A stretch of 57,694 nucleotides of DNA from Acidimicrobiaceae bacterium (GTDB lineage: Bacteria; Actinomycetota; Acidimicrobiia; Acidimicrobiales; RAAP-2): contig PMLJ01000032.1 of the NCBI GenBank assembly GCA_003158855.1, positions 1-57,694 on the forward strand. Direction: 5' to 3'. The notes below the pieces were generated by a model. The model saw only the letters and a list, made by a program, of their open reading frames with translations. It searched no databases and was not told the origin of the DNA. This document shows positions 1 through 57,694 of this stretch, one piece after another. The position numbers and the translations under genes were made by a program. The number at the start of each line of letters is the position of its first letter. Positions within the stretch are counted from its first letter, which is position 1.

Positions 1-15
1 TGGCAGTCCCAACGG
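1..15. repeat. left 15-bp direct repeat flanking the IS481 element
   Basis: The first 15 bases, TGGCAGTCCCAACGG, recur exactly at 1286-1300, where they are the 3' end (with encoded CCA) of the tRNA-Glu gene on the minus strand. Flanking an element this way they look like a target-site duplication. The base before position 1 lies outside the window, so the repeat could be longer. IS481-family elements are known for variable target duplications of up to about 15 bp, so the size fits. Confidence 0.8.
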
Positions 16-1285
16 TGTGTGAGTTCACAAGATAGTGGACGCGATGTGTCAAAACATAGTGGACACTTCCATTCGGGGGTGTTGCCATGGTCTTGTCGAA
101 AATGGTGGTCGATTCGGTCGTTCTAGAGGGCCGGTCCATCCGTGACACTGCCCAGCGTTACGGCGTGTCCAAATCCTGGGTCTATGAACTGGTGCGCCGC
201 TACCGCGAAGGTGGCGACGCGGCGCTGGTGCCTCGCTCCAAAGCGCCCAAGGGCAACGCGCGCTCGGTCGACCCGGCGGTCCACGAGCTCATCGTCGCGA
301 CGCGAAAGGAACTGGTCGACCTCGGCGCGGACGCCGGCGCCTCGACGATCCACTGGCACCTGACGCGCCAGGGACACGAGATGCCCTCGGTGGCGACGGT
401 CTATCGGATCTTGCGGCGACGGGGCTTCATCACGCCCGAGCCGCGCAAGCGCCCGCGCGCCAGCTTCGTGCGCTTCGAGGCGTCGCTACCCAACGAGTGC
501 TGGCAGTCCGACATGACCCACTGGCAATTGTCCGGGGGCACCGAGGTGGAGATTCTCACCTTCATCGACGACTACTCGCGTCGCGTGCTCGGCTGCGAGG
601 CGGTCAAGGTCGCCCGGGTGAGCGACGTGCGACGACTCTTCGCCCGGTGCTGTTGGGACTACGGGACGCCCGCCTCGGTCTTGACCGACAACGGCGCGAT
701 CTACAACGCGCGCGCCCGACACGGTCGCACGGGTTTCGAGAGTGACCTGCTCGACGCCGGCGTGCTCTACAAGCACTCCACGCCCTACCATCCCCAGACC
801 TGCGGAAAGGTCGAGCGTTGGCACCTGACCTTGAAGCAGTTCCTCGCCAAGCGGCCCGCGCGGGACCTGCGCGAGCTCCAAGCGGTCCTCGACGAGATAG
901 TGCGCTACTACAACGACGTCCGTCCCCACCAGAGCCGACAACGGATGACTCCGCGCGCCGCCTACGAGGGACGTGACAAGATGCCCGCCGGCACGCTGAT
1001 CAACCAACCGCACCACCGGATCCGTCACGACGTCGTCGACCAGCGCGGCCACGTCACCCTGCGCTATCTCGGTCGGCTGCGACACCTCAACGTGGGCTGG
1101 AAATACCGAGGTGAGCGGATTCGCCTCTACGTTGTGGACGATCACGTGGACATCGTCACCGAAGACGGAGAACTCGTGGGCGAAATCGTCCTAAACCCCG
1201 ATAAGGACTATCAACCCATCGACCGCGGACACTCGAATTAGAATTTCACAGGTTCGAGTGTCCGGGATGATTTGACTCATCACAA
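16..1285 (+). mobile_element. IS481-family insertion sequence
   Basis: A single transposase gene sits between imperfect terminal inverted repeats. The left end begins TGTGTGAGTTCACAAGATAG; the reverse complement of the right end begins TGTGATGAGTCAAATCATCC after one T, and both carry GGAC shortly inside. The 15-bp direct repeats at 1-15 and 1286-1300 bracket the unit. The last base (1285) may belong either to the element or to the duplicated target. The element is about 1.27 kb with one intact frame, so it may still be active. Confidence 0.8.
87..1241 (+). CDS. IS481-family DDE transposase
   Basis: This 384-residue protein is the transposase of the surrounding insertion sequence. An N-terminal helix-turn-helix (about residues 8-45, with IRDTAQRYGVSKSWVYELV) and a second DNA-binding segment (about 60-115) precede an rve-type integrase core. 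The likely catalytic triad is D142 (WQSDMTHW), D201 (LTDNGAIY) and E243 (KVERWHLTLK). The ATG at 87 follows a GC-rich leader inside the left terminal repeat. The frame is intact and of normal length for the family. The gene lies alone in its element, transcribed toward the minus-strand tRNA genes. Confidence 0.9.
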   Translation: MVLSKMVVDSVVLEGRSIRDTAQRYGVSKSWVYELVRRYREGGDAALVPRSKAPKGNARSVDPAVHELIVATRKELVDLGADAGASTIHWHLTRQGHEMPSVATVYRILRRRGFITPEPRKRPRASFVRFEASLPNECWQSDMTHWQLSGGTEVEILTFIDDYSRRVLGCEAVKVARVSDVRRLFARCCWDYGTPASVLTDNGAIYNARARHGRTGFESDLLDAGVLYKHSTPYHPQTCGKVERWHLTLKQFLAKRPARDLRELQAVLDEIVRYYNDVRPHQSRQRMTPRAAYEGRDKMPAGTLINQPHHRIRHDVVDQRGHVTLRYLGRLRHLNVGWKYRGERIRLYVVDDHVDIVTEDGELVGEIVLNPDKDYQPIDRGHSN

Positions 1286-1361
1286 TGGCAGTCCCAACGG
1301 GATTCGAACCCGTGCCTCCACCTTGAGAGGGTGATGTCCTAGGCCACTAGACGATGGGACC
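1286..1361 (-). tRNA. tRNA-Glu (CTC anticodon)
   Basis: The reverse complement folds as a 76-nt tRNA with encoded CCA. The anticodon stem TCACC/GGTGG encloses loop CTCTCAA, giving anticodon CTC, which reads GAG. The T-arm is GGGTTCGAATCCC. The acceptor stem GGTCCCA/TGGGACT pairs except for a terminal G-U. The gene stays intact although an IS481 element is inserted at its 3' boundary, because the duplicated target restores the 3' end. It lies downstream of gltX on the same strand. Confidence 0.93.
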
Positions 1362-1396
1362 ATGAAGCAGGTGAACGGCAACGTTCACTCGATTCG

Positions 1397-1468
1397 CTCG
1401 GGGGCAAGGACTCGAACCCTGAATAACTGGACCAGAACCAGTTGTGTTGCCAATTACACCACCCCCGA
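1397..1468 (-). tRNA. tRNA-Gln (CTG anticodon)
   Basis: The reverse complement reads as a 72-nt tRNA without encoded CCA. The acceptor stem TCGGGGG/CCCCCGA has discriminator G. The anticodon stem ACTGG/CCAGT encloses TTCTGGT, giving anticodon CTG (codon CAG). The T-arm is AGGGTTCGAGTCCTT. It lies 35 nt upstream of tRNA-Glu and downstream of gltX and the YdcF-like gene. In bacteria with a non-discriminating GluRS both tRNAs would be charged by the GltX encoded next door, with Gln made by GatCAB; that enzyme is not in this window. Confidence 0.93.
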
Positions 1469-1499
1469 AGGGCTTGGCAATCTTATATGAGCGGGCGCG

Positions 1500-2150
1500 T
1501 CAACCGCCAGACGGCAGCGAGGTGCTGGTCGACGTGGCCGTCCACGAGCTCAATCGACCGTAACCAATGATTCGCCCGACGCCCACGTCCATCGTCTCTT
1601 TCAGGTAGTAGCGCCAGAGCGAGTGCTTGATCGTCGGCGAGTTCGGCACGGGTGACGGCACCGGTTTCAGGCCCTGGGACGAAGATATCGCCATGGCCCG
1701 GTACTCGTGGAACGGATCGGTGACCGTGATGACGCTGACGATGTCGTGAGCCTTCAACGCCGCCATGACCGACGACACGTTCTGCCACGTGTCGCTCCCC
1801 GAGCCCTTGAGTATCCGTGATCCCGGCACCCCGTGCTGCTCGAGGTAGGCCGCCGACACCCCGGCCTCGGTGTACACGTCGCCGGGCCGGTTCCCTCCCG
1901 TGACCGCGATCCAGGGGGCCCGACCATCTCGGTAGAGCAGGAGCGCCTGGTCCAGCCGGGCCTGGAGCTCCTGGGATGGTGTCCCGTTGTCCTCGGTCGT
2001 GCCGAAGACGAGAATCGCCTGGGCCTTGGCTGACGAATGCTCGTGGCCGGTCAGCCAAATCTGGATGAAGGTCACCGCGAGGTAGAGCACCATGAGGCTC
2101 AACACCGCCGAGGCGACGCGCAGCGCCAGTTTGATCGGTCCGAAGATCAC
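1500..2150 (-). CDS. YdcF/SanA-type DUF218 membrane protein
   Basis: This 216-residue protein has one N-terminal membrane helix (about residues 10-33) followed by a DUF218 domain. The region AILVFGTTEDNGTPSQELQARL resembles the family's N-terminal strand and turn, and later segments include IAVTGGNRPGDVYTEAGV, a cluster around SGSDTWQNV, and the VTDPFHEYRA histidine motif. DUF218 proteins are linked to envelope homeostasis and vancomycin sensitivity (SanA), but their reaction is uncertain. The start is a GTG that overlaps the gltX stop by four bases (GTGA), so translation is probably coupled to gltX. Confidence 0.85.
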   Translation of the reverse strand: MIFGPIKLALRVASAVLSLMVLYLAVTFIQIWLTGHEHSSAKAQAILVFGTTEDNGTPSQELQARLDQALLLYRDGRAPWIAVTGGNRPGDVYTEAGVSAAYLEQHGVPGSRILKGSGSDTWQNVSSVMAALKAHDIVSVITVTDPFHEYRAMAISSSQGLKPVPSPVPNSPTIKHSLWRYYLKETMDVGVGRIIGYGRLSSWTATSTSTSLPSGG

Positions 2151-3598
2151 TTCGAACTTCGCGCCAGTGCTTCTCGCAGACGTTGAAGGGTCCGATCGCG
2201 CCCGAGCAGTTCGAGCGACTCGAACAGCGGAGGTCCGACCAGCGCGCCCGTCACGGCGCAGCGGATGGGCGCCTGGGCCTTTCGAAGCACGAGGCCCAGG
2301 GCCTCACCGATTTCAATGGTCGCTTCGTGCAGCGCGGCGGCGCTCCACTCGGCCTCTTCGAATCGCTCCACCGCGACCGCCAGCAGCGTCTGGCCCAACG
2401 GGTCGTTGCCAATGGACTTGGCGAAGGCTGGCTCATCGAACGCCACGGGGTCCACGAAGAAGAAGCCGATCATCGGCGCGATCTCGCCAAACGTCGCGAC
2501 CCGTTCCTGCACGAGCGGGGCAACCTTGGAGAACAGCTCCCCGTCGAACTGGGACTCGCTCCACCCGGGCTCGCGGTCGGTCGGTCGCCACTCGCACGAC
2601 CAGGGACGCACCCACGGCGCGGACCGTTCAACGAATTCGTCGGGGGTGAGCATCCGGATGTACTCGCCGTTCAGGTGGGTCAGCTTCTTCACGTCGAAGA
2701 AGGCCGGCGAATGCGAAACGTCCTCGAGGCGAAACTGCTCAATCAGCGTGGAGCGCGCGACGATCTCCTGGTCGCCGCGAGGGCTCCAACCGAGCAGCGC
2801 CAGGTAGTTGACGAACGCCTCGGGCAGGTAACCCTGGTCCCGGTACGACTCGGTCGCCACGGGGTCCTTGCGCTTCGACAGCTTCTTGCGCTGCTCGTTG
2901 ACGAGCAGGGGAAGATGCGCGTAGACCGGCAACGCCACGGCACCGCCCGACACGTGATTCAGCGCCTCCCACAGCATCATCTGCTTGGGGGCGTTGGAGA
3001 GGTGCTCCTCGCCGCGGATCACGTGGGTGATGCGGTCGTTGCGGTCGTCGGTGACGTTGGCGAGCGCGTAGAGGACCGCGCCGGAGGACTTGGCGACCAC
3101 GAAGTCGTCGATGGTGGCGTTCGCGAACTCCACGTCGCCTCGAATGACGTCGTGCACGGTCGTCACACCCTCGCGCGGCGTCTTGAATCGCAGGGCGGTC
3201 GCCGGTCCATGCCCGAGGTCGCGGTCGCGGCAGTGTCCGTCGTAGCCCGGTGTCTTGTTGTCGCCCTTGCGGGCGGCCAAGTCATCCCCGGTGCAGTCGC
3301 AGTAGTACAGGTGGCCGCCGCCGATCAGCCGGGCGATGCTCTCGGCGTACTGCGCGTAGTTGTCGCTTTGGCGAAAAGGGCCCTCGTCGAGGTCGAGCCC
3401 CAGCCAGTTCATCGCCGAGATGATGCCGTCGACCCACTCCTCACGGTTGCGCTCGGTGTCGGTGTCCTCGATACGCAAGATGAACACGCCGTCGGGGTCG
3501 CGGCGCGCGACGAGCCAGTTGAAGAGTGCGGACCTCGCCGAGCCGACGTGGAAGTACCCGGTGGGCGACGGGGCAAAGCGGACCCGGGGTCCGGCCAT
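2147..3598 (-). CDS. gltX: glutamyl-tRNA synthetase
   Basis: This 483-residue class I synthetase attaches glutamate to tRNA-Glu and, in most actinobacteria, also to tRNA-Gln. The HIGH-like motif is in FAPSPTGYFHVGS (residues 8-20) and the KMSKS-like motif is KKLSKRKDP near residue 245. The length is normal. The Zn-binding-type segment CDCTGDD is visible near residue 100. The ferredoxin gene ends three bases upstream, and the YdcF-like gene overlaps the stop codon. Two substrate tRNA genes lie about 0.7 kb downstream on the same strand. Confidence 0.96.
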   Translation of the reverse strand: MAGPRVRFAPSPTGYFHVGSARSALFNWLVARRDPDGVFILRIEDTDTERNREEWVDGIISAMNWLGLDLDEGPFRQSDNYAQYAESIARLIGGGHLYYCDCTGDDLAARKGDNKTPGYDGHCRDRDLGHGPATALRFKTPREGVTTVHDVIRGDVEFANATIDDFVVAKSSGAVLYALANVTDDRNDRITHVIRGEEHLSNAPKQMMLWEALNHVSGGAVALPVYAHLPLLVNEQRKKLSKRKDPVATESYRDQGYLPEAFVNYLALLGWSPRGDQEIVARSTLIEQFRLEDVSHSPAFFDVKKLTHLNGEYIRMLTPDEFVERSAPWVRPWSCEWRPTDREPGWSESQFDGELFSKVAPLVQERVATFGEIAPMIGFFFVDPVAFDEPAFAKSIGNDPLGQTLLAVAVERFEEAEWSAAALHEATIEIGEALGLVLRKAQAPIRCAVTGALVGPPLFESLELLGRDRTLQRLREALARSSK

Positions 3599-3601
3599 GG
3601 A

Positions 3602-3793
3602 TTACTCCTCGATCGAGATGGCGCCGTTGGGGCAACTAGCCACCGCTTCGCGAACCTTGTCCTCCAGCTCGGGGCCGGGGTTCTCGTTGAGGATGTAGAG
3701 GTAGCCGTCGTCGCGGACCTCGAAGACTTCAGGGGCAATCCCCATGCAGACGGCGTTGCTGGTGCACAAATCAAAGTTGACGTTGACCTTCAT
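3602..3793 (-). CDS. small 3Fe-4S-type ferredoxin
   Basis: This 63-residue cytosolic electron carrier has cysteines in LCTSNAVC (C-x5-C) plus a later SCPNGAI (C-P). That pattern is typical of [3Fe-4S] or reduced-ligand ferredoxins that serve cytochrome P450s and related oxygenases in actinobacteria. The ATG at 3793 is chosen because AAGGAG lies seven bases upstream; the longer open frame to 3886 lacks such a site. No P450 or ferredoxin reductase is nearby, so the partner is unknown. It leads an operon with gltX, three bases away. Confidence 0.88.
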   Translation of the reverse strand: MKVNVNFDLCTSNAVCMGIAPEVFEVRDDGYLYILNENPGPELEDKVREAVASCPNGAISIEE

Positions 3794-3895
3794 GACGACT
3801 CCTTCAGGGTTTTCATCCATCGTAGTTGGCGCGGGGATTTCCCGGAAAACTGTCGTGGCGCGTGCGTATGCTTCGTGGCGACACAAAGGATGGCT

Positions 3896-4816
3896 ATGGA
3901 AAAGCGCTCGCTCGGTTCACTTCAGGTTTCGGTCGTCGGCATTGGCTGCAACAACTTTGGTGCCCGCCTCGACCTCGCCGGCACCCGCAACGTCGTGCAG
4001 GGCGCGCTCGAAGCCGGCGTGAACTTCTTCGACACCGCCGACATCTACGGCGCGACCCAGTCGGAGGTTCTCCTCGGTCAGGCCCTCGGCGGGCGCCGTG
4101 GCGACGTCGTGATCGCCACCAAGTTCGGCATGCCCATCGACGACCAGCGCTTCGGTGCCAAGCCCGACTACGTGAAGCGGGCGTGCGAGGACTCGTTGCG
4201 ACGGCTCGGGACCGACTACATCGACCTCTACCAACTGCACTACCCCGACGCCACCGTGCCGATCGCCGACACGCTCGGCGCGCTTCATGAGCTGATCGCC
4301 AAGGGGAAGGTTCGAGAGATCGGATGCTCCAATCTCACCGTCGCCCAGCTCAAGGAAGCGAAGGCCGCGGCCGGCGACGCCAACTCCTTCGTCTCGATCC
4401 AGAACCAGTACTCGCTGCTCGCACGCGAACCCGAGCGCGACGGGGTCTTGGCTGCGTGCGACGAGCTGGACCTCGGCTTCCTGCCCTTCTACCCACTGGC
4501 GAACGGTCTGCTCACGGGCAAGGTCCGCCCCGGCGAACCCCTGCCCGAGGGGACTCGGCTCTCCACCATGCCCGCCGAGCGCAGCGTGCACTGGCTGAGC
4601 GAGGAGTTCCAGAATCGGGTGAGCGCGCTGCTTCGCTACGCCGAGGAGATCGAGATCCCGATACTGAGCCTGGCCTTCTCGTGGCTCTTGAGCCACCATC
4701 AGGTCAGTTCCGTCATCGCGGGCGCCTCGAGCGCCGACCAGGTACGCGCCAACGCCGCCGCCGTTCGCCAGTTGAGCCCCGAGCACATCGAGCGGCTCAA
4801 CGATTTGACGGCGTGA
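3896..4816 (+). CDS. aldo/keto reductase
   Basis: This 306-residue (alpha/beta)8-barrel NADPH-dependent oxidoreductase has the AKR tetrad: D46 and Y51 in FFDTADIYG, K76 in VVIATKFGMP and H115 in DLYQLHYPD. The C-terminal VIAGASSADQVRANAAA matches the cofactor-binding segment of the family. The substrate cannot be inferred. I chose ATG 3896 because AAAGGA (3885-3890) is then correctly spaced; an in-frame ATG at 3890 overlaps that site. It is divergent from the ferredoxin-gltX operon and followed by a hydrolase 48 nt downstream. Confidence 0.93.
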   Translation: MEKRSLGSLQVSVVGIGCNNFGARLDLAGTRNVVQGALEAGVNFFDTADIYGATQSEVLLGQALGGRRGDVVIATKFGMPIDDQRFGAKPDYVKRACEDSLRRLGTDYIDLYQLHYPDATVPIADTLGALHELIAKGKVREIGCSNLTVAQLKEAKAAAGDANSFVSIQNQYSLLAREPERDGVLAACDELDLGFLPFYPLANGLLTGKVRPGEPLPEGTRLSTMPAERSVHWLSEEFQNRVSALLRYAEEIEIPILSLAFSWLLSHHQVSSVIAGASSADQVRANAAAVRQLSPEHIERLNDLTA

Positions 4817-4864
4817 CGCGGCGACAATCGTGCTGAGACGTTCAATGGAGTCAATGGAGAACAT

Positions 4865-5671
4865 GTGGCGATAGAGATCGATCGTCGCGCCCTCGATGGA
4901 TTCGAAAGAGGCACGTTCAGCGCTTCGGGCCAGGCCCACGACGTCTATCGAATCGGCTCGGGCCCCGCGGTCATCATCATCCACGAGATTCCCGGCATCA
5001 CGCCGCTGGTCGCGGCGTTCGCCCGCAAGGTCGCCGAGCGGGGAATGACGGCCGTCGTGCCGAGCCTCTTCGGCACGCCCGCTCGCCCGATGTCGGTTTC
5101 GTACGCGGTCGCTGAGATCGCGCGCGCTTGCGTGAGCAAGGAGTTCACCACGTTCGCCGTGGGAAAGACGAGTCCCATCACCCGCTTTCTGCGCGAGCTC
5201 GCGGCGCACGAGTTCACGACGTGCGCCGGCCCCGGCGTGGGCGCCGTTGGGATGTGCCTGACCGGAGGGTTCGCCCTGGCCATGAGCGTCGATCCGATCA
5301 TGATCGCGCCCGTCCTGAGCCAGCCCTCGCTGCCGCTCGGCTTCAACGCCGCGCACCGGCGCGCGCTCGGAATCTCCGACGAAGACCTGCGCGTCGTGAA
5401 GGACCGCGTGTCCCAGGGCCTCTGCGTGATGGGGCTTCGCTTCACCGGTGACAAGTCGGCCCCCGCCGAGCGGTTCGCCCGCCTGCGCGAAGAGCTGGGC
5501 GACAACTTCATCGGCGTCGAGATCGACTCGTCGCAGAACAACCCGTGGGGCTACCGCAAGGGCGCCCACTCGGTCCTCACCGAGGACTACTCGGACGCTG
5601 CGGGCTCTCCGACCCGTCAAGCCCTCGGCGACGTGCTCTCGTTCCTCGCGTCGAGGCTCGTCGTCGGCTGA
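4865..5671 (+). CDS. dienelactone hydrolase family protein
   Basis: This 268-residue alpha/beta hydrolase has the DLH-type cysteine nucleophile in GMCLTGG (C131). D196 (RFTGDKSAP) and H235 (RKGAHSVLT) fit the rest of a Cys-Asp-His triad. The GTG start follows GGAG at 4856-4859. Family members cleave cyclic ester bonds such as dienelactones, but no aromatic-degradation genes accompany it, so the substrate is unknown. It follows the aldo/keto reductase on the same strand and converges on pntB with 38 nt between. Confidence 0.88.
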   Translation: MAIEIDRRALDGFERGTFSASGQAHDVYRIGSGPAVIIIHEIPGITPLVAAFARKVAERGMTAVVPSLFGTPARPMSVSYAVAEIARACVSKEFTTFAVGKTSPITRFLRELAAHEFTTCAGPGVGAVGMCLTGGFALAMSVDPIMIAPVLSQPSLPLGFNAAHRRALGISDEDLRVVKDRVSQGLCVMGLRFTGDKSAPAERFARLREELGDNFIGVEIDSSQNNPWGYRKGAHSVLTEDYSDAAGSPTRQALGDVLSFLASRLVVG

Positions 5672-5709
5672 TCCGATCAGCGACCGGCGTGGGGCGGCGC
5701 CGTGGCTCC

Positions 5710-7107
5710 TCAGGCGCCCTTCACCGTCGCGAGGATCTTGGTCAGCGTGTCCTTCGCGTCGCCAAAGATCAGCATCGTCTTGGGGTTGTAGAGCAACTCG
5801 TTCTCAATGCCGGCGAATCCGGGGCGCATCGAGCGCTTCAGGAAGAGGACGTTCTCCGCGAGGTCCGCGCTGATGATCGGCATGCCGTAGATCGGCGAGT
5901 CCTTGTCGTCCTTCGCGGCCGGGTTGACCGTGTCGTTGGCGCCGACGACGAGCGCCACGTCGGCGGTCTGCAGCTCGGAGTTGGCCTCGTCCAGTTCCAG
6001 CAACTGCTCGTAGGGGACGTTGGCCTCGGCCAGCAGCACGTTCATGTGTCCGGGCATCCGTCCGGCGACGGGGTGGATGGCGAAGAAGACTTCGATGCCC
6101 TTGGCCTCGAGCTGCTCGGCGAGTTCGCGCACGACGTGCTGCGCCTGAGCGACGGCGAGGCCGTAACCCGGGATGATGACGACGCGACTCGCGTAGTTCA
6201 TGAGCACGCCGGCGTCTTCCGGGGAGCCGGAGCGCACGGTGCGGCCGTCTTCGCGGTTGCCGTCGCCGGTCGCGGTGATGTTGGATCCGAAGGCTGAGAA
6301 CAGCACGTTCGAAAGGCTGCGACCCATGGCCTTGCTCATCATGCGGGTGAGCAAGATACCCGAGGCGCCGACCAGGGTCCCGGCGACGATCAGCAGATTC
6401 GAACCGAGCGTGAAACCCGACGCCGCGACCGCGAGACCGGTGAACGCGTTGAGCAGTGAGATCAGCACCGGGACGTCCGCGCCGCCGATGGGCAGCACGA
6501 AGGCGACGCCCAGGATGAAGGCCAGCGCGAGCAGCACCCACAGAAGCGCCGACGAGTTGGTCACCAGGATGGTGACGATCAGCGCGAGCGCGCCGGCGCC
6601 GAAGATGCCGTTCAGCACCTGCTGGCCCGGGTAGGTGACTGGACGGCCGGTCATCAGCTCCTGCAGTTTCGCGAAGGCAATGGCCGAACCGGAGAACGAG
6701 ACGGTTCCGATGAGCACGCCGAGCAGAACCTCGAGGGTCACGTAGGTCGCCGGGTGCGTTGCCTTGATGTGGACGAATTCGGTGATCGAGACGAGCGCCG
6801 CGGCGCCACCGCCCACGCCGTTGAAGATCGCCACCAGCTGGGGCATGGCCGTCATCTTCACGAAGCGGGCCGTCGGCACGGCGATGATCACGCCGATGAA
6901 CATGGCGAGCAGAATCAGCCACACGTGGTGAAGCGCGTGACCATCGACGTACTTGAAGAACGTGGCGACAATCGCCACGAGCATGCCAAAGGCGGCGATG
7001 CCGTTGCCCTGACGGGCGTGCTTCGGGCTGCCGAGGCCCTTCAGGGCGAGGATGAAGGTCGTCGCCGAGAACAGATAGAGGAGATCAATCAGTGTTTCGC
7101 GGCTCAT
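5710..7107 (-). CDS. pntB: proton-translocating NAD(P)+ transhydrogenase, beta subunit
   Basis: This 465-residue subunit combines a membrane domain (roughly eight or nine helices in residues 5-265) with the C-terminal NADP(H)-binding domain III. Domain III shows IIPGYGLAVAQAQ, GRMPGHMNVLLAEANVPY and VGANDTVNPAA, all typical of PntB. The complex uses the proton gradient to reduce NADP+ with NADH. The ATG overlaps the pntAB stop by four bases (ATGA), so the three pnt genes form a translationally coupled operon. Confidence 0.97.
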   Translation of the reverse strand: MSRETLIDLLYLFSATTFILALKGLGSPKHARQGNGIAAFGMLVAIVATFFKYVDGHALHHVWLILLAMFIGVIIAVPTARFVKMTAMPQLVAIFNGVGGGAAALVSITEFVHIKATHPATYVTLEVLLGVLIGTVSFSGSAIAFAKLQELMTGRPVTYPGQQVLNGIFGAGALALIVTILVTNSSALLWVLLALAFILGVAFVLPIGGADVPVLISLLNAFTGLAVAASGFTLGSNLLIVAGTLVGASGILLTRMMSKAMGRSLSNVLFSAFGSNITATGDGNREDGRTVRSGSPEDAGVLMNYASRVVIIPGYGLAVAQAQHVVRELAEQLEAKGIEVFFAIHPVAGRMPGHMNVLLAEANVPYEQLLELDEANSELQTADVALVVGANDTVNPAAKDDKDSPIYGMPIISADLAENVLFLKRSMRPGFAGIENELLYNPKTMLIFGDAKDTLTKILATVKGA

Positions 7108-7424
7108 TGAGCTACCTCGTCAGTCTTCTTCACGGCCGCCTTGGGCTTGGTCTTGAACATTTCAAGCATGCGGTCGGTGACGACGAAGCCGCCGACCACG
7201 TTCAAGGTGGCAAGCAGCACGGCGAGGAAGCCCAGAACCTCTTCGAGGTTCGTGTTGGCTGACCCCAGGATCAGCATCGAGCCGACCAGGATGACGCCGT
7301 GAATCGCGTTCGACCCGCTCATGAGCGGGGTGTGCAGGATGCTTGGCACCTTCGCGATGATCTCGGTACCAACGAAGATGGTGAGTATCAAGACGGTGGC
7401 GTACTGCAACAGAACATTGCCCAT
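7104..7424 (-). CDS. pntAB: proton-translocating transhydrogenase, alpha subunit part 2 (membrane)
   Basis: This 106-residue hydrophobic protein has about three membrane helices. It contains the IPSILHTPLMSGSNAIHGVI-type segment characteristic of the PntA C-terminal membrane domain; in enterobacteria this is fused to domain I. Here, as in many actinobacteria and alphaproteobacteria, it is a separate gene. Its start overlaps the pntAA stop by one base (TGATG) and its stop overlaps the pntB start by four. Confidence 0.95.
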   Translation of the reverse strand: MGNVLLQYATVLILTIFVGTEIIAKVPSILHTPLMSGSNAIHGVILVGSMLILGSANTNLEEVLGFLAVLLATLNVVGGFVVTDRMLEMFKTKPKAAVKKTDEVAQ

Positions 7425-8572
7425 CAGGCGTTCTCCTTCACTTCAGGGGTAATCGCAACGTGGGCCACGCCCAGTGCTTCGGCAGTTGGACCGTGATTGA
7501 CTTCGCCATTCCTGGCTACGGTCACGCCGATGACGACTTCGTCGTTCCAGTCGGGAGCCAGCTGGCCCTTCGCCCCGAAGAGGGCGAGCAACTTCAGGAC
7601 GTTGTTCGCGAACATGAAGCTCGCGTGGGCGCCCATCTCCGCGGGCGGATTCGAGAGGCCCACCACGCGCACTCCGTGATGCTCGACGACCTCGCCGGGC
7701 TTGGTGAGCTCGCAGTTGCCTCCGCCGTCAGCGGCCATGTCGATGACCAGCGAGCCGTCGCCCATCGCTTCGACCATGGCGGCCGTCATGAGGATCGGCG
7801 CCTTGCGACCGGGAACCGCCGCCGTAGTGATCACGATGTCGGCGTTCGCGACTTCGCTCAGGAGGGCCGCCTGCTGTTGGGCGCGCTCCTCGTCGGTGAG
7901 CTCGCGCGCGTAGCCACCCGCTGCGTCCGCGGTGACGCCCAGCTTCACGAACACCGCACCGGCGGACTCGGCCTCTTCCTTCGCCGCCGAGCGCACGTCG
8001 TAGGCGCGAACCTTCGCGCCGAGGCGCTTGGCGGTGGCGATGGCCTGAAGGCCCGCCACCCCAACCCCCATGACCAGCACCTTTGCCGGACGAATGGTTC
8101 CCGCGGCGGTCGTGAGCAGCGGGAAGAACCGGTCGAAGTGCGTGGCTCCGGCGAGCGCCGCGCGGTATCCCGACACGGTCGCTTGCGACGAAAGGGCGTC
8201 CATGTACTGCGCGCGCGAGATCCTCGGCAACAGGTCAAAGGACAAGATCGTGATCCGGCGGTCGTTCAGGATCTTGACGATGTCCTGGGCCAACAGCGGC
8301 GACAGGAACGACAGGTGCAACGAACCCTCGGGCAGCTGCGCCGCCTCTTCGGCGGTGGGTGGGTTGACCCTGAGGTTCACGTCACCCGACGCGACATCAA
8401 CGATGGTGGCACCGACTGCCACGTAGGCCTCGTCAGCGAAGTGAGCGCGCTGACCAGCGCCACGCTGCACCGACACGTCCCAGCCGTCGCTCACGAGGGT
8501 CTTCACCGCGTCGGGCGTAAGCGCGACGCGTGTCTCTCCCGTTCGCGACTCTTTATAGAGCGCAATTTTCAT
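7424..8572 (-). CDS. pntAA: proton-translocating transhydrogenase, alpha subunit part 1 (NAD domain)
   Basis: This 382-residue soluble domain I binds NAD(H). It begins MKIALYKESRTGETRVALTP, the usual PntA/alanine-dehydrogenase N-terminus, and carries the Rossmann motif VMGVGVAGLQAIATAKRLGA. I chose ATG 8572 because homologues start at this motif; an open frame continues upstream to 8731 but adds unlike sequence. An AAGGG lies just before this start. About 190 nt of intergenic sequence separate it from the divergent ogt gene, so the operon promoter should lie there. Confidence 0.95.
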   Translation of the reverse strand: MKIALYKESRTGETRVALTPDAVKTLVSDGWDVSVQRGAGQRAHFADEAYVAVGATIVDVASGDVNLRVNPPTAEEAAQLPEGSLHLSFLSPLLAQDIVKILNDRRITILSFDLLPRISRAQYMDALSSQATVSGYRAALAGATHFDRFFPLLTTAAGTIRPAKVLVMGVGVAGLQAIATAKRLGAKVRAYDVRSAAKEEAESAGAVFVKLGVTADAAGGYARELTDEERAQQQAALLSEVANADIVITTAAVPGRKAPILMTAAMVEAMGDGSLVIDMAADGGGNCELTKPGEVVEHHGVRVVGLSNPPAEMGAHASFMFANNVLKLLALFGAKGQLAPDWNDEVVIGVTVARNGEVNHGPTAEALGVAHVAITPEVKENA

Positions 8573-8764
8573 ACCCTTGTTTCTAGCAGCCCAGAATAGG
8601 TGTTTTTCAACGCTTTGGCTCAATCGGTAGTTACGAAAGTCACAACTTCGGTCGATGTTTCGCGAGCCCTTCGATTGCGGCCATCGTCCGAAACCCTCGT
8701 TGGACTTTACGGTACTGCGGAAAGTGCCCACGACGATGTGACATTCAACGACTAGAAATGCGGC

Positions 8765-9235
8765 GTGAAACTATTTCGGATGAACGTGGCGTCGCCCGTT
8801 GGAGCCTGGGGCGTCGAGGGAGACGAGCAGGGCGTGACCCGCGTCTACCTGCCCCACGAGAAGGGGCCGGCGTCGAGGGGCACGGCTCCGAAGTGCGTCG
8901 CCGACGGTGCCTCGCAACTCGAGGAGTTCTTCCACGCCAAGCGCAAGCACTTCCGCGTCACGCTTCACGACGTCGACGCGACCGCGTTCCAGGAGGACGT
9001 CTGGGGGGCGTTGCGTGCTATTCCCTACGGCGAGGTTCGCACCTACGCCGACGTCGCGGGCGCGGTGGGGCGACCGCGGGCGGCGCGCGCGGTCGGAAAC
9101 GCCAACCACGCCAACCCCTGGCCGGTCATCGTTCCGTGTCATCGCGTGGTCGCTGGCAATGGACTCGGCGGCTACGGCGGCGGCGAACGGGTGAAGCGCT
9201 ACCTGCTCGGTCTCGAGGGCGTCACGTACGACTAG
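8765..9235 (+). CDS. ogt: methylated-DNA-[protein]-cysteine S-methyltransferase
   Basis: This 156-residue suicide repair protein moves O6-alkyl groups from guanine to its own cysteine. The active-site motif is IVPCHRVV with C125. The preceding AIPYGEVRTYADVA and NPWPVI segments are also diagnostic. The start is a GTG at 8765 with only a weak ribosome-binding site; an ATG at 8780 is a possible alternative. The stop codon overlaps the convergent membrane-protein gene by four bases. Confidence 0.95.
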   Translation: MKLFRMNVASPVGAWGVEGDEQGVTRVYLPHEKGPASRGTAPKCVADGASQLEEFFHAKRKHFRVTLHDVDATAFQEDVWGALRAIPYGEVRTYADVAGAVGRPRAARAVGNANHANPWPVIVPCHRVVAGNGLGGYGGGERVKRYLLGLEGVTYD

Positions 9236-9702
9236 GAGTCGCTCGAAAACTGATCGGGCCCGCGCGACCAGGTAATCCTCCACACCTTCTCACCCGCAAA
9301 GATCTCGCTCGTCAGCACGCCGATCGTGCGCCAGGCAACCCAGAAGAGCACCACGGCGCTCGGGATCTCGAGGATCAGGGCCATCAGCAGGCTTTGGGTC
9401 ACGTCGCCGCGTCGAGCCGTCGTCACGTCAAACCAGGCGTCGATGATCAGCAGCGTTCCCGCGGAACTGGCGAAGATGATGAGCAGCGCGCGCCGCTGCC
9501 ACGCCGCCCACGCCGCCAGCACGAGCATGACCACCTGAGCGGCGTCGAGGACCACCCACGCTAGGTCCCAGTGGTTGGCGACGTAGTGGCGCGGCAACCT
9601 CCAGCCAACGTAGATGGTCCAGACCGTTTCGAGCAGCGCGGCGGTCGTGAGGAGCGTTAACAGCGACGATCGCGGCAGATTCAGATTCCGCGACGTGGAC
9701 AT
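9232..9702 (-). CDS. uncharacterised membrane protein with about four helices
   Basis: I do not recognise this 156-residue protein. It has about four hydrophobic helices (near residues 15-35, 45-70, 75-95 and 105-130) and ends in a polar tail. There are no catalytic motifs or conserved cysteines. I chose ATG 9702 because upstream residues in the frame are arginine- and serine-rich and unlike a membrane protein. It starts four bases after the stop of the gene at 9707-10465, so the two are probably cotranscribed. Confidence 0.7.
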   Translation of the reverse strand: MSTSRNLNLPRSSLLTLLTTAALLETVWTIYVGWRLPRHYVANHWDLAWVVLDAAQVVMLVLAAWAAWQRRALLIIFASSAGTLLIIDAWFDVTTARRGDVTQSLLMALILEIPSAVVLFWVAWRTIGVLTSEIFAGEKVWRITWSRGPDQFSSDS

Positions 9703-9706
9703 CGCC

Positions 9707-10465
9707 CTACTGCGTGACCGGCACGGGATGCTTGACGGCCTCTTCCATGGCGAGGGCGCCCTCACGCAGCGCCCGGCGCTCGTCGTCGCTCAACACCTCG
9801 AAGTACTTGGCCATGGCGGCCGACGTTATCTCCTCGGCCCGGGCCTTCTTGGCCTCGAGCTCGGGCGTCACCGTCGGTACGTCAGCGTCGGTGTAGCCGT
9901 GCATCTTGAAGACCGAGGAGTCTTGCAGGTACGCCGCTTCGGCGGGCGTCAGGCCGACTTCGCGAACGGCGTCGATGTGAACGCAGCCTCGGAGCTCTCG
10001 CATGAGAATCGCGCCGAGATACGCCGAGTGCACCGGATTCGCGGGCACGGCGAACTGCTTGTAGCCGTCGAGGAGCGCGTGATGGCCCGCCTCCACCGAT
10101 TCAGCGACCTTGTGCACGGCCAAGGCGAACTTCGAAAGGACCTCGACGGGAATGGCCCCGAAAGTGTGGTCGGCGTAGGCGTACGCCGCCTGCACGTGGG
10201 CCTCGGCGGTCTCCGCGGGATTTCCCTTCTCGCGCGAGTCGGTCCAGAGCATTCCCATCGCCGAGTGCGAGAAGAAGGTGAACGCGTCGAAGACCACGTC
10301 GTAGTCGACGTCGCCCAGGACTCCCCCGCGGCCCAGCCCGTAGAACTGGAAGACGTTGAGGCCCCGCTCCTTCGCGCGCTCGACCGTCGAGGGGGCGAAG
10401 TAGTAGCTCATTCCGACCAGTTGAATCGGATCGGCGGTGACGCTTGAGAGTTCTGTGGAGTTCAT
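9707..10465 (-). CDS. SCO6745-like conserved actinobacterial protein
   Basis: This 252-residue helical protein resembles the actinobacterial SCO6745 family. Visible family-like features are an N-terminal YYFAPSTVERAKERGL segment, a GLGRGGVLGDV glycine-rich turn, a FFSHSAMG histidine segment, and a C-terminal part of alternating helices. The function of the family is not established, and my family assignment is from memory of these motifs. It shares an operon with a downstream small membrane protein and follows the two-component system by 45 nt. Confidence 0.6.
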   Translation of the reverse strand: MNSTELSSVTADPIQLVGMSYYFAPSTVERAKERGLNVFQFYGLGRGGVLGDVDYDVVFDAFTFFSHSAMGMLWTDSREKGNPAETAEAHVQAAYAYADHTFGAIPVEVLSKFALAVHKVAESVEAGHHALLDGYKQFAVPANPVHSAYLGAILMRELRGCVHIDAVREVGLTPAEAAYLQDSSVFKMHGYTDADVPTVTPELEAKKARAEEITSAAMAKYFEVLSDDERRALREGALAMEEAVKHPVPVTQ

Positions 10466-10510
10466 GAACCTGACTCTAGGTCCTGGACCCGGTCCGTGCG
10501 ACCGCTCGCC

Positions 10511-11902
10511 CTAGGTGCCGCGGCCGTCGCGGCGGATCCGAAGCTCGATCTTCGTCCCCTTGGCGACGACGACGAACTGGGCGTGTCCGCCATGGCGCGC
10601 GACGATCTCGGACACGATCGCGAGGCCCAATCCGGTGCCGCCGGAGTTGCGACTTCTCGCGGGGTCGGCGCGAACGAACCGGTCGAAGAGTCGGGCGCTT
10701 TGGGCCACGTCGAGGCCTTCGCCGTCGTCGACGACCGTCACGACCGCGTTGCTTCCTTCGTAGCGTGATTCGAAGCGGAGTTCGTGGGTCGCGTAGCGCG
10801 CCGCGTTGTCCACGACGTTTCTGATCATGCGTTTCAACATCGCCGAGTCCCCCACCACGCGGGTTGGCTGCACCGCGGTGGTGTCCACGCCGAGGTCGCT
10901 GATCGAACGGACGCGGTGGGACTCTTCGAACAAGAGGTCGTCAAGGTCGACGTCCATGCGGGCGGCGTCGACCTGGTCCTCATCGTTGCGCGCGAGCCAG
11001 AACAGATCGTCGATGAGCACGTCGAGACGACGACCCTCTCGGATGATTGTCTCGGTCACTTCAGACCAGTTGGCGTTCTCCTGATCGCTCGCCGCCCGGT
11101 CAACGGTCGCGAGCAGGGTGGTGAGCGGGCTTCGCAGCTCGTGGCTGACGTTCGAGACGAACTCCTGTTGGAACCTGGACGACGACTCCAGCCGGTCAAG
11201 CATCTCGTTGACGGTCCGGGCGAGCCGGGCGATCTCATCGTCGCCTCCCGTGACCGGGACCCGCTCGGAAAGGTCCTCCCCCGCTATTGCGTCAACGCGG
11301 CGGCGAATTGACTCGACCGGCGCGAGCGCCAGCCCGATGCCGAGCCAGATGAGGCCTCCCGACATCAGGAGCAGCAGCGGAAATGAGACCACCACGCTCG
11401 CGAGCAGCACCGTCACGCTGTGATCGATCGGACCTCCGTAGACGAACCCGAACACGAGGCCCGGCCCCCGCGGCGTCGTGACGGTTTGGACATGACCGAA
11501 GCTGAGTTCTCCGATGATCGACGTCGTGGCGGCGCTGTTCACCATACGGACGATGAGTCCGTTGGTCGAAGAGAAGTTCGCCACCGGGTGCGCCAGCACC
11601 GGCGCGTTCACGATGGCCGAGCTCGCCGCCCATACCTTGGTGCCCGCGAGATTGGTCACCTGCACGACGACGTCGCCGTGCATGGGCAACACCACGACGT
11701 GCGAGCCGGGCATTGTCCCCGTGGCGAAGCGCTCCTGAGTCTGGGTCATCGCCGCTTCGATTTGGTTCGAGGCGCTCGTCACCAGCGAACGGTGCACCAG
11801 GTTGACCAGCGCGACGCCGGTAAAGGCGAGCACGACCGCTATCGCGAGTACGAAGAACAACGTCAAGCGCGCCCGGATGGACAGTTGATGCAACGAGGCC
11901 AT
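10511..11902 (-). CDS. two-component sensor histidine kinase
   Basis: This 463-residue kinase has two membrane helices (about 13-35 and 163-192) around an extracytoplasmic sensor region of roughly 125 residues. A HAMP linker, a HisKA domain with the phosphorylated H254 in FVSNVSHELRSPL, and a C-terminal ATPase follow; the N-box region is MIRNVVDNAARY and the G boxes are DDGEGLD and GGTGLGLAIV. Its start overlaps the response-regulator stop by one base (TGATG), so the pair is coupled. With the DoxX-Rieske gene upstream, a redox or respiratory signal is a reasonable guess. Confidence 0.95.
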   Translation of the reverse strand: MASLHQLSIRARLTLFFVLAIAVVLAFTGVALVNLVHRSLVTSASNQIEAAMTQTQERFATGTMPGSHVVVLPMHGDVVVQVTNLAGTKVWAASSAIVNAPVLAHPVANFSSTNGLIVRMVNSAATTSIIGELSFGHVQTVTTPRGPGLVFGFVYGGPIDHSVTVLLASVVVSFPLLLLMSGGLIWLGIGLALAPVESIRRRVDAIAGEDLSERVPVTGGDDEIARLARTVNEMLDRLESSSRFQQEFVSNVSHELRSPLTTLLATVDRAASDQENANWSEVTETIIREGRRLDVLIDDLFWLARNDEDQVDAARMDVDLDDLLFEESHRVRSISDLGVDTTAVQPTRVVGDSAMLKRMIRNVVDNAARYATHELRFESRYEGSNAVVTVVDDGEGLDVAQSARLFDRFVRADPARSRNSGGTGLGLAIVSEIVARHGGHAQFVVVAKGTKIELRIRRDGRGT

Positions 11903-12588
11903 CAGCCCGCGGACACGGTGTAGCCAACGCCGCGCACGGTGCGAATGATCGAGGGCTGGCCCTCGATGTCAATCTTGCGCCGCAGGTAGCCAATGTAGAC
12001 CTCGACAATGTTGGGATCCCCGTCGAAATCGCTGCCCCACACGGCGCTCAAAATCTCACTCTTCGCGAGTGAGCTCTCGGAGTTCGTCATGAGGAACTCC
12101 AGCAAGGCGAACTCGCGTGGCGTCAGCATCGCTTCGCGGTTGTGCGAGCTCACCTTGCGCCGAAGCGGGTCGAGCGTGACGCCACCGACGACCAGGCGCT
12201 GGGGACGCTCGCGGTCGTGGCGTCGGAGCAGCGCGTAGATGCGCGCGAGAAGAATGGAGCGCTCGAAGGGCTTGCGCAAGAAGTCGTCGGCCCCCACTTC
12301 GAGCCCCTCGACCTCGTCCATCTCCCCGTCCTTCGCCGTGAGCATCAACAGCGGCGTGTTAACCCCCGCGCTTCGAAGATCGAGGCAGACGCTGAAGCCG
12401 TTTCGCTTGGGGAGCATGATGTCGAGGACGATGACGTCGTAGGTTCCGTCCCTGCCGGCGGCGAAACCGCTCTCGCCGTCATGGCGCTGCTCGACGACGA
12501 AGCCCTCGTCTTCCAGCAAGTCGGCGACGGCGCGCGCGAGGTCCTGGTCATCCTCGATAAGGAGCACCCGGCGCTGATCATCACTCAT
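11902..12588 (-). CDS. OmpR-family response regulator
   Basis: This 228-residue DNA-binding regulator has a receiver domain with the phosphoacceptor D56 in YDVIVLDIMLPKRNGF, acidic residues EDD near 12-14 and lysine in RKPFE. A C-terminal winged helix includes LTPREFALLEFLM and RTVRGVGYTV. It overlaps the upstream DoxX-Rieske gene by four bases (ATGA) and the downstream kinase by one base, so the three genes are translated as a unit. Target promoters cannot be inferred from this window. Confidence 0.95.
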   Translation of the reverse strand: MSDDQRRVLLIEDDQDLARAVADLLEDEGFVVEQRHDGESGFAAGRDGTYDVIVLDIMLPKRNGFSVCLDLRSAGVNTPLLMLTAKDGEMDEVEGLEVGADDFLRKPFERSILLARIYALLRRHDRERPQRLVVGGVTLDPLRRKVSSHNREAMLTPREFALLEFLMTNSESSLAKSEILSAVWGSDFDGDPNIVEVYIGYLRRKIDIEGQPSIIRTVRGVGYTVSAG

Positions 12589-13793
12589 TTGAGGTAGAGG
12601 TTACCGTCAGAGCCTTCCACGACATTGAGCTTGGTGAGACCGTGAGGCGCGGGTCCCGAAATCACGTCGCCGTTCTTCGCAAGGAACTCTGAGCCGTGAC
12701 AGGGGCAGACGAGCTTGTTGTTGGACGGTGAGTAGCCAACGGTGCAGCCCATGTGCGGGCAGACCGCGTCGTAGCCCACGAAATCGCCGGCCGTCAGCTG
12801 GATGATGATGCCCGGGTCGCCAGAGGTCGGGATGGTGAACGCCGCGGGTTTGCCCACGGGCACCTCGTGCGCCGAGCCGATCAGGGTCCCCGAGCTGGCA
12901 CCCGACGGGGTCGTGCCGGTGGAGGCGGGACCGGACGTCGTCGTCGACAGCTGGCCCGATGCCGAGGCGGGGACCTTCGCGTTGCCGATCAACTTGCCAA
13001 CGTCGGCCGTGGTCGCACCGAAGATGACCGCCGTCGTTCCGACGATCGCCGCGGCAGTTCCGCCGATGACGAGCGAACGCCGATCGACGGAGTCAACGGC
13101 CCTCCTCGTGATGATCGGGGGGTGGTCGCCGAGCAGCACCGGACACACCGCCGCGTCGCAGGCGAGACCCCTTCGCGCCTTGCAGGTGTTCTTCGAGAAG
13201 TTGCCGCAGAGCTCTTGGACCCGGGCGAAAGGTAGCACCACGAGCTCTGGCGACGCGACGCCCTCCTTCTTCGCCGCCCGGTTGGCGATCCACGCGTCAG
13301 CCGACAGTCGCGTGCCCCCGCCCGCGAGGATGAAGGGCATCCACGCGAAGAAGAAGACGATGTCCGCCCCGGTGAAGTAGGGCGACGAGTGAAAGCTGAC
13401 CGTCAGGAAGAGATTGAACGAGAGGATCGCGCCGCCGATGGCGGCGACCCTGGTCCACAGTCCGAGCAGCACGCCGATGCCGATGGCGATCTCCGCGTAG
13501 GCAATGACCATGCCAATGGGGTTCGCGAAGTTCACGAGATGGCTCAGCAGCGCGTGGATGGGACTCGTGCGCACCGATCCCAGCAACTGCGACCTCATCG
13601 AGTTGGGGGCGTTGTTGTTGAAGAACGTGGGGTTCGAAAGCTTCTGGAGGCCCGCGAAGAGGAACGTCACGCCCAGGAAGAGTCGAAGAGGCAGCAGGGC
13701 CCACTCCGCGAGCGCCCAGGCGCGCACCGGCGCGTTGAACGGAAGTCGCCGCTCCTTGGATCGGTTCTGGTGCTTTGGGGGACTGGTCGGCAT
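12585..13793 (-). CDS. DoxX-like membrane domain fused to a Rieske iron-sulfur domain
   Basis: This 402-residue protein joins two domains. Residues 30-160 form a four-helix DoxX-like domain (LPLRLFLGVTFLFAGLQKL). A linker holds four cysteines (C196, C204, C212, C217). A second hydrophobic segment preceded by a twin-arginine-like VDRRSLVIGG (238-260) leads into a Ser/Thr/Gly-rich spacer. The Rieske domain follows, with CPHMGC (C345, H347, C350) and CPCHGS (C363, C365, H366). All four cluster ligands and both disulfide cysteines of bc-type Rieske proteins are present. Expected role: membrane-bound electron transfer, partner unknown. It heads the operon with the two-component system. Confidence 0.9.
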   Translation of the reverse strand: MPTSPPKHQNRSKERRLPFNAPVRAWALAEWALLPLRLFLGVTFLFAGLQKLSNPTFFNNNAPNSMRSQLLGSVRTSPIHALLSHLVNFANPIGMVIAYAEIAIGIGVLLGLWTRVAAIGGAILSFNLFLTVSFHSSPYFTGADIVFFFAWMPFILAGGGTRLSADAWIANRAAKKEGVASPELVVLPFARVQELCGNFSKNTCKARRGLACDAAVCPVLLGDHPPIITRRAVDSVDRRSLVIGGTAAAIVGTTAVIFGATTADVGKLIGNAKVPASASGQLSTTTSGPASTGTTPSGASSGTLIGSAHEVPVGKPAAFTIPTSGDPGIIIQLTAGDFVGYDAVCPHMGCTVGYSPSNNKLVCPCHGSEFLAKNGDVISGPAPHGLTKLNVVEGSDGNLYLK

Positions 13794-13882
13794 CTATGTA
13801 TGTTGCCACAGCGCAAAATCCTCGAAACTCCGAAAAATGCTTGATTTACTGAATCCTTATCTGGCGGAGCGCCAACATTTAG

Positions 13883-14575
13883 ATGGGATCCCCGGCGGTG
13901 GTTTCCGTTGGATTGTCCATCAACAACAATGGGGAGGTGTTCAGCGCCTCCATTGTCTCTTTCATTCTGAACGAGCTCCATCGCCTGCCCGCGGCGATCG
14001 TCTACGGGCTCGTGGCGCTCCTGGTCTTCGGCGAAGCGGCGCTCTTCATTGGTTTCGTCCTGCCGGGTGAGACCGCGGTCATCGTTGCGGGGGTCGTCGC
14101 GAGCCAGGGCCACGTCAACATCGTGGCCCTGTGCGTCTTGGTGGTCGTCGCGGCGATCGTCGGCGACTCGGTGGGCTACGCCGTTGGCCGGCGCTACGGG
14201 CACCGGCTGATCGAGCTCTCCCTGGTGCAGAAGCGGCGCCCCGACCTCGAGCGCGCCCTGGCCGGTCTTCGCAAGCGCGGACCGGCCTACGTATTCATCG
14301 GCCGCTTCACCGCCTTCTTTCGAGCGGTGATGCCCGGGCTCGCGGGCATGAGCAAGATGCACTATCGCCGGTTCCTGATCGCGAACGCGCTCGGCGCGAC
14401 GTTGTGGGGGGTGGGATTCACCCTGCTCGGTTACTTCGCCGGCAGCGCCCTCACCAGAATCGAGAGGTACGCCAGCTGGTTCGGCATCACGCTGCTCGTG
14501 CTTCTCATCTGCTTCTTCGTGGGTTTCCACTTCTACCGCAAGCGCCGCGAAACCGCGCGCGACAAGGCCGGATGA
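13883..14575 (+). CDS. DedA family membrane protein
   Basis: This 230-residue polytopic protein belongs to the DedA (SNARE-associated/VTT) family, which includes undecaprenyl-phosphate and phospholipid flippases. It shows FVLPGETAVIVAG in the first re-entrant part and the family signature FIGRFTAFFRAVMPGLAGMSKM near residues 138-159, with the conserved arginines and proline. The C-terminus is basic and cytosolic. It is divergent from the DoxX-Rieske operon, with an AT-rich 90-nt gap between them, and convergent with the next gene. The precise start is not certain. Confidence 0.9.
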   Translation: MGSPAVVSVGLSINNNGEVFSASIVSFILNELHRLPAAIVYGLVALLVFGEAALFIGFVLPGETAVIVAGVVASQGHVNIVALCVLVVVAAIVGDSVGYAVGRRYGHRLIELSLVQKRRPDLERALAGLRKRGPAYVFIGRFTAFFRAVMPGLAGMSKMHYRRFLIANALGATLWGVGFTLLGYFAGSALTRIERYASWFGITLLVLLICFFVGFHFYRKRRETARDKAG

Positions 14576-14585
14576 AGAACCGCTG

Positions 14586-15395
14586 CTAGCGCAGCGCCTC
14601 GAGGACCTCAGGCGCGGCGCCGGCGGTCCACTCGCCGTTGTGCTTCACGAGCAGGCCCGATCGTGCCGCCGTCGGTCCGGTACCCCTCACCAGGGAGCGC
14701 ACGTACACCTCCGCGTACCGCGGGGCGTTTCGCACCTCCGCGAGGGCATCGCTTCCGAGATCGATGGTGACGGCGTCACGCACGATCTTGGGGCCAACGA
14801 TCGGGTCGGCCTCGAGCAGTCGCACGATCTCTTCGATCTGCGCCAGTGCTCGTTGCGCGTCGGCGCTCTGACCGTGACGCCAGGGGGGAAGGGATCCTTC
14901 GAGGTAGCCACGTCTCGCCAGTTCGCCCGGACTCGCGAAGATAGCGACGCCGCCCACGTGCGCCCCGAGGTGGTTGACGACCCTTCGCGCGTGGCTTACG
15001 ACGTGCGGCACGACCCAGGGAAGCAGCCACGCCTCGAGTCCCAGCCAGGCGGGCCATACTCCGTCAACCAGGACGATGGTGACGCGAAGCCCGAGCGACG
15101 CGGCGTAGCCCAGGACCTGCGCGTAGCGATCGAGGGCCTCGTTGTCCACCGACCCGCGATGGGGCTCGACTCGCGGCCACTCAACGGTGAGACGGACGCC
15201 GTCGAGACCGAGTCCGCCCGCGAGGTCGAGCACCTGCTCGTAGTCCGTCCAGAGTCCGTCCGCCACTCCGGGTCCCGCGTGGCGTCCGAGGGCGATCGTC
15301 GGCGAGTAGCAGGTGGCCGGCTGGTAGGGGCGGTCGAAACCCCCTTCGACGGCGTAGCCCTCGAGGGTGGCGAGCAGGAGCGGCCGGACTGTCAC
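14586..15395 (-). CDS. degenerate glycoside hydrolase family 1-like protein
   Basis: This 269-residue protein looks like a shortened GH1 barrel. GVRLTVEWPRVEPHRGSVDN matches the GH1 segment around SFEWSRIxPxxG, and GYLEGSLPPW matches the usual GYxxGxxPPG. Where GH1 has the acid/base Asn-Glu-Pro, this protein has A154-S155-P156, and it ends before any ENG nucleophile motif could occur; typical GH1 enzymes are about 450 residues. It is therefore probably catalytically inactive or does something else. The stop is 10 nt from the convergent DedA gene. The frame is clean, so it is not an obvious pseudogene. Confidence 0.65.
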   Translation of the reverse strand: MTVRPLLLATLEGYAVEGGFDRPYQPATCYSPTIALGRHAGPGVADGLWTDYEQVLDLAGGLGLDGVRLTVEWPRVEPHRGSVDNEALDRYAQVLGYAASLGLRVTIVLVDGVWPAWLGLEAWLLPWVVPHVVSHARRVVNHLGAHVGGVAIFASPGELARRGYLEGSLPPWRHGQSADAQRALAQIEEIVRLLEADPIVGPKIVRDAVTIDLGSDALAEVRNAPRYAEVYVRSLVRGTGPTAARSGLLVKHNGEWTAGAAPEVLEALR

Positions 15396-15479
15396 CGGCC
15401 CAGTTTCGCACGCCCGCCCGGCGCGGAACTCAACTAGCGTTTCCGTTGGTGCCCCTCGGGGCCGTCACAAGGAGAACTC

Positions 15480-16244
15480 ATGGCCAACGAAGTACTTCGC
15501 GAACGACGTGGACACGTTGAAATACTCACCATCAATCGTCCCGAAGCCCGCAACGCGATCAACCTTGCGACCGCGCTGGCGCTGAGCGACGCCCTCGACG
15601 ACTGCGAGACCAACGACGACATCTGGGTCGTCGTGCTCACCGCCGCGGACAACAAGGCGTTCTCCGCCGGCATGGACCTGAAGGCCTTCGCCACCGGAGA
15701 GTTCCCGATCACCGAGAAGGGCTTTGGCGGGCTCACGAAGCGCGACTTCCCGAAGCCTCTGATCGCCGCGGTGAACGGCTCGGCCCTCGCCGGTGGATTC
15801 GAGATGATGATCAGCTGTGACATGGTGATCGCCGCCGACCACGCCAAGTTCGGCATTCCCGAGGCCCAGCGTGGCCTCGTCGCGGGAGCGGGCGGGCTCA
15901 TCCGCCTTCCCAAGCTGGTCCCCCTGGCGGTCGCGTTCGAGATGGCCCTCACCGCCGATCCGATCGACGCCGCCCGCGCCTACGAACTGGGCCTCGTGAA
16001 CCACGTAGTTCCGAGCGAGCAGGTCCTCGACACCGCGGTCGCCCTCGCCGAACGCATCGCGAAGAACGCCCCCCTCGCCGTTCGCACGTCCAAAAGCGTG
16101 ATGAAGCAGGCCCTGGAACTGAACGAAGCCGACGCCTGGATCGTGAACGACGAGGCGTTCGGGATGATCGGACGAAGCGGCGACGCCCTCGAGGGCGCGG
16201 TTGCCTTCGCCGAGAAGCGCGCGCCGAACTGGCAGGGCAAGTAA
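15480..16244 (+). CDS. enoyl-CoA hydratase/isomerase (crotonase) family protein
   Basis: This 254-residue crotonase-fold enzyme acts on acyl-CoA thioesters. The oxyanion-hole segments are AFSAGMDLKAF and NGSALAGGFEMMISCDMVIA. Glutamates equivalent to both catalytic residues of enoyl-CoA hydratase are present in FGIPEAQRG and AFEMALTAD. The ATG follows AAGGAG with six-base spacing. A small membrane protein gene starts inside the stop codon (TAATG). No other beta-oxidation genes are adjacent, so the substrate remains open. Confidence 0.92.
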   Translation: MANEVLRERRGHVEILTINRPEARNAINLATALALSDALDDCETNDDIWVVVLTAADNKAFSAGMDLKAFATGEFPITEKGFGGLTKRDFPKPLIAAVNGSALAGGFEMMISCDMVIAADHAKFGIPEAQRGLVAGAGGLIRLPKLVPLAVAFEMALTADPIDAARAYELGLVNHVVPSEQVLDTAVALAERIAKNAPLAVRTSKSVMKQALELNEADAWIVNDEAFGMIGRSGDALEGAVAFAEKRAPNWQGK

Positions 16245-16675
16245 TGCACCTGCTCGCGTCCTCACAACTACAGCTGGCCGGCGGCCTTTCTGTTCTTCGC
16301 CTCAGCCTGCACGTGCTCGCCGCGACCGTATGGGTGGGCGGGCAGTTCGTGCTGGCGGGAATGCTGCCGACCATTCGCGGACTCGGCGAAGGCGCGCCGC
16401 AGAAGATGGCCCAGGCCTTCGGGCGATTGAGCTGGCCCGCCTACTGGCTGCTCATCGCGACCGGCGTGTGGAACTTCATCGCGGTCGGCCCCGCGAACGC
16501 CTCGAGCGCGTGGAACGCGGCCTTCGGCATCAAGATGGTCTGCGTGGTCGTGGCGGGGCTCGGCACGTACCTGCACACCAAAGCCAAGGCCCCCAAGTCC
16601 CGCGGCGTCTACGCCGGCGTGGGAACGCTCGCGTCGATCGCGGCGCTCGTGCTCGGCATTGCCCTGGCTGGCTAG
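16244..16675 (+). CDS. CopD-like four-helix membrane protein
   Basis: This 143-residue integral membrane protein has about four helices. HVLAATVWVGGQFVLAGML resembles the first helices of CopD/DUF2269-like proteins, which often carry a histidine at this point. Function is uncertain: copper handling and heme-related roles are known for relatives. Its ATG overlaps the stop of the crotonase gene (TAATG), which suggests cotranscription, and its stop overlaps the convergent azlD by four bases. Confidence 0.65.
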   Translation: MHLLASSQLQLAGGLSVLRLSLHVLAATVWVGGQFVLAGMLPTIRGLGEGAPQKMAQAFGRLSWPAYWLLIATGVWNFIAVGPANASSAWNAAFGIKMVCVVVAGLGTYLHTKAKAPKSRGVYAGVGTLASIAALVLGIALAG

Positions 16676-16986
16676 TGCAGGTGGTACACGAGCGCTGAGG
16701 TAACGGCCGCGGCGACGACGACGACCGGGAAGGGCGCCTTCGCGAAGAGGGCGCAGAGCGCCGCCAACACCCCGGCGAGGCGGTGGTCGATGACGACGTG
16801 GGTCTTCACGACCAGGGCTTGGGCGACGACCAGCGCGCTGAGCAGAGAGATCGGAATCAACGCGTTGATGCGCTGCAAACGCGGGTGGGCGAACCAGCGT
16901 TCGGGCACCGAGTGCCCCAGCATCTTGATGGTGAAGCTCAGCGAGCTCGTGCCGATCAGCACCGTCCACATCATCGAAGGACTCAC
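16672..16986 (-). CDS. azlD: AzlD-like branched-chain amino acid exporter subunit
   Basis: This 104-residue hydrophobic protein has about four helices and lies directly behind azlC, as AzlD does in other bacteria. The segment LGHSVPERWFAHPRLQRINALIPISLLSAL is typical of AzlD. The start is set at the GTG whose last bases overlap the azlC stop (GTGA); GGAGG lies about five bases upstream, and an ATG twelve bases later would need a longer spacing. The pair exports branched-chain amino acids in characterised cases. Confidence 0.85.
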   Translation of the reverse strand: MSPSMMWTVLIGTSSLSFTIKMLGHSVPERWFAHPRLQRINALIPISLLSALVVAQALVVKTHVVIDHRLAGVLAALCALFAKAPFPVVVVAAAVTSALVYHLH

Positions 16987-17648
16987 CTCGGCCTCCACCC
17001 CACGGCGACCGCGACCGCGACGGTCGCGATGATCGGCAGGCCCGCGGGCAACAACGGCGTCACGAGCAGAGCGAAGACCATCGACGCCCCCGCCACCAGT
17101 CGCAGAAACTTCGTCTCGAGCCGGGGCCACAGCAGCCCGAGGAACGCGGCCGGCACCGCGGCGTCCAAACCCCATGACGCCGGGTTGCCGAGCGCTTTGG
17201 CGCCGAGCGCGCCGAGCAGGGTGAAGATGTTCCAGAAGAGGAAGACCCCGGTGCCGGTCAACCAGAAGCCGGCTCGCATGGCGTCGCTGCCCCGGGGCGC
17301 CTGGGAGAGCGCGACACCGGTCGACTCGTCGATCGTGATCTGCGCGGCGAGCACTCGGCGAGCGCCCTTCACCTGGAGCAGCGGCGCCATCTGGATCCCG
17401 TAGAGGGCGTTGCGAGTTGCGAGCATGGCGGCGGCCGCGATGGCGTTCACGGCGGCGCCGCCCGATCCAACCACGCCGACGGCCGCGAACTGGCTGGCGC
17501 CGGTGAAGGTCAGGAGCGAGAAAAGGCAGCTCTGCAGCACGGAGAACCCCGCCGCGACGCTCGCCGCGCCAAAGGCCACCCCGTAGACGCCCACGGTGAG
17601 AGAGATGCTGAGTGCGTCTCGAACGGTGCTTCTGGGGATAGTTGGCAT
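16983..17648 (-). CDS. azlC: AzlC family branched-chain amino acid exporter subunit
   Basis: This 221-residue polytopic protein carries AzlC signatures: an early GVAFGAA segment, FTGASQFAAVGVVGSGGAAVNAI and the AAAMLATRNALYGIQMAP segment, followed by a DESTG motif and several further helices. It overlaps azlD by four bases. The gene is divergent from tatA, with about 100 nt between them. The exported substrate, probably branched-chain amino acids or analogues, is inferred from the family only. Confidence 0.9.
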   Translation of the reverse strand: MPTIPRSTVRDALSISLTVGVYGVAFGAASVAAGFSVLQSCLFSLLTFTGASQFAAVGVVGSGGAAVNAIAAAAMLATRNALYGIQMAPLLQVKGARRVLAAQITIDESTGVALSQAPRGSDAMRAGFWLTGTGVFLFWNIFTLLGALGAKALGNPASWGLDAAVPAAFLGLLWPRLETKFLRLVAGASMVFALLVTPLLPAGLPIIATVAVAVAVGWRPR

Positions 17649-17746
17649 CAGATCATTCTGGTTGAGAATCCGGCAATTGGCCGGCCCTGTTTCCCGGTAT
17701 CGCCCAGGGCACTACTCTGGTGTGAAGCACGTCAAAGGAGAAGACC

Positions 17747-17965
17747 GTGTTCATAGGCGAAATTTTTGGACCCGATCTCTTGATCGTCGTCATCGTAGTT
17801 GCGGTGTTGGTCTTTGGTGGTGCGGCGATTCCAAAGTTGGCCCGGAATCTGGGTTCGGCCAAGACCGAGTTTGAAAAGGGTCTGAAGAACGCGAAGACCA
17901 CCGAAGAATCGTCGTCCAAGGCCACGGAAGTCACCGAAACCAAGACACCCGAGGCCGACAAGTAA
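17747..17965 (+). CDS. tatA: twin-arginine translocase subunit TatA
   Basis: This 72-residue protein has an N-terminal membrane helix (residues 8-25), the FGGAAIPKLARNLGSA hinge and amphipathic helix typical of TatA, and a charged Lys/Glu/Thr-rich tail. The GTG start follows AAAGGAG (17734-17740). TatA multimers form the pore that moves folded, twin-arginine-tagged proteins across the membrane. The usual conserved Phe-Gly pair is present. It precedes the metallo-hydrolase gene by six bases; no tatB or tatC is in the window. Confidence 0.92.
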   Translation: MFIGEIFGPDLLIVVIVVAVLVFGGAAIPKLARNLGSAKTEFEKGLKNAKTTEESSSKATEVTETKTPEADK

Positions 17966-17971
17966 AGCACG

Positions 17972-19234
17972 ATGGAGATCGTCGAACTCGCCGACCGGAT
18001 GTGGCGAGGCGACAAATCGGCGCCGACCGGTCATCCCCTAACGGCGATTGATGGCATCGCGGAGATAGCTGACGGGGCTGGCTTCCTGCCCGCATTCGGC
18101 AACTGCTCGGTCTTCTCAACTGGCGACGGCCTCTTCATGGTCGACACCGGGTCGGCGATCCTCGCCGAGAAGATGCACGCCGAGATACGCAGATGGTCGC
18201 CTGACCGACTGAACTGCGCGGTGTACTCGCACGGACACGTCGACCACGTGGGCGGCGTCGACATCTTTGAACGCGAGGCCGAAGCGAACGGTTGGCCCCG
18301 GACCCGGGTCGTGGCCCAGGAGAACGTCGTGGGCCGCTTCGATCGTTACATCATGACCGCTCAGTACAACCAGATCGTCAACCGCCGCCAGTTCGCGCTG
18401 AAGGGCTTGCAGTGGCCCACGTCGTTTCGCTACCCGGATGAGACCTACGTCGAAGGGCTCTCGCTCGACATCGGATCACTGGGGATCGAGCTTCGCCACG
18501 AGAAGGGCGAGACCGACGACGCCACGGTGACGTGGATTGGCTCGAAGAAGATCCTCTGCACCGGTGACATGTTCATCTGGACGAGCCCCAACGCGGGAAA
18601 TCCCCAGAAGGTTCAGCGATACCCGCGCGAATGGGCCCAGGGCCTGCGTCGAATGACCCAGCTCGGCGCCGAAGTCCTCCTTCCGGGCCACGGCATGCCC
18701 ATCTTCGGCAGCGATCGGATCGTCCAGGCGCTCGAGGAGACGGCCGAGTACCTCGAGAGCATTATCGACCAGACGCTCGCGATGATGAATCAGGGCATCC
18801 GCCTCAGCGACATCGTGAGCACGGTCGAACCCCCCGGCCACCTCGCGAACCGCCCCTATCTGCGGGCCATCTACGACGAACCCGAGTTCATTGTCCACAA
18901 CATCTGGCGGCTCTACGGTGGATGGTGGGACGGCAATCCAGCCTCCCTGAAGCCCGCGAACGACCGGGCGGTGGCGCGCGAAATCGCCGAATTGGCCGGT
19001 GGGCCGTCGCGACTCGCCGATCGCGCCGACGCCCTCATGGAGGTGGGGTCCTCCGAGGCGCAGAGACTCGCCGGACACCTTATTGAAATGGCCTGGCTTG
19101 CCACGCCCGAAGATTCGGCCATCCAGGCGGCCCGCCGACGGATTTTCACCGCACGCGCCGAGGCCGCCACTTCCACCATGGCCAAGGGCGTTTTTCGCTG
19201 GGCCGCGCGCGAAAGCTCCGGCGAGGAGTTCTAG
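17972..19234 (+). CDS. alkylsulfatase-like metallo-beta-lactamase-fold hydrolase
   Basis: This 420-residue protein has a metallo-beta-lactamase domain with Zn ligands in HGHVDHVGG, and later GETDDATVTW, CTGDMFIW and LLPGHGMPIFG. A helical region ending in YGGWWDGNPASLKPA resembles the dimerisation domain of type III linear alkylsulfatases. Those enzymes are about 650 residues and finish with an SCP2-like substrate-binding domain; this protein lacks it. It may cleave alkyl sulfates or a related ester. It lies six bases behind tatA but shows no signal peptide of its own. Confidence 0.85.
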   Translation: MEIVELADRMWRGDKSAPTGHPLTAIDGIAEIADGAGFLPAFGNCSVFSTGDGLFMVDTGSAILAEKMHAEIRRWSPDRLNCAVYSHGHVDHVGGVDIFEREAEANGWPRTRVVAQENVVGRFDRYIMTAQYNQIVNRRQFALKGLQWPTSFRYPDETYVEGLSLDIGSLGIELRHEKGETDDATVTWIGSKKILCTGDMFIWTSPNAGNPQKVQRYPREWAQGLRRMTQLGAEVLLPGHGMPIFGSDRIVQALEETAEYLESIIDQTLAMMNQGIRLSDIVSTVEPPGHLANRPYLRAIYDEPEFIVHNIWRLYGGWWDGNPASLKPANDRAVAREIAELAGGPSRLADRADALMEVGSSEAQRLAGHLIEMAWLATPEDSAIQAARRRIFTARAEAATSTMAKGVFRWAARESSGEEF

Positions 19235-19313
19235 GAGCCACATCCTAGGGGCGATAAGGGTTTTCACATTATTGGCTGGCCGTCGCACCTGAGAAAGTGA
19301 GTAAGGTCTTGAC

Positions 19314-20174
19314 GTGCTAACACCCGCCCTGCCCCCTCAGGGTGCGACGGTTCGTGCGCGCCGTTGGCGCCGACTACGACGTGCCGTTGCGCTCCCATTG
19401 GCCGCATTAGCCCTCTCGGGCTGTACCGTTCCCTCCTTTGGCGCAAGTCCCGGCGCCACGTCGAGCTCAAAGTCTGTCTACCACCTGTGGCAGGGCTTCT
19501 CGATCGGCGCAGCCGTCATTGGCGCACTCGTCGTCGCGTTGATCCTCTACGCGGTGCTTCGCTACCGGCGAAAGGGCGATCGCATCCCCGCGCAGTCGCA
19601 GTATCACCTGCCACTCGAAGTGCTCTACACGGTGGTGCCGATCCTGATCGTCTTCGGGCTCTTCGCCGCCACCCTCGTGGTTGAGAACAAGGAGGTCTCC
19701 AACCCGAAGACCAACGTCGTCGTCGACGTGAACGCGTTCCAGTGGGGCTGGAAGTTCACCTACCCGGGCACCAACGCGCTCGTCTACGGACAGACCACGC
19801 AGAACCCCGAGATGGTCATCCCCGTCAACACGAACGTCCGCATCAACCTCTCGTCCTCGGACGTCATCCACGGCTTCTACGTGAAGGCGTTCAACTTCTC
19901 GCGCTACGCGCTGCCCGGCGTGCTCAATCAATTCACCATCCGCGCGCAGAACACCGGCACGTACTTCGGCCAGTGCACGCAGCTCTGCGGCCTCTATCAC
20001 TCGTTGATGTGGTTCCGCGTGAAGGTTGTCTCGCAGAGCGACTACGCGTCGTGGATCGCGACGTTCAACAACCCCACCGCCGAAGCCGCCGCGAAGGCCG
20101 CCAGCAAGACCACGTCCCAGCAGACCGCGAGTCTGGTTCCATCGAAGCCCTCGTCCACGAAGTTCGGGAGATAA
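19314..20174 (+). CDS. ctaC: cytochrome c oxidase subunit II
   Basis: This 286-residue lipoprotein-like subunit accepts electrons from cytochrome c at its CuA centre. The lipobox-like LALSGC (C37) is followed by two membrane helices and a cupredoxin domain. CuA ligands are in DVIHGFYV and GQCTQLCGLYHSLMWF, which contains C-x3-C-x3-H-x2-M. The GTG start follows AAGG. ctaD begins four bases after the stop. About 80 nt separate it from the upstream hydrolase, so it probably has its own promoter. Confidence 0.96.
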   Translation: MLTPALPPQGATVRARRWRRLRRAVALPLAALALSGCTVPSFGASPGATSSSKSVYHLWQGFSIGAAVIGALVVALILYAVLRYRRKGDRIPAQSQYHLPLEVLYTVVPILIVFGLFAATLVVENKEVSNPKTNVVVDVNAFQWGWKFTYPGTNALVYGQTTQNPEMVIPVNTNVRINLSSSDVIHGFYVKAFNFSRYALPGVLNQFTIRAQNTGTYFGQCTQLCGLYHSLMWFRVKVVSQSDYASWIATFNNPTAEAAAKAASKTTSQQTASLVPSKPSSTKFGR

Positions 20175-20178
20175 CTGA

Positions 20179-21885
20179 ATGACTGACGTTCTCAATCCAC
20201 CGGTGCACATCGAGAGTCCTGACCACGGCCACGACGAGCACCACGGTCCGACCGGCATCCTGAAGTGGATCACGACGACCGACCACAAGATCATCGGTCT
20301 TTCGTACACCGTTACGGCGGTGATCATGCTGGTGATCGGCGGCGCCTTCGCCGAGATCATTCGCGCCCAGCTGGCGAGCCCCAACGGCAACCTGGTCTCG
20401 CTCGCGCAGTACAACGAGCTCTTCACCATGCACGGCTCGGTGATGATCTACCTCTTCGCCGGACCGTTTGCCTTCGGGGCACTCGCGAACATCATCGTGC
20501 CCATCCAGATCGGCGCGCCCGACATGGCGTTCCCCCGATTGAACGCCCTCTCCTACTGGCTCTACCTCACCGGCGCGATCACCATGCTGTCGGGCTTCTT
20601 CGTCTCGGGCGGGGCGGCCAACTTCGGTTGGGTCGCCTACGCACCGCTCTCCAACTCGATCAACACCCCCGGCGCGGGCGCCGACCTCTGGATCGGGGGC
20701 CTGCTGCTCACCGGCTTCTCCGCCATCTTCACGGGCGTGAACCTGTGCGCGACCATCTTCTACCTGCGAGCCCCGGGCATGACGATGTTCCGCATGCCGA
20801 TCTTCACGTGGAACATGCTGGTCACCGCCATCCTCATCCTGCTGGCGTTCCCGGTTCTCACTGCCGGGCTCGTCATGCTCTACTGCGACCGCCACTTCGG
20901 CACGCACATCTTCTCGGTCGCCGGAGGAGGTGTGCCGGTGCTCTGGCAGCACCTGTTCTGGTTCTGGGGTCATCCCGAGGTGTACATCCTGGCGCTGCCG
21001 TTCTTCGGCATGGTCACCGAGATCATCGCGGTCTTCTCGCGCAAGCCCGTGTTCGGCTACAAGGGAATGATCTTCGCAACCCTGTCCATCGCCGCGCTGT
21101 CGCTCGGCGTGTGGGCCCACCACATGTTCACGACCGGCGTGGTCCTGCTGCCCTTCTTCTCCATCATGAGCCTCTTGATCGCGGTGCCGACGGGAATAAA
21201 GATGTTCAACTGGATCGGAACGATGTGGCGAGGACAAGTCTGGTTCTCGACCGCGATGCTTATGGCATTGGGCTTCCTCTTCACGTTCCTCATCGGCGGA
21301 CTCACCGGCATCTACCTCGCCAGCCCCCCGCTCGACTTCTTCACCCACGACACCTACTTCGTGGTCGCGCACTTCCACTCGGTCGTGATGGCGCTCGTGC
21401 TCGCCGGTATGGCCGGCCTCTACTACTGGGGCCCGAAGATCACCGGGTACCTGCTGAACGAGGCGATCGGCAAGTGGCAGTTCTGGACGCTCTTCATTGG
21501 TTCGCAGGTCTTCACCTTCCCCTTGTACATCCTCGGACTTGAAGGAATGCCCCGTCGCGTGGCCGTCTACGCGCACGATGCCCAGTGGAAGGCGCTGAAC
21601 GACCTCAGTACCCTCGGAGCCGTCATCATCGGCGTTTCGACCATCCTCTTCGTCGTCAACGTCGTCGTGAGCTGGAAGAAGTATCCGGCGGGCGACAACC
21701 CGTGGGACGGCCACACGCTCGAGTGGTTCACCACCTCTCCTCCGCCCCATCACAACTTCTATCGACTGCCCCAGATCCGCAGCGAGCGTCCGACGTGGGA
21801 CTACAACCACCCGGGCCACCAGGCCCTGCATCACGGCCAGCACGACGAGCCTTCCCAGCCCGCGCCGGAGGCGCCAGTCTCATGA
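20179..21885 (+). CDS. ctaD: cytochrome c oxidase subunit I (aa3-type)
   Basis: This 568-residue, roughly 12-helix catalytic subunit holds heme a and the heme a3-CuB site. The motif WFWGHPEVYILALP supplies CuB His, the cross-linked Tyr and the Glu of the A1-type D-channel. The D-channel entry aspartate is in IGAPDMAFPRLN, and THDTYFVVAHFHSVV holds the heme ligands. This is the A1 subclass. A histidine-rich N-terminal tail (DHGHDEHHG) is notable. The stop overlaps ctaF by four bases (ATGA). Confidence 0.97.
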   Translation: MTDVLNPPVHIESPDHGHDEHHGPTGILKWITTTDHKIIGLSYTVTAVIMLVIGGAFAEIIRAQLASPNGNLVSLAQYNELFTMHGSVMIYLFAGPFAFGALANIIVPIQIGAPDMAFPRLNALSYWLYLTGAITMLSGFFVSGGAANFGWVAYAPLSNSINTPGAGADLWIGGLLLTGFSAIFTGVNLCATIFYLRAPGMTMFRMPIFTWNMLVTAILILLAFPVLTAGLVMLYCDRHFGTHIFSVAGGGVPVLWQHLFWFWGHPEVYILALPFFGMVTEIIAVFSRKPVFGYKGMIFATLSIAALSLGVWAHHMFTTGVVLLPFFSIMSLLIAVPTGIKMFNWIGTMWRGQVWFSTAMLMALGFLFTFLIGGLTGIYLASPPLDFFTHDTYFVVAHFHSVVMALVLAGMAGLYYWGPKITGYLLNEAIGKWQFWTLFIGSQVFTFPLYILGLEGMPRRVAVYAHDAQWKALNDLSTLGAVIIGVSTILFVVNVVVSWKKYPAGDNPWDGHTLEWFTTSPPPHHNFYRLPQIRSERPTWDYNHPGHQALHHGQHDEPSQPAPEAPVS

Positions 21886-22274
21886 GGGTAGAAGCAAAGA
21901 TCCTCTTGGGCCTCGGCTTGTTCTTCGGCCTGATGTGCGCCGTGTACTGGAACTGGAGCCTGGAAAACGCCGGTGGCGTGATGATGTTCGCCGCAATGCT
22001 CCTCTGCTTCTTGCCCGGGGGCTACTACTACTGGTGGAGCCGCCGAATGAAGGCCCGTCCGGAGGACGATCCGAACGCGACCCAGGAAAGCGGCGCGGGC
22101 GTCGTCGGAGCCTTCCCCGGCACTTCGATCTGGCCCTTCACGCTCGGAATGGGCACGTTCTTCGTCGTCCTGGCGCTCGTCTTTGGCATCTGGCTCCTCG
22201 TTCCGGGCCTCGGCCTCGTGTTCTGGGCCATGATTGGCGGCACCGCCGAAGGACGCCGCGGCGGCACGCACTAG
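21882..22274 (+). CDS. ctaF: cytochrome c oxidase subunit IV, actinobacterial type
   Basis: This 130-residue membrane subunit has about four helices: residues 7-25, 30-50, 80-105 and 108-120. It shows WNWSLENAGGVMMF and YYWWSRRMKARPEDD, typical of the actinobacterial CtaF family, which surrounds the oxidase core in the bc1-aa3 supercomplex. Its start is coupled to ctaD by ATGA. A strong terminator follows 13 nt after the stop, so ctaC-ctaD-ctaF is one unit; ctaE and the qcr genes are elsewhere. Confidence 0.93.
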   Translation: MRVEAKILLGLGLFFGLMCAVYWNWSLENAGGVMMFAAMLLCFLPGGYYYWWSRRMKARPEDDPNATQESGAGVVGAFPGTSIWPFTLGMGTFFVVLALVFGIWLLVPGLGLVFWAMIGGTAEGRRGGTH

Positions 22275-22286
22275 CAACCAATCGTG

Positions 22287-22323
22287 CAAAACGCCCTCGG
22301 GATTTCCCGAGGGCGTTTTTTGT
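22287..22323 (+). terminator. rho-independent terminator after ctaF
   Basis: A perfect stem AACGCCCTCGGG/CCCGAGGGCGTT with a four-base ATTT loop is followed by a run of Ts (GTTTTTTGTTT). It lies 13 nt after the ctaF stop and should end the cta operon. Confidence 0.93.
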
Positions 22324-22406
22324 TTGCGCACGTCGCCGCTCGCCGCGCACAGACAACGATCGCGCCCTACGAAGAATGCTCACGGGACTTGTTGAAACAG
22401 TGACTC

Positions 22407-22435
22407 TTGTCAAATGGGGCCAACCCGACTATTGC
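22407..22435 (+). promoter_or_regulatory. possible promoter of the sdh operon
   Basis: TTGTCA (22407-22412) and TATTGC (22430-22435) are separated by 17 bases in the gap between the cta terminator and sdhC. The -10 match is only fair and no mapped start exists; this is a weak prediction. Confidence 0.25.
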
Positions 22436-22503
22436 CTAGTATGGAAGACGTTGCAGTTTCGCGAGAGGCACTTCGCGCCAGCACTGATTGAGAAGGAGAT
22501 GCT

Positions 22504-23319
22504 GTGGCCGTCACGGAAAGTTCGACGAACGTTGTCCTAGGAGGAACCCGGGGAGGGCCTGATGTTGCAACTCTTCGTCAAGACCGTTGGTGGCTGCAGC
22601 CGGTGGTCACCGTCTCGGTGCTGACCGCCTTCGTCATCTACTCGACCTGGGCGGCGTTCCAGAACAAGTACTACTACGTCGGCGCCAACGTTCACCGCGA
22701 CCTCATCAGCCCCTTCTACTCGCCGTGCCTCGCGAGCAACTGCGTGCCTGGATCAAAGGCGGGCTTCGCGTTCAGCGGATGGGCCCTTTCACCGGCCCTG
22801 CTGATCTTGATCTTCCCCCTGGGCTTTCGCCTCACGTGCTACTACTACCGGCGCAGCTACTACCGCGCGTTCTGGTGGTCGCCACCCGCGTGCGCCGTCT
22901 CCGACGCCCACGCCTCGTACACGGGCGAGACCAGGTTCCCACTGATCATGCAGAACCTGCACCGCTACTTCTTCTTCGCGGGCCTGATCTTCAACACCTT
23001 GCTGACCTACGACGCGATCCGCGCCTTCCACCAGCCGGGGCTCGGCTGGGGCGTCACCGTCGGGACGATCGTCCTGCTGGTGAACGCGGCGCTGCTGTGG
23101 CTGTACTCGCTCAGCTGCCACGCCTGTCGCCACCTCTGCGGCGGGCAGGTGAAGAGCTTCTCGAAGCACCCGATCCGCTACCGCTTCTGGAAGTTCCTCA
23201 CGCCGCTCAACGCCAAGCACATGAATTTCGCGTGGGCCTCGCTCATCTTCGTAGCCCTCACCGACGTCTACGTGCGACTCGTCGCTTCGGGCGTCTTCTC
23301 CGACTACAAAATCTTCTAG
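22504..23319 (+). CDS. sdhC: succinate dehydrogenase membrane anchor subunit (Sdh1 type)
   Basis: This 271-residue protein has about five membrane helices and several histidines suited to heme ligation (NLHRYFFFAG, LSCHACRHLCGG). Length, position and sequence match the single membrane anchor of the mycobacterial Sdh1 complex (Rv0249c type) rather than the classical short SdhC plus SdhD pair. GTG 22504 follows AAGGAG with good spacing. It precedes sdhA by 15 nt. It should anchor the dehydrogenase and pass electrons to menaquinone. Confidence 0.88.
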   Translation: MAVTESSTNVVLGGTRGGPDVATLRQDRWWLQPVVTVSVLTAFVIYSTWAAFQNKYYYVGANVHRDLISPFYSPCLASNCVPGSKAGFAFSGWALSPALLILIFPLGFRLTCYYYRRSYYRAFWWSPPACAVSDAHASYTGETRFPLIMQNLHRYFFFAGLIFNTLLTYDAIRAFHQPGLGWGVTVGTIVLLVNAALLWLYSLSCHACRHLCGGQVKSFSKHPIRYRFWKFLTPLNAKHMNFAWASLIFVALTDVYVRLVASGVFSDYKIF

Positions 23320-23334
23320 ATCCAAGGACAACCT

Positions 23335-25149
23335 GTGACGAGCTCATACGAACACCACGACTACGACGTACTCATCATCGGTGCCGGTGGCGCCGGACTG
23401 CGGGCCGCAATCGAGGCCAAGCAGCGCGGCCTGAAGGTCGGCATCATCACCAAATCGCTCCTGGGCAAGGCCCACACGGTGATGGCCGAGGGCGGCATGG
23501 CCGCAGCCATGGGCAACGTGTCCGCCGAGGACAACTGGCAGGTCCACTTCCGCGACACCATGCGCGGGGGCAAGTTCCTCAACAACAATCGCATGGCCGA
23601 GTTGCACGCGAAGGAATCGCCCGACCGGGTGCGCGAGCTCGAGCAGTGGGGCGCGCTCTTCGACCGGACCAAAGAAGGCAAGATCCTACAGCGCGACTTC
23701 GGCGGCCACCGGTACGCGCGCCTGGCGCACGTGGGTGACCGCACCGGTCTGGAGCTGATCCGCACCCTCCAGCAGAAGGTCGTCTCGATGGACACCGACG
23801 TCTTCATGGAGTGCAAGGTGCTGAAGCTGGTGCACGACGAGAACGGAAGGATCGCCGGATGCGTCGCCTACTGGCGCCCGACGGGCGAGTTCGTGACCTT
23901 CTCCGCGAAGGCGATCATCCTCGCGACCGGCGGCGCCGGCAAGTCGTGGAAGTTCACGTCCAACTCGTGGGAGGGCACCGGCGACGGCCACGCGATGGCC
24001 CTCTGGGCCGGGGCGCAGCTCATCGACATGGAGTGCATCCAGTTCCACCCGACCGGCATGGTCTGGCCGCTCAGCGTGCGCGGACTGCTCGTCACCGAAG
24101 GCGTTCGTGGTGACGGCGGGGTGCTTCGCAACTCCGAGGGCCAGCGCTTCATGTTCAACTACGTCGCGCCGATGTTCCGCGACGAGACCGCCGAGTCCGA
24201 GGAGGAAGGCGACAAGTGGTACGACGACCACGCCGCCGGCCGGCGGCCGCCCGAACTGCTCCCACGCGACGAGGTCGCGAGGGCAATCAACTCCGAGGTG
24301 AAGGCCGGCCGCGGCACCCCCCACGGCGGCGTCTACCTCGACATCGCCTCTCGCCGCACCCCGGAGTTCATCCGCCGGCGCCTGCCGTCGATGTACCACC
24401 AGTTCATGGAGCTCGCGGGCGTCGACATCACCAGCGAACCTATGGAGATCGGGCCGACGTGCCACTACATCATGGGCGGCGTGAAGGTTGACGCCGATTC
24501 CGCCGCCACCCTGGTGCCCGGCCTCTTCGCCGCCGGCGAGTGCGCCGGCGGGATGCACGGAGCGAACCGGCTCGGCGGAAACTCGCTGAGCGACCTCGTG
24601 GTCTTTGGCCGGCGCGCGGGCATGGGCGCGGCCGACTACATCGAGTCGGGCCAAGCCGCCACGTCCCTCGACATGTCCGAGGTCGAAGAGGCCGTGCAGG
24701 AGGCGCTCGCTCCGTTCGATCGCACCGAGGGAGAGAATCCGTACGACATCCAGCGCGATCTCCAGGAGATGATGCAGCTCAACGTCGGGATTATCCGAAC
24801 GGCCGGCGAGATCGAAGACGCGATCACCCAGCTCGAGACCTTCACCGATCGCGTGAAGAACATCGCGGTCAAGGGCGGACGGGCCTACAACCCCGGCTGG
24901 AACCTCGCGACCGACCTTCCCGCGATGCTTACCGTCTGCAAGACCGTCGCCCGGGGGGCTTCGCTGCGCAAGGAGTCCCGAGGCGGCCACACCCGCGAAG
25001 ACTTCCCGAAGGCCGACCCCGAGTTCGCGAAGTTCAACTTCGCCCACACGACCAGCGGCGGCAACTGGGACAGCGAGATCGTCACGGTCGAGTCCCCGCT
25101 GCTCCCGATGCCCGATGAACTAAAGGCGCTACTTGAGGAGACGAAGTAA
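23335..25149 (+). CDS. sdhA: succinate dehydrogenase flavoprotein subunit
   Basis: This 604-residue subunit oxidises succinate to fumarate. It has the dinucleotide motif IIGAGGAGLRAAIEA, the FAD-linking histidine in LLGKAHTVMAEGGMAAAMG, the HPTGMVWP active-site segment and the ANRLGGNSLSDLVVFGRRAG segment. It starts with GTG behind AAGGA. The stop TAA shares its last base with the sdhB start (TAATG). Long charged insertions in the capping region fit the Sdh1-type enzyme of actinobacteria. Confidence 0.96.
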   Translation: MTSSYEHHDYDVLIIGAGGAGLRAAIEAKQRGLKVGIITKSLLGKAHTVMAEGGMAAAMGNVSAEDNWQVHFRDTMRGGKFLNNNRMAELHAKESPDRVRELEQWGALFDRTKEGKILQRDFGGHRYARLAHVGDRTGLELIRTLQQKVVSMDTDVFMECKVLKLVHDENGRIAGCVAYWRPTGEFVTFSAKAIILATGGAGKSWKFTSNSWEGTGDGHAMALWAGAQLIDMECIQFHPTGMVWPLSVRGLLVTEGVRGDGGVLRNSEGQRFMFNYVAPMFRDETAESEEEGDKWYDDHAAGRRPPELLPRDEVARAINSEVKAGRGTPHGGVYLDIASRRTPEFIRRRLPSMYHQFMELAGVDITSEPMEIGPTCHYIMGGVKVDADSAATLVPGLFAAGECAGGMHGANRLGGNSLSDLVVFGRRAGMGAADYIESGQAATSLDMSEVEEAVQEALAPFDRTEGENPYDIQRDLQEMMQLNVGIIRTAGEIEDAITQLETFTDRVKNIAVKGGRAYNPGWNLATDLPAMLTVCKTVARGASLRKESRGGHTREDFPKADPEFAKFNFAHTTSGGNWDSEIVTVESPLLPMPDELKALLEETK

Positions 25150-25928
25150 TGGCTGATGTGACCATGCGAATCTGGCGCGGCGACGCCAGTGGTGGCGACT
25201 TCGAGAACTACAGCGTCGAGCAGAACGAGGGCGAGGTCGTCCTTGACGTCATCCACCGCATCCAAGCGACCGAGGCCCCGGACCTCGCGTGCCGCTGGAA
25301 CTGCAAGGCCGGCAAGTGCGGATCGTGCGCCGCGGAGATCAACGGTAAGCCCCGGCTCATGTGCATGACGCGCATGGACCAGCTGCCCGAGGGCCCCGTC
25401 ACGGTGACCCCGATGAAGACGTTCCCCATCATCCGCGACCTCGTGACCGACGTCTCGTTCAACTTCGAGCAGGCGAAGAAGGTCCCGGCGCTGATGCCTC
25501 CCCCGATGCCCGAGGGCGGCTACATCATGTTCCAGGAGGACGTGGAGCGGGGCCAGGAGTTCCGCAAGTGCATCGAGTGCTTCATGTGCCAAGACGTCTG
25601 CCACGTGATCCGTGACCACGAGGCGAACAAGCTTCACTACTCGGGCCCGCGGTTCTTCATCCGCTACGCCGAGCTCGAGATGCACCCCCTCGACATGAAC
25701 GACCGCCGCGACCTCGTGCGCGAGGAGATGGGCCTCGGCTACTGCAACATCACCAAGTGCTGCACCGAGGTCTGCCCCGAGCACATCAAGATCACGGACA
25801 ACGCCATCATCCCCCTGAAGGAGCGGGTCGTCGACGCGCACTACGACCCGGTGGCGTGGTTGGGCCGCAAGATTCGTCGCAAGACGAAGACGTCGGCGGC
25901 GGACGCGGCCGTGCAGCCCGCTCCGTAA
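25149..25928 (+). CDS. sdhB: succinate dehydrogenase iron-sulfur subunit
   Basis: This 259-residue subunit carries three Fe-S clusters. The [2Fe-2S] cluster uses CRWNCKAGKCGSC and a later C in RLMC. The [4Fe-4S] and [3Fe-4S] clusters use CIECFMCQDVCH and YCNITKCCTEVCP. The first of these ends in Cys-His instead of the usual Cys-Pro. It links the flavin to the membrane quinone site. An SCP2-like gene starts four bases after the stop, so the sdh transcript probably continues. Confidence 0.95.
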   Translation: MADVTMRIWRGDASGGDFENYSVEQNEGEVVLDVIHRIQATEAPDLACRWNCKAGKCGSCAAEINGKPRLMCMTRMDQLPEGPVTVTPMKTFPIIRDLVTDVSFNFEQAKKVPALMPPPMPEGGYIMFQEDVERGQEFRKCIECFMCQDVCHVIRDHEANKLHYSGPRFFIRYAELEMHPLDMNDRRDLVREEMGLGYCNITKCCTEVCPEHIKITDNAIIPLKERVVDAHYDPVAWLGRKIRRKTKTSAADAAVQPAP

Positions 25929-25931
25929 ATC

Positions 25932-26303
25932 GTGCCTGACTTCCTCTCGGACGAATGGTTTGAGAGCCTCAACGACACGCTGGCCAACGCCGGACCCGTT
26001 CCGATGAAGGACGGGTCGACGACGTTTCGCATCGTCCTCGAGTTCCCCGACGCCCCGTCGTCGGGTCCCCACGCCGTGACCTTCACCCTGAGCAGTGATG
26101 GGGCGTCGCTCGAAGCGGGCGATCACCTGGCGGCGGACGCACTGGTGCGCCTCAAGTACGCCGACGCCCTCGCGCTCACCACGGGCAAGATCGACAGCGC
26201 CACGGCGCTGCGCGAGGGACGGATCAAGGTCCGTGGCGACATCAACGCGATCGTCCCCCTGCTCAGCTGGCTCCAACGGGTCCATCCCCAAGCACTCGAC
26301 TAG
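25932..26303 (+). CDS. SCP2-like sterol/lipid-binding domain protein
   Basis: This 123-residue protein is a stand-alone SCP2-like domain: FRIVLEFPDAPSSGPHAVTFTLSSDGASLEAGDHLAADAL, a LALTTGKIDSATALREGRIKVRGD segment and a C-terminal helix. SCP2 domains bind hydrophobic ligands such as acyl-CoAs or lipids. The GTG start lies three bases after sdhB, and the nucleoside phosphorylase follows 13 bases after the stop. Why it is in the sdh operon is unknown. Confidence 0.85.
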   Translation: MPDFLSDEWFESLNDTLANAGPVPMKDGSTTFRIVLEFPDAPSSGPHAVTFTLSSDGASLEAGDHLAADALVRLKYADALALTTGKIDSATALREGRIKVRGDINAIVPLLSWLQRVHPQALD

Positions 26304-26316
26304 AAAGGGTTCAACC

Positions 26317-27123
26317 GTGGACTCGCTTCCTCTCTTCGAGAACGACCTGGGTGAACCAGGGGTCATTCAAGGGCACATGCTGCACTCGAAGGACGTCGTG
26401 ATCCCCCACGTGGCGGTGCTCTGCTTCTTCAACGAGCTGCTCGAGCAGCTCGCCAACGAGAACGTGCTCACGCCGATCTACACCCTGCGCAGCGAGATCG
26501 GCAAAAATCACGTCTACGAGTTCACCAGCGACTTCGGCACCGTCGCCGTGGTGCACCCCGGCGTCGGTGCGCCGCTCGCCGCGGGGTTCGTCGAGGAGAT
26601 GGCGGCCCTCGGTGTGACCACCTTCGTGGCGTGCGGCGGCGCCGGCGCCCTCGTGGAGGACCTGGCCCTGGGCCACGTGATGATCGTCTCCTCGGCGCTG
26701 CGCGACGAGGGGACGAGCTTCCACTACGCGCCGCCGAGCCGAATCATCGAGGCGGACCAGGTCGGGGTGAGGGTGCTCGAGGCGACGCTCCACGAACTCG
26801 ACGTTCCCTTCTACGTGGGCCGGACCTGGACGACCGACGCCTTTCTCCGTGAGACGCGCAGCCGGGTCCGGCGCCGCATTGACGAAGGCTGCACCATGGT
26901 CGACATGGAGTCGTCCGCGTTCATCGCCGTCTCCCAGTTCCGCCGACTCCGCTTCGCCCAGCTGCTGTACGCCGGCGATTCGTTGGCTGGGGGCGAGTGG
27001 GACTCGCGACACTGGGAGCACGCCCGCGGAGTTCGTGAGCATCTCTTCTACGTCGCCGCCCACGCCGCCCTGGAGCTTCACAAGACGCCCGGCCATCCCT
27101 CCGGCGACCCCCCCACCAACTAG
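26317..27123 (+). CDS. nucleoside phosphorylase (uridine/purine phosphorylase-like)
   Basis: This 268-residue protein belongs to the PNP/UDP phosphorylase superfamily. VVHPGVGAPLAAGFVEEM and FVACGGAGALVEDLALGHVMIV form the phosphate and ribose pocket, and TMVDMESSAFIAV holds the ribose-binding Met-Glu. The base specificity cannot be decided. The GTG follows AAAGGG at 26304-26309. It is the last gene of the apparent sdh operon, and a hairpin lies just behind it before the convergent mdh. Confidence 0.87.
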   Translation: MDSLPLFENDLGEPGVIQGHMLHSKDVVIPHVAVLCFFNELLEQLANENVLTPIYTLRSEIGKNHVYEFTSDFGTVAVVHPGVGAPLAAGFVEEMAALGVTTFVACGGAGALVEDLALGHVMIVSSALRDEGTSFHYAPPSRIIEADQVGVRVLEATLHELDVPFYVGRTWTTDAFLRETRSRVRRRIDEGCTMVDMESSAFIAVSQFRRLRFAQLLYAGDSLAGGEWDSRHWEHARGVREHLFYVAAHAALELHKTPGHPSGDPPTN

Positions 27124-27136
27124 CGGTGCAATAGAA

Positions 27137-27166
27137 CGGGCCGCCGGTAATCATCCCGGCGGCCCG
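27137..27166. terminator. hairpin between convergent nucleoside phosphorylase and mdh genes
   Basis: A GC-rich stem CGGGCCGCCGG/CCGGCGGCCCG with a seven- or eight-base loop lies between the two convergent stops. There is no clear T-run on either strand, so it would be an atypical or bidirectional terminator. Confidence 0.55.
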
Positions 27167-27188
27167 CATCTCTATAGCCGTTAGCTCC

Positions 27189-28178
27189 TTAGATGAGCCC
27201 CAGGGCGCGGACCTCGTCGCGCTCACTGACCAACTCGTCGGTCGTGATCTTGATGCGGCCGGCCGCGAACTCGTCGATCGTGAAGCCTTCCTTCACCTTC
27301 CAGTCGCCCTTGCCGTCGGACGTGATCGGGAACCCGAAGGTGCGCCCTTCGACGACGCCGTACTCACCGTGACTGGTGACGCCCACCGAGACGCAGTCGT
27401 CGCCGGCCGTGGGGTTCACGAGACTAACGACGGTGTCGATGGCGGCATTCGCCGCCGAGGCCGCTGAGCTGGCACCGCGGGCCTCGATGATCGCCGCACC
27501 GCGCTTCTGCACGGTCGTGATGAAGTCGCCGCGCAGCCAGTCGTGGTCCGAGATCACGTCGGGAACGAGCGTTGCGCCGATCGTCGCGTTCGCGAAGTCC
27601 GGGAATTGGGTGGCCGAGTGGTTTCCCCAGATCGCCAGGTTCTTGACATCCTTCACGGGCAGGCCGGCCTTCTTCGCCAGTTGGGTCTCGGCACGGTTCT
27701 GGTCAAGGCGCGTCATGGCGAACCAGCGATCAGCGGGGATCTCCGGGGCGTTCGAGCGCGCTATCAGGCAGTTCGTGTTGCACGGATTGCCGACCACCAA
27801 GACGCGCACGTCGCTCGACGCGTTGGCGGCGATGGCGCGACCCTGCGGCTTGAAGATGCCTCCGTTGACGTTGAGCAGGTCGCCGCGCTCCATGCCGGCC
27901 TTGCGCGGGATCGAGCCCACCAGCAGCGCCCACGAGGTATTCGTGAAGGCTTGGTTGAGGTCGCTCGTCGCCTCAATGCCGGCGAGCAGCGGGAAGGCGC
28001 AGTCGTCGAGCTCCATCACGACACCCTCGAGTGCCTTCATGGCCGGTTCGATTTCGAGCAACCGCAGTACTACTGGCGTGTCAGGGCCGAGCAACTGGCC
28101 CGAGGCGATGCGAAACAACAACTGGTAGCCGATCTGGCCGGCGGCGCCGGTCACAGTGACGTGAACTGGGGTAGTCAT
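27189..28178 (-). CDS. mdh: malate dehydrogenase
   Basis: This 329-residue NAD-dependent enzyme converts malate and oxaloacetate. It begins with the Rossmann segment [20 protein letters not shown], and the catalytic His lies in [12 protein letters not shown]. The region [14 protein letters not shown] is the family's substrate/cofactor loop. The length is normal for the cytosolic-type bacterial enzyme. It is the last gene of the ten-gene minus-strand run and follows icd by 20 nt, so two TCA enzymes are probably cotranscribed. Confidence 0.96.
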
Positions 28179-28198
28179 GATGCTCCTTCTGAATGGGA

Positions 28199-29395
28199 TT
28201 AGAGACGGTCAACGATTGCCGAGGCGAACTCTGAACACTTGACTTCGGTGGCGCCCTCCATCTGGCGCGCGAAGTCGTAGGTGACGATCTTCTCGGCGAT
28301 GGTCGCCTCGAGGGCGCGCACGATGTCGTTCGCGGCGTCCGTCCAGCCCAGGTGCTCAAACATGAGCACGCCCGACAAGAGGACCGAACCGGGGTTCACC
28401 TTGTCCTGGCCGGCGTACTTCGGTGCGGTGCCGTGCGTCGCTTCGAAGATGCCGTGACCCGTTATGTAGTTGATGTTGGCGCCGGGGGCGATGCCGATGC
28501 CGCCAACCTGAGCCGCCAACGCGTCCGAGAGGTAGTCACCGTTCAAGTTCGTTGACGCGATGACGTCAAACTCCTTGGGGCGCGTCAACACCTGCTGGAA
28601 GATGATGTCAGCAATGGCGTCCTTCACGAGCAACTTGGATCCGGGCTTTCCACCACAGTCGTTCCAACCCACCGCGACGTCGGCGAACTCGTTGCGTACG
28701 AGCTCGTAGCCCCACTTCATGAAGGCTCCTTCGGTGAACTTCTGGATGTTGCCCTTGTGCATGATCGTCACGCTGGGGCGATTGTGGTCAAGGGCGTACT
28801 TGATGGCGGCGCGGATCAGGCGCTCTGAGTTCGCCTTCGAGATGGGCTTGATTCCAATGCCGCTCATCTCGGGGATCGCCCAGCCGTAACCCTCCTTCAA
28901 GAATGCACGCAGCTTCTCGGCGTCTGGGGTGCCGGCTTCCACTTCGAGGCCGGCGTAGACGTCCTCGGTGTTCTCACGGAAGATCACCATGTCGACGAGC
29001 TCCGGCTGCTTCACCGGCGAAGGGACGCCCTGAAACCAGCGCACCGGGCGCAGGCACACGTAGAGGTCGAGAATCTGGCGAAGAGCGACGTTGAGCGAGC
29101 GGAAGCCGCCGCCAATCGGCGTCGTGAGCGGGCCCTTGATGCCGATCAGGTGGTCGCGGAAGTCGGTGATCGTCTCGTCAGGAAGCCAGTTGCCGGTCTC
29201 GTTGAAGGCTTTCTCTCCGGCGAGCACCTCTTTCCATTCGATGTCAATGCCGTACTTCTTCGACGCGGCGTCGAGGACCAGTTTCGCAGCGGGCCAGATG
29301 TCGACGCCGATACCATCGCCCTCGATGAAGGGGATGATCGGGTTAGTGGGAACGTTAAGCACGCCAGAGGCGCTCATTGTGATTTTGTCAGCCAT
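28199..29395 (-). CDS. icd: isocitrate dehydrogenase (NADP+-dependent)
   Basis: This 398-residue homodimeric decarboxylating dehydrogenase has the substrate-binding [13 protein letters not shown] segment, [11 protein letters not shown], and the cofactor region [17 protein letters not shown]. The Lys-Tyr in this last motif is the NADP-specific signature of the E. coli enzyme. The length also fits that type rather than the monomeric 740-residue form found in many actinobacteria. It follows metF by 49 nt and precedes mdh by 20 nt. Confidence 0.95.
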
Positions 29396-29444
29396 AACGA
29401 CATCCTACGACGAAATTTTGGGGCGATTTCAGGGTCGAAATCCC

Positions 29445-30314
29445 CTACGAGCGCTGTCCATCCTTCGAAAAGATCGCGCTGTGGATCTCTCTGGTCGCCG
29501 TTGACTGATTCAACGTGTAGAAGTGCAGGCCGGGCGCATTCTCATCGAGCAGCTGCTCGCAGAGTTCGATGGCGGACCTGATTCCTTCCGACCTCACCGC
29601 GGCGGGACCACCACGCTCGTCGGCCGCCTCGAGTCGACGGATCAGCGCCGGCGGGACACGCGCGCCCATCGTCGCCATGCGCTCGACGGCGTGGAGCGTC
29701 GTGACGGGCATGATGCCGGGCAACACCGGCTTGGAGACGCCGAGGGCGCCGAGCTCTTGGACGAGTCTCGTCCATTCGTCCAGCTCGAAGAAGAACTGGG
29801 TCACCGCGAAGTCGGCGAGTTCCAGCTTCTGGGCGAGGAAGCGGCGATCGGACTCGAGGTCGATGGAGCGCGGGTGACCCTGGGGGTGCGCCGCGACACC
29901 GATCGAGAAGTCCCCGACCTCGCGGGCCAGCTCGACCAGGTCTATGGCGTGGGAAAACTCCGAGGCGGCGAGCGAGGCGTCGTCGGGGATGTCGCCGCCG
30001 AGGGCCATCACGTTCACCACGCCCGAATCCAGGTAGTTCTTCAAGATGTCGCGCATCTCGGCCCGGCTGTGGCCGACGCAGATGAGGTGCGCCATCGCGG
30101 TGATGCGTCCGCCCTTTTGAATCCGCGTGACGAGATCGAACGTGCGCTGGCGCGACTCGCGACCACCGCGATAGGTAACCGACACGAACGAGGGCTCGAG
30201 GGGCTCAAGTTCCGCGAGGGTCCTGGTCAGCCTGACGGTCTCCTCGTCGGACTTCGGAGGAAAGAACTCGAACGAGTGCGTAACACCCGAGGCGCACAGT
30301 TCGTCGATGCGCAC
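29445..30314 (-). CDS. metF: methylenetetrahydrofolate reductase
   Basis: This 289-residue FAD enzyme reduces 5,10-methylene-THF to 5-methyl-THF for methionine synthesis. THSFEFFPPKSDEE holds the catalytic glutamate, and the later VVNVMALGGD and GVAAHPQGHP segments line the flavin barrel. The start is set at GTG 30314 because it is four bases after the upstream cupin stop; the frame extends further but only inside that gene. It shares the transcript with folD, two steps upstream in the folate pathway. Confidence 0.93.
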   Translation of the reverse strand: MRIDELCASGVTHSFEFFPPKSDEETVRLTRTLAELEPLEPSFVSVTYRGGRESRQRTFDLVTRIQKGGRITAMAHLICVGHSRAEMRDILKNYLDSGVVNVMALGGDIPDDASLAASEFSHAIDLVELAREVGDFSIGVAAHPQGHPRSIDLESDRRFLAQKLELADFAVTQFFFELDEWTRLVQELGALGVSKPVLPGIMPVTTLHAVERMATMGARVPPALIRRLEAADERGGPAAVRSEGIRSAIELCEQLLDENAPGLHFYTLNQSTATREIHSAIFSKDGQRS

Positions 30315-30318
30315 GAAT

Positions 30319-30690
30319 CTAGTTGGCCCGTCCGAAGTCGTCTTCGAGGCGCACGATGTCGTCTTCTCCGAAGTACGTGCCGTGCTGGACCTCGATGAGC
30401 ACGACGGGTGTCGTACCGCGGTTCTCGCAGCGGTGAGCCTGGCCCAGAGCGATATCGATGCTGCCGCCGGGCCTGATCTCGTGCTCGACGCCATCGAGGA
30501 CGACGGTCGCGACACCGTTGACCACGAACCAGTGCTCCGCGCGCTTGGCGTGCTGCTGGTAACTCAGCCGCTTCCCGGGAGCGACGATGATCCGCTTGAC
30601 CTTGTGGTCGAACATCTCCTCGTCCAGCACCGTGAAGTTACCCCACGGACGTTCGTCGAACTCCCGGCCTTTGTCGTCTTTTGTACTCAT
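30319..30690 (-). CDS. type II mannose-6-phosphate isomerase-like cupin
   Basis: This 123-residue single cupin resembles the C-terminal domain of type II phosphomannose isomerases/GDP-mannose pyrophosphorylases. RPWGNFTVLDE is the family's start, VAPGKRLSYQQHAKRAEHWFVV holds the Gln-x-His and Glu metal ligands, and ALGQAHRCEN the last histidine. It lacks the nucleotidyltransferase domain. It overlaps folD by four bases and metF follows after four. Its role in a folate/purine operon is unexplained. Confidence 0.85.
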   Translation of the reverse strand: MSTKDDKGREFDERPWGNFTVLDEEMFDHKVKRIIVAPGKRLSYQQHAKRAEHWFVVNGVATVVLDGVEHEIRPGGSIDIALGQAHRCENRGTTPVVLIEVQHGTYFGEDDIVRLEDDFGRAN

Positions 30691-31541
30691 CGCACCTTCT
30701 CAGCAGCCAATACGGCGTTACGCAACAGCATTGCACGAGTCATTGGTCCGACGCCACCGATGCGCGGCGTGATCCAACCAGCGACGTTGGCGACTTCCGG
30801 TGCGACGTCGCTCATCAGCTTCTTGCCCGACCAACTCGTTCCAGCCCCCACCACCGCGGCGCCCGGCTTCACCATGTCCGGGGTCACGAGTCCCGCCACC
30901 CCCGCGGCGGCGACGAGGACGTCGCCGAGCCGCGTGAGGGCGGCCATGTCATCAACTCCGGTGTGCACCACCGTCACCGCGGCATTGCAGCCGGGCCGAC
31001 GCATGGCGAGCAGCAACGCGAGCGGGCGTCCGATGGTGAGTCCCCGACCAATGATCACGACGTGCTTTCCTTCGACCGGCACGTGGTGGGCGCTCAGGAG
31101 CTCGACGATGCCCGCAGGCGTGCACGGCAGCGGGCCAGGGGCCCCCATGACCAGGCGGCCCAGGTTCGTCGGATGAAGCCCGTCGACGTCCTTTGCGGGG
31201 TCCACGCGCAAGAGGATCTGCTCCTCGTTGATCCCGGCCGGCAGCGGAAGCTGCACGAGGATCGAATGAACCGCGGGGTCGGCGTTCAGACGGTCGATGA
31301 CCGCTTCGACATCGGCCTGGGTCGCCGTGGCGGGCAGGTGCTCGTGCAGCGACGTGATGCCGATCTCCTCGCAGTCCGCGAGCTTCATCGCGACGTACTT
31401 CGCGCTCGGGCCGTCGTCGCCTACGAGCACGGTGCCGAGGCCCACGGGACGCCCGGCCGCGGCGAGCCTGCGGGCGCGGTCGGCGAGCTCCATCTTGATG
31501 CGACCGCTCAGTCGCTCACCATCGAGTAGTTCTGCGGCCAT
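30687..31541 (-). CDS. folD: bifunctional methylene-THF dehydrogenase/methenyl-THF cyclohydrolase
   Basis: This 284-residue enzyme interconverts methylene-, methenyl- and 10-formyl-THF. The catalytic lysine is in KYVAMKLADC, QLPLPAGINEEQIL matches the family signature, and IIGRGLTIGRPLALLL is the NADP-binding segment. It supplies the 10-formyl-THF consumed by the adjacent PurH and PurN and the methylene-THF used by MetF. It starts seven bases after purH and overlaps the cupin gene (ATGA). Confidence 0.95.
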   Translation of the reverse strand: MAAELLDGERLSGRIKMELADRARRLAAAGRPVGLGTVLVGDDGPSAKYVAMKLADCEEIGITSLHEHLPATATQADVEAVIDRLNADPAVHSILVQLPLPAGINEEQILLRVDPAKDVDGLHPTNLGRLVMGAPGPLPCTPAGIVELLSAHHVPVEGKHVVIIGRGLTIGRPLALLLAMRRPGCNAAVTVVHTGVDDMAALTRLGDVLVAAAGVAGLVTPDMVKPGAAVVGAGTSWSGKKLMSDVAPEVANVAGWITPRIGGVGPMTRAMLLRNAVLAAEKVR

Positions 31542-31548
31542 GGCTCTC

Positions 31549-33090
31549 CTAATGTCGAAAGTGACGCTCGCCAGTGAGCATCATCACGATTCCCGCGGCG
31601 TTGGCCGCGTCAACGACTTCCTGGTCGCGCACGGATCCGCCGGGTTGCACGACTGCAGTCACCCCCGCGCCAGTGAGCGACTCGAGGCCGTCGGCGAACG
31701 GGAAGAAAGCGTCCGAGGCGGCGGCGCTTCCCCGGGCGAGTTCGCCGGCCTTGGTCGTCGCGATTCCCGCCGCGACGACACGGGACTGCTGACCCGCGCC
31801 GACCCCCACCGCGACGCCGTCCCTCGCGATCACGATGGCGTTCGAGGTGGTGCGTGCGCAGACGCGCCACGCGACGCTGAGATCCTGGAGCTGCTGCGCC
31901 GACGGGGTAGTCGCAGTGACGCAACGCCACTGCGACACCGGAACGAGCAGCTCGTCGGCGTTCTGCACGAGCGCGCTGTCACCGAAGGTGCGCACGGACA
32001 ACCCCAGCGGTTCGGGTGCAGGAGCGCTCAGCAGTCGGGTGGCCTTTCGTCGGCGCACCAGGACCGCAATCGCCTCTTCCTGGAACGACGAGGCGACGAT
32101 CACATCGGCCTGGGGACCCGCCGCGATGAGCCCGGCGAGTTCCGCGTCAACCTCGCCGCCGACCGCGACGACGCCACCGAACGCGCTCTGGGGATCCGCG
32201 TCCAGGGCCTTTTGAAACGCGCCACCGAGCGATGAACCGAGGGCCGCGCCCGAGGCGTTGGCGTGCTTCATGATCGCCACGGCGAAGTAGCCGGGCCAGT
32301 CGCTTCGCAGCTCGTGCACGAGTCGCCACGCCGCGTCGGCGTCGAAGATGTTCAGATACGAAAGGGCCGAGCCGGCGTGCTGTTCAACGCCGTCCCACCA
32401 CGGTGTCGTGCCGGACATGCGATAGCGGCCCCCGATCTGGTGGGGGTTCTCTCCGTAGCGCAGGACGTCCGCGCGCTCGAGCGTCAGGTGCAGCGTCTCG
32501 GGCAGCACCTCATCGGTGGTGTTAGGCCTCTCGCCCACCACGCCGCCTCCATCGAGCCAGCGGACGATCTGCGCGTCGTAGGCGGCGGTCTGCGCGAAGG
32601 CCGCGCGCGCCAGCGCGTGGCGCGTCGAGTGGGAGAGCGCGCCGTTGGACTTGAGTTCGCTCAGCACCATGTCGTACTGTTCGGGGCTGGTCACCACGCC
32701 CACGTGCTGGTGGTTCTTCGCAGCGGCGCGCACCATCGACGGCCCGCCGATGTCGATCAGCTCGATCGACGGGTCCGACAGGAATGGGTAGAGGTTGCAC
32801 ACGACGAGGTCGATGACCTCGATGTCGTGGGCGGCGAGGGCGGCGAGGTGATCAGGCTTCGAGCGGTCAGCGAGGATGGCGCCGTGGATGCGAGGGTGGA
32901 GCGTCTTCACGCGTCCGTCGAGCATTTCGGGAAAGCCCGTCACCTCCGCGACGTCGAGGTGGGCGACGCCAGCCTCGGCGAGGGCGACCGCCGTGCCGCC
33001 CGAGGCGACCAACTCCACCCCGAGGGCCTCGAGCCCTCGGGCGAACTCAATGAGTCCGGTCTTGTCGAACACACTCAACAACGCTCGCAT
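31549..33090 (-). CDS. purH: AICAR transformylase/IMP cyclohydrolase
   Basis: This 513-residue bifunctional enzyme performs the last two steps of IMP synthesis. The N-terminal MGS-like cyclohydrolase domain includes ALLSVFDKTGLIEFARGL and GRVKTLHPRIHGAIL. The C-terminal transformylase carries IMKHANASGAALG, where Lys-His is catalytic, and SAFGGVVAVGGEVD. The start overlaps the purN stop by one base (TAATG). Both enzymes use 10-formyl-THF made by the neighbouring FolD. Confidence 0.96.
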   Translation of the reverse strand: MRALLSVFDKTGLIEFARGLEALGVELVASGGTAVALAEAGVAHLDVAEVTGFPEMLDGRVKTLHPRIHGAILADRSKPDHLAALAAHDIEVIDLVVCNLYPFLSDPSIELIDIGGPSMVRAAAKNHQHVGVVTSPEQYDMVLSELKSNGALSHSTRHALARAAFAQTAAYDAQIVRWLDGGGVVGERPNTTDEVLPETLHLTLERADVLRYGENPHQIGGRYRMSGTTPWWDGVEQHAGSALSYLNIFDADAAWRLVHELRSDWPGYFAVAIMKHANASGAALGSSLGGAFQKALDADPQSAFGGVVAVGGEVDAELAGLIAAGPQADVIVASSFQEEAIAVLVRRRKATRLLSAPAPEPLGLSVRTFGDSALVQNADELLVPVSQWRCVTATTPSAQQLQDLSVAWRVCARTTSNAIVIARDGVAVGVGAGQQSRVVAAGIATTKAGELARGSAAASDAFFPFADGLESLTGAGVTAVVQPGGSVRDQEVVDAANAAGIVMMLTGERHFRH

Positions 33091-33710
33091 TAGTTCTCCT
33101 CTAGGGTGCCGGCGACTGAAACTGGTTCCAAACCTTCTTCGAGCGACGCCATCACCCTACTTATCACCAGCGGATAGAGCGAACGCTCGACGGTCTTGAT
33201 CCGCTCGTGAAGGGCGGCCTCGTCGTCGCCTGCGAGTACCGGCACGTGACGCTGGGCGAGGATCGGACCGTTGTCGAGCTCCTCGGTCGCAATGTGCACC
33301 GTGCAGCCCGATTCAGCGACCCCGGCGGCGATGGCCTGGGCGACCGCGTGCCAGCCCTTGAAGTCCGGCAGAAGGCTCGGATGGGTGTTGAGCACCCGCC
33401 CCGGGAAGGTCTCGTGAAAGACCGCCGTCATGATGGTTCCAAAGCCGGCCATCGCCACGAGGTCGATGTCGCGCTCACGCAGCTCATTGGCCAACTCCCG
33501 GCTGTACCCCTCGCGGTCGAAGGACTTGGAGAACCCCCCGAACGCGGACCGGTCAACGAGCAGGGACTCGATCCCGGCGTGGCTCGCGACGTCGAGTCCG
33601 CGACAGGGACGGTCCGAGGCGACGAGGGCCACCTTGATGCCCGCGCTCACCATGGCTTCGAGGATGGTGCCCGAACCAGATACCAGTACACAGAGACGAA
33701 CATGGCCCAA
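33090..33710 (-). CDS. purN: phosphoribosylglycinamide formyltransferase
   Basis: This 206-residue enzyme formylates GAR. The catalytic Asn-His pair is in VLNTHPSLLPDFKGWHAV and the catalytic Asp in EELDNGPILAQ. The phosphate loop reads SGSGTILEAM: the Asn that usually follows Gly-Ser/Thr (GSGTNLQ) is Ile here. The only plausible start in frame is a TTG four bases after the sucD stop. It overlaps purH by one base. Confidence 0.92.
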   Translation of the reverse strand: MGHVRLCVLVSGSGTILEAMVSAGIKVALVASDRPCRGLDVASHAGIESLLVDRSAFGGFSKSFDREGYSRELANELRERDIDLVAMAGFGTIMTAVFHETFPGRVLNTHPSLLPDFKGWHAVAQAIAAGVAESGCTVHIATEELDNGPILAQRHVPVLAGDDEAALHERIKTVERSLYPLVISRVMASLEEGLEPVSVAGTLEEN

Positions 33711-33714
33711 CGCG

Positions 33715-34599
33715 TTACAGCGCCTTGACGATCTCGACCATCTTCTGACCGGCCTCGGTGGGGTTGAGACACACGTGCACCCCGGCTTCGCGAAGCGCGT
33801 CCATCTTGGCCTGCGCGGTCCCCTTGGAACCCGAGATGATGGCGCCGGCGTGGCCCATCTTTCGCCCCGCGGGAGCCGTGACCCCGGCGACGTACGACAC
33901 CACGGGCTTGGTCATGTTGTGCTTGATCCACTCGGCGGCGCGCTCCTCTTCGGAGCCGCCGATTTCGCCGATCATCATGACGGCCTTGGTTTCGGGGTCG
34001 GCCTCGAAGGCGGCCAGACAGTCGATGAAGTTGGTGCCGGGAACCGGGTCGCCACCGATGCCCACGCACGTCGTCTGACCAATGCCCTGCTGGCTGAGTT
34101 CGTGCAGGGCCTGGTAGGTCAGGGTCCCGGAACGCGAGACGATCCCGACCGGGCCGCCCGCGAGGGCAATGTCGCCCGAGGTGATCCCGATGTTGCACTT
34201 TCCGGGCGAGATGATGCCCGGGCAGTTTGGTCCGAGGAGGCGCACGCCGGGGAACTCCTCCACCAAACGGTTGAAGACAATCGCCTCATCGTGGGCGGGT
34301 ATGCCCTCGGTAATGCAGACGATGAACTTGATGCCGCCTGCGGCGGCCTCCATGATCGCGTCGGCCGCGAACCTCGGAGGCACGGAGACGAACGACGCAG
34401 TGGCGCCCGTCGCCTCGACCGCCTCCTTCACCGTGTTGAAGACGGGGATGCCGTCGACGTCGGTGCCGCCCTTGCCCGGGGTCACGCCGCCAACGATCTT
34501 GGTCCCGTAGTCGCGGTTGCGCAGCCCGTGGAACTTCCCCTGTCCTCCGGTGAGGCCCTGGACAATTACTTTGGTGTTTTCATCTACGAAAATGCTCAT
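33715..34599 (-). CDS. sucD: succinyl-CoA synthetase alpha subunit
   Basis: This 294-residue subunit binds CoA and carries the phosphohistidine in [13 protein letters not shown]. The N-terminal [11 protein letters not shown] and the [11 protein letters not shown] segment are typical. It forms succinate and NTP from succinyl-CoA with SucC, whose gene ends nine bases upstream. Its stop is four bases before purN, tying the TCA step to the purine genes. Confidence 0.96.
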
Positions 34600-34608
34600 G
34601 GTTCTTCC

Positions 34609-35751
34609 TTAGGCGTTTGCGAAGGCCACGGCCCGGCGGGCGGCGTCCAACATGGTCGGTTCGGTGATCAACTTCTCATTGAGATGGGGCGCCAGGATCG
34701 CGCGCCCCTCGACGGCGTTGGTGCCATCGAGCCGCAGCACGATCGGCGAGCTGATGGTCACTCGCTTCAGCGCCTCGAGGACTCCCTTGGCCACCTCGTC
34801 GACGCGAGTGATGCCGCCGAAGATGTTGACGAAGATGACCTTCACTTTGGGGTCGGAGTTGATGACCTCCAACGCCGACGCCATCACGTCGGCGTTCGCG
34901 CCGCCGCCAATGTCGAGGAAGTTCGCGGCGGACCCGCCGACCTGGTTCACGACGTCGAGCGTCGACATCGCGAGGCCGGCGCCGTTGGCGATGATGCCGA
35001 CGGTTCCGTCAAGTCCGATGTAGTTCAGGCCTTTCTCCTTCGCCATCTTCTCGCGGGGGTCCTCGGTCTCGGTGGCGCGGAACTCTTCCCACTCGGGGTG
35101 GCGGAACGACGCATTCTCGTCCAGGGTCACCTTTGCGTCGAGGGCGTGCACCTTGTTGTCGGGGGTGAGGATCAGCGGATTGATCTCGGCCAGGTCGCAG
35201 TCGCCAGTCGTGTAGCAGTCGTAGAGCTTCACGAGCAGTTCGGCCGTCTGTTCGCGCGCCACCTCGTCGAGCTCGGCATCGGCGACCCAGCGTCGGGCGG
35301 TCCCGAGATCGAGCCCTCGAACCGGATCGATCGAGAGGAAGGCAATGGCGTCGGGATTCTCCTCGGCGACCACTTCGATCTCCACTCCGCCTTGGGCGCT
35401 CAGCATCCCCAGGTGCATCTTGTTCGGACGGTCGAGGGTGAACGAGGCGTAGTACTCCTTCGCGATATCGCTCGAGCGCTCGATCCAGAGCCGATGGACC
35501 ACGTGGCCCTTGATGTCGAGGCCCAGAATATTGCCCGCGTGCAGGCGAACCTCGTCGATGTTGTCCGCGAGCTTCACGCCGCCGGCCTTGCCGCGACCGC
35601 CGACCTTCACCTGCGCCTTCACGACTACCGGGTATCCCACGCGCTCGGCGACCGCCACGGCCTCCTCGACCGTGTCGGCGACGTCACCGGGTGAAACCGC
35701 GATACCGAAGCGCGAGAAGTACTGCTTGCCTTGGTACTCGAAGAGATCCAT
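34609..35751 (-). CDS. sucC: succinyl-CoA synthetase beta subunit
   Basis: This 380-residue ATP-grasp subunit begins MDLFEYQGKQYF, the usual SucC start, so I prefer ATG 35751 over a TTG three codons upstream. YPVVVKAQVKVGGRGKAGGV is the nucleotide-binding region and INPLILTPDNKVHALDAKV holds the metal site. It pairs with SucD nine bases downstream. The B12-binding subunit gene ends 49 nt upstream. Confidence 0.96.
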   Translation of the reverse strand: MDLFEYQGKQYFSRFGIAVSPGDVADTVEEAVAVAERVGYPVVVKAQVKVGGRGKAGGVKLADNIDEVRLHAGNILGLDIKGHVVHRLWIERSSDIAKEYYASFTLDRPNKMHLGMLSAQGGVEIEVVAEENPDAIAFLSIDPVRGLDLGTARRWVADAELDEVAREQTAELLVKLYDCYTTGDCDLAEINPLILTPDNKVHALDAKVTLDENASFRHPEWEEFRATETEDPREKMAKEKGLNYIGLDGTVGIIANGAGLAMSTLDVVNQVGGSAANFLDIGGGANADVMASALEVINSDPKVKVIFVNIFGGITRVDEVAKGVLEALKRVTISSPIVLRLDGTNAVEGRAILAPHLNEKLITEPTMLDAARRAVAFANA

Positions 35752-35800
35752 TGACTTCAACTTTCATTTCACTGGTAGTCAAACGACACCATGCTTGGAA

Positions 35801-36211
35801 CTACTGCACTGCCTCTCGAGCGTCAAGCGCCGATTCGAGCCACGATCCGATTTCCGCGAGCGACGCTCCCGGCGTGAAGACCTGCGCCACGCCCTCCGCT
35901 TCGAGCGGGGCGATGTCGTCGTCGGGAATGATGCCGCCGACTATCAAGAGCACGTCCTCACGCCCAGCCGCCTTCAGCAGGCCGACCACCCTCGGCACGA
36001 GCACGAGATGCGCCCCCGAGAGCAGGGACAGGCCCAGCGCGTCGGCGTCCTCTTGAATGACTGCCTGGACGATCTGCTCGGGCGTCTGGTGTAGCCCCGT
36101 GTAGACCACCTCGAAGCCGGCGTCGCGCAGAGCCCGCGCGATGACCTTCGCACCACGATCATGGCCGTCAAGACCAGGCTTGGCCACCACAACTCGATAT
36201 GTACGCTCCAT
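35801..36211 (-). CDS. stand-alone cobalamin-binding domain (methylmalonyl-CoA mutase small-subunit type)
   Basis: This 136-residue protein is a B12-binding Rossmann-like domain with [13 protein letters not shown] (H17 would be the lower cobalt ligand), [12 protein letters not shown] and [10 protein letters not shown]. It matches the C-terminal domain or small subunit of methylmalonyl-CoA mutase. No large subunit is in the window; it must be elsewhere or the protein serves another mutase. It lies directly upstream of sucCD; methylmalonyl-CoA mutase makes succinyl-CoA, so the order is metabolically sensible. Confidence 0.9.
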
Positions 36212-36292
36212 CAATCACTAAGCATAGAGCCCGGGAACAGCCCCGAATTTCGTGGACTGGCCCCACCAAACAGCACTAGTAGCGTTCTGTAT

Positions 36293-37201
36293 GTGACGAC
36301 GAACCTGGGAACATCTCGAGGGGCCGGCCGCGCGCTCTTCTCGGCGATGCGTCCGCGCCAGTGGGTGAAGAACGGGCTCATCACGGTCGCCCCGGGAGCG
36401 GCTGGCGTGCTCAGCCACGACAACGTGATCAGCCACGTCATCGTGGCGTTCGCGGCGTTTTGCGCAGTTTCCTCGGCAATGTACCTGCTCAACGACCTTC
36501 GAGATATCGAGGCGGACCGCAGCCATCCCACCAAACGGTTCCGGGCCATCGCGGCGGGTGAACTACCGACAAACGTAGCCGCCGTAGCGTCGCTGGTACT
36601 GCTGGCCATCGGCTTCGCGCTCCCCTTCACCATCGCCGCGCCCCAGGGGCTCCTCTTGATCCTCGGGCTCTACGTCATGAGTACCGGGCTCTACATCATC
36701 TGGCTGAAGGAAGTCGCCATCATCGAGCTCGTCATCGTCGCCAGCGGCTTCTTCTTGCGGTCCTACGCGGGCGCCGTGGCGTGCCACATCTACGTCTCGA
36801 CGTGGTTCCTCGTCGTGGTCTCCTTCGGGGCGTTTTTCCTGGTCGTCGGGAAGCGATCGAGCGAGCTGTCGAAGGTCGGCGCCGGCAGCACCCGCAAGGT
36901 CCTTTCCCAGTACACCCCCGAGTTCCTGCACTCGGCGCTGACCCTCAGCGCCACGGTGGCGGTCACCGGCTACTGCCTGTGGGCCTTTGACACGTCGTCG
37001 ACAGGCCTCTCCTCGATCCATCACCACGTCGTGCCGATCCGGCTCACGGTGGTGCCCGTCGTGCTGGCTATTCTCTTCGTCATGCGGACGTCCGAGTCCA
37101 CCAACGGGCAGTCCCCCGAGGACCTGATCCTGAAGGACCACACCGTGCAGGTGCTCTTGGCGCTGTGGGCGGTGCTCCTGGGAATTGGAATCTACGTATG
37201 A
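36293..37201 (+). CDS. ubiA: decaprenyl-phosphate phosphoribosyltransferase (UbiA family)
   Basis: This 302-residue membrane prenyltransferase shows MYLLNDLRDIEADRSHP followed by KRFRAIAAGEL, the first Asp-rich UbiA motif, and a second acidic region with about eight helices. Length and neighbours match Rv3806c, which makes decaprenylphosphoryl-phosphoribose for arabinan synthesis. I chose GTG 36293; an ATG at 36347 would remove the N-terminal 18 residues. It overlaps dprE1 by four bases (ATGA). It is divergent from the B12-domain gene. Confidence 0.9.
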   Translation: MTTNLGTSRGAGRALFSAMRPRQWVKNGLITVAPGAAGVLSHDNVISHVIVAFAAFCAVSSAMYLLNDLRDIEADRSHPTKRFRAIAAGELPTNVAAVASLVLLAIGFALPFTIAAPQGLLLILGLYVMSTGLYIIWLKEVAIIELVIVASGFFLRSYAGAVACHIYVSTWFLVVVSFGAFFLVVGKRSSELSKVGAGSTRKVLSQYTPEFLHSALTLSATVAVTGYCLWAFDTSSTGLSSIHHHVVPIRLTVVPVVLAILFVMRTSESTNGQSPEDLILKDHTVQVLLALWAVLLGIGIYV

Positions 37202-38541
37202 CCCGCGCCACCCTCTACGGCTGGGGCCGCACGACCCCGAGCATCGCCGAGGTGCTCGCCCCCGCCAGCGAGGTCGAGGTCGCGGCTGAGCTCGCGAGAA
37301 GCCGCGGCGTCATCGCGCGCGGGCTGGGTCGCAGTTACGGCGACGCCGCGCAGCTGAGCGGCGGCGTGGTCCTCAGCAACCTCGATTTGGGCGGCGTCAG
37401 CGCGATCAGCCCGCAAGGCGTCGTCACCGTGGGCGCGGGAATCTCCATCGACGAGCTGCTCGCGTTCGCGATCCCCCAAGGCTGGTTCGTCCCGGTGACC
37501 CCGGGCACCCGCCAGGTGACCCTCGGGGGTGCCATCGCCGCCGACGTCCACGGGAAGAACCACCACCTCGACGGATCCTTCGGGAACCACGTGCTGGAGA
37601 TGCGCATCGTCACCCCGAGCGGCGCCTTCACCATCTCGCCCCAGAAGGACGCCGAGCTCTTCTGGGCGACCATTGGCGGCATGGGTCTCACCGGCGTCGT
37701 GACCTCAGTCACGCTTCGCATGCTGAGGATCGAGACCGACCAGGTCATCGTCGACACCGAGCGGTTCCCCGACCTCGAAGGCGTCATGAGCGAGATGTCG
37801 CGAAGGGACGCCGAGTACCAGTACTCGGTCGCCTGGGTTGACTGCATGACCAGGGGCGCGCACATGGGCCGGGCCATCCTCACCCGCGGGCGCCACGCGG
37901 CGGCAAACGACGTGGACGCGCCCACGTTGAAAGCCCCCGCAAAGCCCCGGCTCTTCGTGCCGTTCGACGCCCCGAGCGGGCTCTTGAACTCGCTTTCGGT
38001 GAAGGTCTTCAACGAACTCTGGTTCCGTTCGGCCCCGAAGCATCAGGAGAACGAGCCCCAGTCGCTCTCATCGTTCTTTCACCCGCTCGACGGCGTGCGC
38101 GACTGGAACCGCCTCTACGGACGGCGAGGCTTCGTCCAGTATCAGTTGAGTGTGCCCGACAGCGCCGGCGAGACCGTGACCAGCGCCATCCACAGGCTCT
38201 CGTCGTCGGGCGTGGCGAGCTTTCTCGCGGTGCTCAAGCGGTTCGGGCCCGCCAATCCCGGAATGCTCTCGTTCCCCATGCCGGGCTGGACGCTGGCGCT
38301 CGACCTTCCGGTCGGTCCCGATGCCCTTCCCCAGGTGCTCGACGACCTCGACGAACTGGTCCTGTCGGCGGGCGGGCGGATCTATTTCGCGAAGGACGCG
38401 CGCCTCAGCCCCGACAAGGTGCGCGCGATGTACCCCGACCTCGACAAATTCCTCGAGGTGAAGAATCGAGTCGATCCCGAGCAGCGACTGATGAGCGATC
38501 TCGCCCGTCGTCTCGACCTAGTAGGAAGACAGAGAAGATAG
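37198..38541 (+). CDS. dprE1: decaprenylphosphoryl-ribose 2-oxidase (DprE1)
   Basis: This 447-residue FAD-linked oxidase has the FAD segment ARGLGRSYGDAAQ, DVHGKNHHLDGS with the conserved H119, and YFAKDAR with K399. It performs the first half of the ribose-to-arabinose epimerisation of decaprenylphosphoryl sugars. Where the mycobacterial enzyme has the benzothiazinone-reactive Cys (GWNICVD context), this protein has GWTLALD with Ala367. It is coupled to ubiA by ATGA and followed two bases later by dprE2. Confidence 0.93.
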   Translation: MTRATLYGWGRTTPSIAEVLAPASEVEVAAELARSRGVIARGLGRSYGDAAQLSGGVVLSNLDLGGVSAISPQGVVTVGAGISIDELLAFAIPQGWFVPVTPGTRQVTLGGAIAADVHGKNHHLDGSFGNHVLEMRIVTPSGAFTISPQKDAELFWATIGGMGLTGVVTSVTLRMLRIETDQVIVDTERFPDLEGVMSEMSRRDAEYQYSVAWVDCMTRGAHMGRAILTRGRHAAANDVDAPTLKAPAKPRLFVPFDAPSGLLNSLSVKVFNELWFRSAPKHQENEPQSLSSFFHPLDGVRDWNRLYGRRGFVQYQLSVPDSAGETVTSAIHRLSSSGVASFLAVLKRFGPANPGMLSFPMPGWTLALDLPVGPDALPQVLDDLDELVLSAGGRIYFAKDARLSPDKVRAMYPDLDKFLEVKNRVDPEQRLMSDLARRLDLVGRQRR

Positions 38542-38543
38542 AC

Positions 38544-39311
38544 ATGGAAAACGCCTTCGGACAGCCCCAGAGCGTCGTGGTACTCGGCGGAAGCTCGGAC
38601 ATCGCGCGCGCCATCACGAAGAAGCTCGCGGCCGCGCGCGCCCACACCGTCGTGCTCGCCGGACGCAACCAGGAGCTGCTGAACGCCGCCGCGAGCGACG
38701 CCCATGAGTACGGCGCCACGAAGACCGACACCGTCCTCTTCGACGCCGAGGACGCCAGCAACGCCGCGCGCACGGTCACGGAGGCCTTCGAGAAGGTCGG
38801 GGACCAGGTCGACCTGGTGATCATTGCCGTGGGCCTGCTGGAGGACCAGCTGAGCATCGAGAACGACGCGCAAGCGACAGCGAGAATGGCGATGGTGAAC
38901 TTCACGTGGCCCGTCGCGGCGCTCGCGGAGATCCGCCGGCGCCTCGTCGCCCAAGGCAGCGGGCGAATTCTCGTCATCTCCTCAGTTGCATCGATACGCA
39001 TCAGGCGCAGCGCCTACATCTACGGCGGCGCCAAGGCGGGGCTCGACCGGCTCTGCGACGGGCTCGCGGACTCGCTCGAGGGCACCGGCGTCACCCTGCA
39101 ACTTCTGCGGCCCGGTCAGGTGCGTTCCCGGATGACCGAGGGCCAGCACGACGTCCCCTTCACGACCGGCGTCAACGAGGTCGCCGAGAACGTCATGAGG
39201 GGCCTCGGCGGCCGGGACCGCGTGATCTGGAGCCCGCCAATCCTTCGCTACGTGTTCGCGATACTGCGCCACCTGCCCGCGCCGCTGTGGCGCAAGATCA
39301 TGGACCGTTAG
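38544..39311 (+). CDS. dprE2: decaprenylphosphoryl-2-keto-ribose reductase (DprE2)
   Basis: This 255-residue short-chain dehydrogenase begins with the cofactor motif VVLGGSSDIARAITKKL and carries the catalytic SSVAS serine and YIYGGAKAG Tyr-Lys. It should reduce the keto intermediate made by DprE1, giving decaprenylphosphoryl-arabinose. It starts two bases after dprE1. The stop overlaps the convergent glycosidase-like gene by three bases. Confidence 0.92.
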   Translation: MENAFGQPQSVVVLGGSSDIARAITKKLAAARAHTVVLAGRNQELLNAAASDAHEYGATKTDTVLFDAEDASNAARTVTEAFEKVGDQVDLVIIAVGLLEDQLSIENDAQATARMAMVNFTWPVAALAEIRRRLVAQGSGRILVISSVASIRIRRSAYIYGGAKAGLDRLCDGLADSLEGTGVTLQLLRPGQVRSRMTEGQHDVPFTTGVNEVAENVMRGLGGRDRVIWSPPILRYVFAILRHLPAPLWRKIMDR

Positions 39312-40543
39312 CCTTTCGGGCCGGCCTTCGTTGCGCTCTTGATCAGCTCGTTGCTGCGAAGACTCATCGCGAAGAAGTCGCGGTTCCACCAGTTGGTGAA
39401 GTAGCGCGACGGCGACTGCATCGAGCCCAGCAGGGTCGTGGCGTTGCTGCCGTTGAGCGAAGTTCCGATGGCCCCGCTGAACACCGAGTACTGCACCCAT
39501 CCGGTGTTGATATCGAGCTCCATCGCCCGCACCGCGCCGGCGCGGACCAGGACGTTGGCGAGGTCGCTGATCGAGAGGGCGGGTCCGCCCACGTAGACGA
39601 GCGCCCCGTTCTTGGTCTCTCCGATGCCCGAGCGCCACACGTTGAACGTGCCGCCAAGGGTGATGCCCCACTTGCTGGTGTTCTGGGCCGCAAGACCGGG
39701 GACCGCCTTGCCGTGATCGACGATGAGGTCGAGGTTCTGGCGCACTGAGGCGATCTGGTTGGACATGGTGAAGTCACGACCCCACTTGCCCACCATCATC
39801 GTGCCGTCCTTGTAGATGACCACCGATCCGGCGCCGTTGCGCAGCGCCTTCACGAGACGGCCGCCCGTGTAGTAGCCACCGTTCGCATCCTGGATTCGAA
39901 AGCCTGCGTTGAACGCGGTGACGATCGTCTTGGAATCAGTGGCGTTGATCGGTGCGGTGTACTTGTAGGGGCCCCCGCCGGGAATGTACGAGCCCGAATA
40001 GAGCTGGGCCTTCAAGAGCGTGGGGTCCATCCACGCGACGCCCACGACGTAGCTCGTATGAATGGCGTCGGGACGAACGAACGCCTCGTAGACGCCGGGA
40101 ACTCCGTTCGCGCTCTCGCGACCCACCGGGTGCCACACGCCTTCACCGGCAAGCGCGTGACCCGCGGGTGATGCGATCCGCGTCGGGATCGGCAAGTGAC
40201 CGGACGCCGGAAGCGTGACCTTGCCCGAGCCCGAGCCGAACGCTCCCTTCGGCGGCACACCACCCTTCTTCGGCGGATTGAGACGGTACGCCTCGGCCTC
40301 GACCCAGTTGACGACGGGCCCCAGCCCGTGGGAACGGCCCCACTCGGCCGCGCGCGCCGACAGCGAACTCCCGTAGCTCTGATTGGTCAGGGCAACGCCC
40401 AGGGTCACCGCGTAGTAGCCGAAGAGTGTGACGGTGAAGAGGGCCAGCAGCACGATCGCCCGGCGCAACCAGTAGACCGACGCTGGGTGGCGGGGACTCG
40501 TGGGCGCGACGGGTGGTCGATAGACGGGCCGGCGCGAATTCAT
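39308..40543 (-). CDS. membrane-anchored phosphodiester glycosidase (NAGPA) domain protein
   Basis: This 411-residue protein has one N-terminal membrane helix (about residues 30-55) and an extracytoplasmic DUF2233/NAGPA domain. The domain shows FNAGFRIQDANGGYYTGG, VGKWGRDF, GALVYVGGPALSISDLANVL and AVRAMELDINTGWVQY. NAGPA-type enzymes remove GlcNAc from phosphodiester-linked sugars; bacterial relatives act on exopolysaccharides. ATG 40543 is preferred over the upstream extension. Next to dprE genes, a cell-envelope polysaccharide role is likely. Confidence 0.85.
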   Translation of the reverse strand: MNSRRPVYRPPVAPTSPRHPASVYWLRRAIVLLALFTVTLFGYYAVTLGVALTNQSYGSSLSARAAEWGRSHGLGPVVNWVEAEAYRLNPPKKGGVPPKGAFGSGSGKVTLPASGHLPIPTRIASPAGHALAGEGVWHPVGRESANGVPGVYEAFVRPDAIHTSYVVGVAWMDPTLLKAQLYSGSYIPGGGPYKYTAPINATDSKTIVTAFNAGFRIQDANGGYYTGGRLVKALRNGAGSVVIYKDGTMMVGKWGRDFTMSNQIASVRQNLDLIVDHGKAVPGLAAQNTSKWGITLGGTFNVWRSGIGETKNGALVYVGGPALSISDLANVLVRAGAVRAMELDINTGWVQYSVFSGAIGTSLNGSNATTLLGSMQSPSRYFTNWWNRDFFAMSLRSNELIKSATKAGPKG

Positions 40544-40619
40544 GGATTCCCATTCTGACACCTCGATCGCACGTGCCCTTACCACGCACTAAATGCCCAT
40601 TAATAATGTCGTAAGAAGC

Positions 40620-42899
40620 TCACGCCCGACGAAGCGGCGTCATCGCGAGTACCAGTTGCTTGGTGCCGTGCTCGTCGAAACTGACCGCGGCGCGGCAGTG
40701 CGAGCCTTCCCCGTCCACCTTCACGACGGTGCCAAGGCCGTAACGATCGTGCACGACACGGTCGCCCACCACGAGGCCGAGCATCTCCGCGCCCGTCGAG
40801 CGCACCGGCGGTGCGGCGCCGGTTCCAAAGGCCCGGCCTTGGGTGAAGTCGGTGCGCCGCCCGACGAACCCGTCATCGTCGCGAGTGAAGCTCGACCGCC
40901 GCGACGGCAGCGTCGCCGAAATGTCGTGCACGAGTTCGGGCGGGATCTCCTGGAGGAATCGGCTCGCGATGGCGTCGACGTGATTGCCCCACATCGTGCG
41001 GCTCCACGCATGGGTGAGGGCCAGGTGACGCATGGCCCGCGTGATGCCGACGTAGCAAAGGCGGCGCTCTTCCTCGAGCTCGGCCTCGTCGGAGAGCGCG
41101 CGACGGTGCGGGAAGATCGTCTCCTCGAGTCCAGTGATGACCACGGCCGGGAATTCCAGTCCTTTCGCCACGTGCAGCGTCATCAAGGAGATCGCCCCCG
41201 CGCCGCCGTCGAGTTGGTCCGAGTCGGCGACCAGCGCCATGCGCTCGACGAAGTCCATCAAAGTGTCGTACTGCGACGCCGCGGACGCGAGTTCGCCGAG
41301 GTTCTCGAGCCGTGAGTACGCCTCGTCGGAGTTCTCCGCTCGCAGTGCGTCGCCCATGCCCGACTCGCGAACAATGGCGTCGATCATCTCTCGGGGGCTC
41401 AGGTCATTCGCCAGGGCACGAAGTTCGTCGAGCATGAACGAGAACTTCTCGGCGCCGGCGAGCGCCCTCGCGGTGAGCCCGGCGGCTTTGGCGTAGTGCG
41501 ACGCCTCGGCGAAGGAGAGCCCGTTCTCCGCGGCGTAGGCGCCGAGCTTCGCCTGGGCCGATTCGCCGATGCCCCGCTTGGGCTCGTTGATGACTCGCCG
41601 GGCCGAGGCCTCGTCGCGAGGGTTGACGATGAGCCGCGCGTACGCCAGGGCGTTCTTGATCTCCTTGCGGTCGTAGAACCGCATCCCCGAGATGACGCGG
41701 TAGGGGATGTTGGCGCGCAGCATCTCCTCTTCCAGCACGCGACTCTGCGCGTTTGTGCGGTAGAACACGGCCATCTGGTTCCAGTGGAGCTCGGACTCCG
41801 CGCGCAGGCGCCGCAGCTCGCTCGCGACCCACCGGCCCTCGTCGTACTCGTCGCCCGCCCGGTAGAGGCGGATCTTCTCTCCCTCGGCGCCCTCGGTGAA
41901 GAGGTTCTTCGCGTGTCGACTGGCGTTCTTCGAGATGACGGCGTTCGCGGCGTCGAGGATCGTCTGGGTCGAACGGAAGTTCTGCTCGAGCAGTATCACG
42001 TCCGAGTCGGGAAAGCGCTGCTCGAACTGCAGGATGTTGCGCACATCAGCCGCGCGGAAACGGTAGATCGACTGGTCCGAGTCGCCCACCACGCAGAGGT
42101 TGCGGTGCTTGGCGGCGAGCATCATCACCAGCTCGTTCTGCACGCCGTTGGTGTCCTGGAACTCGTCGACGAGCAGGTACTTGAACCGGTTCTGGTACGA
42201 GTTCAGCACGTCGGGGTCGCGCTTCATCATCTCGACCGCGTTCAGCAGGAGGTCGTCGAAGTCCATGGCGTTCGCGAGTTTGAGCCGGTCGGCGTAGAGG
42301 CGGTAGATCTCCGCCACCCGACGATGGTGCGGGTCATCGCCGTGGCCCGCGGCCTCGTAGGCGGCCGGGGAAAGCATCTCGTTCTTCGCCGCCGAGATCG
42401 CCCCCGCCACACTGCGCGGCGAGAGTCGCTTGGTGTCGAGGTTGAGCTCCTTCATGATCCGTTCGACGGCGCTCTCGGCGTCGCCGGCGTCGTAGATCGT
42501 GAAGCCGCGCTGGAACCCGAGCACGTCCGCGTTGGCGCGCAACATGCGCAGGCAGGCCGAGTGAAACGTCGAGACCCACATGCGGTCCGCCTCTTCACCC
42601 ACGAGATCGATAACGCGCCGGCGCATCTCATCGGCGGCCTTGTTGGTGAAGGTGATCGCCATGATCTCCCAAGGTCTCGCGTCGCCCGACGCGAGAATGT
42701 GGGCGATACGCCTCGTGAGGACGCGGGTCTTGCCCGACCCCGCTCCCGCGATGACGAGCAACGGGCCGCCGCGCTGCTCCACCGCTTGGCGTTGGGGTTC
42801 GGTGAGTCCCTCGAGCAACGCCGACGGGTCGAGGCGCGCCGACGGGTCCACCGGATCGTTACCCCACAGTGACGCGTCAGAGAAGGAAGTCCTCTTCAC
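40620..42899 (-). CDS. pcrA: UvrD/PcrA superfamily I DNA helicase
   Basis: This roughly 760-residue 3'-5' helicase has Walker [22 protein letters not shown], motif [30 protein letters not shown] and the C-terminal [20 protein letters not shown]. It acts in repair and replication conflict resolution. I set the start at the GTG whose tail overlaps the guaA stop (GTGA at 42896-42899); another GTG two codons upstream (42905) would add two residues. Its overlap with guaA suggests cotranscription. Confidence 0.94.
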
Positions 42900-44437
42900 T
42901 CCCACTCAATGGTGCCCGGCGGCTTGCTCGTCACGTCGAGCGCCACACGATTCACGCCTTCGACCTCGCGGATGAGTCGATTGGCGATCAACTCGATCAC
43001 GTCGTAGGGAAGCCGAGCCCAGTCCGCGGTCATCGCGTCGTCGCTCGTCACCGCCCGGATGATTATCGGGTACGCGTAGGTTCGTCCATCTCCCATAACG
43101 CCCACAGTACGCACCACCGGTAACACCGCAAAACTCTGCCAGAGTTCGCGGTAGAGGCCGGCCTTCTTGATCTCGTCCACGACCACGTGGTCGGCGTTGC
43201 GAAGAATCTCGGCGCGCTCGCGGGTCACCTCGCCGACAATGCGAACCCCGAGGCCGGGGCCCGGGAACGGCTGGCGCCATACGATCTCGGCGGGCAGGCC
43301 GAGTTCCTCGCCGACGTGGCGGACCTCGTCCTTGAAGAGACTGCGCAGCGGTTCGACGAGGTCGAAGGACAGGTCCTCGGGCAGCCCGCCCACGTTGTGG
43401 TGGCTCTTGATGTTGGCGGCGTGGCCCGAACCCGACTCGATGACGTCGGGATAGAGCGTGCCCTGAACCAGGAAACGCGGACCGTCGCCGCCCTTGCCCA
43501 GCTCGCGCGCCACGGTTTCGAACTCGCGGATGAACAGTTCGCCGATGATCTTTCGCTTGCGCTCGGGGTCGGTGACGCCGGCGAGCGCGTCGAAGAATCG
43601 ATCCTGCGCCTTCACGTGGATCAGTTCCACGCCGAACTGACGGGTGAACGTCTCTTCGATCTGGTCGCCCTCGTTCTTGCGCATGAGGCCGGTGTCGACG
43701 AAGACGCAGGTCAACTGCGATCCGACGGCCTTGGTGACGAGCGCCGCCGCCACCGCCGAATCGACGCCGCCCGAGAGAGCGCAGAGCACCTTCTCGTCCC
43801 CGACCTGCGTGCGAATCGCGGCGACCTGGTCTTCGATGATCGAGGTGTTGGTCCACGTCGGGGGGATGCCCGACACGTGGTGCAAGAAATCGGACAACAA
43901 CTCCTGCCCGCGTTCCGAGTGGGCGACTTCGGGGTGGAACTGGACCGCGTACAGGCGCCGCGAGGAGTCCTCCATCGCCGCGACGGGCGCCTCGCGCGAC
44001 GAGGCGGTGACGGCAAAGCCGCTCGGCGCCGCGGCGATGGCGTCGCCGTGGCTCATCCACACCGGACTCGCCGTCGGCCACTCGCTCATCAACTGCGAAG
44101 AGCCCTGACGGGTCAACTCGGTGCGGCCGTATTCGCCCGCTCCGGTTCTCGCCACGTCCCCGCCCAGCTGCAACGCCATGAGCTGCGCGCCGTAGCAGAT
44201 GCCGAGGATCGGGATGCCGAGTTCGTAGATCACGGGATCGAGCGAGGGAGCGGGAACCTCGTAGACCGACTTCGGCCCGCCCGAGAGGATGATCGCGGCG
44301 GGCGACTTCGCGCGGACCTCGTCGGCCGTGATGGTGCTCTGGACGATCTCTGAATAGACGTGGGCTTCGCGCACACGTCGGGCTATGAGTTGGGCGTACT
44401 GGGCCCCGAAGTCAACAACGAGAACGTTCGAGCTCAA
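42896..44437 (-). CDS. guaA: GMP synthase (glutamine-hydrolysing)
   Basis: This 513-residue enzyme makes GMP from XMP. The glutamine amidotransferase domain has the catalytic Cys in [13 protein letters not shown] and His/Glu in [10 protein letters not shown]. The ATP pyrophosphatase domain shows [15 protein letters not shown]. The C-terminal dimerisation domain ends PPGTIEWE. The start overlaps guaB3 by four bases, so the guanine branch genes are coupled, with pcrA following. Confidence 0.97.
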
Positions 44438-45597
44438 TGGCCCATGCCTACGCCCTGCGAGCGCTGCAACTGCTTTCCTTCAGTCTGGATCGACGGGGCG
44501 AGCATGATCTCGGCCTTCTGGAACTCCTTCAAGGTCTCGTAACCGCACGTGGCCATCGAGGTTCGAAGCGCGCCGAACAAGTTGAGCCGGCCGTCGTTCT
44601 CGTGAGCTGGCCCGAGGAGAACTTCCTTCAACGTGCCCCTCACCTGCGTACGAACGCGGGTGCCGCGTGGCAGCGTCGGGTGGAACGTCGCCATTCCCCA
44701 GTGGAAACCGCGAGCGGGCGCTTCGACCGCGCTCGTGAGCGGCGAGCCGATCATCACCGCGTCAGCGCCGCAGGCAATGGCCTTTGCGATGTCGCCGCCC
44801 TTGCTCATGCCGCCATCGGCGATGACGTGGACGTAAACGCCCGTCTCGTCGAGGTGACGCATCCGCGCGCCGGCGACGTCAGCGATCGCGGTCGCCTGGG
44901 GCACGCCGATTCCGAGCACGGCACGTGAGGTGCAGGCGTTGCCGGGGCCGACCCCGACGAGCACGCCGGCGGCACCGGTGCGCATGAGGTGAAGTGCGGC
45001 CTGGTAGCTCGCGCAGCCGCCCACGATGACCGGCAGTTCGAACTCGCGGATGAACTTCTTCAAGTTCAGCGGCTCCACGGTCTTGGAGACGTGTTCGGCG
45101 GAGACGACCGTCCCCTGGATCACCAGGATGTCGAGGCCGGCGTCGAGGATGGTCTTCGCCATCCAGTCGGTGCGCGCGGGCGTCACCGACGCCGAGATCG
45201 TGACACCCGAGGCCTTCATCTGCTTGATCCGCTCCGCGACGAGCTCGAGCTTGATCGGCTCGAGGTACATCTGCTGCATGCGGGCGGTCGCCTTGTCGTC
45301 ATCGAGTTCGGTGATCTCGTCGAAGAGCGAGGTGGGGTCCTCGTAGCGGGTCCAGAGGCCTTCGAGATTCAAGACGCCGAGCCCGCCGAGGCGACCGAGC
45401 TCGATGGCGGTCGTTGGCGACATCGCGCCGTCCATCGCCGAACCCAGCAACGGCAGTTCGAACTTGTAGGCGTCGATCTGCCACGAGATGTCGACATCCT
45501 CGGGATCGCGGGTGCGCCGTGACGGGACAATCGCGATGTCGTCAAAGCCGTACGCCTGACGCGCCGATTTGTAGATACCGATCTCTACTTCCGCCAT
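44434..45597 (-). CDS. guaB3: GuaB3 family IMP dehydrogenase-related protein
   Basis: This 387-residue TIM barrel lacks the CBS domains of canonical IMPDH, as expected for the GuaB3 subfamily. [15 protein letters not shown] is its start signature and [18 protein letters not shown] contains the IMPDH-like catalytic Cys. Some GuaB3 proteins have IMPDH activity, while in actinobacteria it is usually a second paralogue. It precedes guaA with a four-base overlap. A canonical guaB, if present, lies outside the window. Confidence 0.93.
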
Positions 45598-45665
45598 GGT
45601 GACCTCCGCCTAAGAAAATGCGCCCCGAAACCGGGTGTGCTTTCCTTCCAATCTACTGGACGAAG

Positions 45666-46466
45666 TTAGGACCAAACTCGGCGCGCTTCGGGCCACTCAA
45701 CCCCGGTTGCGACACAGAGCAGTTCGGTGAGCACCCGGGCGGTGGCCCCCCAGACGATGTCACCGGGAACCTGGAAGAAGTAGATCGGAAAGTAACCCTC
45801 TGGATCGACACCGGGGCGCACGTTCTCGCGGCGCCAGCGCTCTTCGAGGAATGCTTCGTCGGCGACCAGTTCGGCAAGGGAGGTCGTGAAGACCCTCTCC
45901 ACCTCGGCGGGGTCCGCGGTGAGGGTGGGACGACCCTCGAGAACCCCAATTACCGGCCAAATCGCCGATCCCGAGGCAAATGTCACAATTGGACTGAGCC
46001 AACCCACCGGCTCAACCATTGAAGGGAGCAGGCCGACCTCCTCCTCAGCCTCGCGCAGCGCCGTCTGGATTGGCGTCTCTTGCCCGTCGCTTCTACCGCC
46101 CGGCAGGGCGATCTCGCCGCGGTGGCTACGAAGCTTGAAGGACCTTCGGGTCAGAATCACGTGCGTTTCGCCATCCTCTTCGAACAGCGCGACGAGCACC
46201 GCGGACTTCCGGGTGATGGGTTCGAACGCGCCGTCGGCCACGCCGGCCATCTCCACGGGGTCGCCCGGAATCGTCGAGATATCGAAGGTGCGTCCACTGT
46301 CCCTCAGGCGGTTCACCACCAGTTCGAGGGTGAAACCCATTCGTTGCGAGGGTGCGAGTTGCGACCAGGGAGCGGGCGCGCCACGGCGGATGTCGTCGGG
46401 CTCCGGGATCACCTGCGGATACGCATGGTCTCCGAAGCGCGACGGCCACTCGTCGTTACGCGTCAT
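45666..46466 (-). CDS. NUDIX hydrolase, CoA-pyrophosphatase-like
   Basis: This 266-residue protein contains a NUDIX box, GGRSDGQETPIQTALREAEE followed by EVGL, matching G-x5-E-x7-REUxEExGU. The preceding LRSHRGEIALPGG is typical of the CoA diphosphatase (NudL/YeaB-like) group. It would hydrolyse a nucleotide diphosphate derivative, perhaps CoA. ATG 46466 is chosen because GGGAG lies about six bases upstream; a longer frame exists. It is divergent from the MMPL gene. Confidence 0.88.
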   Translation of the reverse strand: MTRNDEWPSRFGDHAYPQVIPEPDDIRRGAPAPWSQLAPSQRMGFTLELVVNRLRDSGRTFDISTIPGDPVEMAGVADGAFEPITRKSAVLVALFEEDGETHVILTRRSFKLRSHRGEIALPGGRSDGQETPIQTALREAEEEVGLLPSMVEPVGWLSPIVTFASGSAIWPVIGVLEGRPTLTADPAEVERVFTTSLAELVADEAFLEERWRRENVRPGVDPEGYFPIYFFQVPGDIVWGATARVLTELLCVATGVEWPEARRVWS

Positions 46467-46552
46467 TGAATCTCCCCTAGTGTGGAAGCGCACAAAGTGC
46501 ACGACTGAATTTTACTCGGTTTCCCTGCTTTTCAACCCTGGAGAAAGTCCTC

Positions 46553-48715
46553 ATGAAGACCCTTGCGCGCTCGAGCGTTCGCCGCCGTTGGTATGTCCTC
46601 GTCGGATGGATAGTGCTGTTCATCGGCATCAACGTCGCCGCCCAGACCGCCGGATCCGCCTACTCCAACAACTTCACTTTTCCCGGCACCAACTCCACCC
46701 ACGCCCAGGCGCTCCTCGCCGCCGGCTTCACCCAGAAATCGGGTGACGCCGACCAGATCGTCTTCCACGTGACCACTGGGACCTTGGCCAAGGACGAGTC
46801 AAAGATTCAGAAGGTACTCGCCAAGATCGCCAAGCTCCCCTCGGTCGCCAGCGTCTCATCGCCCTTCTGCCCCGCCAGCGAAGCGACGTGCCTCGGCGCC
46901 ACGCAGATGAGCAAGAACCACCAGATCGCCTACGCCGTCGTGAGCTTCTCCAAGCAGGCCTTCCAACTGAAGCTCCCCCAGATCAAGGCTGTCGAGACGG
47001 TCGGCGAGACCGTTCGTTCGAGCTCACTCGAGGTCGAGTTCGGCGGCAACGCCTTCGGCCAGCTCGACGCCCAGAGGGGAAGTCCCGGCGAGATCTTCGG
47101 ACTCATCGCGACCGCCATAGTGCTCGTTCTGGCCTTCGGTTCCTTCTGGGCCATGCTCCTGCCCCTCGGGGTTGCCCTCTTCGCGCTCGGCATAGCTTCC
47201 GCCGCGACCACCCTGATGAGCCACGGCCTCGCCATCGCCCAGTTTGCGCCAATACTGGGCTCGCTGATCGGACTGGGTGTTGGAATTGACTACGCGCTCT
47301 TCATCGTCACGAGAAGCCGGCAGGGCTTGAAACGCGGTCTGAGCGTCGAAGACTCGATCATTACGGCGGTGAATACATCCGGGCGCGCGGTGCTCTTCGC
47401 CGGCTCAACGGTGTGCGTGGCCCTGCTCGGCATGCTGGTGCTCCGACTTTCGTTCCTCAACGGCGTCGCCATCGCCGCGTCGGTGACGGTCTTGATCACG
47501 ATGTTCGCCTCGCTGACGTTGCTGCCGGCGCTGTTGGGCTTTCAAAAGCACCATGCCCTCAGCCGCAAGGAGCGTCGCTCGCTCGCCGCCAACGGGCCCG
47601 AGCCGGCGGTCGTAGAAGGCGGATGGCAGCGTTGGGCGAAGTTCGTCGCGCGTCACCCCCGGGTTCTGTCCGCGGCCGCGCTCGCGCTCATCGTCACCGC
47701 GACAGTCCCCTACTTCTCGCTGCACCTGGGCAGTTCCGACCAGGGGTCCGACCCCGCGAGCTCGACGACCCGCCACGCCTACGACCTCCTGGCCCAGGGT
47801 TTCGGGCCGGGCTTCAACGGGCCGCTTACGGTCGTCGGTGCCATCCACTCGTCGGCCGACAAGACCACCATGGAGAGACTCGACGCGACGCTACAGGGCA
47901 AGGCTGACATTGTCGCGGTGAGCCCGCTCATCATGAACCCCAAGGGAACGGTCGGTCTCATCACCGTTGTTTCGAAGTCGAGTCCCCAGGACACCGCCAC
48001 CTCGAATCTGATCACGACAATTCGCAACAAGTACATCCCGGCCGCGACCTCGACCACGCATACGGCGATCTACGTCGGCGGCATCACCGCCATCTTTGGC
48101 GACTTCGCGTCGGTACTGAAGAGCAAGCTCCCTCTCTTCGTCGGCGTCATTGTGCTGCTCGGCTGCCTGCTGTTGATGGTCGCCTTCCGGAGCGTTCTGA
48201 TCCCGCTCACCGCCGCCGTCATGAACCTGCTCGCCGCCGCGGCATCCTTCGGGCTCGTCGTCGCGGTGTTCCAGTGGGGCTGGGGCAGCAACATCATCGG
48301 AGCTGGCAGCGGCCCGGTGGAGTCCTTCTTGCCGATCATCATGATCGCCATCCTGTTCGGGCTCTCCATGGACTACCAGGTCTTCCTCGTCTCTCGCATG
48401 CACGAGGAATGGCTGAACACCGGAAGCAACGAGGAAGCGATTGTCCGCGGCCAGGCCAACACCGGCCAGGTCATCACGGCCGCCGCCCTCATCATGATCT
48501 GCGTGTTCTCCTCGTTCGCCTTCGGGGGCCAGCGGATCATCGCCGAGTTCGGCATTGGCCTCGGGGGCGCGGTGCTGATGGATGCGTTCATCCTGCGAAC
48601 CGTGCTCGTGCCATCCTTGATGCACTTCTTCGGCAAGGCGAACTGGTGGATGCCCAAGTGGCTCGACCGTGCCGTGCCGCACCTTGCGCTTGAGGCGACC
48701 GAAGACGTCGACTGA
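46553..48715 (+). CDS. MMPL family RND transporter
   Basis: This 720-residue membrane transporter has two repeats of a periplasmic loop plus a six-helix bundle. The transmembrane motifs GLGVGIDYALFIVTRSRQG (first half) and LFGLSMDYQVFLVSRMHEEW (second half) hold the proton-relay Asp-Tyr pairs of MMPL proteins. MMPL transporters export lipids or siderophores; the substrate here is unknown. A perfect hairpin lies nine bases after the stop, after which coding density drops sharply. Confidence 0.94.
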   Translation: MKTLARSSVRRRWYVLVGWIVLFIGINVAAQTAGSAYSNNFTFPGTNSTHAQALLAAGFTQKSGDADQIVFHVTTGTLAKDESKIQKVLAKIAKLPSVASVSSPFCPASEATCLGATQMSKNHQIAYAVVSFSKQAFQLKLPQIKAVETVGETVRSSSLEVEFGGNAFGQLDAQRGSPGEIFGLIATAIVLVLAFGSFWAMLLPLGVALFALGIASAATTLMSHGLAIAQFAPILGSLIGLGVGIDYALFIVTRSRQGLKRGLSVEDSIITAVNTSGRAVLFAGSTVCVALLGMLVLRLSFLNGVAIAASVTVLITMFASLTLLPALLGFQKHHALSRKERRSLAANGPEPAVVEGGWQRWAKFVARHPRVLSAAALALIVTATVPYFSLHLGSSDQGSDPASSTTRHAYDLLAQGFGPGFNGPLTVVGAIHSSADKTTMERLDATLQGKADIVAVSPLIMNPKGTVGLITVVSKSSPQDTATSNLITTIRNKYIPAATSTTHTAIYVGGITAIFGDFASVLKSKLPLFVGVIVLLGCLLLMVAFRSVLIPLTAAVMNLLAAAASFGLVVAVFQWGWGSNIIGAGSGPVESFLPIIMIAILFGLSMDYQVFLVSRMHEEWLNTGSNEEAIVRGQANTGQVITAAALIMICVFSSFAFGGQRIIAEFGIGLGGAVLMDAFILRTVLVPSLMHFFGKANWWMPKWLDRAVPHLALEATEDVD

Positions 48716-48723
48716 GTATGGAC

Positions 48724-48759
48724 GCGCGTAGCCCGCGCGTCGTCGCGCGGGCTACGCGC
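48724..48759 (+). terminator. perfect 16-bp hairpin after the MMPL gene
   Basis: GCGCGTAGCCCGCGCG at 48724-48739 is exactly inverted at 48744-48759 with a TCGT loop. There is no T-run, so it may be an atypical terminator or a palindromic repeat. It marks the boundary to the decayed region. Confidence 0.6.
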
Positions 48760-48869
48760 CCGTGTTGAAGGCGTCTGCAGGTAATCCCACGCAGGAGAAA
48801 TGTCGGCAATCCGCCGCGGCGTGGTGAGGTCGACTGTCATGCGCGAACCGGCGGCACCCTGCTGACAAC

Positions 48870-49067
48870 ACTCGTCTCGGTGGCCGAGACGTCCTTGGAG
48901 GCGTGACGGAGAACGCGGGCGAGTGTAAGGTCCTCTCGGGAGGCCGCAACGGACCGTTGACGCTCCGAGCCGCCGACGCCCATCTCCAGGTGGTGCTGGC
49001 GACCGGCGAGGCGGTCCCGCTCGTCGCCAGACTCGGTCCCTGGTGGGTAAGCCGGATCTACGACTGA
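48870..49067 (+). pseudogene. C-terminal remnant of an ImuB-like protein, copy 1
   Basis: Reading the frame that ends at the TGA (49065-49067) gives LTLRAADAHLQVVLATGEAV followed by PLVARLGPWWVSRIYD. This matches the usual end of ImuB, the Y-family-like mutasome adaptor (an LQVVxxDGxxxLLxxxxGxWWxxxxYD pattern). Nothing of the catalytic region precedes it: upstream is the MMPL gene and a hairpin. A DnaE2-like start overlaps the stop (TGATG), as in genuine imuB-dnaE2 operons. I read it as a decayed remnant. Confidence 0.65.
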
Positions 49068-49250
49068 TGACGGTCTACGCCGAACTTCACGCGCACTCGC
49101 GACTCAGCTTCTCGGGCGGAGCGGGCGGCCCGAAGAGCTCGTCGCCGAAGAAGCGCAAGCCCCAATGACGGCGATGACCGTCGCGGTCTGCTCGCTTGGC
49201 GCGCGCGGCGCGAGTACCTGCGTGGGGTGGCGGCGCGGCTGCGCGACGAC
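49067..49250 (+). pseudogene. N-terminal remnant of error-prone DNA polymerase DnaE2, copy 1
   Basis: The frame begins MTVYAELHAHSRLSF, the PHP-domain start of DnaE2 polymerases. After about 20 codons a frameshift is needed to continue with PEELVAEEAQAPMTAM, which fits the next conserved segment; the original frame stops soon after. Only about 5 percent of a normal dnaE2 is present. It overlaps the ImuB-like tail by one base. Confidence 0.7.
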
Positions 49251-49391
49251 CACGCTCGCCACCGTCAGCGCGAGTTCCAAGGAGGCGACCCCGGTCGACT
49301 TCGCCCCCGCACGCGCGCACGAGCGTCACAACTCCGACGGTTTCCGCGTTGCTTCAGACACCGTCGACCGCCGTTCGACGAGCGGACATCC

Positions 49392-49476
49392 GATTCACGG
49401 TTCGACCAGCGAGAACGGCATTTTCATCGTCGTTGGCCCTCCGACGGGCCATTCCGTGATTCACGGTTCGACCAGC
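49392..49476. repeat. 19-bp direct repeat, 66-bp period
   Basis: GATTCACGGTTCGACCAGC occurs at 49392-49410 and again at 49458-49476. The intervening sequence is not obviously repeated. The pair lies between the two mutasome remnants and may mark the local duplication or slippage that produced them. Confidence 0.75.
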
Positions 49477-49639
49477 CATAACGTGAAACCCGTTTCTGCT
49501 CTATTCAACCTCGTTCGCGCGTTCGACGTGGGTGGTGTGAACTCGAAGGCCGATCGGCGCCACCTGCGCACGACGACAATACTCGTCACTACCGTCAATG
49601 TGGGCTTCGACGAGATGACCTCGGTCGACTTCATGCCGC

Positions 49640-49752
49640 CCGGTTGGAGGACATCTCATGCCGCGATGGTTCTCATCGTCACCCGCGACGCGGGTACTGG
49701 TGGATCAACGCTCGACGGCCGCTGGCGGGCAGTCGGGATCTGCGACCAATGA
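49640..49752 (+). pseudogene. C-terminal remnant of an ImuB-like protein, copy 2
   Basis: The frame ending at TGA 49750-49752 reads HAAMVLIVTRDAG and then LDGRWRAVGICDQ. This aligns with copy 1 (HLQVVLATGEA and GPWWVSRIYD) and with ImuB C-termini. Part of the region between is missing. A DnaE2-like start overlaps by four bases (ATGA). Confidence 0.6.
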
Positions 49753-49880
49753 CGGTCTACGCCGAACTTCACGCATACTCGGGATTCAGCTTCCTCGACG
49801 GAGCGAGCGACCCCGGAGGACTCGTCGCCGAAGTCGTGCGAGTCCTGACGACGGTGGCCACCGTCACAGCCTGCTCGCCC
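49749..49880 (+). pseudogene. N-terminal remnant of DnaE2, copy 2
   Basis: The frame reads MTVYAELHAYSGFSFLDGAS and continues DPGGLVAEVVRVLTTVATVT, a better preserved DnaE2 N-terminus than copy 1 and without its frameshift. It then diverges from any DnaE2 sequence I can recognise, so the rest of the polymerase is absent. Confidence 0.7.
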
Positions 49881-49885
49881 AACAC

Positions 49886-49960
49886 GCCCGCAGGAGGAGC
49901 TTCCATGTCGCGATGGTCATCACCCTCACCCGCGACACGGGTTGGTTCCGCGTCCGAAGC
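49886..49960 (+). pseudogene. third partial copy of the ImuB-tail segment
   Basis: The DNA around GAGGAGCTTCCATGTCGCGA and the following ATCACCCTCACCCGCGACAC resembles 49650-49700 (GAGGACATCTCATGCCGCGA; ATCGTCACCCGCGACGC). Translated it gives HVAMVITLTRDTGWF, aligning with HAAMVLIVTRDAG of copy 2. It has no following DnaE2 start. Confidence 0.5.
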
Positions 49961-49961
49961 C

Positions 49962-50210
49962 TCAGTGCGCCGCCATGGCCATCGGATTGGGCGTCGGAGG
50001 GGCGATCCTGGAGAGAGTGTTGCTGTCCACGTGAGAAAATGGCGTCTGAAGTCCGGGTATCTCGAGAACAGCCTCCTCCTCGTATGACCACGTTCCGTCG
50101 GTGGCGATCGAGAAGCGAAGCTTGAAACCGACCGTGCGAAAGGCCCGGTCCAGGATTGGCTTCGAAAGGATCCCGTAGACCGGCGATCCGATGCCGCCTC
50201 GACTTCGAAC
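49962..50210 (-). pseudogene. orphan C-terminal coding remnant
   Basis: The minus strand holds about 80 clean codons ending in TGA (49962-49964), including GSPVYGILSKPILDRAFRTV, then GFKLRFSIATDGTWSYEEEA, VLEIPGLQTPFSHVDSNTL and APPTPNPMA. The composition looks like a real protein tail with no start codon; an in-frame stop precedes it. I cannot name the family. It is probably the 3' remnant of a gene lost by deletion. Confidence 0.5.
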
Positions 50211-50433
50211 TCGGCGTCACGGGATCGGCGCGACCCGAGGCGAGCAGCGCCTGCCCGCGAGGGATGGCGAGGAGTTGGCAGCCGACCCACCGGCGCTGGA
50301 GGAGATCGTTCGAACCGCTGGCAACTGAACAATGGTGATGATCCGCCTCCACGGTGAATCAAGGAGAGGCGATGGTGTCTCGCTGCGAAACCAGGGCGCT
50401 GTGCTCAATCCGGGGCCAGCCACAAACTCACAA

Positions 50434-50481
50434 GCCAGTTATCCCTTCGCATCGCAAAGATCGCGTCGCGGGATAACTGGC
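50434..50481. repeat. 12-bp inverted repeat with 24-nt spacer
   Basis: GCCAGTTATCCC at 50434-50445 is perfectly inverted as GGGATAACTGGC at 50470-50481. It lies 27 bases behind the stop of the minus-strand gene at 50509, so it could be that gene's terminator, but the loop is long and no T-run follows on the minus strand. A protein-binding or recombination site is equally possible. Confidence 0.7.
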
Positions 50482-50508
50482 GTGAGTGCAGAAGACCCAG
50501 TAACAGGA

Positions 50509-51015
50509 CTACCTTCTGAAGTTTCCATTCCAGCTCGAGCCACCACCGCTGTGGTTACCCCGGCCGAAGGATCCACGGCCGCCGAACGAATGGTTGGCGC
50601 CACCTGAATGGTGACCGCAGTCTCTGCCGTTAGAGCCAGACTGGGCGGGAAGGACCTTGATCGAGGTGACGGTGACGGGGGTCGTCGCCGACAGCACCAG
50701 GACGACTCGGTCCGGGCTGGCCAACGTCACGCCGGCATCAAGGCCGGTGATCGTGGTCGCCGCGGTCAGCGCGTAGGTCGTTGGGGTCGTGCTGCCCTTG
50801 GCCAGGATCGAGATTGACGTGCCGGCCACGTAGGTCGAGACGACACCGAAGGCCCAACTCCCCTGGGACTGTGTTGTGCTGTCATGCTGGTAGCGCGATG
50901 AGTGATGACCGCGCTGTGAAGCCGAGGCGATGCCGGCGGTACTCGCCGCAAGGCCCACGCTTAATAGGGTCGCAACGACAACTCGCCCGGCCACCTTCGT
51001 CTTGATCCTGAACAT
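50509..51015 (-). CDS. secreted protein, DUF5666-like, with Gly/His/Ser-rich tail
   Basis: This 168-residue protein has a signal peptide (basic start MFRIKTKVAGR, hydrophobic core, probable cut near ASA-SQRG). It continues with a short beta-rich part: GVVSTYVAGTSISIL, TYALTAATTITGL and VVLVLSATTPVTV. The pattern resembles DUF5666 domains. The C-terminus is rich in Gly, His, Ser and Arg and could bind metal. ATG 51015 follows AAGGAG; a longer open frame exists. Function unknown. Confidence 0.75.
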   Translation of the reverse strand: MFRIKTKVAGRVVVATLLSVGLAASTAGIASASQRGHHSSRYQHDSTTQSQGSWAFGVVSTYVAGTSISILAKGSTTPTTYALTAATTITGLDAGVTLASPDRVVLVLSATTPVTVTSIKVLPAQSGSNGRDCGHHSGGANHSFGGRGSFGRGNHSGGGSSWNGNFRR

Positions 51016-51258
51016 TCGTGCTCCTTCATTGGATCCACCCAAGATGATCTCGGACTTGACAAAGTTTCGCATCCGATGTTGAGAAACCCCTGCGAAAGAT
51101 CTGTGGGCGCCCTCCGACAACCCCAAATTCTGGACAATTCCACGTGGTAATCAGTCGGTGCAGGAGAAATCAAGAAGTTCAGCCTCAAGCGTGGATCCGA
51201 TTCGCGAACCTTGAACTCGAGGGCCGCCAAACGATAGCGCCCACTGAGAGTGCCACTG

Positions 51259-51852
51259 CTACTTGATCTTCGCCACTGCCTTGGCGGCCAGTCCCAGAAA
51301 CTGACTCAGATTCACGGAGGGATAATTGCCTTCCAGGATTCCCAGAATGACGCTGCCCTTGCGCACGATCAGGTAGTCGGCCTTCACTGTTACGTGCTTG
51401 CCGACCACAACGATCGAATACGCCACGCTCGCGTTTCCGTAGCGGGAAAGGCTCAGCCGACGAACGGTCCCTTTCACCGGGTAGCCCCCAAGGTCCCCAG
51501 CCACACTCCGGCACCGTGCGATCGTCGAAGCGATCTTCTTGTACGCCGAGGTGGCACTTGAGTACGTCGTGATGGTCTCGTCAAACAGCGGCAGATCCCC
51601 GCGGCCCAAGTAGAAGACCTGCACGCGGTGGGTCTCCTTGACGCCCTTTGGCTCGAGGAGACTCGCCAGACAACCGAGCCTCGGATCCCCGCGCGGCACA
51701 CTGGCCGTCCAACCCGCCGGCACTTGGCCAATGCTCAGCGATTCAGCCCGGAGTCGAGCAACAGAGACCGTCGCCGCTGATCCGACACCCACCGACGAAA
51801 GCGTGATGAGAACCGCTGAAACCAACGCAGACACCGTAACAAGACGCTTCAT
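51259..51852 (-). CDS. secreted protein of unknown function
   Basis: This 197-residue protein has a clear signal peptide (MKRLVTVSALVSAVLITLSS, probable cut after GSA). The mature part has two cysteines (GCLASLL and ARCRSV) that could form a disulfide, and an alternating pattern ending in a hydrophobic C-terminal helix. The layout resembles extracytoplasmic sensor-like domains such as PknH_C, but I cannot confirm it. It is 243 nt downstream of nothing coding and lies upstream of another secreted-protein gene on the same strand. Confidence 0.7.
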   Translation of the reverse strand: MKRLVTVSALVSAVLITLSSVGVGSAATVSVARLRAESLSIGQVPAGWTASVPRGDPRLGCLASLLEPKGVKETHRVQVFYLGRGDLPLFDETITTYSSATSAYKKIASTIARCRSVAGDLGGYPVKGTVRRLSLSRYGNASVAYSIVVVGKHVTVKADYLIVRKGSVILGILEGNYPSVNLSQFLGLAAKAVAKIK

Positions 51853-52202
51853 CGCACTCCTTCATCTCACCTCCACATCTACACCTCTGGGGGGAAGAAA
51901 TGTTAGGTACCTTGGTCACTTCTTGCTCGATGGAGTCGAGGCCAGCGCTGTCTCACCCGTGAAGGAAACGAGCGCCCGCGGATCCGGCGCATCGTCCGCG
52001 AACTCCATCATCAGCGACAGGTGGTTCGCACCGGTGTCAACCCTTGATTGGCTGTTCACGCAGTTCCAACTTCATGAGTCGAAGAAGGTTGATGCCAGAG
52101 GTCCAGCGTGACCGATGTGGCGAACCGCGCTCGCTGGCTCAAGACATGACAACTGCCGCAAGTCTTCAACTCCAGAGCCCGACGCCGAGTCCGGCCGCCA
52201 GA
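51853..52202. other. non-coding gap with a short coding-like remnant
   Basis: This 350-nt gap has no convincing gene. On the minus strand, 51916-52071 is open and reads GANHLSLMMEFADDAPDPRA before a TGA, which looks like a protein tail; an in-frame stop precedes it and the only ATGs leave 30 or 31 codons. No promoter or hairpin is evident. Confidence 0.4.
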
Positions 52203-52841
52203 TCAAGACTGCCGCTTGCGACGTGCGGCCATCCAGGTAAAGGGTTGAATCGTGCCCGTCGGAGTGGTGTGGCGTTCATTCCTGCATTCGAGGACGTCAA
52301 AACCGTCTCCGAGCACCGCCGCAAGTCCTTCGGCGCTGTAGCGGGTCACGGGAAGTCCGGAGCAGTACTCGGGACCGTCCGGCGCGAACGTGGCAAGAAT
52401 AACTGCGCCGCCCTGAGCCAGAGAACGATCAAGAAGCGCCAGATAGACCTCGACCTGCTCTCCCGCCAGGAAATGGAAGACGGCCCGGTCGTGCCACACG
52501 TCGTATCGCCGCTCGGGCTGCCAGGTCAGCAGGTCCTGGGCGGTCCACACGACACCTTGCGAGGCGCCGACCCTCTGGATGCTGGCCTGGAGCGCCAACT
52601 CCGAGATATCGAGAACGGCTATGTCCGAGAAGCCTCTGACGAGCAGGTGATCCACGAGGGTTGACTCCCCTCCCCCGACGTCGATGATGGCGTCGTCGAC
52701 CGCCACGTCGAGGGCGTCCAGCAATTCGAGTGAGACAGCTGGCTCACTCTGGTACCAACTGCGCGCGCTCGCGTCCCTTGCGGCGTAGACGGTGTCCCAG
52801 TATCGCTGGCGCTCGAAAGAGCTCGTCTGATCGTCGGTCAC
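52203..52841 (-). CDS. class I SAM-dependent methyltransferase
   Basis: This 212-residue protein has the SAM-binding motif I DAIIDVGGGESTLVDHLL (about residues 48-65), the acidic residue closing beta-2 in IAVLDISELAL, and a motif near YDVWHDRAVFHFL. It resembles the small tellurite-resistance or thiopurine-type methyltransferases seen in actinobacteria. The substrate is unknown. Upstream lies the first 20-bp repeat. Confidence 0.87.
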   Translation of the reverse strand: MTDDQTSSFERQRYWDTVYAARDASARSWYQSEPAVSLELLDALDVAVDDAIIDVGGGESTLVDHLLVRGFSDIAVLDISELALQASIQRVGASQGVVWTAQDLLTWQPERRYDVWHDRAVFHFLAGEQVEVYLALLDRSLAQGGAVILATFAPDGPEYCSGLPVTRYSAEGLAAVLGDGFDVLECRNERHTTPTGTIQPFTWMAARRKRQS

Positions 52842-53262
52842 TCAAGTAACTGTATCGACGAGCCGTTCGCGGCGGTGAAGCCCGTCCGCACGTCGGGCCG
52901 TTGCGGCCAAGGCCCCAATCTGACCAGGTTGACGGTCTGGGAGGATGTCCAGTGTCGCAGGTCTGCCACCATCCACTTGCGACGTGGTGCATCGGAACCC
53001 TGAGTGGTGTCGAGGGCCCCACGTTGGGAATGTCACCCTGCACTGGCCGTGAGAAGGAAGTTGGTGTCGCAGGACCGGAGTCGACAATCTCCGGCGGGAG
53101 AATCAGTAGGTGGTCGCAAGGGTCAGACCCACGTTGTGTCTCAAGAGCCACTCAAGGAGCCTGCGGTTCGATTCCAAGGAACTCCGCCTTGGAAACATGT
53201 CTTTCGCCCCTACCACGTGTCCTCTGTCGCGCCTAGACCGATCTGTTACGGAGGAGTTCGCC
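52842..53262. other. gap before the flavodoxin-like gene, with repeat copy A
   Basis: This 421-nt stretch between the divergent methyltransferase and flavodoxin-like genes has no gene I can support. It holds repeat copy A (52964-52983) and a TGGTGTCGCAGG at 53062-53073, which resembles the TGGTGTCGGAGG elements near 56.5 and 56.96 kb. The flavodoxin ribosome-binding site GGAGGAG lies at its end. Confidence 0.5.
52964..52983 (+). repeat. dispersed 20-bp repeat, copy A
   Basis: TGCCACCATCCACTTGCGAC. It differs from copy B at one of 20 positions. It lies upstream of the flavodoxin-like gene. Confidence 0.75.
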
Positions 53263-53757
53263 ATGCAGATCGAGTACATACATGCCTCGAAGTACGGTAA
53301 CGGGGCCAAAGTCGCGGAGGAGTTCAAGAAACTCATGGCCGCCAGGAACGTCGTGGTCAATGTTCACCACGTCAAGGACGTGCGGCCCACGCAGATGGCT
53401 CCGGCCGAGTTGTACCTGTTCAGCTCACCTGGACGCATGGGAAAGCCGATCGGCACAATGCGCCGGTTCCTGAGGAAGGCACGGCTGCCCGTTGGCACGA
53501 AGTACGCGATTCTGACCACCGAGTCCGCCGCGGTACCCGATAAGAAGACCGGGCGAATGCCAACCGAGGAAGAGTTGGCCAAGTGGCACCGCATCATCCC
53601 GATCATGGTCGAGATCCTGCGAAGTAAGGGTCTGGTCAACGTTCTCGAAGGAAAGGTCTTGGTTACGGGAATCAAAGGACCTTTAGAGGAGGGCTGGCAG
53701 AAGAAGGTTCAAGCCTTCGTCGACGAGTTGCTCTTGCTCACCGTCCAGACCCATTAG
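53263..53757 (+). CDS. flavodoxin-like domain protein
   Basis: This 164-residue protein starts with MQIEYIHASKYGNGAKVAEE, a flavodoxin-type beta-strand and phosphate loop, and contains LYLFSSPGRMGKPIGTMRRF as the second loop. FMN binding is likely but the flavin-contacting residues are not fully canonical. ATG 53263 follows GGAGGAG; an open frame continues upstream without such a site. Repeat copy B begins four bases after the stop. The partner is unknown. Confidence 0.8.
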   Translation: MQIEYIHASKYGNGAKVAEEFKKLMAARNVVVNVHHVKDVRPTQMAPAELYLFSSPGRMGKPIGTMRRFLRKARLPVGTKYAILTTESAAVPDKKTGRMPTEEELAKWHRIIPIMVEILRSKGLVNVLEGKVLVTGIKGPLEEGWQKKVQAFVDELLLLTVQTH

Positions 53758-53760
53758 GGA

Positions 53761-53780
53761 TGCCACCATCCACTGGCGAC
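53761..53780 (+). repeat. dispersed 20-bp repeat, copy B
   Basis: TGCCACCATCCACTGGCGAC, beginning three bases after the flavodoxin-like gene's stop codon. Confidence 0.75.
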
Positions 53781-54035
53781 TCGTGCCACCTCGGACTTGA
53801 TTGAAGATCAGGGCCGACAACGGATCCGCCGGTTGGTCGCCTAACCAGCAATTCGTGAGCGGGCAAGGTCAATGTCTTGTTGCCCCTGCGTAGCGTGGAA
53901 TGGCCTTGAACCATCATCTTGCGGCGAACGAAATCCCCGGCTGGTAGTCGGCGTTCGTGTTCGGCTGAAGGTCTCATGAAAACGGCTCATGGAGACACTA
54001 AAGTCTCATTTTGACTTTCCTAGGAGGTTTTCAAT

Positions 54036-54347
54036 ATGTGGGCACAACTCATCACCATGCATTTTAAGCCCGGCAAGGAGGCCGGCCTGACGGAAATGAT
54101 CGAGCAGTTGCGGGCGGCTGAACAACCCGATTCGGGCTTACTGCGCCATATAGCGATGCAGGATCAGAATGATCCGAGTCGGTTCCTCATGTTGGCCCTC
54201 TTCGAGAGCGAGGAGAAGGCACGTGCACGCGAGAATGACCCGCGACGCGAAGAGGGGCTGAAGGCAATGAGGGAAACGATGATGGAGAGCATTGACGGCG
54301 CTCCGGAATTCGTCAACCTGAACGTGCTTTCTGAGATGCCCGAGTAG
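54036..54347 (+). CDS. antibiotic biosynthesis monooxygenase (ABM) domain protein
   Basis: This 103-residue dimeric alpha/beta-barrel protein has the ABM layout: ITMHFKPGKEAGLTEMI, SGLLRHIAMQDQNDPSRFLM and EEGLKAMRETMMESIDGAPEF. Relatives are small oxygenases, heme-degrading enzymes or stress proteins, so the function cannot be set. A strong AGGAGG lies eight bases upstream of the ATG. It is a single-gene unit in the repeat-punctuated region. Confidence 0.82.
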   Translation: MWAQLITMHFKPGKEAGLTEMIEQLRAAEQPDSGLLRHIAMQDQNDPSRFLMLALFESEEKARARENDPRREEGLKAMRETMMESIDGAPEFVNLNVLSEMPE

Positions 54348-54612
54348 TTCTCAATCGTCGTCTGCTCTGACGCGGAGAAGGTGACAAGAGGTGGATCTGA
54401 TCGAAGCAGGTCTCAAGGTACCGCATATTCCCGACATTCCTGTTGCGTCGGGGACGTCAACAACCTCCGACTGGCGCATCACATCTTGGCGTCAGCGGGA
54501 TCAAGTGAGATGCGGATTTGGGCAAAGTTGGGGACTGACATACCTGACGGATCCGGCAGTTCGCTGCGAATTGGTCGGAAGAATACGGTAATAGTTGGGA
54601 TAACATTGACCC

Positions 54613-55395
54613 GTGAATGCCGAAGAGGGAGCCGACATCGGCAACGAGAATAAGGGCCAAGAACCAGCGTCCCGGAAGAAAGGCTCGATTCGGTCACATG
54701 AGCAGTTGATTGGAATGATCATCCTCTCGGCGGCGTTCATCATCGGATCGTTCTCGGTAGCATCGGGGATCCGAAACCGAAATCAACCGCAGACCAACCA
54801 GATCACGATTACCGGTTCTGCTGCACAGGCAGTCACGTCCAACACATTCCAATGGATGGCAAGTGTGGCCAGCACGCAGCCGACAACCTCGGCGGCACTG
54901 GCGCAATTGAACGGGTGGACCGCCCAGATTCGCGACGCGATTATCGCCGCCGGAGCTCTCAACAACGAAATCTCCATTGGCACGGTAAATGTGCAACCCA
55001 ATTCACAGGCTACCGGTCAAGTGACCAGTTTCACTATGAGCCAAACGGTCACCGTGCAGTCCTCTCGCCTGACCGCCATGCAGCGTGTTCTGGGCGTCAG
55101 TAATCACCTGCTCGCCAACAACGTTCCGTTCATCGCCCAACAACCGCAGTACACCTTCAATGGTTTGAAGAAACTGCGACCCGCTCTCACGAAAGAGGCG
55201 GCCGCAAATGCTCGACAGCGTGCCCAAGCCGCTTTGGGTAAACAGGTCAAGTTGGGGAAGCCGATTTCGATTACGGTGGGACAAGTGTCCGTGGATGCGC
55301 CGGGGTCCGTCAGTTACGGCAGCGGAGACTTCAACACCAGCTCGATTCCCAAGATCGTCTCGGTAGTGGTTTACGCCACCTACTCAACTGGGTAA
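54613..55395 (+). CDS. SIMPL (DUF541) domain protein, membrane-anchored
   Basis: This 260-residue protein has an N-terminal membrane helix (about 32-52) after a charged cytosolic stretch, then a SIMPL domain: ITITGSAAQAVTSNTFQWMA, AQIRDAIIAAGAL, a TMSQTVTVQSSRL strand and KEAAANARQRAQAALGKQ. SIMPL proteins are linked to signalling complexes and envelope stress, but without a known reaction. It starts with GTG. No obvious operon partner; the next repeat lies 70 nt after the stop. Confidence 0.83.
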   Translation: MNAEEGADIGNENKGQEPASRKKGSIRSHEQLIGMIILSAAFIIGSFSVASGIRNRNQPQTNQITITGSAAQAVTSNTFQWMASVASTQPTTSAALAQLNGWTAQIRDAIIAAGALNNEISIGTVNVQPNSQATGQVTSFTMSQTVTVQSSRLTAMQRVLGVSNHLLANNVPFIAQQPQYTFNGLKKLRPALTKEAAANARQRAQAALGKQVKLGKPISITVGQVSVDAPGSVSYGSGDFNTSSIPKIVSVVVYATYSTG

Positions 55396-55801
55396 GTGGT
55401 CCTCACCCTCGCAGGATGAACCGATCAGAGTTTCGTGGCGGCTCTGCGGCCCGACGGAACAGAAATGCCATCTTGCACTGGCGACTGAGGGTCGATGGGT
55501 CTTGACCAGTCCTGGCGGGCTAACCCTGCGGTCTTAGTTGCCATTCTGGTCGACGTAAGTTATGGGTCCATGTGATTTGGAGCAGATGAAGACCATGAAC
55601 GAACTCGAGAGTTCGCTTCGGCGGATTGTGAACCCCGTGTCGACTGGAGTAACGCAAGCATGGTGCAACTCGTCGCTCTTTCGATGGGCGCGCCGCCCGG
55701 GGGTCAGGGTTCTGACCGAAATGCCCAAATCGCGTCGCCATCCCCCATCACAAAATGACCGGCACTCGACCGGCTGAGTGTGTTCGCTGTAGGTTGCGCC
55801 A
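55396..55801. other. gap with repeat copy C
   Basis: This 406-nt gap holds repeat copy C (55466-55485), preceded by CCCGACGGAACAG, which is shared with copy D. Small open frames exist on both strands at 55534-55777 but have no start site or recognisable sequence. I see no gene. Confidence 0.5.
55466..55485 (+). repeat. dispersed 20-bp repeat, copy C
   Basis: TGCCATCTTGCACTGGCGAC, three differences from copy B and three from copy D; it lies 70 nt after the SIMPL gene. Confidence 0.7.
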
Positions 55802-56464
55802 ATGAGAATGTTCGAATCGTCGGGTTGGCGTCTGTCGCTGAGCAGTATCCAGGCAGTACATATCGTTCTCTACGTCCGAGACGCCTGCCAGCTGACCCCG
55901 ACTGGGCATGACGTTCCTCCGCCCCTGATTGGCAGCGTTGAAAACTTGGATCTCGGTTTTAGTCTCGTTGACCACACAAGGGCTTCTGAGCAGTGGCTTC
56001 AATGGTGGCGTCGAGTTGTTCATGCTGAAGGCCAGGCCCAACTCGATTTCGGCCAGCGTGCAGACCTACTTGACGCGCAGCCCCGGGCACTGCTCACGGG
56101 ACGAATTCATGGCTTCGATCCGCTCGAGGACTTCCAAAGTTTGGAAGCTTCTCCATTGCTAAGAGGTGCCGCACTGAGATCATGGAGGCAAGGTGCCAGT
56201 TGGTCTACGACGTATATGTCTCGCGGGGTCGGTGAGAGAACCCAACTTGCGAGGTCAGTTGCAGAATCGATCACTCGTGAGAGGCAAGTGGGTCCCGAGA
56301 GGTTAAGGGCGTGTGCTCTCATCTTGAGCGTGACGGGCAACTGGTCCTGTCTCTCTGAGCCCGGCCTGCTGCTTTGTTCCAACGCGAAGTACCAAGATGA
56401 CGCACAGTTCGCGCTGGAACTCAAGGAGGCATTTGAATCGGGACTCAATCGCCCTCTCGACTAG
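55802..56464 (+). CDS. hypothetical protein
   Basis: I do not recognise this 220-residue protein. It has no signal peptide or membrane helix. It contains a tryptophan-rich centre (EQWLQWWRRVV) and several cysteines late in the sequence. The ribosome-binding site before ATG 55802 is weak, so the start is uncertain. The frame is uninterrupted and its composition is protein-like. Repeat copy D follows 60 nt after the stop. Confidence 0.55.
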   Translation: MRMFESSGWRLSLSSIQAVHIVLYVRDACQLTPTGHDVPPPLIGSVENLDLGFSLVDHTRASEQWLQWWRRVVHAEGQAQLDFGQRADLLDAQPRALLTGRIHGFDPLEDFQSLEASPLLRGAALRSWRQGASWSTTYMSRGVGERTQLARSVAESITRERQVGPERLRACALILSVTGNWSCLSEPGLLLCSNAKYQDDAQFALELKEAFESGLNRPLD

Positions 56465-56496
56465 GGCGGTACCAACCACGTACTTACCGGCAGACA

Positions 56497-56509
56497 TGGT
56501 GTCGGAGGC
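56497..56509 (+). repeat. 13-bp tRNA-3'-end-like motif, copy 1
   Basis: TGGTGTCGGAGGC, identical to 56958-56970. Read on the minus strand it ends CTCCGACACCA, like a tRNA acceptor strand with CCA. It stands just before repeat copy D. No complete tRNA is present. Confidence 0.6.
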
Positions 56510-56524
56510 CCGACGTGACAGTTC

Positions 56525-56544
56525 TGCGACCTTGCATTGGCGAC
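56525..56544 (+). repeat. dispersed 20-bp repeat, copy D
   Basis: TGCGACCTTGCATTGGCGAC. Like copy C it is preceded by CCCGACG and ACAG, so the shared unit is at least 35 bp for these two copies. Confidence 0.7.
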
Positions 56545-56629
56545 TCAATGCAGCCGAGGATTAACCGGGACTTGACGAACGAAAGCGATGCGGGAAGCCA
56601 CCTCCCCTGGGGTTTGATAAGCAGACAGG

Positions 56630-56953
56630 GTGACCCAATGCAAAATCGTGATCTCGAGGAATGACGGCATCAAACGGGATCGAATTCGCAAGTACCGGAT
56701 CATCTTGGACGACACTGAAATTGGACGAATCCGTGCTGGCGAGAGTCTGTCCTTCGATGTTGATTCGGGCGATCATCAGTTGAGCCTGAAGATTGACTGG
56801 GGCGCCAGCCAAACTTTGACATTTGCAACGATTGAGAACAAAGTCATTGAGTTCGGGTGTGAGCCTTTAGGCGGCGATGCAGGAGCCCTGGCAGCTGTTC
56901 AAGGATCCATAGACCTTTGGCGTATTCCGAGCGGTTACGCGGACGCCAAATAG
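56630..56953 (+). CDS. conserved hypothetical protein, beta-rich
   Basis: This 107-residue protein begins with GTG and reads ISRNDGIKRDRIRKYRIILD, DDTEIGRIRAGESLSFDVDS, GDHQLSLKIDWGAS. The order of short strands and the phrase around GEHxLxLKIDW occur in a small family of unknown bacterial proteins with a PEGA-like fold. No signal peptide or catalytic motif is visible. The 13-bp tRNA-end-like motif follows directly after the stop. Confidence 0.7.
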   Translation: MTQCKIVISRNDGIKRDRIRKYRIILDDTEIGRIRAGESLSFDVDSGDHQLSLKIDWGASQTLTFATIENKVIEFGCEPLGGDAGALAAVQGSIDLWRIPSGYADAK

Positions 56954-56957
56954 GGCC

Positions 56958-56970
56958 TGGTGTCGGAGGC
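56958..56970 (+). repeat. 13-bp tRNA-3'-end-like motif, copy 2
   Basis: TGGTGTCGGAGGC followed by GGGACGCGAACGCGC. On the minus strand this resembles a T-arm and acceptor end (GCGCGTTCGCGTCCCGCCTC then CGACACCA) with one mismatch in the T-stem. It is a partial tRNA-like end, not a tRNA gene. Confidence 0.6.
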
Positions 56971-57098
56971 GGGACGCGAACGCGCACGCGCACGCGAAGC
57001 CAACGGTTTCATGATTCTGGGACGGGAACGTTGGCCCTTGATCGCTCGCCCACGGCATCTCTCAGGACGCCAAGTCAAAGTCACTTCGGAAACATCAA

Positions 57099-57133
57099 GG
57101 AGAAACCGGGTCCACTCGGGACCCGGTTTCTCC
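57099..57133 (-). terminator. terminator-like hairpin behind groL
   Basis: GGAGAAACCGGGTCC at 57099-57113 is perfectly inverted at 57119-57133 with a five-base loop. It lies 20 nt after the groL stop on the minus strand. The following minus-strand bases are TTGATGTTTCC, only mildly T-rich, but position and stem support termination. Confidence 0.8.
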
Positions 57134-57153
57134 TCATCCATATAGACGGATGA

Positions 57154-57694
57154 CTACATCATGCCGCCCATGCCGCCCATGCCGCCGTCACCCATGGGGG
57201 CGCCCGCGGGCTCGGGCTTGTCGGCCACGATGGCCTCAGTCGTGAGCAAGAGAGCTGCGATTGAAGCGGCGTTCTGCAACGCAGAGCGTGTCACCTTGGC
57301 GGGGTCAATCACTCCGGCCTTCACCAGGTCCTCGAGTTCACCCGTGGCCGCGTTCAGCCCAATCGAGCCCTTGGCGTCGGACACTTCGCGCACCTTGACG
57401 GCGCCCTCGTATCCGGCGTTCGCGGCGATGTGGCGAAGCGGCGACTCAAGCGAGCTCGCAACAATGCGAGCGCCCGTCGCCTCGTCACCAGTCAGCGTTG
57501 CGACGAGAGCGTCAACGGCGACGCGCGCGCGAACCAGTGCGGTACCGCCGCCGGCCACGATGCCTTCGTCGATTGCCGCACGGGTCGCACTGAGTGCGTC
57601 TTCGATACGGTGCTTCTTTTCCTTCAACTCAACCTCTGTCGCGGCGCCGACCTTGACGACGGCAACGCCACCGGCGAGCTTGGCGAGGCGCTCC
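57154..57694 (-). CDS. groL: chaperonin GroEL, 3' part (start outside the window)
   Basis: This is the C-terminal 179 residues of a 60-kDa chaperonin. Visible signatures are [40 protein letters not shown] and [13 protein letters not shown], followed by [20 protein letters not shown]. The tail is [10 protein letters not shown], the flexible Gly-Met repeat. The gene runs off the window end, so its start and any groS partner are not seen. Actinobacteria often carry two groEL genes; this tail is the classical Gly-Met type rather than the histidine-rich type. Confidence 0.96.

Follow-up and report, generated by a model that had tools for sequence, protein, structure and literature searches.

The closest described system to the locus studied here is the ImuA'-ImuB-DnaE2 operon of the actinobacterial type, and PMC6511836 places ImuB2 in the Actinobacteria. 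In the open-access literature, as far as the beginnings of abstracts show, we found no account of a duplicated imuB/dnaE2 junction. The window, i.e., the whole stretch of 57,694 nt that was analysed, is contig C12 of a 2.72-Mb draft genome. At 48893-49942 on the + strand it carries a chain of pieces whose homologues are the imuB 3' end and two segments of the dnaE2 PHP domain. The chain is probably a dead fragment that became dispersed from a tandemly duplicated, decaying junction of the imuB/dnaE2 operon. Its parts are the following (coordinates of the window):

48893-48963, + strand: decayed piece of the dnaE2 interior, approximately codons 120-144, PHP domain, fused to the imuB tail downstream
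48961-49067, + strand: imuB 3' end, copy 1, without start and without body (nhmmer 48969-49078, E=1.5e-16; blastn match to contig C8)
49067-49160, + strand: dnaE2 head, copy 1, extending over codons 1 to ~31 and lacking 1 nt (nhmmer 49054-49156, E=3.2e-21; alignment)
49161-49720, + strand: spacer Y, aligning co-linearly with the live-operon spacer, without sign of coding
49392-49417, + strand: 26-nt repeat, copy 1 (92% to copy 2)
49458-49483, + strand: 26-nt repeat, copy 2 (92% to copy 1)
49669-49748, + strand: decayed imuB 3' end, copy 2 (nhmmer 49669-49760, E=0.0033)
49749-49843, + strand: dnaE2 head, copy 2, codons 1 to ~31 (nhmmer 49735-49843, E=4.2e-26)
49844-49886, + strand: start of a second spacer unit, matching C8 and the relative G029
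49893-49942, + strand: distal part of the second spacer unit (a repeat of 49646-49695 with 80% identity over 50 bp, E=3.5e-8)

The nhmmer profiles were built from 42 loci of relatives in 37 genomes, five of which were entered twice, and the E-values refer to the whole window. With these profiles, the two imuB-tail/dnaE2-head junctions of a preliminary description of this DNA proved to be real, the first tail and both heads with the E-values given above. The alignment of the two junction regions which it had suggested gives 76% identity over 163 bp. The stop/start overlaps it had noted are likewise present: the imuB TGA at 49065-49067 overlaps the ATG at 49067 (TGATG), and the ATG at 49749 overlaps the TGA at 49750 (ATGA). 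Both heads also lose their similarity to dnaE2 in the same way, at profile position ~106-110, but this edge corresponds to codon ~31 and not to residue 40 or so, as was first stated. A third ImuB-tail fragment had been placed near 49.9 kb; the repeat exists, but it is the distal spacer piece of the last line above, and its descent from imuB is indirect.

The dnaE2 interior piece had been overlooked. It is 77% identical to the live dnaE2 over 71 bp (blastn, E=6.7e-9), corresponds to dnaE2 profile positions 375-445 (nhmmer, E=0.0017 over the whole window), and is recovered by tblastn with 48.8% identity over 41 amino acids (E=9.5e-6, spanning 48855-48977). The piece abuts the first imuB tail with a join at 48963. 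The second imuB tail is more degenerate; its frame ends in GRWRAVGICD, compared to GRWWVVGIYD in ImuB (7 of 10 residues identical; tblastn E=0.78). Between the junctions, spacer Y contains an imuB-like block at 49214-49257 (77%, E=1.6e-5) and consists of two degenerate units, possibly derived from imuB tails, which flank the twice-repeated 26-nt motif. Within this genome, the 17-nt core of this motif occurs with 0 mismatches only in the window segment and in the operon on C8. Two interpretations of the 26-nt motif were considered: that of a decayed junction finds no support, the score being reached by 62-376 of 400 shuffles, and that of a dispersed or CRISPR-like repeat was dropped, as the motif has 0-mismatch occurrences at these two loci only, with 9 matches at 2 mismatches compared to 11 for a reversed-pattern control.

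At the window site we found neither imuA nor the body of imuB nor a polymerase domain, but only the imuB 3' end and the head and interior pieces of dnaE2. A search for ImuA at 48600-50600 gave no convincing match (best E=0.14). In line with the earlier statement that a catalytic region is missing from the segment, PF07733, the catalytic domain of C-family polymerases, is absent from C12 altogether and matches only at C9 and C8. The preliminary description had staked its assignment on a profile search for ImuB and DnaE2. Here the outcome was divided: Pfam yielded nothing above cut-off for the translated window pieces, which goes against the assignment, whereas the clade-specific profiles recovered both imuB and dnaE2. 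No SOS-type box was found near the pieces. The only perfect CGAAC-N4-GTTCG box of the window lies at 16890-16903, away from them, and boxes with at most 1 mismatch number 12 in the window compared to 5.5 expected (1 of 100 shuffles reaches 12). A scan for the sigma-70 consensus and for T-tailed hairpins gave 0 promoters or terminators both in window 48600-50100 and in the corresponding region of C8 (locus L003, 11300-12300). The window copy is presumably inert.

C-family polymerases are encoded twice in the genome: a DnaE1-like enzyme on C9 (1199-codon frame), and DnaE2 on C8, where imuA', imuB and dnaE2 are encoded together in a complete operon. A search of the rest of the genome for these genes, proposed in the preliminary description, thus returned an intact operon. 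ImuA' matches NF058630 (E=8e-32, 110 bits, cut-off 65) and DnaE2 matches PRK05672 (E=0, 1315 bits, cut-off 939). The ImuB of approximately 360 amino acids reveals weak Y-family matches (best E=2e-6) and no Pfam match, and is therefore named by its position and these weak matches. A short ImuB is common in the genus, many of the relatives examined having a gene of ~360 codons; here the gene occupies L003 12183-13262, with weak Pol IV matches only. A divergent SRAP gene is accompanied by a perfect CGAAC-N4-GTTCG box, CGAACATATGTTCG, at L003 13912-13925; it has the form of the actinobacterial SOS (LexA) motif and is predicted to be of the SOS type. Since the longest imuA' frame contains the box within its first codons, the true imuA' start is probably located downstream of it. 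Boxes with at most 1 mismatch are not enriched at the C8 locus (3 compared to 1.7 expected). Given a complete operon with an SOS-type box on C8, the loss of inducible mutagenesis that had been proposed does not follow from the window.

The live operon itself has an unusual junction. On C8, the dnaE2 head overlapped by the imuB stop is a decoy, and the real start of dnaE2 is located 689 nt downstream; a spacer of 0.59 kb lies between imuB and the real dnaE2, following the decoy head. The same arrangement occurs in two relatives, G029 and G017, and the distances from the decoy to the real start are 689, 683, and 693 nt in the three carrier operons. The decoy head on C8 is 88% identical to the real head over 103 bp; the corresponding identities are 88-90% in C8 and G029, and 82% in G017. 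Window 48961-49840 aligns to the C8 stretch with 70% identity over 914 columns, while 49716-49886 matches the C8 decoy head and spacer start with 78% over 174 columns, and 49734-49878 matches G029 with 83%. Judged by sequence, the window segment is a second, orphan copy of the junction structure of the live operon. This is in good agreement with the earlier proposal that a junction fragment was duplicated and not that a single locus suffered a simple deletion, as the same structure occurs in the live operon and the spacer is moderately similar to imuB tails.

From the decoy start to the real dnaE2 start, a chimeric frame of 230 codons is found on the - strand of C8 (L003 11491-12180), at which automatic annotation could miscall dnaE2 or a hypothetical gene. 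The frame is open over 230 codons in C8 and 228 codons in G029, ending with ATGA on the dnaE2 start; in G017 it carries a frameshift. As a further difference between the operon loci, G029 has approximately 550 bp upstream of the operon (contig C54 of G029, ~26648-27199; L066 14648-15200) which are absent from C8.

Long spacer matches were obtained only in our genome (G000, both loci), G029, and G017, both in a search of 99 genomes of the genus, with at most 5 candidates scored per genome, and in a set of 61 genomes, of which 37 including our own belong to the genus, with at most 8 scored. The remaining matches cover the head/junction part only or are short, chance-like stretches. The 99-genome search gave no match in 43 of 99 genomes, in some of which a junction was seen in the 61-genome search, and hence is not proof of absence. 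Because spacer searches cannot establish absence, the junction was read directly. Of 43 loci examined, 42 (37 genomes) have a dnaE2 head, the exception being locus L064. In 41 of these 42, imuB runs directly into dnaE2 through a TGATG overlap, and at least 120 codons stay open; the remaining locus, which begins at a contig end, has 105. Absence of the spacer holds for the 37 genomes in which the junction was read. The three carriers form a clade with a support of 0.982 in a tree of 40 sequences. Among the named genomes scanned, a single record contains the spacer, Acidimicrobiaceae bacterium isolate palsa_657, with 100% identity to the G029 frame. Altogether, the spacer was seen at two loci of our genome, in which 40 of 65 candidates were scored, and once in each of two relatives, at dnaE2, which suggests a single origin in one lineage of the Acidimicrobiia. 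An intermediate array of several units was not found.

The genomic surroundings of the window segment were compared with the same relatives. G029 matches window 41386-48715 with 97% identity up to the stop of an MMPL gene, beyond which other genes follow in G029. The match resumes at window 52121 (91%), 16 kb onward in the G029 contig, so that 3.4 kb of the window (48718-52120) stand where G029 has 16 kb; the latter presumably contain genes for a TauE/SafE-like protein and for a branched-chain amino-acid ABC transporter, named from their translations. A 36-bp near-perfect palindrome (94%) occupies window 48724-48759, right after the MMPL stop and at the end of synteny with G029, whose sequence differs there. 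In eight further relatives, including G017, no match to the window pieces was found within 2.7-6 kb beyond the MMPL gene. As the segment is located well inside the contig and both flanks are syntenic, mis-assembly or contamination is unlikely.

Regarding the origin of the spacer, a profile of the four spacers matches imuB in each of the three carrier operons, at a point ~230-280 nt upstream of the imuB stop (E=6.5e-4, 0.0026, and 0.022). It also matches a non-imuB place in G018 (one genome, two overlapping loci) with E=0.004, and only the first imuB match stands out. In C8, G029, and G017, the second spacer half outscores all 400 shuffles against each of the three imuB tails, while for the window copy 25-130 of 400 shuffles reach the observed score. 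For the first half, the score of the window copy is reached by 0, 3, and 0 of 400 shuffles against the three tails, compared to 1-3 of 400 for G029, 9-47 for C8, and 6-28 for G017. For control, the whole spacer was reverse-complemented and compared with the C8 imuB tail, which gave scores of 30.9, 27.6, 26.7, and 36.7 (C8, G029, G017, and window); the forward second halves score 33.5, 38.4, 40.1, and 25.1 in the same order. The reverse-complemented stretch is about twice as long as a second half, and this raises the control score. Each live spacer contains an internal repeat of two 115-159-bp units with 60-64% identity, whereas only 47 bp (72%) were found in the window spacer. Most likely, and with moderate support from these comparisons, the spacer consists of decayed imuB tails left from surplus tandem copies of the junction, although the G018 match and the control scores leave the imuB descent insecure. 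An RNA element was dismissed, the Rfam matches having E-values of 0.19, 0.96, and 0.48 and lying far below the gathering score throughout.

The spacer diverges strongly. Together with the decoy head it has a distance of d=0.278 between C8 and G029, compared to a dS of 0.093 for dnaE2. Nine of ten stretches called intergenic at the operon locus differ by 2.2-8.4% between C8 and G029, and the tenth, with 19%, is part of the spacer; on the window side, two intergenic stretches differ by 1.5-1.8%. Within the chimeric frame (228 codons), differences fall evenly on codon positions 1, 2, and 3 (67, 56, and 61), so that no protein constraint is visible, and Pfam and PHROG matches are sub-threshold only; a constrained protein gene was thus dismissed. 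The relationship between copies changes along the spacer: in the first half, quartet sites join G029 with the window in 16 cases, C8 with G029 in 5, and C8 with the window in 3, whereas in the second half 27 sites join C8 with G029, compared to 5 for G029 with the window and 4 for the remaining pairing (Fisher p=1.4e-5 between halves). This mosaic pattern requires that several diverged copies co-existed and recombined. The spacer distance to G017 is 0.54-0.55, only 1.3-1.4 times the dS of 0.39-0.41, and constant hypermutation is therefore not needed; a sorting of old paralogous copies fits better. Hypermutation by a diversity-generating retroelement had been considered for the hypervariable spacer, but no reverse transcriptase (RVT_1) was found: PF00078 was not detected in the three carrier genomes, which are drafts, with positive controls in 3 of 14.

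A tandem duplication of the junction would account for these observations as follows. In the ancestor of the three species, a junction comprising the imuB 3' end and ~31 dnaE2 codons was probably duplicated in tandem inside the operon, the first of the resulting junctions being retained by imuB and the final one by dnaE2. Decay would then have turned the surplus imuB tails into the ~0.59-kb spacer, while the surplus dnaE2 head would have persisted as a decoy start. Recombination between junction copies would have rendered the surviving spacers mosaic. One piece, including a dnaE2 interior/imuB tail join from another duplication step, would have reached the site downstream of the MMPL gene; the join at 48963 is presumably the expected trace of this second, longer tandem duplication. 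Uniform decay does not account for the decoy head, which in C8 and G029 has kept 88-90% identity to the real head although the adjacent imuB tails are barely recognisable. Consequently, one uniformly decaying duplication is insufficient, and a later conversion or a second duplication is needed. On this account the window segment is ordinary pseudogene debris with an unusual history.

Other explanations were weighed against this one. The preliminary description saw in the segment the "graveyard of a mutasome", i.e., a whole second operon at the window site which decayed to junction pieces, with inducible mutagenesis being lost there. The imuB and dnaE2 pieces do follow operon order and are accompanied by a piece of the dnaE2 interior, but the latter lies upstream of the imuB tail, which is the wrong order for a simple remnant. 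Moreover, the pieces have the same peculiar junction-spacer-junction layout as the live locus, an intact operon with a perfect SOS-type box exists elsewhere, and neither G029 nor the eight further relatives have a match to the pieces beside the MMPL gene. A full operon at this site hence finds no support in these genomes, and we regard it as highly unlikely. The spacer could also be a small mobile or integrative element which targets the dnaE2 5' end and whose attachment site is a dnaE2 head that it carries itself, so that dnaE2 stays whole. The right edge of the decoy head, sharp and common to every copy, would fit such an element, as would the ~103-bp direct repeats flanking the spacer and the one spacer copy elsewhere in the genome. 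Yet in the spacer frame no Pfam family exceeds its cut-off, PHROG matches do not fall below E=0.08, and neither a transposase nor an integrase was found; no relative was found in viral contigs or phages, and plasmids match only the dnaE2-head part, in one polymerase gene. As the second spacer half resembles an imuB tail and the spacer was seen nowhere but at the loci named above, we consider a mobile origin quite improbable.

The live spacer may instead act as a functional, translated bridge, whose frame of 228-230 codons keeps imuB and dnaE2 coupled and sets the dose of DnaE2, the window copy being a dead paralogue. In C8 and G029 the frame has no internal stop and terminates at the dnaE2 start, the spacing between decoy and real start is similar in the three operons, and indels are few for the divergence of some pairs, e.g., 187 substitutions to 1 between G029 and the window. 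Against this stand the frameshift in G017 and the lack of a third-position excess of substitutions. The ratio of substitutions to indels between C8 and G029, 159:4, is close to the 164:5 of nearby intergenic DNA. Avoidance of stops is weak as well, with P=0.016-0.039 in the named frame and 0.04-0.13 in any frame for the three open copies, and P between 0.02 and 0.22 when substitutions are permuted. These comparisons give weak evidence of selection on the open chimeric frame in the live operon, and we find a functional bridge unlikely, though it can be compatible with a decaying tandem duplication. A broader variant deserves little credence: the mutasome operon of the three Acidimicrobiia species would be a fast-changing, recombining imuB-dnaE2 array whose translated bridge tunes the amount of DnaE2, and the window fragment a shed unit able to recombine with the array.

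With the tandem duplication as the preferred reading, the window is no record of lost inducible mutagenesis, as a complete mutasome operon persists in the genome. An operon junction would appear to be able to duplicate without harm to either gene, leaving a decoy start which gene finders may mistake for the real dnaE2. Among the 40 genomes in which the junction was read, the three carriers alone have an interrupted imuB-dnaE2 overlap and thus offer a natural test of this translational overlap; the decoy frame of the live operon could keep ribosomes flowing to dnaE2.

The operon on C8 is a member of the actinobacterial ImuA'-ImuB-DnaE2 type, but differs from the 37 relatives read by its decoy dnaE2 head and spacer, which are absent there. 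Regarding its history, the locus compares well with a pseudogene array formed by tandem duplication with decay and recombination: both have repeated junction units, mosaic copies, and no codon constraint, and the GC content of 61-65%, compared to 71-72% for dnaE2, adds to the likeness. In contrast to a pseudogene array, the duplicated unit extends across the border between two genes in a live operon, both of which are intact, and one piece is dispersed.
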